A stretch of DNA of 64,000 nucleotides from Sapientia aquatica (GTDB lineage: Bacteria; Pseudomonadota; Gammaproteobacteria; Burkholderiales; Burkholderiaceae_D): contig NZ_SMYL01000005.1 in NCBI RefSeq assembly GCF_004358105.1, positions 62,001 to 126,000 of the forward strand, given 5' to 3'. Each line of letters starts with the position of its first letter. Position 1 is the first letter of the stretch. The notes under the pieces were generated by a model. It did no database searches, was not told the origin of the DNA, and worked only from the letters and a program-made list of their open reading frames with translations. Shown in pieces: positions 1 through 64,000 of the stretch. Both the position numbers and the translations under genes were made by a program.

Positions 1-123
1 GACGATGAAAACTGGATGAAGCACACTTTGTGGTATTCCGAAGGGAATCGCTTGGAATACAAACCAGTTCAAACTAAGCCGTTGACTGTGGATACATTCA
101 AACCAAAACCACGTACATTTTAA
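1..123 (+). CDS. sdhA: Succinate dehydrogenase flavoprotein subunit, C-terminal end (partial)
   Basis: Open from the first base and ends in TAA at 121-123. The 40 visible residues (start DDENWMKHTLWY, end KPKPRTF) match the extreme C-terminus of SdhA, the FAD-carrying catalytic subunit of complex II that oxidises succinate to fumarate. The 22-nt gap to sdhB fits the usual sdhCDAB operon order. Only the tail is visible, so the FAD-binding and catalytic residues cannot be judged. Confidence 0.9.
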   Translation, partial: DDENWMKHTLWYSEGNRLEYKPVQTKPLTVDTFKPKPRTF

Positions 124-145
124 AAAGAACACCAAAAGGTAGAAC

Positions 146-856
146 ATGGCACGTACTTTAAAATTTCAAATTTACCGCTACGATCCTGATAAGGATGCGA
201 AGCCGTACATGCAAGACTTAACTGTTGAGTTACAAGACACCGATAAGATGTTGCTCGATGCATTGCAACGTATCAAAGCGGATGTTGATGATTCCTTGTC
301 ATTGCGTCGTTCATGCCGTGAAGGTGTGTGCGGTTCGGATGCGATGAATATTAACGGCAAAAACGGTTTGGCTTGCACCACTAACCTCAATGAGTTGACC
401 CAACCTATCGTGTTGCGTCCATTGCCTGGCTTGCCTGTGATTCGCGATTTGATCGTGGACATGACGCAATTCTTCAAGCAATACAACTCAATCAAGCCAT
501 TCTTGATTAACGATTCGATCCCACCGGAGAAAGAGCGTTTGCAGTCTCCTGAAGAGCGCGAAGAGTTGGACGGTTTGTACGAATGTATTTTATGCGCCTG
601 CTGCTCAACATCCTGCCCATCTTTCTGGTGGAATCCGGATAAATTCGTTGGCCCAGCTGGTTTGTTGCAAGCCTATCGTTTCATCGCCGATTCTCGCGAC
701 GAAGCAACGGGCGAGCGTTTGGATAATTTAGAAGATCCATATCGTTTATTCCGCTGCCATACGATTATGAATTGCGTTGATGTTTGCCCTAAAGGTCTCA
801 ATCCAACGAAGGCAATTGGTAAGATTAAAGAGTTAATGGTACGTCGCGCCGTGTAA
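146..856 (+). CDS. sdhB: Succinate dehydrogenase iron-sulfur subunit
   Basis: 236 aa, the usual SdhB length. It carries electrons from the SdhA flavin to quinone on the cytoplasmic face of the inner membrane. The N-terminal ferredoxin-like domain has the 2Fe-2S ligands C57, C62 and C77, with Asp in the CGSD position often seen in this family. The C-terminal half has the [11 protein letters not shown] cluster motif and a later [14 protein letters not shown] motif, giving the 4Fe-4S and 3Fe-4S ligands. AAGGT sits just upstream of the ATG. It follows sdhA directly and is followed by a hairpin and then the assembly factor sdhE. Confidence 0.97.
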
Positions 857-898
857 TAGCGTTAGTACCGATTTGTAGTATGTGCAGTAATAGTAATG

Positions 899-933
899 AA
901 TGAGCGGTGGCGCGTTAGGTGATGCCGCTCATT
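899..933 (+). terminator. Hairpin after sdhB
   Basis: Perfect 9-bp inverted repeat (AATGAGCGG at 899-907, CCGCTCATT at 925-933) with a 17-nt loop, followed by a weakly T-rich TATTCG. It lies 43 nt after the sdhB stop. It is probably a weak intrinsic terminator or an mRNA 3'-end stabiliser, because sdhE and gltA continue in the same direction. Confidence 0.45.
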
Positions 934-996
934 TATTCGATGCGCTCGTTGAGGTCAATGTAGAGACTTTTTGACCTGCATCAAATAAGGAATTGT

Positions 997-1278
997 ATGT
1001 CTACCGCTAATGTAATCAACCATCAGCTCGATCCAGTCAAGCGCGCTCGTTTGCGCTGGCGTGCGCGTCGAGGATTGTTGGAAAACGATTTGATTTTGAC
1101 CCGATTTCTTGACGCCCATGAGGAAACATTAACCGACGATGAAGTCGATGCATTTACCAAACTCATGGAATTGTCCGATAACGATTTAATGAGCCTAATG
1201 CTGGAACGCACCGAGCCTACCGGTGAATTAGATATGCCCTCTGTTCACGCCCTGATGCAGCGCTTGCGGGTCGCCTGA
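997..1278 (+). CDS. sdhE: FAD assembly factor SdhE
   Basis: 93 aa small helical protein of the SdhE/YgfY (Sdh5) family, which promotes covalent attachment of FAD to SdhA. The diagnostic surface motif RARRGLLENDLIL (about residues 22-34, containing the conserved RGxxE) is intact. The ATG is preceded by AAGGAATTGT, an acceptable ribosome site. Its position between sdhB and gltA is typical of Burkholderiales and supports the family call. Confidence 0.93.
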   Translation: MSTANVINHQLDPVKRARLRWRARRGLLENDLILTRFLDAHEETLTDDEVDAFTKLMELSDNDLMSLMLERTEPTGELDMPSVHALMQRLRVA

Positions 1279-1338
1279 ACAAATCTTATTTTTTTGAACC
1301 ATTCGATTAACGACTCACCCCTCAAAGAAGGAAGAGCC

Positions 1339-2640
1339 ATGACTAACTCAGAAGTTAAAGCTACCCTATCATTTTCCGACGGTTCTACACCATTGGAATT
1401 GCCTATTTATAAAGGTACAGTTGGACCTGACGTAATTGACATTCGTAAGCTGTACGGCGCGACCGGCATGTTTACGTATGACCCAGGTTTTATGTCCACT
1501 GCCTCATGCAATTCAGCGATCACTTATATTGATGGCGACAAAGGTGAGTTGTTGTATCGCGGTTACCCGATTGAACAATTGGCGGCCAAAGGCGACTTCC
1601 TCGAATCCTGCTACTTGTTATTGAATGGCGAATTGCCAAATCAAGCGCAAAAAGATGAATTTGTGTACACAGTTTCGCGTCACACAATGGTTCATGAGCA
1701 AATGCAATTCTTCTTCCGCGGCTTCCGCCGTGATGCGCATCCGATGTCGGTATTGGTGGGAACAGTCGGTGCCTTAGCATCGTTCTACCACGATTCATTG
1801 GATATCAACGACCCACGTCACCGCGAAGTGTCCGCAATTCGCTTGATCGCGAAAATGCCAACATTGGTGGCAATGGCATATAAATACTCGATCGGACAAC
1901 CATTTGTTTATCCAAAAAATGAATTGTCCTTCAGCGCTAACTTCATGCACATGATGTTCTCGACTCCGTGCGAAGAATACAAAGTCAACGACGTGTTAGT
2001 GCGCGCCTTAGACCGTATTTTGATTTTGCACGCAGATCACGAGCAAAATGCATCGACGTCAACTGTCCGTTTGGCGGGTTCGTCAGGTGCGAATCCGTTC
2101 GCATGTATCGCTGCTGGTATTGCGTGTTTGTGGGGTCCAGCACACGGCGGCGCTAATGAAGCGGCATTATCGATGTTGGAAGAAATCGGTAGCGTCGATA
2201 ATATTCCTGAGTTCATTCGTCAAGTTAAAGATAAAAACTCCGGCGTGAAATTGATGGGCTTTGGTCATCGTGTGTACAAAAACTACGATCCACGCGCTAA
2301 ATTAATGCGTGAAACTTGCTACGAAGTGTTGGCTGAACTCGGTTTGGAAAACGATCCATTGTTTAAATTGGCAATGGCATTAGAAAAAATCGCGTTGGAA
2401 GACGAATACTTCGTAACCCGTAAGCTGTATCCAAACGTCGATTTCTACTCCGGTATCGTTCAACGCGCTTTAGGTATTCCAACCGCCTTGTTCACTGGTA
2501 TCTTTGCAATGGCGCGTACCATTGGATGGGTCGCACAGTGGAAAGAGATGATTTCAGACCCTGAGCAAAAAATTGGCCGCCCACGTCAATTGTTTATCGG
2601 TGAGAAAACACGTACCGTTAAACCGATTGAACAGCGTTAA
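1339..2640 (+). CDS. gltA: Citrate synthase (type II)
   Basis: Condenses acetyl-CoA and oxaloacetate to citrate. The start at 1339 (MTNSEVK, 433 aa) is preferred over an in-frame ATG at 1294 because GGAAGAG lies directly upstream and the length then matches hexameric type II citrate synthases of about 430 aa. Catalytic features are visible: the [10 protein letters not shown] histidine, the [14 protein letters not shown] histidine and the [10 protein letters not shown] aspartate. The long N-terminal domain before the catalytic core is the type II, NADH-regulated form. A strong terminator follows at 2672. Confidence 0.96.
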
Positions 2641-2671
2641 TAGTAAATTGGCATTGTTTTCGTAGTTTTAT

Positions 2672-2701
2672 AAAAAGCGAGTTCTTCGGACTCGCTTTTT
2701 T
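2672..2701 (+). terminator. Rho-independent terminator after gltA
   Basis: An 11-bp stem (AAAAAGCGAGT at 2672-2682, ACTCGCTTTTT at 2690-2700) encloses a 7-nt TCTTCGG loop and ends in a T-run. It lies 31 nt past the gltA stop. It separates the sdh-gltA transcript from the sucA unit. Confidence 0.85.
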
Positions 2702-2722
2702 GATTTGAAACTGTGCTATGCT

Positions 2723-2750
2723 TTGACCCTTAGAATTTTGGAACTAAATA
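2723..2750 (+). promoter_or_regulatory. Candidate promoter for sucA
   Basis: TTGACC at 2723-2728 and TAAATA at 2745-2750 with 16-nt spacing resemble a sigma-70 promoter. They are placed just after the gltA terminator and about 190 nt upstream of sucA, so the transcript would include the structured leader. The match is imperfect and rests on sequence only. Confidence 0.3.
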
Positions 2751-2830
2751 GAATTTATTTGTATTAGAGTGCTGCGTAGTCTAAGTTGATTTAGGTAGTA
2801 CTTTAACGATTTAAAGACTAGTATTCCTCA

Positions 2831-2930
2831 AGCCCTTCCCCACAACTTGATGTGCAATCCGCTAACCGGTCAGGCCGTGTCGCGGAAGGTTAGATTAACC
2901 CGCTAATCTCGCGAAACGCGAAGAAAGGTG
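2831..2930 (+). ncRNA. Structured sucA leader, candidate sucA RNA motif
   Basis: The 100 nt ahead of sucA hold several mutually arranged helices: CCTTCC 2834-2839 with GGAAGG 2884-2889; the competing pair CTAACC 2862-2867 with GGTTAG 2888-2893; hairpin GATTA 2893-2897/TAATC 2904-2908; and hairpin TCGCG 2909-2913/CGCGA 2917-2921 ending beside the ribosome site AAAGGTG at 2924-2930. A conserved cis-regulatory element called the sucA RNA motif is known at exactly this place in Burkholderiales. I infer identity from position and foldability, not from a covariance-model match. Confidence 0.5.
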
Positions 2931-2936
2931 AGCAAG

Positions 2937-5792
2937 ATGATGCAAGAATTTAATGCCAACTCATATTTGTTTGGCGGCAATGCCCCCTACGTAGAAGAAC
3001 TCTACGAGGCGTACCTCAATAATCCGGGTTCCGTTCCGGAAAACTGGCGCTCCTATTTTGATGCTGTGCAAAATGTACCGGCCGTGGATGGTTCATCCAA
3101 GCCTGACGTTGCGCATGCTCCAGTTATTGCTTCCTTTGCAGAACGTGCGAAAAGTGGTCCTATTCGTGTTGTGTCGGCTTCTGCTGATGCGGAAATGGGT
3201 CGCAAACGTACCGCTGTTCAGCAAATTATTGCTGCCTACCGTTTCTTGGGTACCCATTGGGCGAACTTAGATCCGCTGCAACGCCAAGAACGTCCTTTGA
3301 TTCCTGAGTTGGATCCTGCATCTTACGGTCTCACTGATGCTGATATGGATATTAAATTCAATATCAGCAACACTTACTTCGGACCAGAAACATCGTCGCT
3401 GCGCGACTTGATGAATTCCCTACGTGATACCTATTGCCGTTCTATCGGTGCAGAGTTCATGTACATCAGCAATCCGATCGAAAAGCGTTGGTTGCAACAA
3501 AAACTCGAATCAATCCGCTCAACACCTAACTTTACTGCTGAGAAGAAAAAACACATTCTCGAACGCTTAACAGCGGCAGAAGGTTTAGAGCGCTATTTAC
3601 ATACACGTTATGTTGGTCAAAAGCGTTTCTCGCTCGAAGGCGGTGAAAGCTTTATCGCTTCGATGGATGAAGCAATCCAACGCGCTGGCGAATTCGGCGT
3701 GCAAGAAATCGTTATCGGTATGGCGCATCGTGGCCGTTTGAACGTATTGGTGAATACTTTGGGCAAAATGCCACAAGAGTTATTCGCTGAGTTTGAAGGT
3801 AAGCACGGTGATGATTTGCCAGCTGGCGACGTTAAATACCATCAAGGTTTCTCGTCCGATATTTCGACCCCAGGCGGCCCAATCCACCTGTCCTTAGCAT
3901 TCAACCCATCGCATCTCGAAATCGTTAACCCAGTGGTTGAAGGTTCGGTTCGCGCGCGTATTGAGCGTCGTGGCGATGGCGGAAGCGCGCAAGTGTTACC
4001 AATCTTGGTACATGGTGACGCGGCGTTTGCAGGGCAGGGCGTTGTGATGGAAACCTTGAACTTGGCGCAAACTCGCGGCTACGGTACTGGCGGTACATTG
4101 CATATCGTGATTAACAATCAAATCGGTTTCACGACTTCCGATCCGCGCGATTCACGTTCGACGTTGTATTGCTCAGACGTTGTTAAGATGATCGAAGCGC
4201 CAGTTCTGCACATTAATGCCGATGATCCTGAAGCCGTTGTTTTGGCAACGCAAATCGCGATTGATTATCGTCGTGAATTCAAAAAAGACATCGTGCTCGA
4301 CATCATTTGCTACCGCAAACTCGGTCACAATGAGCAAGATACACCGGCATTAACTCAGCCATTGATGTACAAGAAGATCGGCCAACATCCAGGCACACGT
4401 AAGTTGTATGCCGATAAGTTGGTTACCCAAGGCACGATTCCTGCCACCGGCGGTGATGACATGGTCAAGGAATACCGCGCTGCGATGGATGCGGGTAAAT
4501 TGGCGCACGATCCAGTTATCACTAACTTCAAAAACAAGTTTGCCGTTGATTGGATTCCATTCTTAAATCGTAAATGGACCGATGCAGCCGATACGGCTGT
4601 GCCAATGACGGAATTAAAACGTTTAGCACAACGCATCACGACAATTCCAGAAACCTTCAAACCACATAGCTTGGTTGAAAAAGTATTGGCCGATCGCGCT
4701 GCAATGGGTCGCGGAGAAATCAACCTCGACTGGGGTATGGGCGAACATTTATCATTTGCTTCGTTGGTCGCTTCAGGCTACGCCGTGCGTATTACTGGTC
4801 AAGATGCTGGTCGCGGTACCTTTGTTCATCGCCACGCGGTATTGCACGATCAAAACCGTGAGCGTTGGGATTCAGGCACGTATGTTCCGCTGCAAAACGT
4901 CTCCGAAGGTCAAGCACCGTTCCGCGTCATCGATTCCGTGTTGTCGGAAGAAGCGGTACTCGGTTTTGAATACGGTTACTCCTCCGCAGAACCAAACGCG
5001 TTGACGATTTGGGAAGCCCAGTTTGGTGACTTCGTCAATGGCGCGCAAGTTGTTATCGACCAATTCATTAGCTCAGGCGAAGTGAAATGGGGTCGCGCAT
5101 CTGGTCTGACCATGATGCTGCCGCACGGTTACGAAGGCCAAGGCCCAGAGCATTCATCGGCTCGTCCAGAACGCTTCTTGCAACTGTGTGCTGACAACAA
5201 TATGCAAGTGGTTCAGCCAACAACGGCAGCACAAATTTTCCATTTGTTGCGTCGTCAAATGATTCGTCCGTTTAGAAAGCCATTGGTTATCCTGACGCCA
5301 AAATCTTTGCTGCGTAATAAAGATGCCGGTTCACCGCTGACTGATTTAGCTAAAGGCGGCTTCCATACCGTGATTGGCGAAGTGGATGACAAGATTGATC
5401 CGAAGAAAGTCAAACGTATCATCGCTTGCTCAGGAAAAATCTACTACGACTTAGTCAATGCTCGTAAAGAACGCGCACAAACTGATGTGGCCATTATTCG
5501 TATCGAACAGTTGTATCCGTTCCCACATAAGAGCTTCTCGGCTGAATTGAAAAAATTCCCTAACTTCACAGAATTAATGTGGACGCAAGACGAGCCTCAA
5601 AACCAAGGTGCTTGGTTCCAAATCCAGCACAACATTTTTGAATCGTTGGAAGAAGGTCAGAAGTTGGCGTATGCAGGTCGCCCAGCTAGCGCATCACCGG
5701 CTGTTGGTTACTACGATAAGCACTACGCGCAGTTGAAAGCGCTCATTGATACAGCATTTAGCAAGGTTAAAGGTTTTGTCCTAACCAGATAA
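2937..5792 (+). CDS. sucA: 2-oxoglutarate dehydrogenase E1 component
   Basis: Thiamine-diphosphate E1 subunit that decarboxylates 2-oxoglutarate in the TCA-cycle dehydrogenase complex. About 951 aa, normal for the single-chain bacterial E1o. The N-terminal FGGNAPYVEELYEAYL segment is the E2-binding arm; the core has GMAHRGRLNVLVNTLGK and a C-terminal transketolase-like half with HGYEGQGPEHSSARPERFLQ. The frame is open from a GTG at 2928, but AAAGGTG at 2924-2930 is the ribosome site, which places the start at ATG 2937 (or 2940). The leader is probably regulatory. Confidence 0.95.
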   Translation: MMQEFNANSYLFGGNAPYVEELYEAYLNNPGSVPENWRSYFDAVQNVPAVDGSSKPDVAHAPVIASFAERAKSGPIRVVSASADAEMGRKRTAVQQIIAAYRFLGTHWANLDPLQRQERPLIPELDPASYGLTDADMDIKFNISNTYFGPETSSLRDLMNSLRDTYCRSIGAEFMYISNPIEKRWLQQKLESIRSTPNFTAEKKKHILERLTAAEGLERYLHTRYVGQKRFSLEGGESFIASMDEAIQRAGEFGVQEIVIGMAHRGRLNVLVNTLGKMPQELFAEFEGKHGDDLPAGDVKYHQGFSSDISTPGGPIHLSLAFNPSHLEIVNPVVEGSVRARIERRGDGGSAQVLPILVHGDAAFAGQGVVMETLNLAQTRGYGTGGTLHIVINNQIGFTTSDPRDSRSTLYCSDVVKMIEAPVLHINADDPEAVVLATQIAIDYRREFKKDIVLDIICYRKLGHNEQDTPALTQPLMYKKIGQHPGTRKLYADKLVTQGTIPATGGDDMVKEYRAAMDAGKLAHDPVITNFKNKFAVDWIPFLNRKWTDAADTAVPMTELKRLAQRITTIPETFKPHSLVEKVLADRAAMGRGEINLDWGMGEHLSFASLVASGYAVRITGQDAGRGTFVHRHAVLHDQNRERWDSGTYVPLQNVSEGQAPFRVIDSVLSEEAVLGFEYGYSSAEPNALTIWEAQFGDFVNGAQVVIDQFISSGEVKWGRASGLTMMLPHGYEGQGPEHSSARPERFLQLCADNNMQVVQPTTAAQIFHLLRRQMIRPFRKPLVILTPKSLLRNKDAGSPLTDLAKGGFHTVIGEVDDKIDPKKVKRIIACSGKIYYDLVNARKERAQTDVAIIRIEQLYPFPHKSFSAELKKFPNFTELMWTQDEPQNQGAWFQIQHNIFESLEEGQKLAYAGRPASASPAVGYYDKHYAQLKALIDTAFSKVKGFVLTR

Positions 5793-5801
5793 TGGCGAAA
5801 G

Positions 5802-5832
5802 TTGGGCTGTCGGCATTGCGCCTGCAGCCCAA
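5802..5832 (+). repeat. Hairpin between sucA and sucB
   Basis: Inverted repeat TTGGGCTG (5802-5809) and CAGCCCAA (5825-5832), loop 15 nt, just after the sucA stop and without a T-run. It probably acts in transcript processing or stability rather than termination, since sucB follows within 70 nt. Confidence 0.4.
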
Positions 5833-5902
5833 TTTGCACAATTTACATCGTACGCACGCTACAAAATTGGTTAGTGCGACAAACTAGATTACGGAGAATT
5901 TT

Positions 5903-7162
5903 ATGGCAATCGTTGAAGTTACAGTTCCTCAACTATCAGAATCAGTGGCCGAAGCAACCTTGTTGCAGTGGCATAAAGATGTCGGCGCATCCGTTGCGCG
6001 TGACGAAAATTTGATCGACGTTGAGACCGATAAAGTCGTGTTGGAATTACCAGCACCGCAAGCAGGTGTGATTACCCAAATCATCCGACCAAACGGCAGT
6101 ACCGTTGTGGCTGGTGAAGTGATCGCTTTGATCGATACCGAAGCAACTGCATCAGCAGGCGCAGCGCCAGCGCCAGCGGCTGCAGCATCAGCGCCAGCAG
6201 CGTCAGCTCCAGCAGCAGTGAGCGCGCCGGCAAGTGCATCCAAAGCGGATGTGGCGATGCCAGCAGCAGCTAAAATTTTAGCTGAAAACAATTTGTCCGC
6301 TGGTCAGGTTGCTGGCACAGGTAAAGACGGTCGCGTTACTAAAGGCGACGCATTAGCCGCTGTTGCTGCGCCTAAAGCGCCAGCAGTTGCACCGTTAGCC
6401 GCAGCGCCTGCAAAAGCGGCGTTGGCACAAGTGGCTGCGCCAGCCGGCGCCGATTTGGGTGATCGCCCTGAAGAACGCGTACCAATGAGCCGTTTGCGCG
6501 CTCGTATTGCGGAACGTTTAGTGCAATCGCAATCCACTAACGCCATCTTGACGACGTTCAATGAAGTCAATATGCAGCCAGTGCTGGATTTGCGTAACAA
6601 GTACAAAGACAAGTTTGAAAAAGAACACGGCGTTAAATTGGGCTTCATGTCCTTCTTCGTCAAAGCCGCTGTCGCCGCGTTGAAAAAATACCCAATCATC
6701 AATGCCTCAGTTGATGGCAACGACATCGTTTATCATGGCTATTTTGATATCGGTATCGCGGTTGGTTCGCCACGTGGTTTAGTGGTACCAATTTTGCGCA
6801 ACGCCGATCAAATGTCGATCGCTGATATTGAAAAGAAAATTGGTGAATTCGGTGTGAAAGCTAAAGAAGGTAAATTAACGTTAGATGATTTAACTGGCGG
6901 TACTTTCTCGATCTCAAACGGTGGTACTTTTGGTTCGATGTTATCAACGCCAATTATCAATCCACCACAATCGGCAATCTTGGGTGTGCACGCCACCAAA
7001 GACCGCGCTGTGGTTGAAAATGGTCAAATCGTGATTCGCCCAATGAACTACTTAGCGATGTCCTACGATCACCGTATCATCGACGGCCGCGAAGCCGTAT
7101 TGGGTTTAGTGGCAATGAAAGAAGCGTTAGAAGATCCAGCACGTTTGTTATTGGATCTGTAA
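5903..7162 (+). CDS. sucB: 2-oxoglutarate dehydrogenase E2 component (dihydrolipoyl succinyltransferase)
   Basis: 419 aa core of the complex; transfers the succinyl group to CoA. Residues about 1-77 are a lipoyl domain with the modified lysine in [12 protein letters not shown]. Next come an Ala/Pro-rich flexible linker, a peripheral E3-binding domain ([27 protein letters not shown] region), a second Ala/Pro linker, and a C-terminal acyltransferase domain with the catalytic [13 protein letters not shown] motif. The single lipoyl domain matches E2o rather than E2p. ACGGAGAA precedes the ATG. It lies between E1 and E3 genes. Confidence 0.96.
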
Positions 7163-7178
7163 TCTAAACTCCATGAGC

Positions 7179-7223
7179 GCAGCGCATGTTTTGATGTCAC
7201 CCATCAAACGGCGCTGCCTTTTT
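7179..7223 (+). terminator. Terminator-like hairpin after sucB
   Basis: Outer stem GCAGCGC (7179-7185) with GCGCTGC (7211-7217), extended by an inner TGATG/CATCA stem with one bulge, followed by CTTTTT. It lies 17 nt after sucB. It may attenuate rather than abolish read-through into lpdA. Confidence 0.6.
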
Positions 7224-7305
7224 AGTTTTAGGCATTGAAATTTTTAAGCATTTAAGAGCGTTTGCACAACGAACGCACACTTAAAATCAACTAAGAGAAT
7301 TCGCT

Positions 7306-8727
7306 ATGAGTAAACAATTTGATGTGGTCGTCATTGGTGGCGGTCCTGGCGGTTATATCGCCGCAATTCGCGCAGCGCAACTGGGTTTTTCGGTTGCCTG
7401 TATCGATGAATGGAAAAATGAAAAAGGCGGTCCAGCCCCCGGTGGCACTTGCACCAACGTGGGTTGCATTCCATCAAAAGCATTGCTGCAATCGTCCGAG
7501 CACTATGAGCACGCAGGTCACGCTTTTGCTGAACACGGTATTCAAGTATCTGGTTTAAAACTCGACTTGGCGCAAATGAAAAAGCGCAAAGATACGATTG
7601 TTAAACAAAATAACGACGGCATTTTGTATTTGTTCAAAAAGAATAAAGTGACTTTCTTCCACGGTCGCGGCGCGTTTGTTAGCGCGAAAGACGGCGTGTA
7701 TGAAATCAGCGTAACAGATGCCGACAACGTCACGGCAAAGCACGTCGTCATCGCCACCGGCTCCAATGCGCGCGCATTGCCTGGCACACCGTTTGATGAA
7801 GAACTGATTTTGTCCAATACCGGCGCGTTAGACATCAATGCCGTACCAAAGAAATTGGGCGTGATCGGCGCTGGCGTGATTGGCTTGGAAATGGGTAGCG
7901 TGTGGCGTCGTTTGGGTTCTGAAGTCACCGTGTTGGAAGCATTGCCAACCTTCTTGGGCGCAGTCGATGAACAGATCGCTAAAGAAGCGCACAAACTCAT
8001 GTCGAAACAAGGTTTGGCGATTAACTTAGGCGTGAAGATCGGCAAGATCACTACCGCTAAAAAAGGCGTTACCGTTGAATACGCCGACGCAGCCGGCGCA
8101 GAACATAAAGCCGAATTCGATAAGTTAATCATCTCGATTGGCCGCACACCAAACACCATCGGATTAAATACCGAAGCAGTTGGCTTGCAATTGGATGAGC
8201 GCGGTTTCGTCGCGGTGGATGGCGATTGCAAAACCAATTTACCTAACGTTTGGGCGGTTGGTGACGTGGTTCGCGGTCCAATGTTGGCGCATAAAGCCGA
8301 AGAAGAGGGCGTTGCAGTTGCTGAGCGTATCGCAGGTCAACACGGTCACGTGAACTTCAACACGATTCCTTGGGTAATTTACACTTCCCCAGAAATCGCT
8401 TGGGTTGGCCGCACCGAACAGCAATTAAAAGCCGATGGCGTGGCGTACAAAGCCGGTACTTTCCCATTCTTGGCTAACGGTCGTGCTCGTGCTCTGGGCG
8501 ACACCAACGGTATGGTGAAGTTTTTAGCTGATGCGGTGACCGATGAAATCTTAGGCGTACACATCATCGGCCCAGTAGCATCCGAGTTGATTGCGGAAGC
8601 CGTTGTTGCGATGGAATTCAAAGCATCGGCCGAAGATATCGCTCGTATTTGTCACGCGCATCCGTCCTTGTCAGAAGCCACCAAAGAAGCTGCATTAGCA
8701 GTCGATAAACGCGCTCTGAATTTCTAA
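7306..8727 (+). CDS. lpdA: Dihydrolipoyl dehydrogenase (E3)
   Basis: 473 aa FAD/NAD disulfide oxidoreductase that reoxidises the dihydrolipoyl group of E2 using NAD. The N-terminal FAD Rossmann motif is [20 protein letters not shown]; the redox-active pair is in [13 protein letters not shown] (about residues 45-57); a second NAD Rossmann motif is [13 protein letters not shown]; the C-terminal dimer domain carries the catalytic HAHPSLSEA histidine. GAGAATTCGCT precedes the ATG. Being third after sucA-sucB makes it the E3 of the 2-oxoglutarate complex, possibly shared with other complexes. Confidence 0.96.
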
Positions 8728-8737
8728 TTTGACTGGT

Positions 8738-8806
8738 TGGGCTAAGGATCAATTAGCCCACCTTGCTCAACGCATTACAGGGCTAAATTGCGGCTGATTT
8801 AGCCCT
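8738..8806 (+). repeat. Tandem GGGCTAA hairpins after lpdA
   Basis: Two successive perfect hairpins share the same stem core: TGGGCTAA 8738-8745/TTAGCCCA 8753-8760, and AGGGCTAAAT 8779-8788/ATTTAGCCCT 8797-8806. Neither has a T-run. They lie 10 and 51 nt past the lpdA stop and probably mark the 3' end of the suc-lpd transcript or bind a factor. Confidence 0.55.
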
Positions 8807-8874
8807 AGTTATTAGCTAATGATTGAGCCGATAATCCATCAGCTCAAGCTACTTAGCGACATTGTGGATTGCCT

Positions 8875-9972
8875 ATGAATGTAGTGGAGTTCTACCAGCA
8901 CGCGCTCGACGAGCGTGGTTTTACCGCCGATGACGCACAGTTTCGCGCGGTAGAGCGGCTGCAAGCGGCCTTTGATGAATGGGTCGCTTATAAAAGTCGT
9001 CGCACCAACAAACTAATGCGTCTGATTAATCCACCTGAAGTGCCACGCGGCGTGTATATGTGGGGCGGGGTTGGACGCGGTAAATCTTTTTTGATGGATA
9101 GCTTTTACAGCGTCGTGCCGATTCAACGCAAAACTCGGATTCATTTTCACGAATTTATGCGCGGGATACACCAGCAGCTCGATGAACTCAAGGGCGTTGC
9201 CAATCCACTCGACATCGTGGCGCAAAAAGTCGCCAAAAAATACCGTCTGATTTGTTTCGATGAGTTTCATATCTCTGACGTGGCCGACGCCATGATCATG
9301 TACAACTTGCTGTCGGCCTTATTTGCCAACGGCGTGTCGTTCATCATGACATCCAATTATCAGCCCGACACTTTGTACCCCGATGGACTGCATCGTGACC
9401 GTTTGCTGCCAACGATTAAATTGCTCAAAGAGCGCTTGGACGTGATGAATGTCGATTCGGGCAACGATTACCGCAAACGCAGTTTGGAGCAAGCGCAAGT
9501 CTATTTGACGCCGTTAAATGCGAACACAGCGGCGGCGCTGCGCAAAACCTACACCAGCATTGCAGAAACAGCCGACCAAGAACCGGTGCTACGCATTGAG
9601 TCGCGCGAAATCCGCGCACTGCGTCGTGCTGGCAGCATTATTTGGTTTGATTTCGCCACGCTCTGTGGAGGACCCCGTTCACAAAACGATTACCTAGAAA
9701 TTGCCAGCCAATTCCATACCGTGATATTGTCTGACATCCCTCGTATGTCGGCCTCCATGTCGTCCGAAGCGCGCCGCTTTACCTGGTTAATTGACGTGTT
9801 TTATGATCATAAAATTAAGCTTTTTATGTCGGCCCAAGTGCCGGCTGAAGAGCTGTACACCGAAGGCACTTTATCCAATGAATTTCACCGCACCGTTTCG
9901 CGCATTATTGAAATGCAATCGCAAGACTACTTGGACACCCAATCCAGAGATGCTGCGGATGAACTGGTTTAA
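8875..9972 (+). CDS. zapE: Cell division ATPase ZapE (AFG1/LACE1 family)
   Basis: 365 aa P-loop ATPase of the AFG1 family, in bacteria known as ZapE, which associates with the Z-ring during constriction. Walker A is GGVGRGKSFLMD, Walker B is LICFDEFHISD, and SFIMTSNYQPDTLY follows as sensor region. The start is set at ATG 8875 (MNVVEFYQ) rather than an in-frame TTG at 8869. No good Shine-Dalgarno is visible. The location downstream of lpdA is common in Burkholderiales. Confidence 0.92.
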   Translation: MNVVEFYQHALDERGFTADDAQFRAVERLQAAFDEWVAYKSRRTNKLMRLINPPEVPRGVYMWGGVGRGKSFLMDSFYSVVPIQRKTRIHFHEFMRGIHQQLDELKGVANPLDIVAQKVAKKYRLICFDEFHISDVADAMIMYNLLSALFANGVSFIMTSNYQPDTLYPDGLHRDRLLPTIKLLKERLDVMNVDSGNDYRKRSLEQAQVYLTPLNANTAAALRKTYTSIAETADQEPVLRIESREIRALRRAGSIIWFDFATLCGGPRSQNDYLEIASQFHTVILSDIPRMSASMSSEARRFTWLIDVFYDHKIKLFMSAQVPAEELYTEGTLSNEFHRTVSRIIEMQSQDYLDTQSRDAADELV

Positions 9973-10420
9973 ATTGGTTCTCGCCAGTAGCTTAGTTGCG
10001 CTGTGTTCGGCGTGCGCATCGACCAAGCCGCTAGTTGATACCAATGTGACGATTCATTTTCCGTCTTCTGATCCGATCACCAGCGTCACGCAAGCCGACT
10101 CGGTATCGGATGACGTTACCTTGGCGCGCTCGCAGATTGATTGGCGTTTTAAACAAAAAGAGCAGATTTGCTACGACAGATTTTTCGTCAATTCTTGCTT
10201 AATAGACGCCAAAAAAGAACGCCACGATGATTTAGCTGTTGTGAAAAAAAGTGAAGTCGCCGCGAATTATTTCAAGCGGAAAAACAATGTGGAAGAGATG
10301 GACAGAGCGCTAGTAGAAAAGAATTTAGCGCACCCATTGCCCGATCAAACGCCAAACACAACCACTAGTCCGAGCGCAGACCAAGTGACGCCAGCAGATT
10401 CAACTAACGCCATAAAATAA
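9959..10420 (+). CDS. Small predicted lipoprotein of unknown function
   Basis: 153 aa, overlapping the end of zapE by 14 nt in another frame, so probably translationally coupled. The N-terminus MNWFKLVLASSLVALCSACAS is a lipoprotein-type signal with Cys at about residue 19 (lipobox CSAC, slightly non-canonical). The mature part is polar, includes a Lys/Glu-rich middle and a Thr/Pro/Ser-rich C-terminus, and has two Cys in QICYDRFFVNSCLID. An alternative ATG at 9950 is equally in frame. I do not recognise the family. Confidence 0.7.
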   Translation: MNWFKLVLASSLVALCSACASTKPLVDTNVTIHFPSSDPITSVTQADSVSDDVTLARSQIDWRFKQKEQICYDRFFVNSCLIDAKKERHDDLAVVKKSEVAANYFKRKNNVEEMDRALVEKNLAHPLPDQTPNTTTSPSADQVTPADSTNAIK

Positions 10421-10424
10421 ATTG

Positions 10425-10458
10425 ATCGCCATCCGACGCTAGCTCATCCGATGGCGAT
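10425..10458 (+). terminator. Hairpin after the lipoprotein gene
   Basis: Perfect 9-bp stem ATCGCCATC (10425-10433)/GATGGCGAT (10450-10458), starting 5 nt past the stop codon. There is no T-run after it, so it is only a weak terminator candidate. Confidence 0.4.
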
Positions 10459-10485
10459 AGTTAGCGGTTATTCCCCACCCTCGAT

Positions 10486-11055
10486 ATGTCCGCACAACAT
10501 TCTTCACCGCGCTCGCCGCTCGATTTATTTGTTTCCTTTACCCTAATTGCTTTGCAAGGATTTGGTGGCGTGTTGGCGATTGTGCAGCGTGAGATTGTTG
10601 AGAAAAAATGTTGGCTGACTCCCGAAGAATTTGTTGAAGAATGGGCGGTGGCGCAAATTATGCCCGGCCCAAATGTCGTCAACCTGTCATTAATGATAGG
10701 CGCGCGTCATTTTGGTTTGCGCGGCGCTTTGGCGGCCTTGGCGGGCATGTTGGTGCTGCCACTCTTGATCGTTTTACTCCTGGGAATTCTCTACACCGAA
10801 TTTGCCCATCATCCCGGCGTTGTAGGTGCGATGCGCGGCATGGGGGCGGTGGCGGCAGGCTTAATCATTGCAACGGGCCTAAAGATGTTTGCCGGATTGG
10901 CGCACAATCCGTTGGGCAAAGCGCTGTCTGGATTTTTTGGTGTGGCTTGTTTTGCGGGCATCGCGCTATTCCATGTTTCGCTGCCGATTGTGCTGCTCGG
11001 TTTAGGTTTGCCTGCATGTATTTTGGTGTATCGCAAACTGAGATTGAGCCGGTAA
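10486..11055 (+). CDS. chrA: Chromate transporter, short-chain CHR protein 1
   Basis: 189 aa with a single CHR (chromate ion transport) domain: an amphipathic N-terminus, ALQGFGGVLAIVQREIVEKKCWLT, then VAQIMPGPNVVNLSLMIG, followed by several hydrophobic helices (LVLPLLIVLLLGILY and later segments). Full-length ChrA proteins are about 400 aa with two CHR domains; this one and the next gene are the two halves as separate proteins. Such pairs export chromate when co-expressed. The partner begins 4 nt after this stop. Substrate here is inferred from the family. Confidence 0.87.
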   Translation: MSAQHSSPRSPLDLFVSFTLIALQGFGGVLAIVQREIVEKKCWLTPEEFVEEWAVAQIMPGPNVVNLSLMIGARHFGLRGALAALAGMLVLPLLIVLLLGILYTEFAHHPGVVGAMRGMGAVAAGLIIATGLKMFAGLAHNPLGKALSGFFGVACFAGIALFHVSLPIVLLGLGLPACILVYRKLRLSR

Positions 11056-11059
11056 ATCA

Positions 11060-11638
11060 ATGGAAGCAACGACACTCATTACATTGCAGTGGTCAGATTG
11101 GTGGCAACTGTTCCAGCATTTTATTGGCTTATCCATGCTCTCGGTTGGGGGCGCGATTTCTACTTTGCCCGAAATGCACCGGTTTTTGGTCGAACAACAT
11201 CATTGGTTAAGCGAAGCGCAATTTACCGCGTCGGTGGCGATTGCCCAAGCAGCGCCGGGTCCAAACGTGCTGTTTATTGCGCTATTGGGTTGGAATATTG
11301 GCGTTAATGCGGGTGGCTATTTGACTGGAATGTTGGGTGTGTTGATTTGTATGTTCGGTATTTTGTTACCGAGTACTTCGTTAACTTATCTAGCGGCGGG
11401 TTGGTTAGGGCGCAATGCTGGTATGCCTGCAGTGCGCGCGTTTAAACAAGGTTTGGCACCGATAGTAATTGCCCTGTTAATTGCAACCGGTTGGATTATG
11501 GCGAGCGCGCATCCAGCAGGCGAATGGCATCTTTGGTTGGTGACGATGGTGGCGTCAATCTTGATTTGGCGCACACGCATTCATATGTTGTGGCTCATCT
11601 TTGCTGGCGCATTGTTGGGCTGGTTCGGTTTTATTTAA
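11060..11638 (+). CDS. chrA: Chromate transporter, short-chain CHR protein 2
   Basis: 192 aa, the second CHR half-protein. The diagnostic segments are SMLSVGGAISTLPEMHRFLVEQHHWL and VAIAQAAPGPNVLFIALLGW, followed by five to six hydrophobic segments. The start ATG lies 4 nt after the stop of the first half, so the two are surely co-translated and probably assemble as a heterodimer of opposite membrane topology. No ChrB-like regulator is adjacent. Confidence 0.87.
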   Translation: MEATTLITLQWSDWWQLFQHFIGLSMLSVGGAISTLPEMHRFLVEQHHWLSEAQFTASVAIAQAAPGPNVLFIALLGWNIGVNAGGYLTGMLGVLICMFGILLPSTSLTYLAAGWLGRNAGMPAVRAFKQGLAPIVIALLIATGWIMASAHPAGEWHLWLVTMVASILIWRTRIHMLWLIFAGALLGWFGFI

Positions 11639-11652
11639 CGGCGCTGCATTAC

Positions 11653-12699
11653 TTAGTTTTCTGCCACACCGTTAGCTCGTTTTAAATCGGCTGGGCGCCC
11701 AACGTCTATCCAATCCTCTTCCGAAAAATGGGTCGCCACGATTTTATTTTCTTGTAAAAGACTGGCAAATAAATCGGTCATCATAAAAAACTGATTCGGT
11801 GGCACGAGATTTAAAACACCCGGACTTAAGACGTAAATTCCAAGATTGATCAAAATATCCAAGGCAGGTTTTTCTTCAAGGCGCAGCAATTTCCCCGATT
11901 GTTGATGCACCACGCCATACGGAACTTCGTGTCGATAATGTCCGACCGAAATGGTCGCGTCAGCATTGTATTCGCTATGGCAGGCCAAGATTCCTTGTAC
12001 ATCCAAGCGCGTCACTTGATCGCCGTTTAACACAATAATTGGATGCTCTAAATCTTTGGGTAGCAGGCTTAACGCGCCGCCCGTGCTCAACTCAGTCGTT
12101 TCGCGCAGGTATTCAATTTCGCAGCCAAAATCACTGCCGTCGCCAAAATGTTCTTCGATCATATGCCCCAAATAATTGATCGAAATAAAAATAGTGCGTA
12201 TGCCATTGCCGACTAAATTTAAAATGATGCGCTCCAAGATGGGGCGACCGGCGACTTTGACCATGGGCTTCGGGCAGTTTTCAGTATAAGGCCGCAGCCG
12301 CGTCCCTTTCCCGCCCGCCATGATGACCGCCGCATTGGGCCGAGTGGGCGTGCCGATAATCTCTTCCAAAAAATGCATGCCCAATAAATGTTTATTTTTA
12401 TCGACTACTGGAACATGCCGAATCCGCAATGCCTTCATCAAATCCAACACGGCGGCGCGGTCGGTTTTGAGCGGAACGGAAATGAAGTTGCGGCTCATTA
12501 CTTTCGCAGCCGGTGATTGCATTGTTAAGCCACCCAATAAGCCGCGTCGGATATCCCCATCTGTGATGACGCCGATGATGGCGTGCTCAGGGCTGGCTAC
12601 CATCACAACTTCACGCCAGTTTTTTTCGATGGCGGTCATGGCGTCGCCGATATTGGCTGTGTCAGGGATAACGAGCCGTTCGAGATCTTGGGTAAGCAT
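11653..12699 (-). CDS. ptmE: PtmE-like sugar-1-phosphate nucleotidyltransferase with CBS domains
   Basis: 348 aa. Residues about 1-115 hold two CBS motifs (GVITDGDIRRGLLGG and VPVVDKNKHLLGMHF); residues about 120-348 are a nucleotidyltransferase with AVIMAGGKGTRLRPYTENCPKPM and the later LNGDQVTR metal site. This domain order is that of Campylobacter PtmE, which makes GDP-glucosamine for the GDP-linked legionaminic acid route. It is last in a seven-gene operon with leg homologues, 27 nt after legI. The base specificity (GDP or UDP) cannot be read from the sequence. Confidence 0.82.
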   Translation of the reverse strand: MLTQDLERLVIPDTANIGDAMTAIEKNWREVVMVASPEHAIIGVITDGDIRRGLLGGLTMQSPAAKVMSRNFISVPLKTDRAAVLDLMKALRIRHVPVVDKNKHLLGMHFLEEIIGTPTRPNAAVIMAGGKGTRLRPYTENCPKPMVKVAGRPILERIILNLVGNGIRTIFISINYLGHMIEEHFGDGSDFGCEIEYLRETTELSTGGALSLLPKDLEHPIIVLNGDQVTRLDVQGILACHSEYNADATISVGHYRHEVPYGVVHQQSGKLLRLEEKPALDILINLGIYVLSPGVLNLVPPNQFFMMTDLFASLLQENKIVATHFSEEDWIDVGRPADLKRANGVAEN

Positions 12700-12726
12700 G
12701 ATTTATGTCCGCTTTCTCACAATTAA

Positions 12727-13818
12727 TTATTGGTTTTGCCTTGGAAAGACGTTTGCTTCTGCCAGTGCGAGTGCTGAATCGTTGGCCCCAGCGGTTTCAA
12801 CTTGCATGAAATCGCTCCACTGAAATGCGGTATCTATTAACACGGGCTGAATCAATTTTTTTCCAATGACGAGATCTAAATGCTCGACATAAATACCAAC
12901 GTTAGCTCGCTTAAATTCAATATCGGACGGGTTTAATACATGTCCGATTGGCAGATTTTTTATTGCGGTTAGTCGTTTGCGTACCACTGTTTTGGTTACT
13001 TGCTCTGAACTGTTGGGACGCTTAATTCCGTCGCCCATCGCTAATTCAATGCGTCGGATGGCGGTGACCATTTCGGTTAATTCTTGTGGATTTAATGAGG
13101 CAAGATGGTCTGGGCCGGGCATATTTTTGTCGAGCGTAAAGTGCTTCTCGATGACTGTGGCCCCCAAAGCCACGGCGGCGATTGGCACTTCAATTCCCAG
13201 CGTGTGATCGGAATAGCCGATCTCGGTTTTAAACGCATTCTTTAACGTGAGCATGGCGCTCAAGTTGACTTGCTCCATCGGACAAGGGTAGTTGGTGGTG
13301 CAATGCAATAGCGTGATCGGCGCGCTACTAATGGCTTGAATCGTTGCGACTGCAGTTTCGATTTCACCTAAATAAGACATGCCGGTCGATAAAATCATCG
13401 GCTTATTCTTGCTCGCAATCTGACGGAGGTAAGGTAAATTATTGACCTCGCCTGAACCAATTTTGATGATGGGCATTTGAAGCACATCGATTAAAAAATC
13501 CAAGCTTTCTGATTCGTCTGGAGTGGATAGAAATAAAATTCCGCGCTTCTTACAATGCCGTTGTAATTCGCTAAATTGCTCGTACGATAGTTCTAAGCGC
13601 TTCACTAACTCAAACTGCGATGCTTCGCCAGCGACGTTATTTTTTTGGTAGTCGGCAGTTGCAGCAGATTTGGTGATGATTTTTTCGGTCTTAAATGTCT
13701 GAAATTTAACCGCATCCGCGCCAGCACGTTGAGCCGCGTCAATGAGCGCAAATGCGGTATTGATATCGCCGTTATGGTTGACGCCGGCCTCAGCGATAAT
13801 AAATACAGGCGCTGTCAT
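12727..13818 (-). CDS. legI: N,N'-diacetyllegionaminate synthase-type NeuB protein
   Basis: 363 aa NeuB-family synthase that condenses PEP with a six-carbon 2,4-diamino sugar to form a nine-carbon nonulosonic acid. The N-terminal TIM barrel begins VFIIAEAGVNHNGD and contains VKFQTFK and LHCTTNYPCP; residues about 285-350 form the C-terminal SAF/antifreeze-like domain. The start overlaps the legG stop as ATGA (13815-13818). Assignment to legionaminate over sialate or pseudaminate rests on the LegB, LegC and PtmE neighbours. Confidence 0.88.
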   Translation of the reverse strand: MTAPVFIIAEAGVNHNGDINTAFALIDAAQRAGADAVKFQTFKTEKIITKSAATADYQKNNVAGEASQFELVKRLELSYEQFSELQRHCKKRGILFLSTPDESESLDFLIDVLQMPIIKIGSGEVNNLPYLRQIASKNKPMILSTGMSYLGEIETAVATIQAISSAPITLLHCTTNYPCPMEQVNLSAMLTLKNAFKTEIGYSDHTLGIEVPIAAVALGATVIEKHFTLDKNMPGPDHLASLNPQELTEMVTAIRRIELAMGDGIKRPNSSEQVTKTVVRKRLTAIKNLPIGHVLNPSDIEFKRANVGIYVEHLDLVIGKKLIQPVLIDTAFQWSDFMQVETAGANDSALALAEANVFPRQNQ

Positions 13819-15029
13819 TTGAACTCCTTTAACAACGAATTCCAGTCAAGCGAATTCACTTCAATCACAAAGTTTTTAGACAACAGCTTGTCCTGCGGCA
13901 GGGTAGTAAGTGCTGTGTTCAGAGCGCTAACAATGCGCTCCGAATTACGTCCGTCGCGATAAGGATCATAGGGATTTTCTGGCCGGTCTGGCGCGGGGTG
14001 CGCCAGCACGTGAGCGATCGCGTCCTTAATGTCAGTGGCGTCATAGTTGGTATGAATCACACTGGCGGCTGACATTCTGCCTTTTTGACGGTTGCCGATA
14101 TTAATAGCGGGGATATTAAACGAGGCCGCTTCGGTAAGTCCGCTGGATGAATTGCCGATAACCAGTTTGGCGCGACGCATGACCGCCAAATAATTTTTAC
14201 TGCCAAAATGCGCTACGAAGCGGCAGTTCTTCCTTGCTTCAATAAACGCTTGAATACGTTGAGTGATGATTTCGGCGTCTTTCTCAGATGCCGGTGCGGT
14301 AAAAATTATTAACTCATCGGGGAATAAATCTAAGGCGGCTAAGAGTCCATTAATTTGTTCTTGCACTGATGTGTTGAGGTCTAATGTGGACGGATGGTAG
14401 GTCACTAAAATCGGTCTGGCGGTGACAGCAATATCGAATTGTTTTTGTATTTCATCAGCGCTTGCATAGTCGTTGCTATGTATCGAATCCAAGCCACATT
14501 CACCGCAAATAGTAATACGCCAATCTTCTTCGCCCATCGCGCTGACGTTGCGCGCATAGGTGGCATTTCCCACAAAGTGTAAATGCGCTAATTTAGTGTG
14601 CGCGTGACGGATGCTGTCGTCGATCGCGCCTGCCGTTATTTCGCCACCGCTGATATGCGCGATGGGAATGTTAAACAGGAAGGCCGCAATGCTAATGGCA
14701 AATAATTCCCAACGGTCGCCTAAAACAACGATTGCGTCGTAATGCTGCTGTGCGAACCAGTCAGCCAATTGAGCTTGTGCCGCAGAAATTGCCTGCATGC
14801 GCGATTGCTCAGTGGTACCGCGCAATCCAAATGCGATGGGGACGATACGAAGCGGTAAATCCTTAACATATTGTTCTATTTCAGTTGCACTTTGGTATAG
14901 CTGCTGTTGGTGCAAACTCGCGACTAACAGGTCTAGATCAAACGCAGTCGAACACAAGCCAATCAGTCGGCGCAGCGGACCGAAATCGGAGCGGGATGAA
15001 GTGAAAATAGCGACTTTTTTGGGCGACAT
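13815..15029 (-). CDS. legG: Hydrolysing UDP/GDP-sugar 2-epimerase (LegG/NeuC)
   Basis: 404 aa NeuC-family enzyme that removes the nucleotide and inverts C2 of the nucleotide-linked diamino sugar. Family features: KVAIFTSSRSDFGPL at the N-terminus, VVLGDRWE, AHISGGEITAGAIDDSIRHA, and the C-terminal VIGNSSSGLTEAASFNIPAINIG and GRMSAASVI segments. It is preceded by a 69-nt gap after the FemAB-like gene and overlaps legI by 4 nt. The conserved Asp and Glu of hydrolysing epimerases are present. Confidence 0.88.
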   Translation of the reverse strand: MSPKKVAIFTSSRSDFGPLRRLIGLCSTAFDLDLLVASLHQQQLYQSATEIEQYVKDLPLRIVPIAFGLRGTTEQSRMQAISAAQAQLADWFAQQHYDAIVVLGDRWELFAISIAAFLFNIPIAHISGGEITAGAIDDSIRHAHTKLAHLHFVGNATYARNVSAMGEEDWRITICGECGLDSIHSNDYASADEIQKQFDIAVTARPILVTYHPSTLDLNTSVQEQINGLLAALDLFPDELIIFTAPASEKDAEIITQRIQAFIEARKNCRFVAHFGSKNYLAVMRRAKLVIGNSSSGLTEAASFNIPAINIGNRQKGRMSAASVIHTNYDATDIKDAIAHVLAHPAPDRPENPYDPYRDGRNSERIVSALNTALTTLPQDKLLSKNFVIEVNSLDWNSLLKEFK

Positions 15030-15098
15030 GATTATGCTTTTGCGAGTGTAAAATTAAACCCCGCGCAAACGCGATGGGCGCTCACCGGAAAGCGCTGG

Positions 15099-16136
15099 TT
15101 AAAGCGAATTGAATAGAACACCTTGTTCTCCCCGCGCTTCGTTAATGAGAAAGTAAGTTGGATGCTGCAAGGGCAGAAGTTGGCGTTCTTGGTAATAAAT
15201 TTTCTCGTTACAAATCCATGTTGACACATCAAAATTTAATTTTTTAGTGGCAAATTTTTTCTTAAACAGACTTAAGCCGTCGCTCTCATCCAATGTATGC
15301 CCTCCACCGATATGAAAAAACGTATAGCCTCGGTTTCCGTAATGGACGATCGATTCTGCTAGCAGTAGTTCGTGAAACTGAGAAGCGGGATAGTCGCGCA
15401 TCAGTGCGCTAAGGTGATAATGAACCCAGCCAGCTGTATCCATTAAAAATAATGCGCCAGCGATAATTTGATTATTTTTGGTGTCGCGGACAATTGCGAG
15501 TTCGCATTGACGCCCAAAAGCGCTGGCGTGGAGCAGGAAAAAATCTTCATCAAATAAATAAAATGGATTGGTTTTTTTCTCAGACATGGCAGCGTGATAG
15601 ATGCGGTAAAAATCCTTTACATCGCTCGCTTTCCATGAATCCGCCGATTGAAATTCCACCACCAAATGTTGACGTAATGCGGCGTTGATCGACCAACGGA
15701 TTTTTTGATGTGACGATGCACAAAATTCAGTCAACGTGATGTTGGCCTCAAGCCCGCGGGTGTAGGTAATTCGATTTAACGTATGTTTGTTCTCGGGCCA
15801 ACAGTATTGATTCTGAGCGAACGGCGCGTGTCTTAAAAAGACGGCGATGATTCTTTGTGATTGGAGAAAATCAAGCAATGCGGCATGTTCTTCTGGCGTC
15901 ACAAAAAACGCTTCGTCAGACCACAGTCCACCATAACCGTATGCGCTAGAAGCTTCCCAATAATCGTCGCCCACGGGTTGTAACTCGAGCGGCAAAAAGG
16001 CTAAGGAGGAGTTTTTCGTTAGTTGCAAAATAACGAGCTTAGCGCCGCTGTGATTGGCAAATAACGACAGATACGACTGCTCAAAATATATTGGGCATGC
16101 TAATGATGCTAGCGTGGTGACCCAATTAAATTGCAT
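15099..16136 (-). CDS. FemAB/GNAT-type acyltransferase of the nonulosonate cluster
   Basis: 345 aa, no signal peptide. The C-terminal half resembles the GNAT fold of FemAB-type proteins (CELAIVRDTKNNQIIAGALFLMD, then VHYHLSALMRDYPASQFHELLLAESIVHY and FHIGGGH). The N-terminal half (starts MQFNWVTTLASLACPIYF) is a second, degenerate GNAT-like part. AGAGGGG precedes the ATG. Its place between legC and legG is where the legionaminate route needs an N-acetyltransferase (LegH). I infer that it supplies this step or a different acyl group; it is not a typical LegH. Confidence 0.68.
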   Translation of the reverse strand: MQFNWVTTLASLACPIYFEQSYLSLFANHSGAKLVILQLTKNSSLAFLPLELQPVGDDYWEASSAYGYGGLWSDEAFFVTPEEHAALLDFLQSQRIIAVFLRHAPFAQNQYCWPENKHTLNRITYTRGLEANITLTEFCASSHQKIRWSINAALRQHLVVEFQSADSWKASDVKDFYRIYHAAMSEKKTNPFYLFDEDFFLLHASAFGRQCELAIVRDTKNNQIIAGALFLMDTAGWVHYHLSALMRDYPASQFHELLLAESIVHYGNRGYTFFHIGGGHTLDESDGLSLFKKKFATKKLNFDVSTWICNEKIYYQERQLLPLQHPTYFLINEARGEQGVLFNSL

Positions 16137-16158
16137 GGTAAATCCCCTCTGTATTTTA

Positions 16159-17346
16159 TTAGCGTGGCAAATCGAATCTGGCGCTGCTGGGTAAGTTCAC
16201 GACGCGCTCAACTAGCCACTGTGCATTCGCTAAATCCATTGCTTGACAATCTGCGTACATCGGCAGGGTATTAACTAATGTCCAAATTGGCCTGACCATA
16301 ATATTGGCCGCAATCAGTTCAGTCAGAAATTGATCGCGCGCTGATGGAGTCGGGCAAATAACGGCGTTAAGCCAATAGTTTGCGTGCGTGTTGTCAGGTT
16401 CTTTAACCAAGGTGTAACGCGTGTCAGCGAAGAAGCTAGCATAGGCTTGCGCAATTTTTCTTTTGCTGGCGAGCAGTTGCGGCAGCATTTCGATCTGGGC
16501 GCAACCTAGTGCGGCATTGATGTTGGGCAGCCGATAGTTATAGCCAATGTCGTCGTGCACAAATTCATAAGGATGGGCTAGTTTGGCTGTGGTGGTTAGG
16601 TGCTTGGCGCGGCGCGCTAGCTCGTCGTCGTTGGTTAAAATCATGCCACCGCCGCCAGTAGTAATGGTTTTGTTGCCATTGAAGCTCAATGTGCCTAGCA
16701 AACCAAAGGTGCCTGTGTGTTGTTGGTGATAATAGCTGCCTAGGCTTTCGGCAGCGTCTTCGATGAGCGGTAAGTTGAATTCAGCACAAATTGCTATGAG
16801 CTGTTCCAAGTCACAAGGTAGTCCAAAGGTGTGCATAGGTAGCACAGCGGCGATACGTCTGCCGGTGGCTTTATTGAAGCAGCCTTGGCTATTTATTAGG
16901 CAGTGATTGCTTAAGAAATCGAGCAAGCTAGCTGGATTCATACCCAAGGTATGGCGATTCACATCCACAAAAACTGGCTTGGCATTGCAATACGCAATGG
17001 CGTTGCAGGTGGCGACAAAGCTTAACGGTTGGGTGATTACCTCTTCTCCGGCTTTAACGCCCGCTAGTAATAGCGCAATGTGCAAAGCGGCGGTGCCGTT
17101 AACGGTGGCGATAGCATGCTTGGCTCCCGTGGTGGTGGTCACAGATTGCTCAAACTGGGTAACGTAGGCGCCAACGCTGGATACAAAGGTTGAATCGATA
17201 CAGTCGAGTAAATATTTTTTTTCGTTCCCAGCAAATAGCGGCGCATGCAAGGCAATCAGGGCATCAGTTTTGCTGTCCTTGGACGGATATAGCGCACGAA
17301 TAAAATCAATAATGTCTTGATGGCTAGGATGCATGTTGGCCACCAT
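16159..17346 (-). CDS. legC: LegC-type PLP-dependent sugar aminotransferase
   Basis: 395 aa DegT/DnrJ/EryC1/StrS-family aminotransferase adding an amino group at C4 of the 4-keto-6-deoxy sugar. Visible features: STFVSSVGAYVTQFE, NGTAALHIALLLAGVKAGEEVI, the PLP aspartate region LPLIEDAAESLGSYY, and the Schiff-base lysine in SFNGNKTITTGGGGM. The start codon directly follows the legB TAA. An internal ATG at 17334 (MHPSHQ), preceded by GGTGG, is an alternative start. Long LegC-type proteins keep this extra N-terminal helix. Confidence 0.9.
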   Translation of the reverse strand: MVANMHPSHQDIIDFIRALYPSKDSKTDALIALHAPLFAGNEKKYLLDCIDSTFVSSVGAYVTQFEQSVTTTTGAKHAIATVNGTAALHIALLLAGVKAGEEVITQPLSFVATCNAIAYCNAKPVFVDVNRHTLGMNPASLLDFLSNHCLINSQGCFNKATGRRIAAVLPMHTFGLPCDLEQLIAICAEFNLPLIEDAAESLGSYYHQQHTGTFGLLGTLSFNGNKTITTGGGGMILTNDDELARRAKHLTTTAKLAHPYEFVHDDIGYNYRLPNINAALGCAQIEMLPQLLASKRKIAQAYASFFADTRYTLVKEPDNTHANYWLNAVICPTPSARDQFLTELIAANIMVRPIWTLVNTLPMYADCQAMDLANAQWLVERVVNLPSSARFDLPR

Positions 17347-18345
17347 TTAAATCGTGTAACCGTCGTCTTTGTAGGCCGACAAGTTATCGGGATTAGTGAA
17401 CCACGCGATGGTCTCTGCGATACCGCGTTTAAATCCCTCTTTGCCTGCATAAATGGGTGACCAACTTAATAGCTTTTGTGCTTTTTCATTCGATGCCCAC
17501 AGTCGTTCGACTTCGCTTTTCTCGGGTCGTAAGCGTTGATTGTCGCAAATGATCTCAAGCCTAATTCCCATGATGTCAGCAATCACATTGGCGGTTTCAC
17601 CGATGGAAATTTCATAGTTGCTGCCTAAGTTGATGACTTCTCCAATACTGCTGGGCGAATTCAGCGCGGCGATAAAACCGTTGACGGTATCGCTGACAAA
17701 ATTAAAGTCACGCGTAGGATGAATTGCGCCTAGTTTAATTTGCTGCTTGCCGTGCGCGAGCTGGGTAATGATGGTTGGAATGACTGCGCGGGTGGATTGG
17801 CGCGGGCCGTAAGTGTTAAAGGGACGCACAATGCCAATCGGTGTGCCAAACGAGCGGTAAAACGACATGGCCAACTGATCCGCGCCGATTTTGCTGGCGG
17901 AATAGGGCGATTGACCTTCGAGTGGATGCAACTCAGTAATCGGTACAAACTGTGCCGTGCCATACACTTCGCTGGTGGAGGTATGAATCACTTTGGCTAT
18001 ATTTAAGTCGCGCGCCGCTTGCACGACATTTAATGTGCCTTTGATATTGGTATCAATATAGGTGTCGGGCGAATGGTAGGAATAGGGAATCGCGATTAGT
18101 GCGGCCAGATGCAATACCGCATCGCATCCGGTCATCGCCGTGCGCACACCGTGCGGATCACGAATGTCGCCCGCAAAGACTTCAAAACGGCCTTTAACGT
18201 CCGGTGCGCAGCGATCTAGCCAGCCCCATGAATTAAACGAGTTGTATAGCACAAAGGCGCGTACCTCATGTCCAGCGCGCACTAGTGCCTCGGTTAAATG
18301 AGACCCGATAAAACCATCGGCACCAGTAACTAATAGTTTACTCAT
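17347..18345 (-). CDS. legB: LegB-type nucleotide-sugar 4,6-dehydratase (extended SDR)
   Basis: 332 aa short-chain dehydrogenase/reductase. NAD motif VTGADGFIGSHLTEAL at the N-terminus; catalytic TSEVYGTAQF with YSASKIGADQLA (the YxxxK pair); VRPFNTYGPRQSTRAVIPT as substrate-binding segment. It should dehydrate a GDP- or UDP-N-acetylglucosamine to the 4-keto-6-deoxy sugar, the first committed legionaminate step. The true start is ATG 18345, overlapping the legF stop as ATGA; the 12 residues read upstream are not needed. Confidence 0.9.
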   Translation of the reverse strand: MSKLLVTGADGFIGSHLTEALVRAGHEVRAFVLYNSFNSWGWLDRCAPDVKGRFEVFAGDIRDPHGVRTAMTGCDAVLHLAALIAIPYSYHSPDTYIDTNIKGTLNVVQAARDLNIAKVIHTSTSEVYGTAQFVPITELHPLEGQSPYSASKIGADQLAMSFYRSFGTPIGIVRPFNTYGPRQSTRAVIPTIITQLAHGKQQIKLGAIHPTRDFNFVSDTVNGFIAALNSPSSIGEVINLGSNYEISIGETANVIADIMGIRLEIICDNQRLRPEKSEVERLWASNEKAQKLLSWSPIYAGKEGFKRGIAETIAWFTNPDNLSAYKDDGYTI

Positions 18346-19016
18346 AGCGTATCGGCCAAAAGTAGCTCGGCAATTTTCCAATCGAAAGGCGTGTCGATGT
18401 CGAGCGATTGCTCAATCGGCATGACAAAGCCCAGGGTTTCGTGAGTTAAGAAGGTTTGCGTTTTCTTGAGCCATTCGCAATTGGCAAAATACAGCGCGCC
18501 GTTCAAACTAAATACCGGCGGCAATTGTTGGCGGCTAGTGAATTCGGTGCTAGGAATTAACTGACTTAAATAGCTATCGACATCGAGGCGATACATCCAG
18601 TAAGGCGATTGGGCCGATTCATTCACCGACACGACAGCCTTGGCTTGTCGCGCGACGGCAAATTCGATGCAGCGGTTAACCTCACCCAAGGTGCGCAGCG
18701 GTGACGTGGGTTGCAGCAGCAAGATGTGGTCAAACTGCGGCAGATGTTCCAGCGCATGCAATACCGGCGCCATGCCCGGACTGTCGTCTTGCGCCAGCTC
18801 GCTAGGACGCATAAAAGGCACTTGTGCGCCGTATTGTCGGCTAATGTCGGCAATCTCTTGATCGTCGGTGCTGACCACCACGCTATCGATATAGGGCGAC
18901 GCTAGCGCTGCTTCAATACTCCAGGCGATCAACGGCTTGCCGGCTAACAGCCGACAGTTTTTACGTGGAATACCTTTGGAGCCGCCTCGGGCGGGAATCA
19001 GCGCAAGTGTTTTCAA
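18342..19016 (-). CDS. legF: CMP-legionaminate-type cytidylyltransferase
   Basis: 224 aa NeuA-family enzyme activating the nonulosonic acid with CTP. Signature ALIPARGGSKGIPRKNCRLLAGKPLI, then VVVSTDDQEIADI and LLLQPTSPLRT. The start is TTG at 19016: GAGGA at 19025-19029 sits 8 nt upstream, whereas an ATG further upstream is out of frame and a TTG at 19031 has no ribosome site. First gene of the seven-gene minus-strand operon and divergent from the TPR-glycosyltransferase genes. Confidence 0.88.
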   Translation of the reverse strand: MKTLALIPARGGSKGIPRKNCRLLAGKPLIAWSIEAALASPYIDSVVVSTDDQEIADISRQYGAQVPFMRPSELAQDDSPGMAPVLHALEHLPQFDHILLLQPTSPLRTLGEVNRCIEFAVARQAKAVVSVNESAQSPYWMYRLDVDSYLSQLIPSTEFTSRQQLPPVFSLNGALYFANCEWLKKTQTFLTHETLGFVMPIEQSLDIDTPFDWKIAELLLADTL

Positions 19017-19278
19017 CGACCAGTTCCTCAATCATTTTGGGTTTTGGTGCGAGCCAAGCAGTAACCCGCACTCAGGGAGATTGACAGATTGTGAACGGAA
19101 ACGAATTCTTTCAAGCGGTGAGAAGTGCGTAAAAAACAGTTCTATTTAGCGCTATGTTCTTGGCGTGGTCGTGTTTGAATGATAAGGATGCCAGAGGTGT
19201 GGCTAGAAATTTAACTTATTGGCAAGTTTGATCCGTTGCAGCTGACACGGGACGATTTTACTTTTACGACTAAACTGG

Positions 19279-21063
19279 ATGAGCAAGAAAGCAGACAAGA
19301 TGTCGATTCCACTTACTCAGCCCAGTTTGAGCGCGACCAGTTCAGATCAGCATGCGCTCAGCGACTTATTGCAAACTGCTCATCATCAGCGCCAAGCCGG
19401 ACAGCTTGCACAGGCCAAGCACATTTATCAGAGCATAGTAAGCCGTGATCCGCACCAGCCCGATGCGCTGCACTATTTAGGTTTAATCGCCTATCAAGAA
19501 CACAACTATCTCGACGCCGAACGATTAATCCGTTTAGCGACCGAAATTAATCCAAACTCTGCCAATTATTTCATTAACTTAGGTCAGTCATTGAGCGCGC
19601 AAGGTCGTTACGCTGAATCGATTGTCTGCCAGCGCCGCGCTTTGGAGCTAGAACCAAACAACGCGATTGCCCATTTTAATCTTGGTGTCGCCCAAATTAG
19701 CCTGAATCTAATTGATCAGGGTGTGCAGAGTTATTGCAATGCGATTGCTGCTAATCCAAAGCTAAAAGAAGCGTTTTATAACTTAGGCACGGTATTTCGA
19801 TTACGTGAAGATCACGCTGCAGCGATTCCGTATTACCAGCAGGCGATTGACTTGGATGATAGCTATATTGACGCCTACAACAATTTAGCCGTTTGCCAGA
19901 TAGCGGTGAAAAATTTTGATGCGGTAGCCAAAGCAGCATTAAAAGTAATTGCGCTCGACCCTAACCATGCCAATAGCTATTTTCATTTGGCGATTGCTTG
20001 CCAAGAGCAAGGTAATTTGATCGGCAGCGAAGTCTTCCACGAGCGCGCCGCTGTGATTAATCAGGAACGCGGGCAGCCCAACGCCACAGTTTTATGTTCG
20101 CTCGGTTTGCTCTATCTGGCATTGGGTAAATTGCCGCAAGGCTGGGCCGGTTTTGAATATCGCTGGAGCAAAGAAGTCGCGCCCGAGCCAATGCGTCAAT
20201 TTCCCTATCCATGGTGGCAGGGCGAGTCGCTGCACGATAAAACGATTTTGGTCTGGGGCGAACAAGGAATAGGCGATCAAATTTTGTTTTCTAGTCTTTA
20301 CCAAGATTTGCTTGAGAGCGCCAAATGCTGTGTTTTTGCTTGTACCAAAAAGCTGATCCCGTTATTCCAAACGTCGTTTCCGACTGCACTAATTGCCGAT
20401 ATTGACGCCCCGGTGCAATGGGACGAAATCGTCATTGATGTGCAATCCGCGGCTGGTTCGGCGGCGCGCTGGTTGCGTTCTAGCATTGCCAGCTTTCCTG
20501 AGCGTAGCCATTTTTTAGTCGCAAATACCTCACGAGTTCGGCATTGGCAAAATAAGCTGGCTGAACTGGATGTGGGTCAGGCTAAAAAACTAAACGTAGG
20601 AATCGGCTGGCGTAGCGGCAATATGGCGGGTAACCGCGCATTGTATTGCACTCAAATCACCCAATGGCAGGCAATTTTTGGCGTGCAAGGAGTGCGTTTT
20701 ATCAACCTTCAATACGATGACTGCGAAGTGGAAATAAATCAGGCGCGGCAGCAGTTTGGGGTTGAAATCGTTCGCTTTATGGAGGTCGATTTATACAATG
20801 ATTTGTTGGAGACCGCGGCACTTACCAAAGCGCTCGATTTAGTCATTTCAGCGCCTACCACGAGCGGGATTTTAGCCGGTGCACTGGGTGTGCCGACGTG
20901 GATGATGCAGAGTGGATTTTATTGGCACAACTTAGGTCAGGACTCAAATCGTTGGTATCCCCAATTGCGCGGCTTCCACAAGAATTGGGATCAAGACTGG
21001 GAATCCATGATTGCCGACATCGCTACCGAACTGACTAATTTAGTGGAAGTGAAACGACAATGA
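19279..21063 (+). CDS. TPR-glycosyltransferase, FlmG-like (first copy)
   Basis: 594 aa. Residues about 25-270 are tetratricopeptide repeats (for example HYLGLIAYQEHNYLDAERLI, AHFNLGVAQI, AYNNLAVCQ). Residues about 290-590 form a Rossmann-like glycosyltransferase domain with TILVWGEQGIGDQILF, VGIGWRSGNMAGNRAL and LDLVISAPTTSGILAGALGVPTW. The same architecture is seen in FlmG, which transfers pseudaminic or legionaminic acid to flagellin in Caulobacter and relatives. Lying between the leg operon and fliC, it is probably a flagellin nonulosonate transferase. Start ATG 19279 has a weak ribosome site; ATG 19300 is an alternative. Confidence 0.8.
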   Translation: MSKKADKMSIPLTQPSLSATSSDQHALSDLLQTAHHQRQAGQLAQAKHIYQSIVSRDPHQPDALHYLGLIAYQEHNYLDAERLIRLATEINPNSANYFINLGQSLSAQGRYAESIVCQRRALELEPNNAIAHFNLGVAQISLNLIDQGVQSYCNAIAANPKLKEAFYNLGTVFRLREDHAAAIPYYQQAIDLDDSYIDAYNNLAVCQIAVKNFDAVAKAALKVIALDPNHANSYFHLAIACQEQGNLIGSEVFHERAAVINQERGQPNATVLCSLGLLYLALGKLPQGWAGFEYRWSKEVAPEPMRQFPYPWWQGESLHDKTILVWGEQGIGDQILFSSLYQDLLESAKCCVFACTKKLIPLFQTSFPTALIADIDAPVQWDEIVIDVQSAAGSAARWLRSSIASFPERSHFLVANTSRVRHWQNKLAELDVGQAKKLNVGIGWRSGNMAGNRALYCTQITQWQAIFGVQGVRFINLQYDDCEVEINQARQQFGVEIVRFMEVDLYNDLLETAALTKALDLVISAPTTSGILAGALGVPTWMMQSGFYWHNLGQDSNRWYPQLRGFHKNWDQDWESMIADIATELTNLVEVKRQ

Positions 21064-22865
21064 CGACATTGACGATGAAAAAAATAGGCCGCAATGATCC
21101 GTGCGCTTGTGGCAGTGGAAAAAAATACAAGCAATGTTGCATGGACGCGGATTTGGCCAGTTCAACAGCAATTCAAGCGCAACAACGCAACATAGATGCC
21201 TTAATGGTTGAGGGAAAAGCGCTGCACCAGCAAGGCCAATTAGCCCAAGCACAGGCCAATTACGAAGCGGTTTTACAGCAGCACCCAACGCATCCCGATG
21301 CCTTGCATTACTTAGGTGTTTTGGCCTACCAAGCTAAAAACTATCCGGTGGCAGAAGAATTGATGCGTGCCTCCATCAATCAAGACGATGGCAATCCGTT
21401 TTACTACAGTAATCTGGGTAGCTTATATCGTGACCAAAAAAAGCTGTCGAAGGCAATCGAGTGTCAGCAACGAGCGCTGGCGCTGAAGCCAGATTATGCC
21501 GAAGCCTATCTTAATCTGGCCGCAGCGCAGATTGATCAGCGCCAAGTAGAGCAGGGCATAGCTAGTTGTTTAAAAGCGCTTGAATTGCGACCACAGTATG
21601 TTGAAGCGCTAGATAATTTAGGCACTGCTTTGCGCTTGCAATTGAAATTTGCCGAGGCAGCGCTAGTGCATCAAAAGGCCATCGCAATTAATCCCAATTA
21701 TGTAGGCTCGTATGTCAATTTAGCGGCAGCGCAGCTCTATTTAAAGCGCTTCGATGACGTATCGCAAAACTGTTTATTGGCCTTAAAGCTCAATCCCAAT
21801 AATGCTAGCGCCTATTACTACTTGGGTGCCGCTTGTATGGAACAGGGGCAAGTTCAAGCGAGCCAACAATTTTTGCAGCATTCCCTGGCGTTAGATAACA
21901 ATCCCAACACGCATTTCACGTTAGCGATTTTACTGTTGGGAACGGGGCAGTTTGTCGCCGGTTGGTTAGAGCACGATTACCGCTTCGTGCATAAAGTCGA
22001 TCCTGTGCTGAAACGCTATTACCCCTTCCCTGAATGGCAGGGAGAGTCCTTGGCTGAAAAAACGATTTTGGTGTGGTTTGAGCAGGGAATTGGTGACCAG
22101 ATTGCCTATGCCAGTATGGTGGACGATATGTTGACCCGCTCCAAGAATTGCGTCTTGGCCTGCACCAAAAAGTTGGTCCCACTCTTTAAGCAAAGCTTCC
22201 CCACCGCGCGGGTGATGGAATTTGATGATCCTACTTTGTTGGAGCCGCAAACTGCTGATGTGCAAATGGCAGCGGGTTCGTTGGGGCGTTGGTTACGGCC
22301 CGATTACGCCAGTTTTGATCGCACCAAACCGATACTGAGCGCGGATTGGCAACGCGTTAGCTATTGGAAGCAGCGCTTGGCAACGATGGGTGATTCGATC
22401 AAAGTCGGTATCTGCTGGCGCAGTGGCAATATCACCGGAGATCGCGCACTCTATTGCACAGAGCTCGCAGAGTGGGGCGCGATATTGTCGGTACCGGGCG
22501 TGACCTTTATTAATTTGCAATACGATGATTGCCATGCTGAGCTAGATGCGGCGTACCAACAATTTGGCGTGCGGATACATGCCTTTCCCGAGGTTGATTT
22601 ATACGATGACTTACTAGAGGCGGCTGCGCTGACCAGCGCGCTGGACTTGGTAATTTCTGCGCCCACGGCAGCGGCGATTTTGGCTGGCGCGCTGGATGTG
22701 CCAACTTGGATGATGCTCACTGGCTTCGATTGGCAAAGAAGGAACGCTAATGGAAATATTTTCTATCGTTCGATGCAGACCTTTAATAAATCGTGGGATG
22801 AAAATTGGGCAGGGATGATAGAAATGATCGCAGCGCAATTGAATTCAGTCAGAAAAAGTCTCTAG
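21060..22865 (+). CDS. SEC-C/TPR-glycosyltransferase, FlmG-like (second copy)
   Basis: 601 aa paralogue of the preceding gene, overlapping it as ATGA at 21060-21063. The N-terminus carries a SEC-C zinc-binding motif (KKIGRNDPCACGSGKKYKQCC, Cys/Cys/Cys ligands) absent from the first copy. TPRs span about 40-290 and the glycosyltransferase domain about 300-600 (TILVWFEQGIGDQIAYAS, VGICWRSGNITGDRAL, LDLVISAPTAAAILAGALDVPTW). Both copies keep the same motif set, so both are probably active, perhaps with different acceptor or sugar specificity. I infer flagellin as acceptor from position. Confidence 0.8.
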   Translation: MTTLTMKKIGRNDPCACGSGKKYKQCCMDADLASSTAIQAQQRNIDALMVEGKALHQQGQLAQAQANYEAVLQQHPTHPDALHYLGVLAYQAKNYPVAEELMRASINQDDGNPFYYSNLGSLYRDQKKLSKAIECQQRALALKPDYAEAYLNLAAAQIDQRQVEQGIASCLKALELRPQYVEALDNLGTALRLQLKFAEAALVHQKAIAINPNYVGSYVNLAAAQLYLKRFDDVSQNCLLALKLNPNNASAYYYLGAACMEQGQVQASQQFLQHSLALDNNPNTHFTLAILLLGTGQFVAGWLEHDYRFVHKVDPVLKRYYPFPEWQGESLAEKTILVWFEQGIGDQIAYASMVDDMLTRSKNCVLACTKKLVPLFKQSFPTARVMEFDDPTLLEPQTADVQMAAGSLGRWLRPDYASFDRTKPILSADWQRVSYWKQRLATMGDSIKVGICWRSGNITGDRALYCTELAEWGAILSVPGVTFINLQYDDCHAELDAAYQQFGVRIHAFPEVDLYDDLLEAAALTSALDLVISAPTAAAILAGALDVPTWMMLTGFDWQRRNANGNIFYRSMQTFNKSWDENWAGMIEMIAAQLNSVRKSL

Positions 22866-23169
22866 TAGTCGCTAACTATTCCCCACGACGTTCCCAATTA
22901 TTGCCTTTTGTGAATGTTTTCCCCCTTGTTTTGAAAAAAGTTTTAAAAAAAATTGCTCAAAATTCGTCGAATTTAGCCCTAAAGTAATTTTGAAACTTGC
23001 CGATGAACGTAGTAGATCAAAAAACTTTAGCCCTTTTTGAAATAATTTAGTGCTCAATTTTTTTCAGACTTGACCGATACCCCTACCAACGGCGGTCGAG
23101 TAGTCCAAAAAACTAGACCAAAGTTTGAGGCTAATCGCCATTTTTAATAACTTAGGCAAGGGGAAAGTC
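22866..23169 (+). promoter_or_regulatory. fliC upstream region with sigma-28 promoter
   Basis: 304-bp gap. TAAAGTAA (22980-22987), 11 nt, then GCCGATGA (22999-23006) is a near-consensus FliA/sigma-28 flagellar promoter. Transcription should start near 23013, leaving a leader of about 155 nt before the fliC ATG at 23170, whose ribosome site is AAGGGGAAAG. The proximal 110 bp are A/T-rich and I see no terminator for the upstream glycosyltransferase gene there. Nothing else is recognised. Confidence 0.85.
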
Positions 23170-24705
23170 ATGTTAGACGCAATCAACACGAATATTATCT
23201 CGTTATCAACCCAAAACAATTTGGCTAATTCGCAATCGTCGTTAGCAACTTCAATCCAACGTTTATCGTCTGGTCTGAAAATTAACAGCGCTGCGGATGA
23301 TCCTGCGGGTTTAGCGATTTCCGATCGGATGACTTCGCAAGTCAACGGTTTGAATCAAGCAACACAAAATGCGAGTAATGCGATTGCATTGACGCAAACT
23401 GCAGACGGTGGTTTGGCTAGTACAACATCACTGCTGCAAACTATGCGTACCTTGGCAGTGGAAGCCGCCAACGGCACCAACTCCACATCAGATCGCCAAT
23501 CCCTGCAAACTGAGATCGCTCAGTTGCAACAACAAATTGGTCAAGTATCACAAACGACTCAGTACAACGGTATTAACTTGTTGGACGGCTCGTTGAGCAA
23601 CGTTCAGTTCCAAGTTGGTGCTAACGCTGGTCAAACCATTAGCTTCAATATCGGTAGTTCCGCTGCAAACGCCATCGGTAACAATACCTTAGCCCCAACC
23701 GCAGCAACCGCAGCGACAACTTTGTCCCAAGCGCATTTGTCTGGTACTGCCGCTTCTGTTGATGCTAACGTATTAGCAGCGCAAACAATTACCATCTCTG
23801 GTAACGGCACATCAGCCAGTATTGGTTTAACAGCAGGCGAATCGGGTTATGCAACGGCGGCAGCAGTCAACGCGGCAGCGGGTACAACGGGCGTAAAAGC
23901 CACAGCAACCAGCAATGCGACATTGAGCAATTTCGGAACCGGTTTGACTGTATTGACTTTGCAAGGCGCACCAACATCTACTGGCGCGGCCAGTCCAATT
24001 ACCGTGTCGTCAACCTTGGCTACCTCAAAAGACTTGACAGATTTAACGACTAAAATCAATGCACAGAGTGGCTCAACCGGAATTACTGCGGTGGCCGATT
24101 TGGTCAAAGGTACTATCTCGCTGACTCAAGCGGCTGGTTACGATATTGGTGTAACGAATGCAACCAATTCGACCCAAGCGGCGTTGGAAGTTACTGGTAC
24201 CACTTCTGCTGGTGCTGCGGGTACTGCAGTGACTTTGGCTGCTGCTGGTTCTGTCGGTGACACAGCTACTGTGGGTGCTTTGGTGTCGTTCAGTGCAGCG
24301 AGCTCGTTCTCAGTTAGCACAGATACTGCGACCTCCGGTATTTTTGACGCCACAACCAGCTCCGGTAGTACCTTATCTTCGGTTGCAGGGATTGACGTTA
24401 CCAAGTTGACCAACGGCTTACCAAGCGGTGCAAACGATGCCTTAGCAGTTATTGATGCGGCGTTAGCAAACGTGGATACCGCCCGCGCTTCGTTGGGTGC
24501 GTTACAAAACCGATTCACAGCTAGTATCAGCAACTTGCAAACGTCAACATTAAACATCACTTCAGCACGTAGTACTGTGTTGGATACTAACTTTGCGGCA
24601 GAAACAGCGAACTTGTCTCGCGGTCAAATTCTGCAACAAGCTGGTACAGCGATGTTGGCGCAAGCGAACTCGTTACCTAACGGTGTGTTGGCTTTACTTC
24701 GTTAA
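23170..24705 (+). CDS. fliC: Flagellin
   Basis: 511 aa filament protein. The conserved N-terminal D0/D1 region (INTNIISLSTQNNLANSQSSL, then LSSGLKINSAADDPAGLAISDRM) and C-terminal D1/D0 region (ALQNRFTASISNLQTSTLNI and LSRGQILQQAGTAMLAQANSLP) are intact. The centre, about residues 170-420, is Ser/Thr/Ala/Gly-rich and variable, the usual surface domain where O-glycans sit. The start is ATG 23170 after GGGGAAAG, not the in-frame ATG at 23125. A sigma-28 promoter lies upstream, and sugar-biosynthesis and transferase genes sit next door. Confidence 0.96.
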   Translation: MLDAINTNIISLSTQNNLANSQSSLATSIQRLSSGLKINSAADDPAGLAISDRMTSQVNGLNQATQNASNAIALTQTADGGLASTTSLLQTMRTLAVEAANGTNSTSDRQSLQTEIAQLQQQIGQVSQTTQYNGINLLDGSLSNVQFQVGANAGQTISFNIGSSAANAIGNNTLAPTAATAATTLSQAHLSGTAASVDANVLAAQTITISGNGTSASIGLTAGESGYATAAAVNAAAGTTGVKATATSNATLSNFGTGLTVLTLQGAPTSTGAASPITVSSTLATSKDLTDLTTKINAQSGSTGITAVADLVKGTISLTQAAGYDIGVTNATNSTQAALEVTGTTSAGAAGTAVTLAAAGSVGDTATVGALVSFSAASSFSVSTDTATSGIFDATTSSGSTLSSVAGIDVTKLTNGLPSGANDALAVIDAALANVDTARASLGALQNRFTASISNLQTSTLNITSARSTVLDTNFAAETANLSRGQILQQAGTAMLAQANSLPNGVLALLR

Positions 24706-24707
24706 TC

Positions 24708-24736
24708 TTAAGCAGTCATTTAGCTTAAAATTTTTT
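24708..24736 (+). terminator. Terminator candidate after fliC
   Basis: Stem TTAAGC (24708-24713)/GCTTAA (24723-24728) with a 9-nt loop, followed by AATTTTTT, 3 nt after the fliC stop. The stem is short and A/T-rich, but position and T-run support termination. Confidence 0.45.
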
Positions 24737-24759
24737 GGCTAAAGTAGTAATTAGTACCT

Positions 24760-24777
24760 CCCCGACTTCGGTCGGGG
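24760..24777 (+). repeat. CCCCGAC-TTCG-GTCGGGG hairpin before flaG
   Basis: A very stable 7-bp G/C stem closed by a TTCG tetraloop, 22 nt upstream of the flaG ATG, with no T-run. In the transcript it would sit just ahead of the flaG ribosome site GGAAG. It may mark a processed 3' end of fliC mRNA or limit flaG translation. Confidence 0.5.
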
Positions 24778-24799
24778 AATTCACTTGGAAGACGACATC

Positions 24800-25189
24800 A
24801 TGGACGTTAATACAATCGGTACTTCTGCCGCCGCTCTTGGGCAGAACAGTACGGGTGTAACAACACCTAGCCCAGCCATTGCGACTCCTGCCCCTGCAGC
24901 GGATCCGCCAGCTAGTTCGGCTGCAAGTAGCTCGAGCAGCTCTGGCAGCGCACCGCCATCATTGGCCCAGGTCAAGCAAGCGGTGGACAATATTAATGCA
25001 TCGCTCAACGCTAACGGTAATTCACAAAACGTGCAGTTTGCAGTGGACCCAAATAGTAAGCGTGTAGTGGTGCAAGTTATCGATCAGCAAACCGATAAGG
25101 TGATACGCCAAATTCCTTCTGAGGAAATCATCCAAATGTCGATGACGCTGGGACAAAAGTTAGGGCAGGTAATTAATCAGCAGGCCTGA
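24800..25189 (+). CDS. flaG: FlaG family protein
   Basis: 129 aa. The N-terminal 55 residues are low-complexity Ala/Pro/Ser. The C-terminal FlaG domain reads VQFAVDPNSKRVVVQVIDQQ and VIRQIPSEEIIQMSMTLGQK. FlaG proteins affect filament length; the biochemical role is unclear. The start is ATG 24800 with GGAAG 8 nt upstream; a TTG at 24785 extends the frame but lacks a ribosome site. Placed between fliC and fliD as is usual. Confidence 0.9.
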   Translation: MDVNTIGTSAAALGQNSTGVTTPSPAIATPAPAADPPASSAASSSSSSGSAPPSLAQVKQAVDNINASLNANGNSQNVQFAVDPNSKRVVVQVIDQQTDKVIRQIPSEEIIQMSMTLGQKLGQVINQQA

Positions 25190-25279
25190 TCTAGGGCGCT
25201 ACTGTAACAATGTCGAGGGTGCCTCGATAAGTATATTTTGCTAATTCATCATTGGATGAAGGAGCTTTTTTGCGCTTGT

Positions 25280-25299
25280 AAAACCGATTAATCGGTTTT
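25280..25299 (+). terminator. Palindromic terminator after flaG
   Basis: A 20-nt perfect palindrome AAAACCGATTAATCGGTTTT folds into an 8-bp stem with TTAA loop ending in four T, 91 nt after flaG and 46 nt before the fliD promoter. Symmetry means it could also act as a protein-binding site. Confidence 0.5.
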
Positions 25300-25344
25300 C
25301 GGGTGTCATAGGCAAATCAAACAATAAAGCCTGAATACCCACGC

Positions 25345-25371
25345 TAAAGTTCGCTTAGGATTCACCGATAA
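25345..25371 (+). promoter_or_regulatory. Sigma-28 promoter of fliD
   Basis: TAAAGTTC (25345-25352), 11 nt, ACCGATAA (25364-25371). This differs from the FliA consensus TAAAGTTT-N11-GCCGATAA at only two positions. It lies 41 nt upstream of the fliD ATG and should drive fliD-fliS-fliT as a late flagellar unit. Confidence 0.85.
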
Positions 25372-25412
25372 CTGGTTATAGTGACGAACGGTGATGGTCT
25401 AGGAGAAGCAAA

Positions 25413-27443
25413 ATGAGTAACGTAACTAATGTTGGTTCATCGGCCGGTGCAGCCATCATTTCGTCGTTAGGTGTCGGTTCTGGTTTGAACGTAACAGGCA
25501 TTATCAGCCAATTGATGGCGGTACAAAATCAGCCAGTAAATCTGCTCCAGAATCAGGAAGCATCCACTCAGACCTTGGTGAGCAATTTTGGGCAACTCCA
25601 GAATGCGCTCTCGACCTTTCAAACCGCAATGCAAGGCTTAACGTCAGCCAGCAACTACCAAAGCGTAACGGCCTCGGTTGCCAATAGTTCCGTGGCGACG
25701 GTGACGGCCAGTTCCAGTGCTTCGGCGGGTACCTACTCCTTACAAGTCAATCAACTAGCGCAGGCCCAAACCTTAGTCACTGCGGGTCAAGCGACCAGCA
25801 CCGGTGCGATTGGCGTCGGTACGATTTCGTTTAACTTTGGCACGATTTCAGGTGGAACTGCTACGAGTGGCAAATACGGCACTGGCACGATATTTACTAA
25901 TTCCGGCTCCGCAGCAAAGACGGTGACGATTGATAGTTCCAATAATTCGATCACCGGTATTGCCGCAGCGATTAATGCCGCCAACATTGGCGTGACGGCC
26001 AGTATTGTTAATGATGGCAGTAATACGCCGTATCGCTTATCGCTGACGTCCAATAATACGGGCGCGGCGAACAGCATGCAGATTTCGGTTTCTGGCGACG
26101 CTGCTTTGTCGAGTATGTTGAATCAAGATCCATCGGGAACGCAAAATTTAACCGAGACATCGGCTGCTCAAAACGCGCAATTTAATTTAAACGGTATCGC
26201 CATTACCAGTAGCACTAACACAGCCTCAAATGTTATTTCTGGCGTGTCACTGAATCTGCTATCGACCAACACCACGGCAACCACCTTAAGCGTGAATAAA
26301 AATAATGCCGGTGCAACCAATGCAGTTAATTCTTTTGTGTCAGCCTACAACACGATTGCCTCCACCATTCAGCAAGCAACCGCTTACGATTCATCCGCTA
26401 AACAGGCCGGTCCTTTGCAAGGGCAAACTAGCGTGTTGTCGATTATGAGCCAAATGCAGCAAGTCCTGAATCAGCCGATTCCTGGCGCACCAAGTGCGTA
26501 TTCCAATTTGGCGCAAATTGGTGTGTCGTTCCAAAAAGATGGCACCTTGTCGGTCGATAACACCAAATTACAGGCCGCGTTGACGGCTAATCCGGCGGCG
26601 GTTTCCGGCATGTTCGCTTCAAATGGTATTTCTAACGATTCGCTCATTAGCTACACCAGCAGTAATACCTTAACTAAGCCGGGAAGCTATGCCGTCAACA
26701 TTACTCGGCTGGCAGGTCAAGGAAGTATTACCGGCAGCGCGGCCGCAGCGACAACTATTACGGCTGGTGTGAACGATACGCTCACGCTTAATCTAGATGG
26801 CACTACTGCCAACGTAACGCTAGCAGCGGGAACGTATACGCCCGCATCGCTTGCCACTGCCTTGCAAACAGCGATCAATACCAATAATGCATTTACGGCT
26901 TCTGGTGCTTCGGCTAGCGTCAGCCAAAATGCAGGAGTGTTATCCATTACTTCAAATTCATACGGTTCAAAATCGATTGCTAATGTGACCGGTGGCAACG
27001 GTCAATCTGACCTGCTTGGCAGTGCAGCGGCAACAGTGGTTGCTGGGGTCGATGTGGCAGGCACGATCAATGGCGCGTTAGCGACTGGAACTGGTCAGAC
27101 GTTGGTTGGTGCAACCGGCGACAATTCGGCTGGGTTGACCATAAAGGTGATCGGCGGCAGCGTGGGCGCACGCGGCTCAATCAATTACACCCAAGGCTAT
27201 ACCAACGGACTCAATACATTGATGACTTCGGTTTTAGGCAAGGGCGGTCAAATTGCGGCGGCCACGGCTGGTTACAACGCCACGATCAAGTCCATGCAAG
27301 CCACGATTGCCAACGACCAACTACTTAATCAACAGGTGTTGGCTAATTATCAGGCCGAGTTTTCGGCGCTCGATGTGACGATGGCAAAGTTGACCAGCAC
27401 TAGCACTTATTTGACCCAGCAACTAGCCGCACTTGCCAAGTAA
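25413..27443 (+). CDS. fliD: Flagellar filament cap protein FliD (HAP2)
   Basis: 676 aa, on the long side for FliD. The N-terminal domain includes SSLGVGSGLNVTGIISQLMAVQNQPVNLLQ; the C-terminal FliD domain has NAVNSFVSAYNTIASTIQQAT and a coiled C-terminus ending YLTQQLAALAK. The central part is Ser/Thr/Ala/Gly-rich, with an insert around 410-560. It caps the growing filament and folds exported flagellin into place. TAGGAGAAG precedes the ATG and a sigma-28 promoter lies upstream. Confidence 0.94.
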   Translation: MSNVTNVGSSAGAAIISSLGVGSGLNVTGIISQLMAVQNQPVNLLQNQEASTQTLVSNFGQLQNALSTFQTAMQGLTSASNYQSVTASVANSSVATVTASSSASAGTYSLQVNQLAQAQTLVTAGQATSTGAIGVGTISFNFGTISGGTATSGKYGTGTIFTNSGSAAKTVTIDSSNNSITGIAAAINAANIGVTASIVNDGSNTPYRLSLTSNNTGAANSMQISVSGDAALSSMLNQDPSGTQNLTETSAAQNAQFNLNGIAITSSTNTASNVISGVSLNLLSTNTTATTLSVNKNNAGATNAVNSFVSAYNTIASTIQQATAYDSSAKQAGPLQGQTSVLSIMSQMQQVLNQPIPGAPSAYSNLAQIGVSFQKDGTLSVDNTKLQAALTANPAAVSGMFASNGISNDSLISYTSSNTLTKPGSYAVNITRLAGQGSITGSAAAATTITAGVNDTLTLNLDGTTANVTLAAGTYTPASLATALQTAINTNNAFTASGASASVSQNAGVLSITSNSYGSKSIANVTGGNGQSDLLGSAAATVVAGVDVAGTINGALATGTGQTLVGATGDNSAGLTIKVIGGSVGARGSINYTQGYTNGLNTLMTSVLGKGGQIAAATAGYNATIKSMQATIANDQLLNQQVLANYQAEFSALDVTMAKLTSTSTYLTQQLAALAK

Positions 27444-27533
27444 ATAAACGTATTAAGTCGCTGTTGCAGCGCAGCGGCAAAGAATTACCGGTTTAAAAAA
27501 TTGGCTTTACGATAAAAATATTCAGGAGCATTT

Positions 27534-28016
27534 ATGTTCGGTTCTTCCCCCAGAAATGGCGCCAATGCGTATTCAAAAGTTGGTATGGAAACAGGTGTGT
27601 TTGCAGCCGATCCGCACAAGCTGATTTTGATGTTGTTCGACGGCGCGCTAATGGCAATCAATAACGCCATTAACCAAATGGAAGCAGGGAAAATCGCCGA
27701 AAAAGGACGTTCGATTTCACACGCCGTTGCTATTGTAGAACGCGGTTTGCGCGCTAGTTTGAACAAAGAAGTTGGTGGCGAATTGGCGCAAAATTTGGAT
27801 GCTTTGTACGGCTATATTATTAAGCAATTGATGACAGCTAATATTCAAAACGATGTCGAGAAATTGGTCGAATCAAAAAAGCTGTTGCATGAATTACGTT
27901 CGGCTTGGGAGCAAATCGCGCCTAATAAAAATGCCCAAAATGCGGCGGCAGAGCGGATTGCGCCGATGCAGCAAGATGCATTAGCGCCGCGCAAATCCAG
28001 CTTTATTTCTGTCTAG
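27534..28016 (+). CDS. fliS: Flagellin export chaperone FliS
   Basis: 160 aa, slightly longer than the usual 130-140 because of a polar C-terminal tail. Binds the C-terminus of flagellin in the cytosol to prevent early assembly. Family features: NAYSKVGMETGVFAADPHKLILMLFDGAL near the N-terminus, then ISHAVAIVERGLRASLN and the helix with YIIKQLMTANIQND. CAGGAG precedes the ATG by 6 nt. Second gene of the fliDST unit. Confidence 0.94.
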   Translation: MFGSSPRNGANAYSKVGMETGVFAADPHKLILMLFDGALMAINNAINQMEAGKIAEKGRSISHAVAIVERGLRASLNKEVGGELAQNLDALYGYIIKQLMTANIQNDVEKLVESKKLLHELRSAWEQIAPNKNAQNAAAERIAPMQQDALAPRKSSFISV

Positions 28017-28076
28017 CCGTGCTGTGTCAAAGAGCCGATAGTGTTTTCCACCGACTTTAGTAATGTGAGCGATTAA

Positions 28077-28418
28077 ATGAATAGTGTTGAAGTGATTTCT
28101 ATCTACGAGCAAGTTGCTACCATTACTGACCAAATGGTGGTCGCGGCCGAGCATGCTGATTGGGAGTTGTTGGCGCAATTGGAAGCGAGTTGCAGTCGCG
28201 AAGTAGCTGCCTTAAAAAGCGCGGAGATTCCGACCAAATTAGATAAAGAAATTCGCGAGCGTAAAATCAAAGTTATCAATAAAATTTTGGCCGATGATAG
28301 AAAAATCCGCGATATTACCGAACCAAGAATGGCGCAGCTTACTCAGTTGATGCAAAAATCCAGTACCCAGCACAAACTGGCTCGCGCTTACGAGCTGGAT
28401 CATCGCCGACCCGGTTAG
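28077..28418 (+). CDS. fliT: FliT-like flagellar chaperone
   Basis: 113 aa all-helical protein (VISIYEQVATITDQMVVAAEHADWELLAQLEASCSREVAAL at the start). It is weakly conserved in sequence but has FliT size and position directly after fliS. FliT is the export chaperone of FliD and can inhibit FlhDC. The assignment leans on synteny. The ATG at 28077 is preceded by GTGAGCG, a modest ribosome site. A strong terminator follows. Confidence 0.8.
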   Translation: MNSVEVISIYEQVATITDQMVVAAEHADWELLAQLEASCSREVAALKSAEIPTKLDKEIRERKIKVINKILADDRKIRDITEPRMAQLTQLMQKSSTQHKLARAYELDHRRPG

Positions 28419-28437
28419 AGTTATAGTCGTCGCCAAT

Positions 28438-28467
28438 AAAAAAAGAAGCCTTGCGGCTTCTTTTTTT
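28438..28467. terminator. Bidirectional terminator between fliT and the MBL gene
   Basis: Stem AAAAAAAGAAGCC (28438-28450)/GGCTTCTTTTTTT (28455-28467) with a TTGC loop. A- and T-runs on both sides let it terminate fliT rightward and the convergent hydrolase gene leftward. Confidence 0.92.
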
Positions 28468-28500
28468 ATGTCTAACTTATGTAATATTAATCAAGGCAGA

Positions 28501-29481
28501 TTAAGGAAATGACGAGTAGTTCACTGGAATCCAAGCATAGCCTTTACCTTCTTTATGGATATAACCTAATCCAGGGAAAGATAAGTGAGCCGAACCAATC
28601 AAATAGCCTTCTTTGGCAGCGGCAGCATATTCTTTTTGACGCTCTGCTAATGCGGCTTTGTTGTCCGAATCAAAGCTGATAGTGATCGTTGGATTGGCAA
28701 ACTGAACGGAAGCCACATGCATCAAATCGCCCCACAACATTAATTTTTGACCTTTGCTTTCTACTGCGTAAATCGTGTGGCCTGGAGTGTGGCCGTGCGC
28801 TGCAACTGCTTTTACGCCAGGAACCAATTCAGTTGTGCCATCAAAGGTTTTGAATCTGCCAGCAGCAATGTACGGTTGGAATTCCATCATTGCGCCTTTG
28901 TAGCCGCCTTTATTTTCTTCCTTGGCACTGTCCATCTTCGCTTGGCTTAGCCATTCGTCTGCATCACGCTTGTCGGCGCGCACAATAGCATTGGGGAACA
29001 CCGTGGCACCTTCAGCTGTAGCTAAACCACCGATATGGTCGCCGTGCATATGGGTAATGTAGATTTCATCGACTTGATCCGGTGTGTATCCAGCCGCTTT
29101 TAAGCTCGCTACTAATTTACCCAAAGTAGGGCCAAACAAGCCACCTGCGCCAGTGTCGATTAATACCAATTTTGTCCCGGTATTGATTAAATAGCCGTTG
29201 ACTGAGGTTTCGACTGGATTGGACAAATGATACTTACTCATCGCTTTGTCAAAATCAGCGGATGAAATGCCCTTCAACAATTTATCCATACCCAATTTAA
29301 CGGTACCGTCGGACAAAGCAGTTACCTCAAAATCGCCTAGCATGACGCGGTAGTAACCCGGCGCTTGGGCTTTGATCTGTGGCGCGGCGGCGATAGCGGA
29401 TGGGGTGTTGAATGCGGAGAATGCCGCAACGGAAGTGAGCGTGGCTAGTACGCAAGCGCGTAATAATTTGCTTGAAGTCAA
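28501..29481 (-). CDS. Secreted metallo-beta-lactamase-fold hydrolase
   Basis: 326 aa from a TTG start at 29481, chosen because AGGAG (29489-29493) lies 7 nt upstream and a clean signal peptide follows (MTSSKLLRACVLATLTSVAA, cleavage after about residue 33). The frame runs on upstream to 29583, but that would bury the signal. Metal motif ITHMHGDHIGG, later HGHTPGHT and WGDLMH. This is the periplasmic class of MBL-fold enzymes, which includes lactonases and related hydrolases; no substrate can be assigned. It is a single gene, convergent with fliT. Confidence 0.88.
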   Translation of the reverse strand: MTSSKLLRACVLATLTSVAAFSAFNTPSAIAAAPQIKAQAPGYYRVMLGDFEVTALSDGTVKLGMDKLLKGISSADFDKAMSKYHLSNPVETSVNGYLINTGTKLVLIDTGAGGLFGPTLGKLVASLKAAGYTPDQVDEIYITHMHGDHIGGLATAEGATVFPNAIVRADKRDADEWLSQAKMDSAKEENKGGYKGAMMEFQPYIAAGRFKTFDGTTELVPGVKAVAAHGHTPGHTIYAVESKGQKLMLWGDLMHVASVQFANPTITISFDSDNKAALAERQKEYAAAAKEGYLIGSAHLSFPGLGYIHKEGKGYAWIPVNYSSFP

Positions 29482-29642
29482 AATAGTTCTCCTGAGACGA
29501 AAGTTAATTAAAACGGAATTTGTGATGTTGTGCATGGATTGGCTAACTGTTGCCCCTCGCCAATGTGCGCCATCATAAACCAATCTTAAATTTCGCGTTG
29601 AAGGCCGTTAAATTGGTAATTTCAAGAGAATCGTGCGCGGCG

Positions 29643-31271
29643 TTAATTCAAGGCTTTTATCAAATAGGCGGTTTTGTTGAGCACATTTAACGCCTTTTCG
29701 ATCACTTCTCTAGCCGACTCCGTGCCATGTTCGCAGGCTTCAATAATTACGCGGCTACTAGCGCACATGCGCAATGCGCTGACTTCGACGCCGTGTTGTG
29801 TGCCGCACAAAACAGGCTGCCCAAGTTGCCCGCGCAATTCAGCCAAATAGCTGGGCAAAATAGTTGGGTCGGTGATGGTGGTTTGTAATTTTTGGTAAAT
29901 CAGTTGGGTCTGCTCGCGACTCAGTGGGCGAGCTTTTTTATGCATCAAAATAAACGGGAAAATCGTCGTAATTTGATCCCAGCTAGCGCGTGCTCTTGGC
30001 ACAATTGGGCTGCGATCAATGCGTCGCTCCGCCATCAATGAAAAATGCGGCGAGGCTTGAATCGCGTCTTGAACCGCTGACGAAAATTGTTGCAAAAAAC
30101 CGCTGACATGCAGTTCAGGAATTGCACGAAACGCTTTGAATTCGGTCAACGCTGCTTCTAAGCGCAACAACAAGCCCCAATTGGCACAGTCATTTAATTG
30201 TTGGCTTCCATCCCAATGCTCGGGCCATTCTGCTTGCGCGGAGTAATCAGCCAATGCCGCCGGAAGCGGATGTTGCGATAAACGTGCGGATAAGTTGGGC
30301 GGGATGAACAACATTCCAGAAAACGCCGGGCCAGTTAAGAATTTAGAACCGGTCAGCGTTAGCATGCAGCCCAGATCAAGATAGGCGGCTAAGGTCTTGG
30401 TTGAAACACGGAATTGACAGGCATCCACCAAGACATCGACTTGCTCGGCATAGCGCTGGCGCAGTTGCGCGACATAGCTTGGGCTAGGCGCGATCAAGCC
30501 AGTTTTGGATACATCGATCATGATTAACAGCACCCGCTGTTGATTGGCGATGGCGTTGGTAATATGGACTTCGACTTCGGCATCAATGGCGGCTAGCGGC
30601 CTTTTGCTGCCATCAACATGGCGCAAAGCGATGCTACTAACTTCGATTGGGTAGGCATCTTCGATGCGATTAAATGCGGTGACCGTGCCGCCCAACGCGG
30701 CGTGGTCGCTAAAGTGTTGACCACGCACCGCTGGCGCAACGCCGCTGCCAGTTTCGCAGGCATCCATCATGATGATGCGCAGAGGTTTATCGTGGCTTTC
30801 GGCCAAAAGTTGACTGCAAATTAAATGCAAATCCGTGCCCGATGCGGCAAAGATTGTGGCGATGTTGTCTTTGGGTGTAAAGCCACACAATTGCTGAAAT
30901 TCAGCGCGCACGCGATCCAACTCTTGCCGATATAGATCGCCTTCTGAAATACGTCCCTGTTGGCGTATCAGGTATTGGTGTAAAAAATGGCTAGCGTTAT
31001 AGCCGCGCAACGAAATGGTGGAACCGGTCGACGAACCAAAGGCGACTAAGCTGGGATCAGGATGGCTGCCGCAGCCGTATTTGTTGACATGGGTTTCTAA
31101 ATCAATCGCTAGTCGCGCATCGCCGCCGGTTAATAGCAACTGGTCAGTACTCAAGGCTGATAATTGGTTCAGTGTTGGCGTGACTCGCGTTGGCAGGACG
31201 CGACTAGCTTTTGAGCGCTTTGGAGTTATCAGCGGACGCGCTGCTGCTTGCAATAATATGTTGGTCCTCAT
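29643..31271 (-). CDS. Class V-type PLP enzyme of unknown pathway
   Basis: 542 aa, longer than usual class V aminotransferases or cysteine desulfurases (about 400). The first 40 residues are basic and variable. PLP features: FAASGTDLHL, MMDACETGSG, LIMIDVSKTGLIAPS, VDACQFRVS, and the likely Schiff-base lysine in LTLTGSKFLTGPAFSGML. The ATG overlaps the preceding ATP-grasp stop as ATGA (31268-31271), so it is the third gene of a coupled operon with a decarboxylase. Function is not recognised; it may transaminate, eliminate or desulfurate an intermediate. Confidence 0.75.
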   Translation of the reverse strand: MRTNILLQAAARPLITPKRSKASRVLPTRVTPTLNQLSALSTDQLLLTGGDARLAIDLETHVNKYGCGSHPDPSLVAFGSSTGSTISLRGYNASHFLHQYLIRQQGRISEGDLYRQELDRVRAEFQQLCGFTPKDNIATIFAASGTDLHLICSQLLAESHDKPLRIIMMDACETGSGVAPAVRGQHFSDHAALGGTVTAFNRIEDAYPIEVSSIALRHVDGSKRPLAAIDAEVEVHITNAIANQQRVLLIMIDVSKTGLIAPSPSYVAQLRQRYAEQVDVLVDACQFRVSTKTLAAYLDLGCMLTLTGSKFLTGPAFSGMLFIPPNLSARLSQHPLPAALADYSAQAEWPEHWDGSQQLNDCANWGLLLRLEAALTEFKAFRAIPELHVSGFLQQFSSAVQDAIQASPHFSLMAERRIDRSPIVPRARASWDQITTIFPFILMHKKARPLSREQTQLIYQKLQTTITDPTILPSYLAELRGQLGQPVLCGTQHGVEVSALRMCASSRVIIEACEHGTESAREVIEKALNVLNKTAYLIKALN

Positions 31272-32551
31272 AATGACGCCCCGCAGCGTTGCGCTAGCAT
31301 TTGTCCAAAGGCGTTAAAGAGCTTGGGCATCTGAATTTTTTTGTAGGGAAAAATTTCAGCCGAATCCATGTTGTGCACGATCATGTTGCTATCGACTTCA
31401 AAAATCAGTAGCTTGCCATCCGGTGTTTGGGCGCAGTCGATGCCAACGTAATCAAGCCCTAGTTGCTGATAAATCGCGTTGAAGGCGGTGGCGTGCTGCA
31501 GCGCAAATGTTTGATCAAAGTTCGCCATACATTGCGCTTCCTCAGCGCGGTGATCGGCGTTTTCGAGCATGTCTGCGTTCAAATAATGCACCATCCAACG
31601 AGCAGAAATCGCCATGTGACAAACATAAGGCTTGCCGCCAATCAAAATGATGCGGTATTTGCGGAACAGTCCATCGTCATTGCTGTAATCAATAAATGGC
31701 GCGACGAAAAAATGATCTTCAGGTGATTGGATCAGATAGGCAGTTAAGTCGCTGACGGATTCGATCTTACTCAATCCGTTGCCCGCGTGCGAATCAATCG
31801 GGCGAATGATGATCGGGTAATTGATGCCGTGTAATTGTTCGACCAATGGCGCAGCGTTATCCTCAGCGCGGCAGCACTCCTCGAGCATGCTGCGGCTGAC
31901 GCGCTTTGCGGACGGCATGATGACGCCCGGTAGGTGACTGAGTTTGGCACAAGAACTGTCGCGCGATAATTGGCTGATCCTGCTCGGATGATTGATGACT
32001 GGACGCGGCCAATGATTTAAATACGAAGTCGCTTGCGCCAGCAGCAGTTGGTTTTCATCCGATTCGCTAATCGCTACCAACAGCACATCGTGCTCAGGAA
32101 TGGATTCGGGTAAGCCCATCGTTGGCGTGATGTACATCAGATCGAGCGCGATAGCTTGGTTTTCGATCAAAAATTCAAACGGCGAGTTAGCCATTAAATC
32201 GCCCGGCCCTAATAAAGCCAGGACGCGCAATTTGGCTGGAATAGCGGGGCGCTTGTAGTGATAAATTTGCTGAGTTTTTAGGGCAATCGCTTGCATCGAC
32301 AAGGCAACTTTGGTCTCGCCACGCAGGATCAAGTAGATCGCGATATCGAGCAGGGCATTGGCATCCATGGGATTTGTTTTTACGCGCTCATAAAGGCTAG
32401 CGCCGAGCGCCACCAACTCGGGGCTATTATTAAACGCCAAAGTCATTAGGGTCGGCAAGCCAATAAAGTCTGCTGCGGAATCGCTGCTCACGTCGGGCAT
32501 TGCAGCCGCTTGATCCTCTAAAACTGTCTCTGGCAAGGGTGAAGTGAGCAT
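31268..32551 (-). CDS. ATP-grasp ligase-like protein with helical N-terminal domain
   Basis: 427 aa. Residues about 35-100 are helical and repeat-like (LVALGASLYERVKTNPMDANALLDIAIYLI). Residues about 200-420 resemble an ATP-grasp fold: INYPIIIRPIDSHAGNGLSKI as nucleotide-binding lysine/glycine loop, FFVAPFIDYSNDDGLFRKYRII, GLDYVGIDCAQTPDGKLLIFEVDSN with metal-binding Glu/Asn. Such enzymes join a carboxylate to an amine through an acyl phosphate. It sits 20 nt after a decarboxylase that could generate the amine. Substrates are unknown. Confidence 0.75.
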   Translation of the reverse strand: MLTSPLPETVLEDQAAAMPDVSSDSAADFIGLPTLMTLAFNNSPELVALGASLYERVKTNPMDANALLDIAIYLILRGETKVALSMQAIALKTQQIYHYKRPAIPAKLRVLALLGPGDLMANSPFEFLIENQAIALDLMYITPTMGLPESIPEHDVLLVAISESDENQLLLAQATSYLNHWPRPVINHPSRISQLSRDSSCAKLSHLPGVIMPSAKRVSRSMLEECCRAEDNAAPLVEQLHGINYPIIIRPIDSHAGNGLSKIESVSDLTAYLIQSPEDHFFVAPFIDYSNDDGLFRKYRIILIGGKPYVCHMAISARWMVHYLNADMLENADHRAEEAQCMANFDQTFALQHATAFNAIYQQLGLDYVGIDCAQTPDGKLLIFEVDSNMIVHNMDSAEIFPYKKIQMPKLFNAFGQMLAQRCGASL

Positions 32552-32571
32552 AGCGATTCCGTTGGTGTTGG

Positions 32572-34038
32572 TTAGCTGAATTGAGGCGTTAACAGCAATT
32601 CGTCACCCAGTTTCAATGTCGCTTCGATCAAGCGATCCACATCGAATTGGCGAGTGCGATGATTAACAAAAGCAGCCCGAATAACGATGTGTTGATTAAC
32701 CGTGGTTGACGAAGGTGCGACGAGTCCGGATTCCTGCAAAGCAATCACTAGTTCCGCATTGAAGGCATTGCGTTGTTCAAGGCTGAAATTGGCGTTGCCG
32801 TTATGACGAAAGCACACAATATTTAAGTTAACGGGCGCCATTAACGTAAGTTGAGGGTGCTGGGCAATCTGACGCGCTAAATAGTGGGCTAACTCACACG
32901 TGTTAGTGATAATTTGACCAAGTTTGTCAGCGCCAAAGTTAGCAATCGTAAACCATGTCTTTAAGGCTCGAAAACCGCGCGACAAATCCGGCCCAAAATC
33001 ACACGGCCAAGGCGAACCCGCCGCCATGCCGCGCGTTTCGCGTTTGAGATAATTCGCCGGCGCGGCAAAAGTCGCTAATTGATCGGCCGCGTCGCGCACT
33101 AAAATGTAGCCCGCGTCATACGGTACTTGGCCCCATTTGTGGAAATCAAACGCGATTGAATCGGCAAGTTCAATGCCGGCTAATTTCGGTGCAATTTGAG
33201 CGGAAAACATGCCCAAAGCGCCATACGCGCCATCGATATGAAACCAGCAATTTTCGCGCTTAGCCAGTTCGGCTAACGCCGCTAAATCGTCAATCGCGCC
33301 CACATCAACCGTGCCAGCCGAGCCGACGATTAAAAATGGCGTGTAGCCAGCTGCTTGGTCTGCTTTAATCGCCGCTTTCAATTGGGCGATATCCAATTCA
33401 AATCGCTCATTGACTGGAATTTGGCGTAAAGCGGTGGTGCCAAATCCCGCTAAATCCATTGCTTGACTGACGCAGCCATGCGCGCCAGTTGACGTATAAG
33501 CCGTTAATTTTTGCGAGGCCTGATCAATTCCGTTTCTGCGTACTTGTCCGCCAAGATGCTTGGTGCGGGCGATCAGTACGGCGATTAAATTGGCGAGCGA
33601 TGTGCCTGTGACGAATAGGCCGTGCGCGGTTTCTGGAAAGTGAAATAGCTCGCGCATCCAGGTTTCAATTTGCTTTTCGACCGCAATCGGGATTTGTTCG
33701 CGTCCACCGACATTGGCGTTTAAACCCGCGGCCAACATATCGGCCACCATACCCACCGGCGTGCCGCCCCCCTGTACCCAGCCCATAAAGCCGGGATGCG
33801 AATTCCCAATGGAGTAGGGCATGATTTCGGTCAAAAAACGCTGATGCAATCCGCTCAGCTCGCTGCCTTGTGCAGGTAATTTCTCAACGAAGCGCTCTTT
33901 GACTTCGTTCGGAATCGGCTGCCAAACCGGACGTTGGCGCAGATGTTGGGTGTAATCGAGTATGTCTTCCAGCATGGCATGCGCCTGCGCACGAAAAGCA
34001 GTCCAATCGGTGGGGTCTAGTGTTTCTCCAGAATGCAC
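32572..34038 (-). CDS. Group II PLP-dependent amino acid decarboxylase
   Basis: 488 aa, aromatic-L-amino-acid/glutamate decarboxylase family. N-terminal PVWQPIPNEVKERF and HPGFMGWVQGGGTPVGM; PLP histidine region TSTGAHGCVSQAMDLAG; WFHIDGAYGA with the PLP aspartate; Schiff-base lysine in AFDFHKWGQVPYD. The start is GTG 34038, with AGAAGG 6 nt upstream. First gene of a three-gene operon with the ATP-grasp and class V enzymes. Substrate (aromatic, acidic or diamino acid) is not readable. The Trp/Gln after the lysine depart from the common HKW(M/F) pattern. Confidence 0.85.
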   Translation of the reverse strand: MHSGETLDPTDWTAFRAQAHAMLEDILDYTQHLRQRPVWQPIPNEVKERFVEKLPAQGSELSGLHQRFLTEIMPYSIGNSHPGFMGWVQGGGTPVGMVADMLAAGLNANVGGREQIPIAVEKQIETWMRELFHFPETAHGLFVTGTSLANLIAVLIARTKHLGGQVRRNGIDQASQKLTAYTSTGAHGCVSQAMDLAGFGTTALRQIPVNERFELDIAQLKAAIKADQAAGYTPFLIVGSAGTVDVGAIDDLAALAELAKRENCWFHIDGAYGALGMFSAQIAPKLAGIELADSIAFDFHKWGQVPYDAGYILVRDAADQLATFAAPANYLKRETRGMAAGSPWPCDFGPDLSRGFRALKTWFTIANFGADKLGQIITNTCELAHYLARQIAQHPQLTLMAPVNLNIVCFRHNGNANFSLEQRNAFNAELVIALQESGLVAPSSTTVNQHIVIRAAFVNHRTRQFDVDRLIEATLKLGDELLLTPQFS

Positions 34039-34087
34039 AATGCACCTTCTAAGCGAGAGTTAAGGGCTATTATTGCCCGTGAGGAAA

Positions 34088-34137
34088 CAAATCAAATGAA
34101 CGAGTAAAGCAACTTTTTACTCGATTCTTTTGATTTG
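34088..34137 (-). terminator. Nested hairpin after marC
   Basis: Outer arms CAAATCAAA (34088-34096)/TTTGATTTG (34129-34137) and inner arms CGAGTAAA (34101-34108)/TTTACTCG (34116-34123). Read on the minus strand it is followed by TTT and lies 45 nt after the marC stop and 50 nt before the decarboxylase GTG, so it probably terminates marC. Confidence 0.55.
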
Positions 34138-34181
34138 CGTTGGCTTGTACTGCTTGGAAATTATTGACTATGTAATGAAAA

Positions 34182-34781
34182 TTACAATGTTTTGATGAAG
34201 TCGTGGAGGCCAGTTAGTAACATTTCAACCGACATGGCAGTCAAAATTAAGCCCATTAAACGCTCAAAAGCGATCATGGTGCGTTCACCCAGCAGACGTT
34301 GCATCCGCTCGGCACTGATTAATACGATTAACCACACGATGGCGACAGCAACTAATGCGGCCAAATGCGCGGCGACATCGGCCCGACTGTCGGACGAAAA
34401 TAATAACACCGTCGCCAAAGCGGACGGGCCAGCCAACGCAGGAATGGCCAGCGGCACGATAAACGGCTCGTGCGAATGATCAATATCGCCAAAAATGCCG
34501 CCCGGCTGTGGAAACACCATACGCAATGCGATTAAAAACAAAATCACGCCGCCGCCAATCCGCAATGACAGATCGGACAATTGCAGCGCATTCATAAAAT
34601 GCCGGCCAAAGAACATAAACAACAGCAAAATCAAAAACGCGATCGCGCATTCACGCACCACGACGCGCCAGCGGCGGGCAGGTGGAACGGAAGACAGGGC
34701 GCTAACAAACAGAGGAACGCCACCAAACGGATCGGTGACTAGGATGAGCAAGATAAACGTCTGGAAAAAATTTTGAGCCAT
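34182..34781 (-). CDS. marC: MarC family integral membrane protein
   Basis: 199 aa with six hydrophobic segments (TFILLILVTDPFGGVPLFV, AFLILLLFMFF, IGGGVILFLIALRMV, VPLAIPALAGPSALATVLL, LVAVAIVWLIVLI, RLMGLILTAMSVEMLLTG). The NPFGG-like TDPFGG near the N-terminus and the PLAIPALAGPSA motif are diagnostic. The family's role is unresolved; the old link to multiple antibiotic resistance has not held up. Transcribed away from the DUF1289 gene, upstream of the decarboxylase operon. Confidence 0.92.
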   Translation of the reverse strand: MAQNFFQTFILLILVTDPFGGVPLFVSALSSVPPARRWRVVVRECAIAFLILLLFMFFGRHFMNALQLSDLSLRIGGGVILFLIALRMVFPQPGGIFGDIDHSHEPFIVPLAIPALAGPSALATVLLFSSDSRADVAAHLAALVAVAIVWLIVLISAERMQRLLGERTMIAFERLMGLILTAMSVEMLLTGLHDFIKTL

Positions 34782-35093
34782 GGTGTGGGTTACAACCGAT
34801 TTGAGTGATGCAAAGTTCTGCGAAGCCGAATGCTAGCTTGAATTGGGTGTTCGATTCAAGTTTAGTTGATTTTTTGGATAGTTCTAGGTGAATTAGGCCT
34901 TTGTCGCCAAGCGCAGGTTTCTCGTTTTCAGGAATGCTCGACGAATGCTCTCGACATGCCAAGGCGGGACAAAGCGTTACCGCCCAAATTGTCCTAATTC
35001 GCCGTACCAAGATAGTTTTTGCTTAGCAATAGAATTACGCGCAAATTTGGTATGATGCCATCTGAATTTGTGGATAGAAGAATCGTGGTGAAT
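34782..35093. other. Intergenic region between marC and the DUF1289 gene
   Basis: 312 bp between divergent genes. Short open frames here have no ribosome sites or recognisable products. The stretch should hold both promoters, but I see no convincing match or inverted repeat. Confidence 0.4.
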
Positions 35094-35318
35094 ATGAGCA
35101 GTAAGGAAATCGCAGTCGATGCAGCAGAACCAAATCCAACTCCGGTCAGGGCTGACACGCCGTGCGTCGCGGTTTGCTCGACAACCTTTGACGAGATTTG
35201 TCGCGGGTGTGGTCGCACCGTCGTTGAGGTAGCAACTTGGGTCGTCATGGACGAGCAAGAAAAAGAATTAGTCTGGCAGCGCATTTTGGCGCAAGGTTAT
35301 CCGCGCCGCAATGGATGA
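35094..35318 (+). CDS. DUF1289 domain protein
   Basis: 74 aa from ATG 35094 (MSSKEIAVDAAEPNP); the frame is open from a TTG at 35019 but the domain does not need that extension. The core has the four-cysteine pattern DTPCVAVCSTTFDEICRGCGRT, a likely metal site, then a helix with VATWVVMDEQEKELVWQRI, typical of DUF1289 (YdhL-like) proteins. Role unknown. It lies 60 nt before the molybdopterin enzyme gene in the same direction. Confidence 0.85.
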   Translation: MSSKEIAVDAAEPNPTPVRADTPCVAVCSTTFDEICRGCGRTVVEVATWVVMDEQEKELVWQRILAQGYPRRNG

Positions 35319-35378
35319 GGTAGTAGTGAAGCGTTAGTAAAAATCAAAACGATTAAAATCAACTAAGGGACAACCATC

Positions 35379-37643
35379 ATGGCAATAACAAGACGACGTT
35401 TTTTATTGGGCGGACTAGGAGTCACCGGCGCATTGGTGCTTGGCTGGGGTGTTTCACCCATGCGCCAACGCTTGGAACCGACAGCTCCCTTAGTCACCCC
35501 GCAAGGCACAGTCGCGCTCAATGGCTGGCTTGCGATTGCGCCCGATAGCCGCGTCACCTTGTTTTTGCATAAAAGCGAAATGGGGCAGGGTATTTCGACT
35601 GCCTTGCCAATGCTAATCGCCGAAGAATTAGATGTACCGCTATCCTCAGTCGATATTGTTCCCGCTGGCATCGACAAAATCTATGGCAACGTTGCGATGT
35701 TAGTCGATGGATTACCTTTTCATCCCGATGATCAAGGCGCGTTGAAACATGGTGTTCAATGGACGACCGGTAAATTTGCGCGTGAATTAGGGATTCAAGT
35801 CACGGGCGGTTCTTCCAGCATTAAAGATTCGTGGCTCGTTCTGCGCCAAGCGGGCGCGTCCGCTCGCGCAATGTTGATCGCTGCCGCGGCCCAGCAGTGG
35901 AAAGTGCCAGCAGGCGAATGCACCACCAAAGGTGGAATCGTCTCTCACCCTGACGGCAAACAAGCCAGCTATGGCGAATTGGCTGCGTTGGCAGTGCACA
36001 GCAATCCAGGTCAAATCAAGTTAAAAGACCCGAAGCAATTTACCCTAATCGGCAAAGATCAGCCGCGTCGCGATAGCGCGGACAAAGTCAATGGGCATGC
36101 GCAATTCGGCATTGATGTGCGCGTGCCAGAGATGTTGTATGCCACGGTAATCATGGCGCCAAGCTTGGGCGGCAAAGTCGCTAGCATGAATGATGCACAG
36201 GTCGCGCAATTGCCAGGCGTGGTCAAAGTACATACCTTGAATGATCTCAATTCCAAGGTCACTAGCGTCGCTGGCGTTGTCGTGATTGCTAAAACCTACT
36301 GGCAAGCGCGCTCGGCATCGGCTGCTTTGAACATCAATTGGAGCGGCGGTGAAGTAACCCAGCAGCAATTGTCGAGCGCGAGTGTGATGAAAGAATTACG
36401 TCAAAAGCTCGATACCGAATCTGGTTTTACCTACTACAAAACCGGCTCGGTACAAGCCGCTCGTGCCAACGAAACGGCAATCCATGCCGAATACACCGCG
36501 CCTTATTTAGCCCACGCCACTATGGAGCCGATGAACTGCACCGCGCAAGTCAAAAACGGCAAAGTTAGCTTGTGGGTTGGCACCCAAAACCCGAGTTTTG
36601 CTTTGAAAGTGGCTTCCAAAGTCGCCGGTGTCAATGAAGATCAAATCGAGTTGCACCACGCGTTTTTAGGTGGTGGATTTGGTCGTCGTTTAGAAGTCGA
36701 TATGATCGCGCAAGCGGTGGCGGTGGCGATGCAAACCAACGGGCAAGCAGTGCAATTAATCTGGAGCCGCGAACAAGATATGTCGCATGATTTCTATCGT
36801 CCTGCGGCAGTCGCGCGCTTTTCCGCTAATCTGAATTCAGCCGGTCAAGTCACGAGTTACGAGAACCGCTCTGCCAGCGGATCGGTCACGCAACAAGTGC
36901 TGCAACGCTATTTCGGATTAATCCCAGCGGGGCCGGATAAGACCACTGCCGAGGGCGAGTTTGACATGCCCTACGAATTCACGAACCAAAAAATCGCTTC
37001 GGTGATTGTGCCCTCGGCGGTTCCTATCGGTTATTGGCGCTCAGTTGGTCACTCGCACAATGCGTTTTTTAAAGAGAGTTTTATTGACGAATTGGCGCAT
37101 GCGGCCAAACAATCGCCGATTCAATTCCGACGCGATTTACTAAAGCAGCATCCGCGTCATTTAACGGTCTTGAATGCAGCAGTGGCTTTGGCGGAGAAGG
37201 CCGGCCCACTGCCACAAGGCCACGCGCATGGCGTCGCCTTGCATCAATCTTTTGGAACAATCGTGGCGCAAGTGGCCGAAGTATCGGTGCAGGACAAAGA
37301 AATTACCGTGCACAACGTCTATTGCGCGTTGGATTGCGGCATTGTGGTCAATCCAAATGTGGTGCGTCAGCAGATTGAATCGGCGGTGCTGTTTGGTTTA
37401 TCGGCTGCGCTGTTTGGCGAGATTAGTTTTAAAGACGGCAAGGTCGAGCAAAGTAATTTCCACGATTACCAAGTCGTGCGCATGAACCAAGCGCCGCAGG
37501 TGCAGGTTGACATTATTGCGAGCGCTGAACATCCAGAAGGCATGGGCGAACCCGGCACGCCGCCGATTGCACCGGCCGTTTCCAATGCATTGTTTGCATT
37601 GACCGGTCAACGCTTGCGCAGTTTGCCGTTGCGCTTGAGTTAG
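35379..37643 (+). CDS. Molybdopterin-binding hydroxylase large subunit (isoquinoline 1-oxidoreductase beta type)
   Basis: 754 aa of the xanthine-dehydrogenase family, IorB-like. The N-terminus MAITRRRFLLGGLGVTGALVL is a Tat signal, implying export of a folded molybdenum-cofactor protein. Moco-binding segments include MGQGISTALPMLIAEELDV, HAFLGGGFGRRLEVD, YWRSVGHSHNAFFKESFIDELA and the catalytic region MGEPGTPPIAPAVSNALF. IorB works with a small 2Fe-2S subunit (IorA), but none is adjacent. AAGGGACAA precedes the ATG. Substrate (N-heterocycle or aldehyde) is unknown. Confidence 0.88.
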   Translation: MAITRRRFLLGGLGVTGALVLGWGVSPMRQRLEPTAPLVTPQGTVALNGWLAIAPDSRVTLFLHKSEMGQGISTALPMLIAEELDVPLSSVDIVPAGIDKIYGNVAMLVDGLPFHPDDQGALKHGVQWTTGKFARELGIQVTGGSSSIKDSWLVLRQAGASARAMLIAAAAQQWKVPAGECTTKGGIVSHPDGKQASYGELAALAVHSNPGQIKLKDPKQFTLIGKDQPRRDSADKVNGHAQFGIDVRVPEMLYATVIMAPSLGGKVASMNDAQVAQLPGVVKVHTLNDLNSKVTSVAGVVVIAKTYWQARSASAALNINWSGGEVTQQQLSSASVMKELRQKLDTESGFTYYKTGSVQAARANETAIHAEYTAPYLAHATMEPMNCTAQVKNGKVSLWVGTQNPSFALKVASKVAGVNEDQIELHHAFLGGGFGRRLEVDMIAQAVAVAMQTNGQAVQLIWSREQDMSHDFYRPAAVARFSANLNSAGQVTSYENRSASGSVTQQVLQRYFGLIPAGPDKTTAEGEFDMPYEFTNQKIASVIVPSAVPIGYWRSVGHSHNAFFKESFIDELAHAAKQSPIQFRRDLLKQHPRHLTVLNAAVALAEKAGPLPQGHAHGVALHQSFGTIVAQVAEVSVQDKEITVHNVYCALDCGIVVNPNVVRQQIESAVLFGLSAALFGEISFKDGKVEQSNFHDYQVVRMNQAPQVQVDIIASAEHPEGMGEPGTPPIAPAVSNALFALTGQRLRSLPLRLS

Positions 37644-37679
37644 GCTGAATCGAGTTGAGTGGAATGGAATGATGTTGAG

Positions 37680-37716
37680 TTAAATTGGCTTTAAGACGGA
37701 TTTAAAGCCAATTTAA
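37680..37716. terminator. Bidirectional terminator overlapping the thioredoxin stop codon
   Basis: Perfect 15-bp stem TTAAATTGGCTTTAA (37680-37694)/TTAAAGCCAATTTAA (37702-37716) with a 7-nt loop. It sits between two convergent genes, and its right arm contains the minus-strand TAA stop at 37713-37715. It lacks a long T-run but is strongly base-paired. Confidence 0.65.
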
Positions 37717-38144
37717 AACAGCGTGTGCTGCGCCATGCGGGCACGCAAATTGGCTTCTACTTGCCAAGCGCGCTGTTGTTCACCCGAGTTGGCGTATTGG
37801 CGCAATTCGTCTAGCTGCTGAGTTTGCTGGGATTGCAAGATGCGGTGCAATTGGGCGGTTTCTGGTTGCATCGTACCGAAAAAAGTGACGACGTCTTCTT
37901 GCTGAATTAACACGGTCGGGAAGTTGTCGATCTCAAAATCACCCACCAAAGCCGCTTGGTCTTCCACATCAATCCACAAAAACAGCGCTTCGGGATGCAG
38001 ATGTGCTAATTCCTCAAACTTGGGTCGGTAGATTTTGCACACGTCGCACCACTCGGCACAAAGACACGCAACAATCGTGCGGTATTGTGTAGTTTGGTGG
38101 TGAATTTCTGCGACGGCAGTCTGGTTCAGGTCAAAATTTGGCAT
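37713..38144 (-). CDS. Thioredoxin-like protein
   Basis: 143 aa cytosolic protein with a thioredoxin fold: ACLCAEWCDVCKIYRPKFEEL carries the redox pair in WCDVC in place of WCGPC, and DNFPTVLIQQEDVV holds the cis-proline. The C-terminal 40 residues are an extra polar helix. Burkholderiales commonly keep this atypical thioredoxin beside tsaB. Oxidoreductase activity is likely; partner unknown. Divergent from tsaB by 42 nt. Confidence 0.85.
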   Translation of the reverse strand: MPNFDLNQTAVAEIHHQTTQYRTIVACLCAEWCDVCKIYRPKFEELAHLHPEALFLWIDVEDQAALVGDFEIDNFPTVLIQQEDVVTFFGTMQPETAQLHRILQSQQTQQLDELRQYANSGEQQRAWQVEANLRARMAQHTLF

Positions 38145-38153
38145 TCGCGAATT

Positions 38154-38180
38154 TTACTCCGCTTGTTGCTAAGGTAAAAT
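38154..38180 (+). promoter_or_regulatory. Promoter for tsaB
   Basis: TTTACT near 38154-38158 and TAAAAT at 38175-38180 with about 16-nt spacing form a sigma-70-like promoter. Its expected start point, 6-7 nt on, falls at or next to the tsaB ATG at 38187, so a leaderless or very short-leader mRNA is implied. Confidence 0.45.
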
Positions 38181-38186
38181 ACCTAC

Positions 38187-38927
38187 ATGTTAAAAAACTC
38201 CCCCTCTACGCACATTATTCTTGCCATTGAAACATCTTCTGAGCAAGCTTCGGTCGCGCTTTTAATAAATCAACAACTGATTCAGCGTGTCGCATCCGGT
38301 GTCACTACCCATTCCCAATCAATTTTGCCGATGTTGCAAGAAATGTTGCAGGAAGCAGGGATTGCTTTGTCGGATTGTTCTGCCATTGCTTTTGGCTCAG
38401 GTCCAGGCTCATTTACCGGCGTGCGCACCGCGTGCGGCGTGGTGCAAGGTTTGGCGTTCGGCGCAAATTTGCCGGTGATCCCGATGGTGACTTTGCTGGC
38501 CTTAGCTCAAAGCTGCCGTGAATGTTCAGAGGCAAACAATGTACTTTGTGCGCTGGATGCGCGCATGGGTGAAGTCTATTGGGCGCAATATCGGTTTGAC
38601 AGCGTGCTGCAAACATGGCGCACGGTGATTGAGCCAACCCTGTCCGCTCCCGCGTTGGTGGTGCCAGAAATGACGGCCGGCTTGCAATTGATCGGTAATG
38701 GTTTCGCGGCCTATGCGGACCAATTCACGTTGCCCAACGAGTTAATCAATGCGGCGGTAAATACCGTTCCGCAAGCGCAAGCGATTGCCAGATTAGCGTT
38801 GGTCGAATTGCTGGCTGGTCGCACGTTTAACCCAGATCAGGCGCAGCCTTTGTACTTGCGGAATAAGATTGCCTTAACAATTGCTGAACGCGCCGAGCAA
38901 AGCGCTCAGCCAGCCGCCTCTAAATAA
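38187..38927 (+). CDS. tsaB: tRNA threonylcarbamoyladenosine biosynthesis protein TsaB
   Basis: 246 aa ASKHA-fold protein; partner of TsaD and TsaE in making t6A37 on ANN-decoding tRNAs. N-terminal ILAIETSSEQASVALL, then THSQSILPMLQEML and IAFGSGPGSFTGVRTACGVVQGLA are diagnostic. Starts at ATG 38187 with no ordinary Shine-Dalgarno (AAGGT is 11 nt away). It is followed 5 nt later by rimI, as in many proteobacteria. Confidence 0.94.
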   Translation: MLKNSPSTHIILAIETSSEQASVALLINQQLIQRVASGVTTHSQSILPMLQEMLQEAGIALSDCSAIAFGSGPGSFTGVRTACGVVQGLAFGANLPVIPMVTLLALAQSCRECSEANNVLCALDARMGEVYWAQYRFDSVLQTWRTVIEPTLSAPALVVPEMTAGLQLIGNGFAAYADQFTLPNELINAAVNTVPQAQAIARLALVELLAGRTFNPDQAQPLYLRNKIALTIAERAEQSAQPAASK

Positions 38928-38932
38928 ACAGT

Positions 38933-39412
38933 ATGAAAATCGACTTAGCCAGCCTGTCACTATTGCCGATGCAGCCTGCGGACGTGGATGAGGTTGTGGC
39001 AATCGAACAAGCGGTCTATTCGCATCCTTGGAGTCGCGGTAATTTTGTCGATTCCTTAAAGCTTGGCTACGATGCTTGGCAAGTGCGCAACCCCGAGGGT
39101 GTTTTGCTCGGTTATTTTGTGCAAATGCCGGTGGTTGATGAAACGCACTTGCTAACGATTGCCGTGTTGGCGCAAGCGCAAAAACAAGGGATTGCGCGAT
39201 TGCTGCTGAATCATTTGCTTGAGCGCGCGCGTGCAATGGGAATGGATTCGATCTTGCTGGAAGTGCGCGTATCGAATCAGCGTGCGATTTCAGTGTACGA
39301 GGCGTTTGGTTTCGCCTTGGTTGGGCGGCGCAAAGCTTATTATCAAGTTTCGCCCACTGAGCGTGAAGATGCGTTGATGTTGCGGTATATTTTGGATCGT
39401 TCGGCTGCGTGA
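38933..39412 (+). CDS. rimI: Ribosomal protein bS18 alanine N-acetyltransferase
   Basis: 159 aa GNAT acetyltransferase. Features: VVAIEQAVYSHPWSRGNFVDSL near the start, LLTIAVLAQAQKQGIARLLLNHLLERA as the acetyl-CoA pyrophosphate loop (Q/R-x-x-G-x-A/G), LLEVRVSNQRAISVYEAFGF and GRRKAYY at the C-terminus. RimI acetylates the N-terminus of ribosomal protein S18. It follows tsaB by 5 nt. Confidence 0.92.
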   Translation: MKIDLASLSLLPMQPADVDEVVAIEQAVYSHPWSRGNFVDSLKLGYDAWQVRNPEGVLLGYFVQMPVVDETHLLTIAVLAQAQKQGIARLLLNHLLERARAMGMDSILLEVRVSNQRAISVYEAFGFALVGRRKAYYQVSPTEREDALMLRYILDRSAA

Positions 39413-39465
39413 TTTTTGACCAATTTTAGACTAGTCAAAAATAATAAATTCATACTAAAGGCATT

Positions 39466-40029
39466 ATGTTTTTAACCAAATTAAATGAGATGTCGATTGG
39501 CCCGCTGTGGAAGTTGCGTCAGCCGGTGGCCGACGTGAATGATATTGCGGCGGATTCCGCTCAGATTACACAGCCCACGCCGAATTCAGGCGCGTGTGCG
39601 ATTTGCAATCAAGCGTGGCTGCAACTCGACAATCCGAATGCGACGGTATTGGCGGTCGTAGCTGCGCCAATGACAGACCAAACACAACGGCGTCTACTAG
39701 AAAATTGTCTGCATGCTGCCGGTTTAGACCAACATTATTCGCTGCTCTCGTTGCACGGATTTTGTCATGAAAATAGCCAGCTCGGCTTGGATGCCTTATC
39801 CGCGCAAATCGCTAATCAAAATCCTGCGGTTGTACTCGTTTTTGGTAGCGCTGCCGCAAAATTAATTCAGCCTGAATTCGCCCAACTGCCTAGTCAACTG
39901 CATCCTTATGGCAATTGCACAATAATCGTCACCCACGATCCGGCGGAGATGCTAGGAACGCCCAAGCTGAAAGCGCGCGTTTGGGCTGATCTTTGTTTGC
40001 TCAAACAAGCATTGGCGACTTCTCATTAA
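39466..40029 (+). CDS. Degenerate uracil-DNA glycosylase-like protein
   Basis: 187 aa. The C-terminal part fits the UDG fold (NPAVVLVFGSAAAKLIQPE, then IIVTHDPAEMLGTPKLKARVWADLCLL, the place of the HPA motif), but the family 4 N-terminal GEAPG motif is replaced by VVAAPMTDQTQRR and the four Fe-S cysteines are not all present; only CAIC and isolated Cys remain. In Burkholderiales the gene after tsaB-rimI often encodes a family 4 UDG. I infer an inactive or repurposed descendant. It overlaps the next start by one base (TAATG). Confidence 0.65.
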   Translation: MFLTKLNEMSIGPLWKLRQPVADVNDIAADSAQITQPTPNSGACAICNQAWLQLDNPNATVLAVVAAPMTDQTQRRLLENCLHAAGLDQHYSLLSLHGFCHENSQLGLDALSAQIANQNPAVVLVFGSAAAKLIQPEFAQLPSQLHPYGNCTIIVTHDPAEMLGTPKLKARVWADLCLLKQALATSH

Positions 40030-40973
40030 TGATCTCTGACCCGGCCAGCGCGACAGCGAATACCGAGAGCCTGAACTATCAGGCGCAATTCCAACAGCGC
40101 TGGCCGCGATTAACTCAAGCTCATGTGCGCAGTTTGGCCTGGCTGTTGGATGCACCGGGTTTGCTCAATGTCGATCACGCCCGGTGGAATGAGCAAGTTG
40201 CACAGTTACCATCGCTAACTCCGCAAGTCGAGGATTGGTTGCAGACCTTGGATAACGCACCCGAGCCGTTGATCGAATTCTTGGCCTTACATCCGCATAC
40301 CCGCTTAGGACATTACGCCGAAAACTTGCTGGCGTTTTACTTCAAATGGCGTAATCAATTACATGCCCACAGCTTGCAAGTTCGCTCAACGACCACCATT
40401 GGTGAGTTCGATTTTTTGCTAACGATGCCAAACGGCTTGGAACATTGGGAATTTGCTTGTAAGTTTTATTTATTGGTAAAGCCAGAAGGCGCCTTATCCA
40501 ACTATGTGGGGCCGAATCTAATGGATAATTTTGACGAAAAATCGCGCAAAATTATGCAAGCGCAATTGGCGTTGGGACAGCATGCAGCGGCGCAATCGTA
40601 CTTGACCGAGCCGCTCACGGCAGCTAAAGCGCTAATTAAAGGTTGGTTGTTTTATCCTGCAAATTCAACTCCGGCCTTACCCGAAATCACGCCACAGCAT
40701 TGCCGTGGTTTGTGGTGCCGTGTTTCTGAATTGACGCGCTTTGGTTCGCTTAATTTTTCTGAATTGGCGCGCTTGGAATGGTTGGCACCGGCCCGAGTTA
40801 AGTCGACTCAGCTTATTACTGGGGCAGAATTACAAACTAAATTGCAGCAGCAGTTTGCGCTCGATTTTAGGCCGGTATTGGTGGCGCAGGTGGAGCGAGT
40901 AGATACAGAATCCGATGCCTTTATCGAAGTGCAACGTGTCTTTGTGGTGCCGGACAATTGGAATGAAGATTGA
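40029..40973 (+). CDS. DUF1853 family protein
   Basis: 314 aa from ATG 40029, which shares its A with the preceding TAA stop; an upstream in-frame TTG at 39993 lies inside the previous gene and is not needed. The conserved portion includes RLGHYAENLLAFYFKWR, IGEFDFLL, LEHWEFACKFYLLV and YVGPNLMDNFDEK. The GEFDF and LEHWEFACKFY segments resemble the acidic/lysine centre of PD-(D/E)xK nucleases, so a nuclease-like fold is possible, but this is inference. Function unknown. Confidence 0.85.
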   Translation: MISDPASATANTESLNYQAQFQQRWPRLTQAHVRSLAWLLDAPGLLNVDHARWNEQVAQLPSLTPQVEDWLQTLDNAPEPLIEFLALHPHTRLGHYAENLLAFYFKWRNQLHAHSLQVRSTTTIGEFDFLLTMPNGLEHWEFACKFYLLVKPEGALSNYVGPNLMDNFDEKSRKIMQAQLALGQHAAAQSYLTEPLTAAKALIKGWLFYPANSTPALPEITPQHCRGLWCRVSELTRFGSLNFSELARLEWLAPARVKSTQLITGAELQTKLQQQFALDFRPVLVAQVERVDTESDAFIEVQRVFVVPDNWNED

Positions 40974-40979
40974 TCTGGA

Positions 40980-41693
40980 TTACTTAGAAATTTCGTCGCA
41001 AATTTGGACTAATTTTTCTGGTGTATCTTTATTTTCAATGGCGAAAATAACCCGCTGACGTTGGATCGTTTCAAACTCCGCTGGCAAGGTCATTAGTTTT
41101 TCCATCTCGGCAAAGAATACTTCGCAACTCGCTGGCAATGGATATTTTTCGCGCAAGTGCGTGTCTTTTAAATTGACGTGCATGACCTTAGTTCCCACCT
41201 CACAGCGCTGTATCAGTTTGGGTGGATCAATCTCATCTAACACCAACATCTCTAAAATGGCTTCATCCATTTTGCGCTGGACGCCATTGTTTTTATCGGT
41301 TTTAATGGCAACTCGATCTTCAAAACTTTTCCTCAATAACGGAATGAATTCCACACATTGTTGGGGGAAATTGTAGGCGCTGGTGTAGGACAGATTTTTT
41401 CGTACTTTAGTGGCGCAAAACTGTTCCTTGTCGTCCGCGTCACTGACCGCTTGTTTAAACGTGGTGGTGACAGAATTGAGCGCGCTATCGTTATCCAAGT
41501 TGTTTAATTCGGGCGAGGCGGCTTTATTTTTTTGCAGATATTCTGGGCTGGTGATGATGCGTAACGCAACCTTGCATTCAGGCGGGAATTGTTCGTCGTA
41601 TTCAGCCGCGCTAGCGATCTGATTGAAATTAAGTGACAAAATTAACGACGCAGACAGGAACAAGAATGCAAAACGCAAAAAGGTGTGGCGCAT
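40980..41693 (-). CDS. Exported hypothetical protein
   Basis: 237 aa with a Sec signal peptide (MRHTFLRFAFLFLSASLILS, cleavage near ASAAE at about residue 30). The mature part is helical and contains five cysteines (PPECKV, EQFCATK, PQQCVEF, IQRCEVG, PASCEVF, and one near the end in VQICDE), well spaced for disulfides in the periplasm. It has no known motif. It follows lplT by 34 nt on the same strand and may be cotranscribed. I do not recognise the family. Confidence 0.7.
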   Translation of the reverse strand: MRHTFLRFAFLFLSASLILSLNFNQIASAAEYDEQFPPECKVALRIITSPEYLQKNKAASPELNNLDNDSALNSVTTTFKQAVSDADDKEQFCATKVRKNLSYTSAYNFPQQCVEFIPLLRKSFEDRVAIKTDKNNGVQRKMDEAILEMLVLDEIDPPKLIQRCEVGTKVMHVNLKDTHLREKYPLPASCEVFFAEMEKLMTLPAEFETIQRQRVIFAIENKDTPEKLVQICDEISK

Positions 41694-41727
41694 GATTTAG
41701 GCTTGTAGGTAATTGGTCTTGAGCAGC

Positions 41728-42993
41728 TTAATCACAGCCGTGTTTGTGCTCGCCGATCAAGGAGAGCGAATCATGTTCGCGCTGATTGGCCCAATGCCGA
41801 GTCATGACAAACAAGGTCGTCGTCGAAACGAACAAGCCAAATAGAACGATGATGATGTTGATGTGTAAATCGAGTTTTACCATCAAGGTATAAATCCCCA
41901 TCATGATTAAAATCGAGACATTCTCATTAAAGTTTTGTACCGAAATCGAATGACCAGCACTCATTAACACATGACCGCGATGCTGCAACAAGGCATTCAT
42001 CGGCACGACAAAAATTCCAGCCAAGGCGCCGATCAACACCAGCAGTGGATAAGCAATCCAGACCGAATTTACCATCGTCATTGACATCACCACCACGCCC
42101 ATGGCAACGCCATAAGGCATAACGCTCAGTGATTTTTTGAGCGGAATATAACGACCCGCAGCATAAGCGCCGAGCGCAATGCCAAGTGCCGAAATAGCGG
42201 GAATAGAAGCCGCTTTATCCAACGGCAAATGCAGCGAAACAGTGGCCCAGTGGATTACCAAAAATTGCAATACCGCGCCGGCGCCCCAAAACAATGTTGT
42301 GATGCCTAGCGTGATTTGGCCTAGTTTGTCGCTCCAGAGCGCAGTGCAGCAGTGGGTGAAATCGCTGATTAATTTGATTGGATTGGTCGCTTGTTTTTTG
42401 TAGCGCGCGCCAGTGTCGGGGATGAATAAGTTAAACAATAAAGCGACGATGTAAATCATCATAATGATGGTCAGCGCGGCTTCTAGCGGGCTGCGATCAA
42501 AGTAGTTGATGATGGGCAGATTGAGTAAGCGGGTCGCAACCAGCGGGTTGATTAATACGCCACCCAAACCGGTTCCTAAAATAATGGATGCGACAGTTAA
42601 GCCTTCGACCCAACCATTGGCTGCGACTAATTTTTCAGGTGGGAGTAATTCGGTCAAGATGCCGTATTTGGCGGGTGAATAAGCCGCTGCGCCGATACCT
42701 GCAACGCCATACGCGATTAATGGATGCACATCAAAAAACATCAAGCTGCAGCCGGATATTTTGATTAGATTGGTGATGAACATCACTCGGCCCTTCGGCA
42801 TCGAGTCAGAAAATGCGCCGACGAATGCGGCCAGCAGAACGTAGGACGCGACAAAAAAGAATTTGAGCATCGGGGTCATCCAGCCCGGAGCGTCAATTGT
42901 CTTTAATGCAAAGATGGCGGCGATGAGTAGGGTGCTATCAGCGAGCGAAGAGAAAAACTGCGCGCTCATGATGGTATAGAAACCACGCTTCAT
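41728..42993 (-). CDS. lplT: Lysophospholipid transporter LplT
   Basis: 421 aa major facilitator with about 12 membrane segments. LplT flips lysophosphatidylethanolamine inward for reacylation. N-terminal FYTIMSAQFFSSLADSTLLIAAIFAL and AAYSPAKYGILTELLPPEKLVAANGWVEGLT are characteristic. The acyltransferase partner Aas is not next to it in this window. Divergent from alr. Confidence 0.92.
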   Translation of the reverse strand: MKRGFYTIMSAQFFSSLADSTLLIAAIFALKTIDAPGWMTPMLKFFFVASYVLLAAFVGAFSDSMPKGRVMFITNLIKISGCSLMFFDVHPLIAYGVAGIGAAAYSPAKYGILTELLPPEKLVAANGWVEGLTVASIILGTGLGGVLINPLVATRLLNLPIINYFDRSPLEAALTIIMMIYIVALLFNLFIPDTGARYKKQATNPIKLISDFTHCCTALWSDKLGQITLGITTLFWGAGAVLQFLVIHWATVSLHLPLDKAASIPAISALGIALGAYAAGRYIPLKKSLSVMPYGVAMGVVVMSMTMVNSVWIAYPLLVLIGALAGIFVVPMNALLQHRGHVLMSAGHSISVQNFNENVSILIMMGIYTLMVKLDLHINIIIVLFGLFVSTTTLFVMTRHWANQREHDSLSLIGEHKHGCD

Positions 42994-43134
42994 ATTTTAA
43001 TAATCTCGATTCTGCGAATATTCGTCGGCTGCTTTTATACCATGAAAACCAGCTTAAAAATACAGAAAGCGCCCAAATGTCCGGTCACTGATTTCAAATT
43101 CCTAGCAAAGTAAATGTCAATTTATTATCTAAAT

Positions 43135-43154
43135 AAGCGCGAGAAGCGCTTTTT
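43135..43154 (+). repeat. Small hairpin with T-run between lplT and alr
   Basis: AAGCGC (43135-43140), GAGAA loop, GCGCTT (43146-43151), then TTT. It lies in the divergent 268-bp spacer where no plus-strand gene precedes it. Possibly a leader hairpin of alr; otherwise nothing is recognised in the spacer. Confidence 0.3.
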
Positions 43155-43261
43155 CTAGATTGAGCTGAAACGGTATGCGCAGGCGAATGTATAGCTCGGT
43201 TAAAATAGATGGCTACTTTTCATTATTTTGCTAACGCTGATCTGACTGATTTGACTTACCT

Positions 43262-44365
43262 ATGCCAAGACCAATAGCCGCCCACATTCATTTATCCGCC
43301 TTAACTCACAACTACAACGTCGCACGTCAACATGCTGGCTCCGCCAAAGTCTGGGCAGTCGTCAAAGCTAACGCGTATGGACATGGCTTACACAACGCCG
43401 TGCAAGCATTTGCCCATGCAGACGGACTAGCTTTAGTGGAAGTCGATAACGCGATCAAATTACGCGAACTGGGTTGGACTAAACCGATACTATTATTGGA
43501 GGGTTTTTTTCACGGCGACGATTTGCACACCGTGCAGCAGCATCAGTTCGACATTGCTGTGCATTGCAACGAGCAAATTGAACACCTAGAACAAGCTAAG
43601 TTGTCGGTGGATGGCGAATCTAGCATTATTAAAGTGCATCTAAAAATCAACGGCGGTATGAATCGCTTGGGATTTAAACCCGAAGCGGTAGCTGCGGCTT
43701 ACCAGCGACTCAGCGCAATTGCTGCGGTAAAAGTGGTTGATTTAACTATGCATTTCGCCAATGCTGATGACGAGCACAATGCGCGCTTGCCCATGGCCGA
43801 ACAAATGCGTCGTTTTGAATTAGCGAAAGCGTCGTTAGGTGAGATTAAGTTGGAAGCTAGCGTGTCCAATTCTGCGGCGAATTTGCTCAAACACGATTTA
43901 CCCAATAGCTGGGTACGCGCTGGCATCATGATTTATGGCGCATCGCCTCTGCCTGCGAGCGCGGCGGAATTAGATTTATTGCCAGCGATGACGTTGCGCA
44001 GCGAATTGATCGCGATCCAAGAAATTGCAGCGGGCGAGGCGGTCGGTTACGGCAGTCGTTTCGTTGCGCCAAAGCCGATGCGCATTGGCGTGATCGCCTG
44101 CGGTTATGCTGACGGCTACCCGCGCCATGCGGTGGATGGCACGCCGATTTTGGTTAATGGCGTTCGTACCGCTTTGGTCGGTCGCGTGTCGATGGATATG
44201 ATTACCGTGGATGTGACTGCTATTTCCGACGCGAAAGTCGGCTCCGAAGTCATCATGTGGGGGCAGGGCTTGCCGATTGATGAAGTGGCACAATCTTCTG
44301 GAACCATAGGCTACGAATTAATGTGCGCGATTACAGGTCGAGTAAAACTGATTACCGAAGTTTAA
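43262..44365 (+). CDS. alr: Alanine racemase
   Basis: 367 aa PLP enzyme making D-alanine for peptidoglycan. The PLP lysine is in VWAVVKANAYGHGL near residue 35; the C-terminal catalytic tyrosine lies in GYGSRF and substrate-carboxylate region in VGRVSMDMITVDVT. It begins 269 nt from the divergent lplT start and is followed 47 nt later by radA. The alr-radA pair is common in betaproteobacteria. Confidence 0.95.
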   Translation: MPRPIAAHIHLSALTHNYNVARQHAGSAKVWAVVKANAYGHGLHNAVQAFAHADGLALVEVDNAIKLRELGWTKPILLLEGFFHGDDLHTVQQHQFDIAVHCNEQIEHLEQAKLSVDGESSIIKVHLKINGGMNRLGFKPEAVAAAYQRLSAIAAVKVVDLTMHFANADDEHNARLPMAEQMRRFELAKASLGEIKLEASVSNSAANLLKHDLPNSWVRAGIMIYGASPLPASAAELDLLPAMTLRSELIAIQEIAAGEAVGYGSRFVAPKPMRIGVIACGYADGYPRHAVDGTPILVNGVRTALVGRVSMDMITVDVTAISDAKVGSEVIMWGQGLPIDEVAQSSGTIGYELMCAITGRVKLITEV

Positions 44366-44412
44366 TTAATAAATTTACTCCCGTTTTATCAGCACGACTT
44401 CACTAGGATTGA

Positions 44413-45801
44413 ATGACGCAAGTTATGGCAAAAGTTAAAACCAATTACAGTTGCACCGAATGCGGTTACATCGCCAATAAATGGGCCGGACAGTGTTCTT
44501 CCTGTGGACAATGGAATACCTTGGTGGAAAGCGTGGTCGATGTGGGTGGCGGCAATCGTTATTCGCAAACACCGCAAAGCTTGGCGCAAACCGCTCCGGT
44601 TTTACAGTTGTCCGAAATTGACGCCTTAGAAGTGCCGCGGTTTACCACTGGAATTGAAGAGTTTGATCGCGTCTTGGGCGGCGGTTTGGTCGCTGGCGGT
44701 GTGGTGTTAATCGGCGGCGATCCGGGGATAGGTAAATCGACTTTGCTGCTGCAAGCCTTGGCCGCTACGGCAAAAGACAAACGTGTTTTGTACGTTAGCG
44801 GTGAAGAGTCCGGCGCGCAGATTGCATTGCGTTCCAAGCGTTTAGGGGTTGAGACGTCGGAATTAAAACTCCAAGCCGAAATCCAGCTTGAGAAAATCCT
44901 CTCAACGTTAGTACAACACAAGCCGCAAGTCGTGGTGATTGATTCCATCCAAACCATGTATTCTGACGCGCTCAGTTCCGCGCCCGGTTCGGTGGCGCAA
45001 GTGCGTGAATGCGCGGCGCAATTAACTCGTGCGGCTAAGTTATCCGACATCACCATCATCATGGTGGGACATGTAACCAAAGAGGGCGCCTTAGCGGGGC
45101 CGCGCGTGTTGGAGCACATCGTTGATACCGTGCTGTATTTTGAAGGCGATACCCATTCCAGCTTCCGCTTGGTACGCGCGATTAAAAACCGTTTTGGTGC
45201 AGTGAATGAACTGGGCGTGTTTGCCATGACTGAGCGCGGTTTAAAAGGTGTATCTAATCCTTCCGCTCTATTCTTATCACAGCATGACACGCCAGTTCCC
45301 GGCGCTTGCGTGATGGTGACCCAGGAGGGTACTCGTCCGTTGCTGGTTGAAATTCAAGCGCTGGTGGATGCTTCGCACGCACCTAATGCGCGTCGCTTAT
45401 CAGTCGGTTTAGAGCAAAATCGATTGGCGATGTTATTGGCCGTTTTGCATCGCCACGCAGGGATTGCCGCATTCGATCAAGACGTTTTTATCAATGCCGT
45501 TGGTGGCGTCAAGATTGTTGAACCTGCAGCCGATTTGGCGGTGCTCATGGCAATTCATTCGTCGATGCGTAATCGTCCCTTGCCGCGTGGTTTGGTGGTG
45601 TTTGGTGAAGTCGGTTTGGCGGGTGAAATTCGTCCAGCACCGCGTGGACAAGAACGATTAAAAGAAGCGGCTAAGTTGGGTTTTTCGATTGCCTTAATCC
45701 CCAAGGCGAATGCACCGAAACAGCCGATTGAAGGTTTGCAAATTGTTGCGGTTGATCGGATTGATCAAGCGCTGAGTAAATTACGTGAGTTAGACGAATA
45801 A
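44413..45801 (+). CDS. radA: DNA repair protein RadA
   Basis: 462 aa, usual length. An N-terminal zinc finger CTECGYIANKWAGQCSSCGQW, a RecA-like ATPase with Walker A GGDPGIGKSTLL, the RadA-specific KNRFG motif, and a C-terminal Lon-protease-like domain (SVGLEQNRLAMLLAVL, then GEVGLAGEIRPAPRGQERLKEA). RadA is a helicase that promotes branch migration in recombination. AGGA lies close before ATG 44413; ATG 44425 (MAKVKTNY) is an alternative start. Confidence 0.95.
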   Translation: MTQVMAKVKTNYSCTECGYIANKWAGQCSSCGQWNTLVESVVDVGGGNRYSQTPQSLAQTAPVLQLSEIDALEVPRFTTGIEEFDRVLGGGLVAGGVVLIGGDPGIGKSTLLLQALAATAKDKRVLYVSGEESGAQIALRSKRLGVETSELKLQAEIQLEKILSTLVQHKPQVVVIDSIQTMYSDALSSAPGSVAQVRECAAQLTRAAKLSDITIIMVGHVTKEGALAGPRVLEHIVDTVLYFEGDTHSSFRLVRAIKNRFGAVNELGVFAMTERGLKGVSNPSALFLSQHDTPVPGACVMVTQEGTRPLLVEIQALVDASHAPNARRLSVGLEQNRLAMLLAVLHRHAGIAAFDQDVFINAVGGVKIVEPAADLAVLMAIHSSMRNRPLPRGLVVFGEVGLAGEIRPAPRGQERLKEAAKLGFSIALIPKANAPKQPIEGLQIVAVDRIDQALSKLRELDE

Positions 45802-45818
45802 AATATTAAGGATTAGAA

Positions 45819-46586
45819 ATGCCATTTTTAGGTTTAGGTCTGCATATTTTTGTGGCGATATTTTTTGCGATTCACGCGATCCGTTCGGGGCGCGAATTGT
45901 ATTGGTTATTGATTTTATTTATGTTCCCCTTGCTCGGTAGCGTGGTGTATTTCTTTGCGATTTTTTTGCCAGAAATCCGCAGCAACGGCCACGTACAACA
46001 AGGCTTGCGCAAAGTCACCAATGCCGCCGTCAATAGCATCGATCCAGGTCGTGAGTTGCGCGAAGCGAAAGCAGCATTTGACTTTACCCCGACCGCGCAA
46101 AACCAATGGCGTTATGCCGACGCTTTATTGGCAGCCGATCAAGTTGCCGAAGCGGTGCAGCAGTTTGAGCAATGCTTGCAAGGCCCGTTTGCCAACGATT
46201 TAGAAATTCAATTTGCCGCTGCTAATGCACAGTTTCGCTTCCAGCAGTTTGATAAAGCATTGAATTTATTGCTGGCCATACGCTCACAAAGTACAACATT
46301 CCGCGCTGAGGCTGTGACGTTATTGTTAGCTCGCAGCTTTGCAGCGCAAGGTAAAAATGGTGAAGCCAAAGTGGAATTTGAAGACGCGGTAGTGCGCTTT
46401 GGTAGTGTCTCAGCCAAAGCCGAATATGCCATTTGGGCGGCGCAGCAAGGCGATTTGACGACAGCTCAGAAGTTGCGCGCCGAATTGGATGAACTGAAAA
46501 AACATTGGAATAAAAATTCGCGCGCGCAGTATTTGCCGCTATTGTCCAAATTGGACGAAGTGTTGCAAGTTCAGAAAGCTAATTAA
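45819..46586 (+). CDS. Membrane-anchored TPR protein
   Basis: 255 aa. Two N-terminal hydrophobic segments (GLGLHIFVAIFFAIHAI and LYWLLILFMFPLLGSVVYFF) resemble the phospholipase D-nuclease N-terminal (PLDc_N) membrane module. Residues about 90-250 are tetratricopeptide-like helices facing the cytosol (RYADALLAADQVAEAVQQFEQ, LLLARSFAAQGKNGEAKVEFE). AAGGATTAG precedes the ATG. It follows radA by 17 nt, so is probably cotranscribed. Function unknown; scaffolding is likely. Confidence 0.8.
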   Translation: MPFLGLGLHIFVAIFFAIHAIRSGRELYWLLILFMFPLLGSVVYFFAIFLPEIRSNGHVQQGLRKVTNAAVNSIDPGRELREAKAAFDFTPTAQNQWRYADALLAADQVAEAVQQFEQCLQGPFANDLEIQFAAANAQFRFQQFDKALNLLLAIRSQSTTFRAEAVTLLLARSFAAQGKNGEAKVEFEDAVVRFGSVSAKAEYAIWAAQQGDLTTAQKLRAELDELKKHWNKNSRAQYLPLLSKLDEVLQVQKAN

Positions 46587-46705
46587 TTGCAGCAATTCAC
46601 GCTTTGGTAAAAATCGATCGATACTCTCAATTTAGACATAGCCAGCACGCGCAGTAATCGGCTAGGATAGTTGTTCCAAGGTAATATTAATCAAGGAAAT
46701 CTAAC

Positions 46706-47266
46706 ATGAGCAAACTCGCCGACGCCGAAAATTCGATCTTGGTCGTAATCGATTTCCAAGAAAAGCTCATGCCTGCGATCGATCAGGGCGAACGAGTGGC
46801 ACAGCGGGCGTCGATTTTGGCGCAAGTCGCCCAAATGTTAGAAATCCCCATCGTGGCTACCGAGCAGCAACCGCAGCGGCTTGGCAGCAGTTTGCCCAAC
46901 TTGGCAGCCTTGTTTTCCACCACGATTGCGAAAAGTAGTTTTAACGCTTGCGACGAGGCGGATTTTTTATCCACTCTAGATCTACTGCGCGAAAAATCTT
47001 GGCGCCAAGACTTGTGTATTGTCGGCTGCGAAGCTCATGTGTGCGTCTTGCAGACAGTGTTAGGGCTATTGGAGCGCGGCTGGAAAGTGAAGCTAGTTGC
47101 CGACGCGGTTGGTTCTCGCCTCGATTCCAATAAAAATTTGGCACTGCAACGCGCAGCGGCCAATGGAGCGGAAATCGTCAGCTCCGAAATGATGATTTTC
47201 GAATGGCTGCGCGACGCCGATCATCCTAATTTCCGCGATATTCTCAAGTTGATCAAACCGCTGTAA
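46706..47266 (+). CDS. Isochorismatase-like cysteine hydrolase
   Basis: 186 aa. The catalytic triad is in place: Asp in VVIDFQEKL, Lys in IAKSSFNA and Cys in VGCEAHVCVLQT, with a conserved cis-peptide context. Close in type to the YcaC group of this superfamily. The substrate is not known; family members hydrolyse amides or isochorismate. CAAGGAAA precedes the ATG by 7 nt. A stand-alone gene before the B12 riboswitch. Confidence 0.88.
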   Translation: MSKLADAENSILVVIDFQEKLMPAIDQGERVAQRASILAQVAQMLEIPIVATEQQPQRLGSSLPNLAALFSTTIAKSSFNACDEADFLSTLDLLREKSWRQDLCIVGCEAHVCVLQTVLGLLERGWKVKLVADAVGSRLDSNKNLALQRAAANGAEIVSSEMMIFEWLRDADHPNFRDILKLIKPL

Positions 47267-47379
47267 GGGCGATTGGTTAATCATCAATGCTATCTTTGTT
47301 AATCTCCTTGTAAGTTTTTCAACCGCTGCTATTGTCCAAGTAGCGCTTGACGCAGGCCCGTGAAATATCCCGACTTAGC

Positions 47380-47408
47380 TTGCTGTTAGGCATGACACGC
47401 ATTAGAAT
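47380..47408 (+). promoter_or_regulatory. Promoter of the B12 riboswitch transcript
   Basis: TTGCTG (47380-47385), 17-nt spacer, TAGAAT (47403-47408): three to four matches in each hexamer and optimal spacing. The predicted start near 47415 coincides with the 5' edge of the riboswitch aptamer, which supports it. Confidence 0.55.
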
Positions 47409-47415
47409 GGCGCAG

Positions 47416-47652
47416 TTTTGGTGCTCACCGGCATGATCATGTCGGTAGTTAAACGGGAAACATCCGTAGTCGTAGTGAGATTGATCACGTCAATTTCAGC
47501 TCAAAAATCGACATACGCACGTGTGCTGCCCCCGCAACGGTAACAAATGTCGCCACAGTTTTCGGCGACCAGCTTTCTCTCTAAACCACTGTGTCGAAGC
47601 ATGACATGGGAAGGTAAGAAAGTGACATTTGTGAGCCCGGATACCGGCCAAA
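47416..47652 (+). ncRNA. Cobalamin riboswitch
   Basis: The aptamer contains the B12 box GCCCCCGCAACGGTA (47526-47540), the CCACTGTG element near 47586, GGGAAGGTAAG near 47609, and the closing GAGCCCGGATACCGGCC ending at 47650, which can pair with the 5' TTTTGGTGCTCACCGG arm beginning near 47416. All core elements are in order and spacing is normal. It should repress the downstream btu/cob operon when adenosylcobalamin is abundant. Confidence 0.95.
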
Positions 47653-47658
47653 ATAGGT

Positions 47659-47698
47659 GATGCGCTGCGATTGGTTCGAGAACCAATCGCAGCGCATC
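47659..47698 (+). promoter_or_regulatory. Perfect 18-bp hairpin between riboswitch and btuB
   Basis: GATGCGCTGCGATTGGTT (47659-47676), CGAG loop, AACCAATCGCAGCGCATC (47681-47698). It starts 7 nt after the aptamer, so it is probably part of the expression platform. It lacks a T-run; it could stop or pause RNA polymerase or block ribosome entry. It also covers the upstream in-frame GTG/ATG pair at 47657-47662. Confidence 0.6.
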
Positions 47699-47749
47699 GT
47701 TCAACCCAGCTTACGGGACGTTGGCTGGTTGCCCTTTACTTGGTTCTCT

Positions 47750-49762
47750 ATGACTTTCTCTTTTTTATCCCGCAGTGCAGCGAATGGCTTCGCCTTTCCG
47801 CTCGCTAAGCCACGTTCGTTGGTATTGGCTCTGGTTTGTGTATTTTCTGGTTTTTCAGGCGGCGCGCGCGCTGATTCGGATGTGGGTTCGGCGTTAAGTC
47901 CGGACGATTTTGATCCGGTTGTTATTACTGGATCGCGTTTTGCCAGTGCTGCTGAGTTAGCGCCGATTGGTGCAACTGTTATTAGTGCATCCGAAATTCG
48001 GAATGCCGGAATTGACAACGTGAACGAAGCAGTCCGCAAACTTGCTGGCGTTTATGGTCGCCAGAGTTTGTACGGAACCGATGATTTCGATCTCGATATG
48101 AATGGTTTTGGATCAGCTAGCGCCAATAATTTAGTTGTCTTTGTCGATGGCGTGCGTATCTCGGAAAATGAACAGTCTGTCGCGCTGCTGTCCACTATCC
48201 CAATTGAGTCGGTAGCGCGGGTTGAAATTATTCGCAGCGGAAGCAGCGTTTTATATGGCGACGGTGCGACCGGTGGTGTCATTCAAGTTATTACTAAACA
48301 GTTGGGTGCAAGTCCATTTAATGGCTCGGTTTTCACTGAGGCTGGTCAGTTCAATAGTCGCGTCGGACGCGCAATGTTGGCTAAAGGCGGAGATGGGTTT
48401 AATGCCATCCTTAATGTGAGCGAGTCCAAAACGGATAACTACCGCGTTAATAATGGCGTAACACAGAAAAATGCCAGCCTTGCTTTGACTTGGTATTCGA
48501 CCACTGGAAGAGCTGGACTGCGCGCCGATTTCGCGCGCACTGACTCTGGTTTAGCTGGCTCTCTGAGTTTGGCGCAGTTTGAGCAAGATCCGCATCAGGC
48601 CTCAACACCGACCAACAGCTCCTCCCGCTCCAATGACCGTTACACAGCTTTCATCGAGCAAACCTTTGGTACGTGGCAGGTTGCTGGAGAACTTTCTACC
48701 CGCGAGAAGGATACCAATTCGGCTTATTACGGTAATTCCCGTTATTCTGGCCGACAAACTCAATTCACACCGCGTTTGCGCAACTTGGCGGAAAGCGACA
48801 ATATTTCTAACGAATTCGTTGCAGGTTTGGATCTTATTAACTGGAATCGTCAAACCAATAGTATTTATTCCTTAGGTTACGCCACTCAAAGATCGCGCGC
48901 TGTGTATGTGCGCGATGAAATCAGGGTTGATCAATTGCGGGTAGCCGCTGGTTTGCGCCGCGAGATATTCGATAAGAGTTCATCCGATCCATTAAACAGC
49001 GATAACTATTCCATCGCTCAAGCAGTGAACGCTTGGGAGTTACAGACTAGTTACGCTTTTACTCCGGTCGTTAATGTGTTTGCCAAGGCTGGCCAGAGCT
49101 ACCGCGTTGCTAACGTGGATGACAATAGTTTGACTCCGATAGCCGACACAGCTTTGCTGCCACAGTTGTCGCATGATTTGGAGATTGGCACAACCGTTGG
49201 CGATGCATCGCGCAAAGTGACAGCACGTTTTTTTCAACACGATTTGACGAATGAAATTTATTACAATCCAGTGCTTATCGTAGCTGGCTCTCAATTTCCC
49301 GGCGCTAATGTCAATCTTGATCCGACTCGTCGCCGTGGCTTTGCGGTTGAGGGAAAAATGCAGTTATCCCAGCAGTTGCGTGTAACGGCTCAAGCCCAGC
49401 ATGTTAATGCCGTGTTCACTAGCGGCGTATATCAGGGCAATGAAATGATATTGGTTCCTAAAAATACAGTTTCGGCCTATTTAAATTGGGTACCCGGCGA
49501 TGGGCAAACGGCCTACCTCGGTACTCAGTGGATCGATAGCCAACGTTATGGAGGCGATTTTTTAAATACCTGCTCTGCGTTGATTCCTTCGCACGCGACT
49601 TTGGATGCGCGCTATTCCAAAACTTTCGGCGCGTGGGAAGCCTCAGTAGGTGGAACAAATTTAGCCAATAAACAGTATTTCACTAACGCGTATGCTTGTC
49701 TTGGTGCGGTATATCCAGATAACGGGCGCCAGTTAAAAGCTTCACTGCGGTATAGCTTTTAA
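47750..49762 (+). CDS. btuB: TonB-dependent vitamin B12 receptor BtuB
   Basis: About 670 aa outer-membrane receptor importing corrinoids. Start at ATG 47750 gives a signal peptide (LVLALVCVFSGFSGGARA, cleavage before DSDVG); the longer frame from 47657 reads through the riboswitch hairpin and would mask the signal. TonB box region DFDPVVITGSRF; plug domain with VNEAVRKLAGVYGRQSLYG and GFGSASANNLVVFVDGVRI; a 22-strand barrel ends in LKASLRYSF with terminal Phe. Lies directly under a cobalamin riboswitch, so B12 is the likely substrate. Confidence 0.9.
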   Translation: MTFSFLSRSAANGFAFPLAKPRSLVLALVCVFSGFSGGARADSDVGSALSPDDFDPVVITGSRFASAAELAPIGATVISASEIRNAGIDNVNEAVRKLAGVYGRQSLYGTDDFDLDMNGFGSASANNLVVFVDGVRISENEQSVALLSTIPIESVARVEIIRSGSSVLYGDGATGGVIQVITKQLGASPFNGSVFTEAGQFNSRVGRAMLAKGGDGFNAILNVSESKTDNYRVNNGVTQKNASLALTWYSTTGRAGLRADFARTDSGLAGSLSLAQFEQDPHQASTPTNSSSRSNDRYTAFIEQTFGTWQVAGELSTREKDTNSAYYGNSRYSGRQTQFTPRLRNLAESDNISNEFVAGLDLINWNRQTNSIYSLGYATQRSRAVYVRDEIRVDQLRVAAGLRREIFDKSSSDPLNSDNYSIAQAVNAWELQTSYAFTPVVNVFAKAGQSYRVANVDDNSLTPIADTALLPQLSHDLEIGTTVGDASRKVTARFFQHDLTNEIYYNPVLIVAGSQFPGANVNLDPTRRRGFAVEGKMQLSQQLRVTAQAQHVNAVFTSGVYQGNEMILVPKNTVSAYLNWVPGDGQTAYLGTQWIDSQRYGGDFLNTCSALIPSHATLDARYSKTFGAWEASVGGTNLANKQYFTNAYACLGAVYPDNGRQLKASLRYSF

Positions 49763-49779
49763 TTAGTTTGTTTAATCAT

Positions 49780-49813
49780 CGGCCTGACTTGGTTGTGAAT
49801 ATTTGTCAGGCCG
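49780..49813 (+). repeat. Hairpin between btuB and btuC
   Basis: CGGCCTGAC (49780-49788)/GTCAGGCCG (49805-49813), loop 16 nt, 17 nt after btuB. It is followed by a short ATTTT, so it may partly terminate or stabilise btuB mRNA, allowing the receptor to be made in excess over the transporter. Confidence 0.5.
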
Positions 49814-49861
49814 TATGAATTTTAACGATATATTTTTTATTGATTTTTTCGTCAGGCATCC

Positions 49862-50896
49862 GTGATCTTCACCCACCAATATTCTGCGCGCCGCACCTAC
49901 GCAATTTTAGCGATCCTAGGATTGCTCGCCTTGCTATGCATCGCGTTAGCGTGTTGTTTGGGTTCGGTGTCGTTGTCATTGGCTGAGTTGTTGACCGCGT
50001 CAGCAGAATTGATTCGTGGTGAGCCGAGTAGCATGAGCGCTACGTTGCTTGAGCTGCGTTTACATCGTGCGCTCGCGGGATTTGTTACTGGTGGCACCTT
50101 GGCTTTGGCCGGCGTATTAATGCAAGCATTGTTGCGCAATCCTTTGGCTGAGCCGTATGTGTTGGGCGTGTCAGGCGGCGCGGCAGTGGGCGCTTTGTTG
50201 GCAATGTTGCTTTGTAGCGTTGCTTGGATTATCGATGTGGCGGCCTTTGCTGGTGCTGCTTTGGTAGCGAGCCTGTTATTTATGCTGGCTTACAACGATT
50301 TCAAAGGAAGCGGAAGTTCGCAAGGCACGGTCACGACGTTGCTATTAACTGGCGTCATTGTTGGTTCTGGTTGCATGGCGATTATTTCCTTGATTCTTTC
50401 GATCTCACCCGATGGTCAATTGCGTAGCATGGTGTTTTGGCTGATTGGTGATTTATCGGGTGCTGAATTGCGTTACGTGCCTTGGGTGATTATGTTGGCT
50501 GTTTTAGCTTATTGCATCAAGTTGGCACGGGTGATTAATGTGGCGGCGTTGTATTCGGATGGTGCTAGTACTTTGGGGATTTCGGTCGGACGGCTGAGAA
50601 AGATTTTGTTCTTTTGTGCGGCGCTGTTGACAGCCAGTGCGGTCAGTAATGCCGGTAGCATCGGTTTTGTCGGCTTGGTGATGCCACATGCTTGTCGCTT
50701 TGCTTGGGGGCCTGATCACCGTTTATTGATTCCCGCATCCTGTATTGCAGGTGGCAGTTTTGTCGTGCTGGCCGATGCCTTAGCGCGCACGATTGCCGCG
50801 CCCCAGCAATTGCCCGTGGGTGTCATTACGGCCTTGATCGGTGTGCCGTTATTTCTCGTTCAGTTGCACCAACAACGTCGGCATTATTTGCCTTAA
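49862..50896 (+). CDS. btuC: Vitamin B12 ABC transporter permease BtuC
   Basis: 344 aa FecCD-family permease with about ten membrane helices. RLHRALAGFVTGGTLALAGVLMQALLRNPLAEPYVLGVSGGAAVGA and the coupling segment ASTLGISVGRLRKILFF are typical. GTG start at 49862 after AGG. Works with BtuD and BtuF encoded downstream. Other siderophore permeases share the family; the neighbours make B12 the likely cargo. Confidence 0.9.
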   Translation: MIFTHQYSARRTYAILAILGLLALLCIALACCLGSVSLSLAELLTASAELIRGEPSSMSATLLELRLHRALAGFVTGGTLALAGVLMQALLRNPLAEPYVLGVSGGAAVGALLAMLLCSVAWIIDVAAFAGAALVASLLFMLAYNDFKGSGSSQGTVTTLLLTGVIVGSGCMAIISLILSISPDGQLRSMVFWLIGDLSGAELRYVPWVIMLAVLAYCIKLARVINVAALYSDGASTLGISVGRLRKILFFCAALLTASAVSNAGSIGFVGLVMPHACRFAWGPDHRLLIPASCIAGGSFVVLADALARTIAAPQQLPVGVITALIGVPLFLVQLHQQRRHYLP

Positions 50897-50919
50897 TCAC
50901 TGGATTGATCTGACTCTCT

Positions 50920-51702
50920 ATGCAATTACAAGTCACCAATTTATCGCTCGCCATCGGCTCCAAGCCGCTAATCCGTCATCTGGATTGGCGAGTAAATCCG
51001 GGCGAATGTTGGTGCATTATTGGCCGCAATGGCGCGGGTAAAACGACTTTGCTGCGCAGCTTGGCGGGCTTAAACGAATTGCCGCGTGATGCCGGCGACA
51101 TTGCGATTAATTGCCAGCGTTTGCGTAACTGGTCGTTGTTGGAGTTAGCCAAAGTCCGTTCCTATCTTGCCCAAGGTCGTAACGATGTCTTTGCCTACCC
51201 AGCGATCGAAACCGTGATGGCCGCGCGCCATCCGTATAACGATGGCAATTACTGGGAGTCGAGCGAAGATGTCGCTATGGCCCAAGCTGCGCTGGCCGAA
51301 TTAGATGTGGCCGACTTAGCGCATCGCGATGTACGCAGTTTGTCAGGCGGAGAGCGCCAGCGGGTGGCAATTGCGGCCTTGTTAGCGCAAGACGCGGAGT
51401 TGATGTTGTTGGATGAGCCGACCAATTCCTTAGATTTAGCGCATCAAGTCAGTGTGATGCAATTATTTTCAGAACGCTGTACGAAGCAAAAAAAATCTGT
51501 CTTGGTCGTCAGCCACGATCTGAATTTGGCCTATGGCATGGCCACTCATGCGTTGTTGATGATGGACGATGGACAATGGATAACCGGTCAAGTCGCTGAG
51601 GTAATGAACGCAGCTAATTTGAGCCGATGTTTGGGTTATCCGATAGAGCAGATTCAACATGGTGACCGAACATTGTTTTTGCCCTTGCAGTCGATTTCGT
51701 AA
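50920..51702 (+). CDS. btuD: Vitamin B12 ABC transporter ATP-binding protein BtuD
   Basis: 260 aa ABC ATPase. Walker A IIGRNGAGKTTLLRSLAGL, signature LSGGERQRVAIAALL, Walker B ELMLLDEPTNSLDL and switch histidine in VVSHDLNLAYGMA. It energises BtuC-BtuF import. Begins 23 nt after btuC. Confidence 0.92.
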   Translation: MQLQVTNLSLAIGSKPLIRHLDWRVNPGECWCIIGRNGAGKTTLLRSLAGLNELPRDAGDIAINCQRLRNWSLLELAKVRSYLAQGRNDVFAYPAIETVMAARHPYNDGNYWESSEDVAMAQAALAELDVADLAHRDVRSLSGGERQRVAIAALLAQDAELMLLDEPTNSLDLAHQVSVMQLFSERCTKQKKSVLVVSHDLNLAYGMATHALLMMDDGQWITGQVAEVMNAANLSRCLGYPIEQIQHGDRTLFLPLQSIS

Positions 51703-51743
51703 ATTGCTCTTTCGAACTTCTAATTTCTTTCTTCTAAAATTCT

Positions 51744-52778
51744 ATGCAAATCCCCCACATTGAAACGACCCAATCGGCTGAGTTGTCGGCTTTATTAGAC
51801 GCGGCGATCAACAATAAAACCAAACCGCTAGGTAGCTTGGGAACGTTGGAAAAAGTCGCCAAACATATTGGATTGATTCAGCAAACCGCACAGCCAACGT
51901 TGACCAAGCCAGCCATGTTTGTCTTCGCTGGTGATCACGGTGTCGTTGCGGAAAATATTTCGGCCTATCCGCAAAGCGTTACTTGGCAAATGGTCGAGAA
52001 CTTTTTAGCAAAAGGTGCGGCGATTAATGTGTTTGCGGGTCAACATGATTTTGATTTAAAAGTGGTGGACGCAGGCGTCAATCATGACTTTGGCGCGCGC
52101 GACGGTTTGATCGATAAAAAGGTCGCACCCAGCACCCAAAACTTTGCCCAGCAAGCAGCGATGACTGCCGAGCAATGCCAACTGGCGATGCAGCATGGCG
52201 CTGATTTAGTTAGCGCGAGTGCTGCAAATATTGTCGGCTTTGGTGAAATGGGTATCGGCAATACGACTTCTGCTGCAGCGTTGATGCATAAGCTTTCTGG
52301 TATTTCATTGAGCGCTTGCGTGGGCGCCGGAACTGGTTTGAACGCTGATGGAATTCGGCATAAACAGCGCGTATTGGAAGCAGCAGTTGAATTTCACCAC
52401 GCCGCAAAAACTCCCTTGCAAGTGTTGGCAACCTTTGGTGGTTTTGAAATCGCGATGATGACTGGTGCGATGCTCCAAGCGGCTAAACTCCGTAAGGTGA
52501 TTTTGGTCGATGGATTTATTTGCACCAGCGCTTTATTGGTCGCTGCCAAGTTGCAGCCGAGTAGTTTGGATTATTGCGTTTTTTCGCATTGCTCTGACGA
52601 GAGCGGACATAAGGCGATGCTGGAATATTTAGGCGCGCAGCCTTTGCTAAACTTGGGCTTGCGATTAGGCGAGGGCACTGGTTCAGCCTTGGCGTTCCCC
52701 TTAGTGCACTCTGCCGTTAAGTTTTTGTGTGAAATGGCGACCTTTGAGTCGGCGCAAGTAAGTGAAAAATCGGAATAA
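51744..52778 (+). CDS. cobT: Nicotinate-nucleotide-dimethylbenzimidazole phosphoribosyltransferase
   Basis: 344 aa. Makes alpha-ribazole phosphate, the activated lower ligand of cobalamin. Features: INNKTKPLGSLGTLEKVAKHIGLIQ, VFAGDHGVVAENISAYPQSVTWQM, EMGIGNTTSAAALM and the catalytic Glu region LGLRLGEGTGSALAFPLV. Start ATG 51744. Within the B12 operon, directly before cobS with a 50-nt gap. Confidence 0.95.
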   Translation: MQIPHIETTQSAELSALLDAAINNKTKPLGSLGTLEKVAKHIGLIQQTAQPTLTKPAMFVFAGDHGVVAENISAYPQSVTWQMVENFLAKGAAINVFAGQHDFDLKVVDAGVNHDFGARDGLIDKKVAPSTQNFAQQAAMTAEQCQLAMQHGADLVSASAANIVGFGEMGIGNTTSAAALMHKLSGISLSACVGAGTGLNADGIRHKQRVLEAAVEFHHAAKTPLQVLATFGGFEIAMMTGAMLQAAKLRKVILVDGFICTSALLVAAKLQPSSLDYCVFSHCSDESGHKAMLEYLGAQPLLNLGLRLGEGTGSALAFPLVHSAVKFLCEMATFESAQVSEKSE

Positions 52779-52828
52779 TCCCAGTGGCTCAGGATTGGTA
52801 AGTTGGTTTCCTGTTCAACTTTAAGGCC

Positions 52829-53656
52829 ATGGAAAATAATCTCACCCCATCCAATCCAATAAGTAAAGCACGCGCTTGGTTGTTACACCAAGTGCGGCTT
52901 TTTTTTATAGCCTTGCAATTTTTCACCCGCATTCAAATCCCCGGTTGGGTCGGATTTGAAGAGCAATGGCTGCATCAGGCATCCCGCTATTTTGTATTGG
53001 TTGGCACATTGATTGGTGCATTAGGCGCAGCGATGTATTTTGTTTGCTCCCTCTTGTTGCCGCAAATGGTTGCGGTTTTGCTGTCCACGATTTTTACGAT
53101 TTATCTGACTGGCGCTTTTCATGAAGATGGCTTTGCCGATGTGTGTGATGGTTTTGGCGGCACGGTAACTGCTGAACGCACGCTAGAAATCATGAAAGAT
53201 TCGCGCATTGGTGCGTATGGTGCAATTGGGATTACGTTGATGTTGGCGCTCAAATGCAGCGCATTGTTTTATCTACCGAGTTCGGCAGTGATGGTAGCTT
53301 TAGTGTTAGGGCACCCATTGTCGCGCCTTGCATCAACGGCGTTAATTTGGTCGTTGAATTATGTGCGTGCAGAAGGCAAAGCCAAGCCTTTGGCGCAGCA
53401 CATGAGCACGGGAGAATTTGCAACGGCAGTTGTATGCGCAATGCTGCCGGTTGTTGTCGTTCTGTATTGGGGTTGGATTAGTTGGCTCAGCTTAGCTTGC
53501 GGATTGCTTGGCGTGATCGTTAGTGCGATATGGATGGCGCGCGTATTTGTTCGGCGGATTGGCGGTTATACCGGTGATTGTCTAGGCGCGGTGCAGCAGT
53601 TGACTGAAGTGTTTTTCTATCTAGGTATCCTTTCCTCGCTACGCATTGGGTTTTGA
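52829..53656 (+). CDS. cobS: Adenosylcobinamide-GDP ribazoletransferase (cobalamin synthase)
   Basis: 275 aa integral membrane protein joining adenosylcobinamide-GDP to alpha-ribazole (phosphate). Characteristic FFIALQFFTRIQIP near the N-terminus, GAFHEDGFADVCDGFGGT with the acidic metal site, DSRIGAYGAIGITLML, and GGYTGDCLGAVQQLTE. The N-terminus is about 20 residues longer than usual. The stop abuts cobC. Confidence 0.94.
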   Translation: MENNLTPSNPISKARAWLLHQVRLFFIALQFFTRIQIPGWVGFEEQWLHQASRYFVLVGTLIGALGAAMYFVCSLLLPQMVAVLLSTIFTIYLTGAFHEDGFADVCDGFGGTVTAERTLEIMKDSRIGAYGAIGITLMLALKCSALFYLPSSAVMVALVLGHPLSRLASTALIWSLNYVRAEGKAKPLAQHMSTGEFATAVVCAMLPVVVVLYWGWISWLSLACGLLGVIVSAIWMARVFVRRIGGYTGDCLGAVQQLTEVFFYLGILSSLRIGF

Positions 53657-53668
53657 GTGGAGATCGCC

Positions 53669-54247
53669 ATGCGACTTTTTTTGATTCGCCATCCGCAACC
53701 TATCATTGCAAAAGGACTTTGCTATGGGCGCACTGATTTGGATGTGACTGACGCTGAGGTTAAACAGGTCGCTGAGCGGCTCATCAGTGATTTACCGCGC
53801 AAGGCAGCCCTTTATTCCAGCCCGCTGCAACGTTGCGCCAAATTAGCACAATATTTGGCCTATCAATTTCCAACGCCTAAGTTCGATGCGCGTTTAGTTG
53901 AAATGGATTTTGGTCTTTGGGAAATGCAGGCGTGGGACGCGATTGAACGCGCTGAAATCGATGCGTGGGCCGCTAACCCAATTCATTATTCGGTTGGCGG
54001 TGGTGAGACGGTATTGCAAATGGCGCAACGAGTTTCGGACTTTTATACCGACTTGCTGCGCTGGCATCAACATGAGCTGAACGAGGTAATCGTCATTTGC
54101 CACGCCGGCACAATTCGTATGTTGCAAGCCTGTGCGTTAGCAAACAATGCCGAACAAGTTGCGCTCAGTGCTGCCACTACAACCGAGTCGGTGGACTATG
54201 GAAATCACGTGATCGTGAATATTTCCAACAACATGAAAATAGATTGA
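53669..54247 (+). CDS. cobC: Histidine phosphatase, alpha-ribazole phosphatase-like
   Basis: 192 aa from ATG 53669 with GGAG 8 nt upstream; a GTG at 53657 in the same frame is less likely. The N-terminal catalytic motif reads LIRHPQP (the usual RHG has Pro in place of Gly), and CHAGTIRML supplies the second histidine. It dephosphorylates alpha-ribazole-5-phosphate or adenosylcobalamin phosphate at the end of the pathway. The replacement is tolerated in many CobC-type proteins. Confidence 0.87.
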   Translation: MRLFLIRHPQPIIAKGLCYGRTDLDVTDAEVKQVAERLISDLPRKAALYSSPLQRCAKLAQYLAYQFPTPKFDARLVEMDFGLWEMQAWDAIERAEIDAWAANPIHYSVGGGETVLQMAQRVSDFYTDLLRWHQHELNEVIVICHAGTIRMLQACALANNAEQVALSAATTTESVDYGNHVIVNISNNMKID

Positions 54248-54267
54248 TTTATCTTCGAAAGAATTTT

Positions 54268-54912
54268 ATGCGCCAAGAAAGCGACAACGTTGACAACTCA
54301 AACCACGATCAAGCTGGCATCAATGAACGCCACCGCAATCGTATGGTGAAAGCAAAACAAATCATCGACGCCAAAATCGAACAAGCTCAGCGCAAAGCAG
54401 GATTGATTGTCATCACCACAGGTAACGGCAAGGGCAAAAGCTCGTCCGGTTTTGGCATGGTGATTCGCGCCATGGGTAATGGTATGAAGGCGGTGGTGGT
54501 GCAGTTTATTAAAGGTGCGATGTCCACCGGCGAGGAAAAATTTTTGCAGCGTTTTCCGAATGAAGTGAGCTTTCATGTGATGGGCGAAGGCTATACCTGG
54601 GAAACCCAAAATCGTGAACGCGATATTGAAAAAGCCGAAGCCGCTTGGAAAATATGCCAGCAGTATTTGTCCGATCCAACGGTGGATTTAATCTTGTTGG
54701 ACGAACTTAACATCGCTTTGAAATACCATTATTTAGACGTAAACAACGTGATCGCCGATCTGCAAGCCAGACCTGCAATGCAGCACGTCATCATAACCGG
54801 TCGTGGCGCATTGCCTGAGTTAATCGCAATTGCCGATACCGTCACAGAGATGCAAGAAGTTAAACATGCGTTTCAAAATGGCATCGTCGCGCAAGCGGGG
54901 ATCGAATGGTAG
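54268..54912 (+). CDS. cobO: Cob(I)yrinic acid a,c-diamide adenosyltransferase
   Basis: 214 aa CobA/CobO-type adenosyltransferase using ATP to form the Co-adenosyl bond. P-loop in VITTGNGKGKSSSGFGMVIRAMG; then VVVQFIKGAMSTGEEKFL, VDLILLDELNIAL and HVIITGRGALPELIAIAD. The start is ATG 54268; an open frame from 54097 runs through cobC. The N-terminal 45 residues are the usual polar extension. Confidence 0.94.
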   Translation: MRQESDNVDNSNHDQAGINERHRNRMVKAKQIIDAKIEQAQRKAGLIVITTGNGKGKSSSGFGMVIRAMGNGMKAVVVQFIKGAMSTGEEKFLQRFPNEVSFHVMGEGYTWETQNRERDIEKAEAAWKICQQYLSDPTVDLILLDELNIALKYHYLDVNNVIADLQARPAMQHVIITGRGALPELIAIADTVTEMQEVKHAFQNGIVAQAGIEW

Positions 54913-54948
54913 CGCGGGCCGCACATCACTAAATGGGGGAGTAATCAG

Positions 54949-55506
54949 ATGACCCGTAGCTTTATTTTAGGTGGTGCACGTTCCGGCAAAAGCAGCTATG
55001 CCGAACAACTCGCTGCCCAGTCGGGCAAAGAAGTGGTGTATATCGCCACAGGGCAAGCATACGACGCCGAGATGCAGCAGCGCATTGAACATCACCAGCA
55101 GCGCCGCCCGCAACAATGGCAATTGGTCGAACAGCCGATAGCCTTAGCGCAAGCCATACAGCAATGGTGTGCGCCAGAGCGCATCGTTTTGGTCGATTGC
55201 TTGACCTTATGGTTATCCAATCTACTGTTTGCCGAGCGCGTTGATTATCCAGAAGTTGGATTGATTGAAATGCCGCCATTATTTATCGAGCAGCGCGGAT
55301 TGTTTTTGGATTCTCTTGCAAGTCTGAATGGCGACCTCATCATCGTCTCGAATGAAGTGGGATTAGGTGTTGTTCCGTTCGGTGCGGTGTCGCGTTGTTA
55401 TGTGGACGAAGCGGGGCGTTTAAATCAAGAAGTCGCTAAGCGTTGTGAGAACGTTGTATTGGTCACCGCCGGATTGCCATTGGTGCTAAAAGGTAGCGCA
55501 GCTTAA
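54949..55506 (+). CDS. cobU: Adenosylcobinamide kinase / GTP guanylyltransferase
   Basis: 185 aa bifunctional CobU/CobP enzyme that phosphorylates adenosylcobinamide and adds GMP. N-terminal P-loop SFILGGARSGKSSYAEQLA, the guanylylation histidine in RIEHHQQRRP, VLVDCLTLWLSNLLF and IIVSNEVGLGVVPFGAVSR are diagnostic. GGGGGAGTAATCAG precedes the ATG. Confidence 0.94.
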   Translation: MTRSFILGGARSGKSSYAEQLAAQSGKEVVYIATGQAYDAEMQQRIEHHQQRRPQQWQLVEQPIALAQAIQQWCAPERIVLVDCLTLWLSNLLFAERVDYPEVGLIEMPPLFIEQRGLFLDSLASLNGDLIIVSNEVGLGVVPFGAVSRCYVDEAGRLNQEVAKRCENVVLVTAGLPLVLKGSAA

Positions 55507-55569
55507 TTGCAATTGCCTAGCTTCGATCACTTTTTTCGGAATAAATGTTACCCAAGGATGTAATTGAAA

Positions 55570-56454
55570 ATGAATAAAATTAATGTGTTTGTGATGGTGA
55601 TGCTTAGCCTAGTTGCACAAGCGACCTTGGCTGCAATCAGTGTCAAAGACGACGAAGGCGCAGAAGTGACGCTAAAGCAGCCGGCGCAGCGGATTATTTC
55701 GATGGCGCCACACGCGACCGAATTGCTATTTGCCGCAGGCGGCGGGAGTCGTATTGTGGGGGCAGTGAGCTACAGCGACTACCCAGAAGCGGCCAAAAAA
55801 ATTCCTAATATTGGTGACAACCGTGACGTGGATGTGGAGCGAATTATTGCGTTGAAGCCGGATTTAATCGTCGTATGGCGACACGGCAGTTCCGATAAAC
55901 AAGTAGCGCAATTGCGCAAATTAGGCATCCCGCTGTTTTACAGCGAACCGGCCCAGTTACAAGATATTCCCGCTAGCGTCGTCAAGCTCGGTAAGTTGAT
56001 GGGCACTGAGCGCGAAGCCAATCCAGTGGCAGCCGATTTGCAAAAAACACTCAAAGCGTTAACCGATAAATACGCTGGACGCGCGCCGGTGACGGTGTTT
56101 TATCAAGTTTGGGATAAGCCTTTGTATACGCTCAGCGGTGAGCATATTGTGAGCGAAGCGATTCGTGTTTGTGGTGGCGTCAATATTTTCGCTGACATGA
56201 AAGTCACAGCGCCCACTGTCAGCATTGAAGCAGTGATTGCCCGCAATCCAGAGGCGATTATTGGCACATCAGAAAAAAATCCTTCCGACGGCGGCGTGGC
56301 GATATGGAAGCGTTATCCAGCGATGTTGGCAGTCAAGCGTAATAATTTGTTTTTAGTCGATGGCAATCTGATTAATCGCTCGGGGCCGAGAATGATTGCT
56401 GGTACCGCCGAGTTGTGCGAAAAATTAGACATAGCGCGCATCCATCGCAAATAA
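55570..56454 (+). CDS. btuF: Vitamin B12-binding periplasmic protein BtuF
   Basis: 294 aa class III substrate-binding protein delivering B12 to BtuCD. Signal peptide [21 protein letters not shown]; mature part has [26 protein letters not shown], the DYP segment and [14 protein letters not shown]. Start taken as ATG 55570; a TTG at 55564 is closer to AAGGA and remains possible. It lies apart from btuCD but within the same cluster. Confidence 0.9.
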
Positions 56455-56479
56455 GGCAAGCATCGTTTTAGCTTGCTCC

Positions 56480-57994
56480 ATGACGAATTCATTTCAGCCG
56501 ATATCCATGCAATTTCCCTACAAAACTCTAATGGTGCAAGGCACGACATCGGACGCGGGTAAAACGACCGTTGTCGCGGCGCTGTGCCGACTGCTGGCCC
56601 GCCAAGGCGTTAAAGTCGTTCCATTCAAACCGCAGAATATGGCCTTGAATAGTGCAGTCACAGCGGATAGTGGAGAAATAGGGCGAGCGCAAGCCCTGCA
56701 AGCCCAAGCGGCTGGAATTGCGCCGCACACCGATATGAATCCAGTGTTGCTAAAGCCATCGAGCGACACCGGCGCGCAAATTATTATTCATGGCAAAGCA
56801 GTGCTTGATTTAAATGCACGTGATTACCATGAATACAAAACGGTCGCGATGGACGCGGTGCTGGAATCGTACCAGCGGCTTAGCACACAATACGGCAGCA
56901 TCATTGTTGAAGGGGCGGGAAGTCCGGCGGAGATCAATTTGCGCGACCGCGATATTGCCAATATGGGATTTGCCGAGGCGGTTGATTGTCCGGTTATTTT
57001 GGTGGCCGATATTGATCGAGGCGGTGTGTTTGCCCACATTATTGGCACGCTCGCTTGCCTGTCCGAATCCGAGCGCGCACGGATTATTGGCTTCGTGATT
57101 AACCGATTTCGCGGCGATATCAGTTTGCTGGAATCGGGCCTAACCTGGCTAGCGCAACAAACTGGGAAGCCGGTTTTAGCTGTTTTACCTTACCTACACG
57201 GATTGCATTTGGATGCGGAAGATGCGATTCAAACGGCGCAAGTTGCTAGTGCTAATTTGAACTCTGCTCAAAAGTTTCGCATCGTCGTTCCAGTTATTCC
57301 GCGTATTAGTAATCACACTGATTTCGATGTGTTACGCGCACATCCTGAGGTGGATTTGCAATTTATCGGCCCTGGGCAAGTTATCCCTGCGGCCGATTTA
57401 ATCATTCTGCCGGGTAGCAAAAACACCCGTGCGGATTTGGAATTTTTACGCCAGCACGGATGGGACGCCGCCCTTGGACGCCACTTGCGTTATGGCGGAA
57501 AAGTGATTGGAATCTGTGGCGGTTTTCAAATGCTGGGCAAGACAATTGCCGATCCCGATGGCGTGGAAGGAACATCAGGACAATCCGACGGACTGGGCTG
57601 GTTTGATCTGCACACGGCAATCGGTGCTGAAAAGCGACTTGCGAACGTAAGCGGGCAGTGTGCTTTTAGCGCCGCCGCAGTTGCTGTGACTGGTTATGAA
57701 ATCCACATGGGAATATCCACCGGCACCGCCTTAGCTACGCCTGCCTTTTATATCGACGGACGTCCAGAAGGTGCAATTTCGGCGGATGGTCAATTACTGG
57801 GCACTTATCTGCACGGTCTGTTCGACCACCCAGACGCCTGCCAAGCATTGCTAACTTGGGCAGGTCTCGGCGCAACGGCCGGTGCAACCAAAGTCGATTT
57901 ATCCGCCTTGCGTGAAACTAGCTTGGATCGTATTGCCGACGCAGCGCAACCGCTCATGGACGCCTTGTTATCCGAAAAACGCGCGTTTCTATGA
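56480..57994 (+). CDS. cobQ: Cobyric acid synthase
   Basis: 504 aa glutamine amidotransferase that amidates four side chains of adenosylcobyrinic a,c-diamide. N-terminal synthetase domain with [21 protein letters not shown] and [14 protein letters not shown]-terminal class I GATase-like domain with nucleophile in [13 protein letters not shown] and the histidine in [13 protein letters not shown]. An in-frame ATG at 56507 ([12 protein letters not shown]) could equally be the start. Last gene of the B12 cluster. Confidence 0.94.
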
Positions 57995-58115
57995 ACAATT
58001 GCAAAATATTTCCGCAAAAAATGTTGAAAAAGAGCATTTTCCCGCTTAATTTTGTAAGATATAGCGAGAAATTTCGACTACTTTACTCATAACGACAACT
58101 TAGGGAATAACCGGC

Positions 58116-58637
58116 ATGGATCGACGACAATGGATGCAATTTGCACTGACTAGCGCGTTAAGTTCGAGCGCGGCGATGAGTCCGACATTATTTGCGCAAG
58201 ATACCAAAGACATTCCTAAACTGACTTTGTCTGGTGTCGATGCCAATGGCAAAAAGATAGAGTTGACGGATTTTTTGGGGAAGACCGTTTTGGTGAGTTT
58301 TTTTACCGCTGGTTGCAATCTGTGCTCGCGCGATTTGAAGTTGATGCGTGAATTTTACGTTTCCAATGCTAAGCGCAATTTCGTTTTGTTAGCCGTCAAC
58401 ATTGACCCAACCAAGGCTGATTTTGACCAATATAGTCAGCTCATTTCCTTATCCATTCCCAAAGAACAGCGCTTTCCGATGGTGTGGCGTAATGCTCCAA
58501 ATCATAAAGATAGTTTTGGCATTATTACTCGTCAGCCCACCCATTTTGTCGTCAGTGCCAAGAACGAATTTATCTTCAAGCGCGAGGGCAGTTTTGAGCC
58601 TGAAGATTGGGATAACCTCTGGACTTCGCTGGGTTAA
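58116..58637 (+). CDS. Exported TlpA/SCO-like redox protein
   Basis: 173 aa. The N-terminus MDRRQWMQFALTSALSSSAA looks like a Tat-style or Sec signal (DRRQW). The mature thioredoxin-like domain has LTLSGVDANGKKIELTDFLGKTVLVSFFTAGCNLCSRDLKLM with the CNLC pair after the first beta strand, as in SCO and TlpA proteins, and ITRQPTHFVV with the cis-proline. Probably a periplasmic thiol-disulfide or metal-delivery protein. Single gene after the B12 cluster. Confidence 0.8.
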   Translation: MDRRQWMQFALTSALSSSAAMSPTLFAQDTKDIPKLTLSGVDANGKKIELTDFLGKTVLVSFFTAGCNLCSRDLKLMREFYVSNAKRNFVLLAVNIDPTKADFDQYSQLISLSIPKEQRFPMVWRNAPNHKDSFGIITRQPTHFVVSAKNEFIFKREGSFEPEDWDNLWTSLG

Positions 58638-58647
58638 TGACCTTTTG

Positions 58648-58691
58648 AGGGCACACGACCTGGCGATTTAACCGAGATAAAAGTGTGCCTT
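58648..58691 (+). repeat. AGGGCACAC hairpin after the TlpA/SCO gene
   Basis: AGGGCACAC (58648-58656) pairs with GTGTGCCTT (58683-58691) through 9 bp including one G-T pair, loop 26 nt. No T-run. It abuts the first operator and may end the upstream transcript. Confidence 0.35.
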
Positions 58692-58705
58692 AGACGACTG
58701 GTCTA
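58691..58705. promoter_or_regulatory. TetR-type operator copy 1
   Basis: TAGACGACTGGTCTA has inverted arms TAGAC/GTCTA. It overlaps the -35 hexamer of the promoter at 58691-58719. A second near-identical copy lies at 58840-58854; only one base differs. The form resembles operators of NemR/AcrR-like TetR repressors; the regulator is not in this window. Confidence 0.7.
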
Positions 58706-58719
58706 ATTTCAGTTATAAT
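58691..58719 (+). promoter_or_regulatory. Promoter overlapped by operator copy 1
   Basis: TAGACG (58691-58696, 4/6 to TTGACA), 17-nt spacer, perfect TATAAT (58714-58719). Expected start near 58726. A repressor on the operator would cover the -35 element. Confidence 0.65.
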
Positions 58720-58725
58720 TCGGCT

Positions 58726-58829
58726 TCAGTCAATTTAATTGCGTAGGCGACTAGATTGCTGTTGGTACTAGTAACAAGGTATTGGTTGAGCAAATTGAAG
58801 TGTTTCATTTTAGTTTGCTCAATTTTTTT
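58726..58829 (+). ncRNA. Candidate small RNA or attenuated leader
   Basis: Between the operator-controlled promoter and an intrinsic terminator lie only about 104 nt with no plausible reading frame. The terminator is TTGAGCAAA (58786-58794)/TTTGCTCAA (58814-58822) followed by seven T. The internal TTGGTACTAGTAACAA near 58762-58777 is a near-palindrome. Either a stand-alone small RNA, or a leader whose read-through feeds the oxidoreductase gene 176 nt downstream. Confidence 0.45.
58786..58829 (+). terminator. Intrinsic terminator inside the oxidoreductase leader
   Basis: 9-bp outer stem TTGAGCAAA/TTTGCTCAA with a small inner TGAA/TTCA helix, then TTTTTTT (58823-58829). Strong in the plus direction only. 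Confidence 0.8.
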
Positions 58830-58839
58830 ACTTGATTTC

Positions 58840-58854
58840 TAGACGACCGGTCTA
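58840..58854. promoter_or_regulatory. TetR-type operator copy 2
   Basis: TAGACGACCGGTCTA, one base different from copy 1 and a better palindrome at its centre. It is located 11 nt after the terminator and 151 nt before the oxidoreductase ATG. I see no good promoter hexamers next to it. The rest of the 368-bp gap (58638-59005) shows only an unassigned A/T-rich leader. Confidence 0.7.
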
Positions 58855-59005
58855 GTGGGTGGATAAATTTAGTGGCGATAACTTATTTATCATCAATGCG
58901 ACCGCACATCGAATTGATCACCATTCAAGCACGGGATTCTGGCCTAGCCTAACCATTTGCTTAACATCGCAAATATCGACGATCTTCTTTTAACGAGGTG
59001 AATAT

Positions 59006-60028
59006 ATGACTCAAAATTCAACAATTAACCGCAAAATCACTTTACATTCTCGTCCGGTGGGAGCGCCAGTTCCAGACAATTTCCGCTTAGTAGAATCGGC
59101 CATTCCTGTCCCAACCAAGGGGCAAGTTCTGCTGCGTAACCTTTTTCTGTCCTTAGATCCTTATATGCGCGGTCGGATGAGCGATGCTAAGTCTTATGCT
59201 GCGCCAGTGGAAATCGGCGCGGTCATGTTGGGTGCGACCGTTTCGCAAGTTGAAGTCTCCCATCACCCTGATTTCAAGGCTGGTGAACTGGTTTTGGCCT
59301 ACGCCGGTTGGCAGGATTTTGCTGTTTCCGATGGCGTTGGATTGATCAAGTTAGCGGGCATGGATCATCCATCATTAGCGCTTGGCGCTCTCGGTATGCC
59401 TGGCTTTACGGCATACATGGGCTTGCTCGATATTGGTCAACCCAAGGCCGGTGAAACCGTGGTGGTCGCCGCGGCTTCCGGTGCGGTGGGTTCCATGGTT
59501 GGGCAAATCGCTAAATTAAAAGGTTGCCGTGTCGTGGGAATTGCAGGCGGTGCGGATAAATGCCGCTCAGTGGTGGAAGAACTGGGTTTCGATGCATGTA
59601 TCGATCACCGCAGTCCGGATTTGAAAAAGTTGTTAGATCAAGCGTGTCCCAACGGGATAGACGTGTATTTTGAAAACGTTGGCGGCGCGGTGTTTGATGC
59701 GGTTTTACCGTTGTTAAATACCGGCGCACGTATCCCACTGTGCGGCTTGATCGCCCATTACAACGACACCGCATTGCCACCCGGTCCAGACCGTTTAGGT
59801 TTGTTGACCCGCACGATTTTGACTAAGCGACTCAAGGTTCAAGGCTTCATTATTTTTGATGATTACGGTCATCGCTACCCTGAATTCTTTAGTCAAATGA
59901 GTACCTGGATTAAAGAAGGCAAAATCAAGTTCAGAGAAGACATCGTGGACGGTTTAGAAAACGCGCCACAAGCATTTATCGGCCTGCTTGAAGGCAAAAA
60001 TTTCGGCAAGCTCATCGTTCGCATTTAA
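59006..60028 (+). CDS. NADP-dependent alkenal/quinone oxidoreductase (CurA/PTGR type)
   Basis: 340 aa zinc-free medium-chain dehydrogenase/reductase. N-terminal FLSLDPYMRGRMSD is the mark of the leukotriene B4 12-hydroxydehydrogenase/curcumin-reductase group; the NADP site is VVVAAASGAVGSMVGQIAKLKGCRVVGIAGG; VDVYFENVGGAVFDAVLP-like segment follows. These enzymes reduce reactive alpha,beta-unsaturated carbonyls. AACGAGGTGAAT precedes the ATG. Two TetR-type operators lie upstream and a DJ-1-family gene follows after 49 nt. Confidence 0.88.
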   Translation: MTQNSTINRKITLHSRPVGAPVPDNFRLVESAIPVPTKGQVLLRNLFLSLDPYMRGRMSDAKSYAAPVEIGAVMLGATVSQVEVSHHPDFKAGELVLAYAGWQDFAVSDGVGLIKLAGMDHPSLALGALGMPGFTAYMGLLDIGQPKAGETVVVAAASGAVGSMVGQIAKLKGCRVVGIAGGADKCRSVVEELGFDACIDHRSPDLKKLLDQACPNGIDVYFENVGGAVFDAVLPLLNTGARIPLCGLIAHYNDTALPPGPDRLGLLTRTILTKRLKVQGFIIFDDYGHRYPEFFSQMSTWIKEGKIKFREDIVDGLENAPQAFIGLLEGKNFGKLIVRI

Positions 60029-60077
60029 TTTTCACCAGCAGTAAAAAACACCACAACAGAAAGCAACAGGAAACAAC

Positions 60078-60755
60078 ATGAAAATATTAATGGTTCTCAC
60101 ATCGCACGACAAACTCGGCAACACGGGCGAAAAAACTGGCTTTTGGCTAGAAGAATTCGCCGCGCCTTACTACGTGTTTAAAGACGCGGGCGCGGATATT
60201 ACCTTAGCGTCGCCACTCGGCGGTCAGCCACCACTGGATCCAAAAAGCGATGATCCGGCTTCCCAAACCGAAGCAACCCTGCGCTTCAAAGAAGATAAAG
60301 CCGCGATTGCTGTGTTAGCAGCAACCCAGAAGCTCAGCGACGTTAAAGCAGGCGATTATGATGCGGTGTTTTATCCCGGTGGTCACGGCCCATTATGGGA
60401 TTTGGCCGAAGATGCGAATTCAATCGCTTTGATCGAAGCAACGTTAAATGCCGGCAAGCCAGTAGCAGCGGTGTGCCACGCGCCAGCGGTGTTGCGTCAT
60501 CCTAAAACGGCTGACGGCAAATCGGTTGTCGATGGTAAGAAAGTAACCGGCTTTACTAATACCGAGGAAGAGGCGGTTGGCCTGACCAAGGTCGTGCCGT
60601 TCTTGGTCGAAGATATGCTGGTCAACAACGGCGGCGTGTATTCCAAAGTGGCAGATTGGCATCCGTATGCGGTGACCGATGGTTTGCTCATTACCGGCCA
60701 AAATCCCGCTTCATCGGAACCAGCAGCCAAAGCATTGTTGGCGTTGTTAGCGTAA
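60078..60755 (+). CDS. DJ-1/PfpI family protein (type 1 glutamine amidotransferase-like)
   Basis: 225 aa. LTSHDKLGNTGEKTGFWLEEFAAPYYVF carries the conserved Glu; FYPGGHGPLWDLAED and the nucleophilic Cys in PVAAVCHAPAVLRH complete the site. This subgroup (Hsp31-like, non-GAT1 wide) includes glyoxalase III-type and stress proteins. Its pairing with an alkenal reductase suggests removal of reactive carbonyls. AACAGGAAAC precedes the ATG. Confidence 0.88.
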   Translation: MKILMVLTSHDKLGNTGEKTGFWLEEFAAPYYVFKDAGADITLASPLGGQPPLDPKSDDPASQTEATLRFKEDKAAIAVLAATQKLSDVKAGDYDAVFYPGGHGPLWDLAEDANSIALIEATLNAGKPVAAVCHAPAVLRHPKTADGKSVVDGKKVTGFTNTEEEAVGLTKVVPFLVEDMLVNNGGVYSKVADWHPYAVTDGLLITGQNPASSEPAAKALLALLA

Positions 60756-61126
60756 TAGTTTTGCACCGCGTAGGAAGTCGCTTGGTGTGACTTATTTGAG
60801 AGGTTCGTGCTGTGACTTCATCCCAATAAGTTAGCGTACATAAAGCAGATTGCCCCCATTAATTCGAACGAAATCTATCGTTCGAGTAAATGGGGGTATT
60901 TTTTTTTGAATCATTTATTGTGGCCACATGTTCTATGCACAATCGTGCTTCTGACTTGCACCAAAGCATCTTTTACTAAAATGTAGGAGAATTGTGAAAT
61001 CCAATTTTTTGTGGCTACACATTTTAAAAATTTGGAGATGCCTTGTACTGGGAACGCCTTTTCAAGCAGAAAGGCAAGAACTAACCATCGTTGGATCACA
61101 ATTGATAACAATAAAGGGAGCACCGC
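60756..61126 (+). other. Intergenic region before the M61 peptidase gene
   Basis: 371 bp. It holds the strong terminator at 60853-60907. The remaining 219 bp should contain the promoter of the peptidase gene; no convincing hexamers, repeats or small gene are seen there. Confidence 0.5.
60853..60907 (+). terminator. Terminator after the DJ-1 family gene
   Basis: Outer stem CCCCCATT (60853-60860)/AATGGGGG (60889-60896), inner stem CGAACGA (60865-60871)/TCGTTCG (60878-60884), then TATTTTTTTTT. It lies 97 nt past the stop. Confidence 0.9.
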
Positions 61127-63052
61127 ATGATTAAAAATTCTAAGCTGCCATGGCAGCCACTCTTGCACGTTTTACTGGCGGCCAGCGCGACTGTAACACC
61201 GCTGTTGGCTGCGTCGGCCGACAGCGTCAAAGACACGCCATATTTTGGAACATTGGCCCTCGATGTTGACTTGCGTGACGCACCGCGCAAGCTGTTTCAT
61301 GTGCATGAATCTATTCCAGTTAAATCCGGCGCGCTCACCTTGCGCTATCCGAAATGGATTCCGGGCGAGCATTCCCCAAGTGGCACGCTGGACAATGTGA
61401 CTAATCTAAAAATTTCTGCCAAGGGCCAAGTGCTTAGTTGGCGGCGTGATTTGGTGGATATGTTTTCGCTCAATTTAAAAGTACCGGACGGCGTCGCCCA
61501 ACTTGAGTTGGCGTTTGATTATTTATCGCCAGCGGGCGGCGGCGAATTTGGTCAAAGCACGTCCGCTACGCCGAATCTGGCTGAGCTGGAATGGAACCAA
61601 GTGACGTTTTATCCGGCTGGTTATGCCGTGCGCCAAATTCCTGTTGTCTCCAGTATTCGCGTTCCTAGCGGATGGCATTTCGCTACCGCGCTCGATAGCA
61701 AGGTGGAGCAAGATGGCACAATCCGCTTCGCCCAAGTCAGCGTTGAACAGTTAGTTGATTCGCCCTTATTCACCGGCGTGAATTACAAACAGATCGACTT
61801 AGCACCGGGCGCTTCTGTACCGGTGCGTCTGAATGTGTTCGGCGACCGCGACGCCAACATCCAAGTCACGCCTGAACAAATTGCACGTCATCAAGCGATG
61901 GTGAAACAGGCCGTGGCATTGTTCGGTGCTCAACATTACGGTCATTACGATTTCCTGTTTGCGGTTTCTGATAAAACCGGCTCATTTGGTCTAGAACATC
62001 ATCAATCGAGCGACGACCGTATCTATGCCGATTTTTTCACTGACCCAGAACTATTCGCTCGCGGCGCAGGTTTGCTGCCGCACGAATATGTGCATTCTTG
62101 GAATGGCAAATTCCGCCGTCCCGCAGGTTTGGCCACGCCGGATTACAGCGCACCGATGGAAGGCGATTTGCTATGGGTGTATGAAGGCTTGACCGAATAT
62201 TTAGGTAATGTCCTGACTGCACGTTCCGGTCTTTGGAACGCGCAACAATACCGCGACGCATTGGCGATGACGGCGGCGCAGATGGATCATGTTCCGGGTC
62301 GCGCATGGCGTTCGTTGCAAGATACCGCTGACGCTGCGCAACGTCTGTATTACGAACCACGCGCGTGGGTTAGCTCCCGCCGGTCCGTGGATTACTATCC
62401 AGAAGGTGAATTGGTCTGGCTTGATGTCGATACGAAGATTCGTGAACTGTCGGCCAATAAACATTCCTTAGACGATTTCACCCACGCTTTCCACGGTATC
62501 GATAACGGCAGCATGAAGGTCACGCCGTATCGTTTTGACGATGTGGTCGCGACACTGAATGGCGTGCAAGCCTATGATTGGCGTGCTTTCTTGACCCAAC
62601 GACTAAACAGCCACGAAGTGCGAGCGCCGTTGGATGGCATTGTCCGCGGTGGATGGAAGCTAACTTACAGCGACACGCCAAGCGCGTTTTTCAAGGCATC
62701 GGAAAAGGCCAATAAAGTGACCGACCGTAGCTACTCTTTGGGTCTTATCGTCTCTGCTGGGAACGACAAAGGTGCGGTCAACGATGTGATTTGGGGCAGT
62801 CCGGCATTTGACGCTGGCTTAACTCCTGGTATGTCTATCGTTGCCGTGGCAGGCGAAGAATACAGCAGCGACGAACTCGATAACGCGATCGCTACGGCGG
62901 CTAAATCGAAAAAGCCTATCGAACTGCTAGTTAAAAATAGTAATAGCTATTCGACGGTGCGTCTGGCGTGGTTCGACGGGCAGAAATATCCGCAATTAAC
63001 GCGAGTAGAATGGCAACCTGATCGGCTGAGCGATATTACTGCCGCACATTAA
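61127..63052 (+). CDS. M61 family glycyl aminopeptidase
   Basis: 641 aa exported protease. Signal peptide in residues 1-30 (ending LLAASA). Beta-rich N-terminal domain, then the M61 catalytic domain with zinc motif LLPHEYVHSWNGKFRRP (HExxH) and downstream glutamate in LWVYEGLTEYLG. Residues about 540-630 are a PDZ domain (SLGLIVSAGNDKGAVNDVIWGSPAFDAGLTPGM). AAAGGGAGC precedes the ATG. Likely periplasmic turnover of Gly/Ala peptides. Stand-alone gene. Confidence 0.92.
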   Translation: MIKNSKLPWQPLLHVLLAASATVTPLLAASADSVKDTPYFGTLALDVDLRDAPRKLFHVHESIPVKSGALTLRYPKWIPGEHSPSGTLDNVTNLKISAKGQVLSWRRDLVDMFSLNLKVPDGVAQLELAFDYLSPAGGGEFGQSTSATPNLAELEWNQVTFYPAGYAVRQIPVVSSIRVPSGWHFATALDSKVEQDGTIRFAQVSVEQLVDSPLFTGVNYKQIDLAPGASVPVRLNVFGDRDANIQVTPEQIARHQAMVKQAVALFGAQHYGHYDFLFAVSDKTGSFGLEHHQSSDDRIYADFFTDPELFARGAGLLPHEYVHSWNGKFRRPAGLATPDYSAPMEGDLLWVYEGLTEYLGNVLTARSGLWNAQQYRDALAMTAAQMDHVPGRAWRSLQDTADAAQRLYYEPRAWVSSRRSVDYYPEGELVWLDVDTKIRELSANKHSLDDFTHAFHGIDNGSMKVTPYRFDDVVATLNGVQAYDWRAFLTQRLNSHEVRAPLDGIVRGGWKLTYSDTPSAFFKASEKANKVTDRSYSLGLIVSAGNDKGAVNDVIWGSPAFDAGLTPGMSIVAVAGEEYSSDELDNAIATAAKSKKPIELLVKNSNSYSTVRLAWFDGQKYPQLTRVEWQPDRLSDITAAH

Positions 63053-63081
63053 GTCAATGGCAAATCGTAGTTAAATAGTGA

Positions 63082-63107
63082 GCTGATCGTCTGGTGGGGC
63101 GATCAGC
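63082..63107 (+). terminator. Hairpin after the M61 gene
   Basis: GCTGATCG (63082-63089)/CGATCAGC (63100-63107), loop 10 nt, followed by CTGTTTACTC. It lies 30 nt after the stop; the T-run is poor. Confidence 0.45.
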
Positions 63108-63295
63108 CTGTTTACTCAAATTCTTGATGTGGCACTGAAATAGCTGTTCGGTTTTGATGTGAAGGGCTATCTGAAACGGCACATTTTGGGCGCTGGCGAA
63201 TATTGCTCGTTTGAACTAATGCAAGACAATGATCGTCGGCGGATTTGATCAATCAAATCAAACTTTCAATTTGGCAATAAACTGAAGAGTCTCCT

Positions 63296-64000
63296 ATGGC
63301 TAATAAAGTGAGTTGTATCGCTGCAGCGTTGCTGATTGCAAGCATTGCAAACACGAGTAATTCGTTCGCGCAAAATGCCAAAATATCCGCCGCAATCGAA
63401 TTAAGCCCCTACAGCCAAGTCATAGAAAAAGTTTTTAAATCGGCTGGATTTTCCACGACGATTGAGTATTTTCCTGGCGAACGTTCGTTTCAAATGGTTA
63501 CCAACGGCGAGGTCGATGCAGAGTTTGCCCGTGTAAAATCAGCGATTGATCCGGTTAAGGACAAGATAATCTTGGTCGGCCCGATCGCCTGCTCTGAATT
63601 GGTGGCATTTGCCCGAGCCGATAGTCACCTCAGCGTTTCTGACGTTATTAGCAATCATGATCTAGCTATTGCCGTACCTTATGTATCGAAAGCAGGGGTC
63701 AAGTACGCCAAAGAGAATAAATTAAAGTTTCAAACCGTCAGCACCCACGAGTCAATGTACAAAATGCTGATGGCTAAGCGATTTGATATCGTCATTGATT
63801 CAACGCTAAACGGAAATATTATGCTCAAGCAGCAGCATTTAGACGGCCAAATCGTTGAAGTGGGCGATGTGCTCTCTGCTGAACCCGCGTACTTATTGGT
63901 CAATGCTCGTCATCCAGATTGGGCGAAAAAATTACAAACCGCATTTGACGCCGCAATCCGTGATGGTTCGTTGCAACGCACGGTTGGGGACATCAATGTT
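63296..64000 (+). CDS. Periplasmic solute-binding protein, family 3-like (partial, cut by window edge)
   Basis: Open from ATG 63296 to the last base, 235 codons without stop. Signal peptide MANKVSCIAAALLIASIANT ending near SFAQ. The mature part has ISAAIELSPYSQVIEKVFKSAG, TIEYFPGERSFQMVTNGEVDAEF and a C-terminal DIVIDSTLNGNIML, fitting the transporter substrate-binding fold (SBP_bac_3 type) seen in amino-acid ABC systems and in sensor-linked binding proteins. No permease is visible. Ligand unknown. Confidence 0.8.
   Translation, partial: MANKVSCIAAALLIASIANTSNSFAQNAKISAAIELSPYSQVIEKVFKSAGFSTTIEYFPGERSFQMVTNGEVDAEFARVKSAIDPVKDKIILVGPIACSELVAFARADSHLSVSDVISNHDLAIAVPYVSKAGVKYAKENKLKFQTVSTHESMYKMLMAKRFDIVIDSTLNGNIMLKQQHLDGQIVEVGDVLSAEPAYLLVNARHPDWAKKLQTAFDAAIRDGSLQRTVGDINV

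Follow-up and report, generated by a model that had tools for sequence, protein, structure and literature searches.

In methanofuran biosynthesis, an amino acid is decarboxylated by MfnA and the ATP-grasp ligase MfnD then acts on the amine, and we know of no class V partner in this route. In butirosin biosynthesis, an ATP-grasp ligase and a PLP decarboxylase (BtrJ/BtrK) are used together, the residue being decarboxylated while attached, and BtrK belongs to the fold III decarboxylases. Formation of amides without an NRPS, by an ATP-grasp enzyme, was described for the E-64 pathway (Cp1/Cp2) and the dapdiamide pathway, E-64 contains agmatine as its amine part, and the E-64 route uses a second amide synthetase of the ANL family and an epoxysuccinate warhead, according to the available part of PMC12568646. 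ATP-grasp genes are also named in the available part of PMC10194956.

The window (the whole analysed stretch of 64,000 nucleotides from Sapientia aquatica) carries three adjacent genes, designated here as DEC, GRASP and PLPV, with the following features.

32572..34038, minus strand: DEC, 488 aa, GTG start; group II PLP-dependent decarboxylase by profile (PF00282, 3e-63)
31268..32551, minus strand: GRASP, 427 aa; ATP-grasp-like ligase, N-terminal region helical and probably TPR-like
31268..31271, minus strand: ATGA overlap of the GRASP stop and the PLPV start, read from the sequence
29643..31271, minus strand: PLPV, 542 aa; divergent class V-like PLP enzyme without a curated family

DEC stayed under the NCBIfam cut-offs of RhbB (164.6 bits, cut-off 900), PanP (136.7, cut-off 606.1) and MfnA (88.7, cut-off 299.4), and is thereby unlike the methanofuran enzyme. 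Unlike BtrK, it belongs by profile to group II, and no carrier-protein gene was recognised by eye in the window cassette. Compared by description and not by sequence, the cassette would share with the E-64 and dapdiamide pathways the amide formation by an ATP-grasp enzyme without NRPS; the differences are the ANL-family synthetase and the epoxysuccinate of the E-64 route and, on the other side, PLPV, the like of which is not mentioned in the available part of PMC12568646. The view of the earlier note that no described pathway has this set agreed with the NCBIfam scan, in which no named decarboxylase pathway model was matched, and a description of the three-gene set or of its contexts was not found in the literature searched.

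On balance, the three genes probably make up a self-contained pathway in the cytosol that needs no NRPS and leads to a small, amidated, dipeptide-like metabolite. As judged from its family and pocket, DEC would decarboxylate a (perhaps polar) amino acid to an amine; GRASP, as its family resemblance and its partners suggest, would activate a carboxylate with ATP and join it to an amine; and PLPV would make or modify the amino-acid part. Such a compact cassette in environmental bacteria probably yields a metabolite not yet described, and three genes are small enough for the whole to be expressed.

Gene layout and immediate neighbours

The three minus-strand ORFs were confirmed at the coordinates above, with a gap of 20 nt between DEC and GRASP and an ATGA overlap between GRASP and PLPV, just as the earlier note had read them. 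Its statement that the genes include no transporter or regulator also held, none of the three products resembling either in the Pfam and NCBIfam scans.

Two adjoining genes were considered as further members and rejected. The MarC gene upstream (34182-34781) is set apart by a 143-nt gap, in which a terminator-like hairpin is found, and such sites (10, versus 8.0 in shuffles) are not commoner than in shuffled sequence. An MBL-fold hydrolase gene (28501-29583) lies on the strand of PLPV about 60 nt or more downstream of it; a homologue (E <= 1e-10) was present in only 1 of 193 other loci, namely that of Rhizobium tumorigenes (L155), where it adjoins the set on the other strand with 124 bits. The N-terminus of the hydrolase is signal-peptide-like by eye, and its best NCBIfam match is the AidB lactonase, under the cut-off.

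Sequence families of the three proteins

By sequence, the parts of the cassette resemble known superfamilies. DEC matched PF00282 at 214.2 bits (cut-off 27), and in an alignment of 41 rows with a mean column identity of 65%, H187, D269, A271, H300, K301 and Y330 were invariant; on this curated profile match and the conserved PLP-site residues, DEC belongs to the group II PLP decarboxylases, as had been noted before. Its best-scoring solved relative among PDB sequences was 4obu, which we take to be the tryptophan decarboxylase of Ruminococcus gnavus (its PDB title reads decarboxylase domain protein), and in which F98, H120, L126, L336, L339 and W349 presumably form the indole pocket. The PLP-site residues, L336 and W349 are kept in DEC and F98 is replaced by the still aromatic W, whereas H120 is replaced by N, L126 by Q or H, and L339 by E in 35 of 41 rows. 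Thus the DEC pocket appears to resemble that of the tryptophan decarboxylase partly, and because three of these six positions differ in kind, Tyr and Trp look less likely as substrates; a polar amino acid is a guess.

GRASP had no family match over a curated cut-off in Pfam or NCBIfam, a point against the amide pathway, and RimK/GSH-synthetase models were matched below threshold (PF08443 at 17.3 bits, cut-off 21; TIGR00768 at 25.8 bits, cut-off 143.4). In 67 aligned rows, R250, K298, R300, D372 and E385 were invariant and D387 was present in 64, and R250, K298, D372, E385 and D387 are assumed to be the Mg/ATP residues of ATP-grasp enzymes. An ATP-grasp fold is predicted from sequence motifs, the invariant residues being ATP-grasp-like, and the earlier naming as an ATP-grasp ligase is plausible. 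A repeat-like N-terminus had also been claimed. In the window protein no TPR match was found with Pfam, but TPRs are clear and many in long GRASP homologues, which makes the repeat-like reading plausible. Long ATP-grasp homologues with many TPRs were seen in L168 and L173. S. aquatica itself carries a GRASP paralogue on contig C11 (L071:8692-10062), with weak TPR matches, next to a ComEC-like competence gene.

PLPV gave no significant match in Pfam, NCBIfam or PDB sequences; an 18-row PLPV profile reached a best E of 0.41 against PDB sequences, nothing was obtained against PF00266 at E <= 1, and a relation between PLPV and DEC was not detected by profile. All 62 aligned rows have D283, Q286, K310 and R501. 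Class V aminotransferases have a D-x-x-Q ... K motif and a C-terminal Arg, both of which are found in PLPV, and its pattern D-A-C-Q...T-G-S-K resembles class V PLP enzymes; K310 is likely the Schiff-base lysine, and R501 stands at what we take to be the usual alpha-carboxylate binding place. For comparison with SufS/IscS, a class V protein of S. aquatica that reads like SufS (L227) was used, with DGAQ followed by K 26 residues on. PLPV and these enzymes are alike in D-x-x-Q, in K 26 or 27 residues later and in GP...G thereafter; they are unlike in that PLPV has no PF00266 match and is 542 aa long, and, by hand alignment, its E-T-G presumably stands where cysteine desulfurases have a His-containing motif. 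PLPV thus resembles class V enzymes by motifs only: the motifs and spacing fit the class proposed earlier, but no profile match stands behind it. In L041, PLPV carries a C-terminal methyltransferase domain (scanned), and the ORF in L039 is of similar length.

Distribution and cohesion of the set

Among 300 genomes sampled from the order, PLPV was present in 38, DEC (counted at E <= 1e-100) in 44 and GRASP in 57, six of the GRASP matches being weak (E > 1e-40). Strong GRASP and DEC matches were found in 37 of the 38 PLPV genomes, the exception being G016; the association of PLPV with DEC and GRASP is far beyond chance in a test that ignores kinship (Fisher p about 4e-39 and 1e-34). DEC was present without PLPV in 7 genomes and strong GRASP without PLPV in 14. 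The five genomes with DEC but neither GRASP nor PLPV, all of one genus, count against a three-gene pathway.

The neighbourhood search for the triplet across Burkholderiales, suggested by the earlier note, was made with 40 order loci drawn from GRASP matches, one of which is the GRASP paralogue of S. aquatica itself. All three genes were present in 28 loci, GRASP and PLPV in 2, DEC and GRASP in 1 and GRASP alone in 9, so that the triplet recurs in the order, although the locus with DEC and GRASP but no PLPV likewise counts against a three-gene pathway; in G034 and G256, DEC is on another contig.

A scan of named genomes with the PLPV profile gave 149 relatives, and in the best 80 of the 149 loci, all three genes were found in 58, GRASP and PLPV in 9, DEC and PLPV in 1 and PLPV alone in 12. 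In 9 of these 12 PLPV-alone loci, the thioesterase end of an NRPS lies directly upstream of PLPV; in L076, L116 and L130, PLPV is close to the contig end, and L076 retains a GRASP fragment. Five of the loci with GRASP and PLPV are on short contigs (L084, L124, L140, L143 and L149), with a DEC fragment in L140. The named and order loci are not independent, since 10 of the 40 order contigs recur among the named loci. Full sets are carried, among others, by Gallionella, Sideroxydans, Sulfuriferula, Methylobacter, Crenothrix, Undibacterium and Leptothrix, genera among which are iron oxidisers, methanotrophs and sulfur oxidisers, and full sets also occur in MAGs labelled Geobacter and Caulobacteraceae. 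The three-gene set thus reaches outside Burkholderiales. One cassette (L082) is on a contig labelled Candidatus Riflebacteria; this label may be a binning error, and the nDJH isolate series of this contig is shared with PLPV-bearing Deltaproteobacteria MAGs.

In a phylum-wide sample, PLPV was present in 25 of 398 genomes. Twenty of the 25 PLPV regions comprised 13 with all three genes, 2 with DEC and PLPV, and 5 with PLPV without DEC or GRASP. The two with DEC and PLPV (L215 and L220) lack GRASP, which speaks against a three-gene pathway; the N-terminal extensions of PLPV in these loci were considered as GRASP and rejected, having no GRASP similarity. The extension in L224 arises from an overlapping reading frame, and GRASP is in another frame there.

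The genes are also held closely together. Overlaps or short gaps between cassette genes are common among the relatives, the median intergenic gaps being -4 and 2 nt (71 and 70 pairs, respectively, with starts picked by script), and all three pairwise fusions occur in one frame: DEC-GRASP in L046, L103 and L129, GRASP-PLPV in L089 and L111, and DEC-PLPV in L090, where the fusion is followed at once by a long TPR-type GRASP. Against a tight unit, PLPV is on the strand opposite to GRASP and DEC in L100, L119 and L151. The commonest flanking cluster, c2, was found in 14 of the 40 order loci and, judged by its one scanned member (GGDEF/EAL), looks like a wide family of signalling proteins; each of the other flanking clusters was found in at most 6 of the 40 loci, partly from near relatives. 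In the locus sets, no flanking family, dedicated exporter or regulator was found to accompany most copies, and DEC, GRASP and PLPV therefore look like the unit. The conservation of the set across genomes supports the earlier proposal of a single operon, which proves to be widely conserved; the amide or peptide-like product from an amino acid, as proposed with it, is plausible.

Exchanged partners and alternative readings

Outside the complete set, PLPV and GRASP are found beside other genes. In L167, PLPV is located between an ATPgrasp_ST gene and a gene for an Orn/DAP/Arg-type decarboxylase (PF02784/PF00278), followed by a two-module NRPS, and in L217 an ATPgrasp_ST gene comes after PLPV. In L221, L225 and L226 (three genomes, one family), the gene of a D-Ala-D-Ala-ligase-like (Ddl-like) ligase is divergent to PLPV, and this divergent strand weakens its reading as a partner. 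Antisense ORFs as neighbours of PLPV in L221, L225, L226 and L208 were discarded, real genes being on the other strand, and the Ddl match comes from these. On two rhizobial plasmids (L157 and L158), PLPV follows an NRPS of 8,914 or 11,090 residues with a thioesterase end, and a phosphopantetheinyl transferase gene is near. The presence of these other amide-bond formers next to PLPV speaks for the amide pathway. Two loci, L156 and L208, count against that pathway and against partner exchange, as PLPV is there without DEC and GRASP and no replacement ligase was recognised alongside.

GRASP, for its part, has a branch beside a SerC paralogue in place of DEC and PLPV in 8 of the 40 order loci (L053, L063, L066-L070 and L072), where GRASP and the SerC-like phosphoserine transaminase gene are in tandem and no DEC or PLPV is in the stretch. 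The paralogue matched NF009112 in all three of these eight loci that were scanned against NCBIfam, and the seven SerC-linked GRASP rows in a quick tree formed one group (support 90).

It is tentatively proposed that the amide-bond maker around PLPV was exchanged several times (TPR-ATP-grasp, ATPgrasp_ST, Ddl-like or NRPS), as was the decarboxylase in at least one case, so that enzymes unrelated to each other came to serve one chemistry, and that PLPV founds a new family of PLP enzymes and marks a class of amide metabolites not described before. This exchange of partners is the most unusual feature of the loci and the least certain in meaning, adjacency not being function. As relatives of PLPV also lie in very large NRPS operons of legume symbionts, a single assay could shed light on both groups of clusters.

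The same neighbourhoods bear on a possible, though less likely, alternative, in which PLPV tailors the peptide or amide once formed, and hence is movable between ligase and NRPS systems. Its place directly behind NRPSs ending in a thioesterase and its occurrence beside three kinds of ATP-grasp-type ligase are consistent with this, as is a quick tree in which the NRPS-linked PLPVs (6 rows, near-copies removed) form one clade nested among the cassette PLPVs, with the window PLPV as its sister at support 88 (the mark of the tool being 95). The invariant R501, however, would fit a free amino acid as well.

An unlikely alternative is late decarboxylation, whereby GRASP would load an amino acid onto an acceptor and DEC would decarboxylate the attached residue, with PLPV acting before or after. 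R113 and R333, invariant in the sequence alignment near the pocket region of DEC, could hold an extra carboxylate, and L167 offers an ATP-grasp gene and an Orn/DAP/Arg-family decarboxylase gene beside an NRPS; but the window cassette is without a recognised carrier-protein gene, as stated above, and DEC without a ligase in some genomes is a better fit to a free amino acid. Glycines 111-112 are common to DEC and 4obu and so are no argument for a larger DEC pocket. Least probable is a general catabolic module for amines or amino acids whose three genes share only regulation, which would suit the lack of a dedicated exporter or regulator in most copies, but a ligase-like enzyme and fused genes point to synthesis, and the patchy distribution, with PLPV in 38 of 300 genomes, is unlike that of a core route.

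In the five NRPS-linked loci in which a motif search located it (L105, L106, L108, L153 and L154), three of which are close relatives, the last adenylation domain before PLPV reads, by eye from the motifs, D, I, L, ..., L, G, L, I, W, and both adenylation domains of L167 have nearly the same pattern, which we take to be the glycine code of adenylation domains, a reading for which the literature searched gave no source. In the NRPSs of L157 and L158, several adenylation domains look near-identical around their specificity motifs. In Rhizobium sp. 11515TR (L156), the stretch contains PLPV without DEC, GRASP or NRPS, and PLPV adjoins, by eye, a glutathione S-transferase-like gene.
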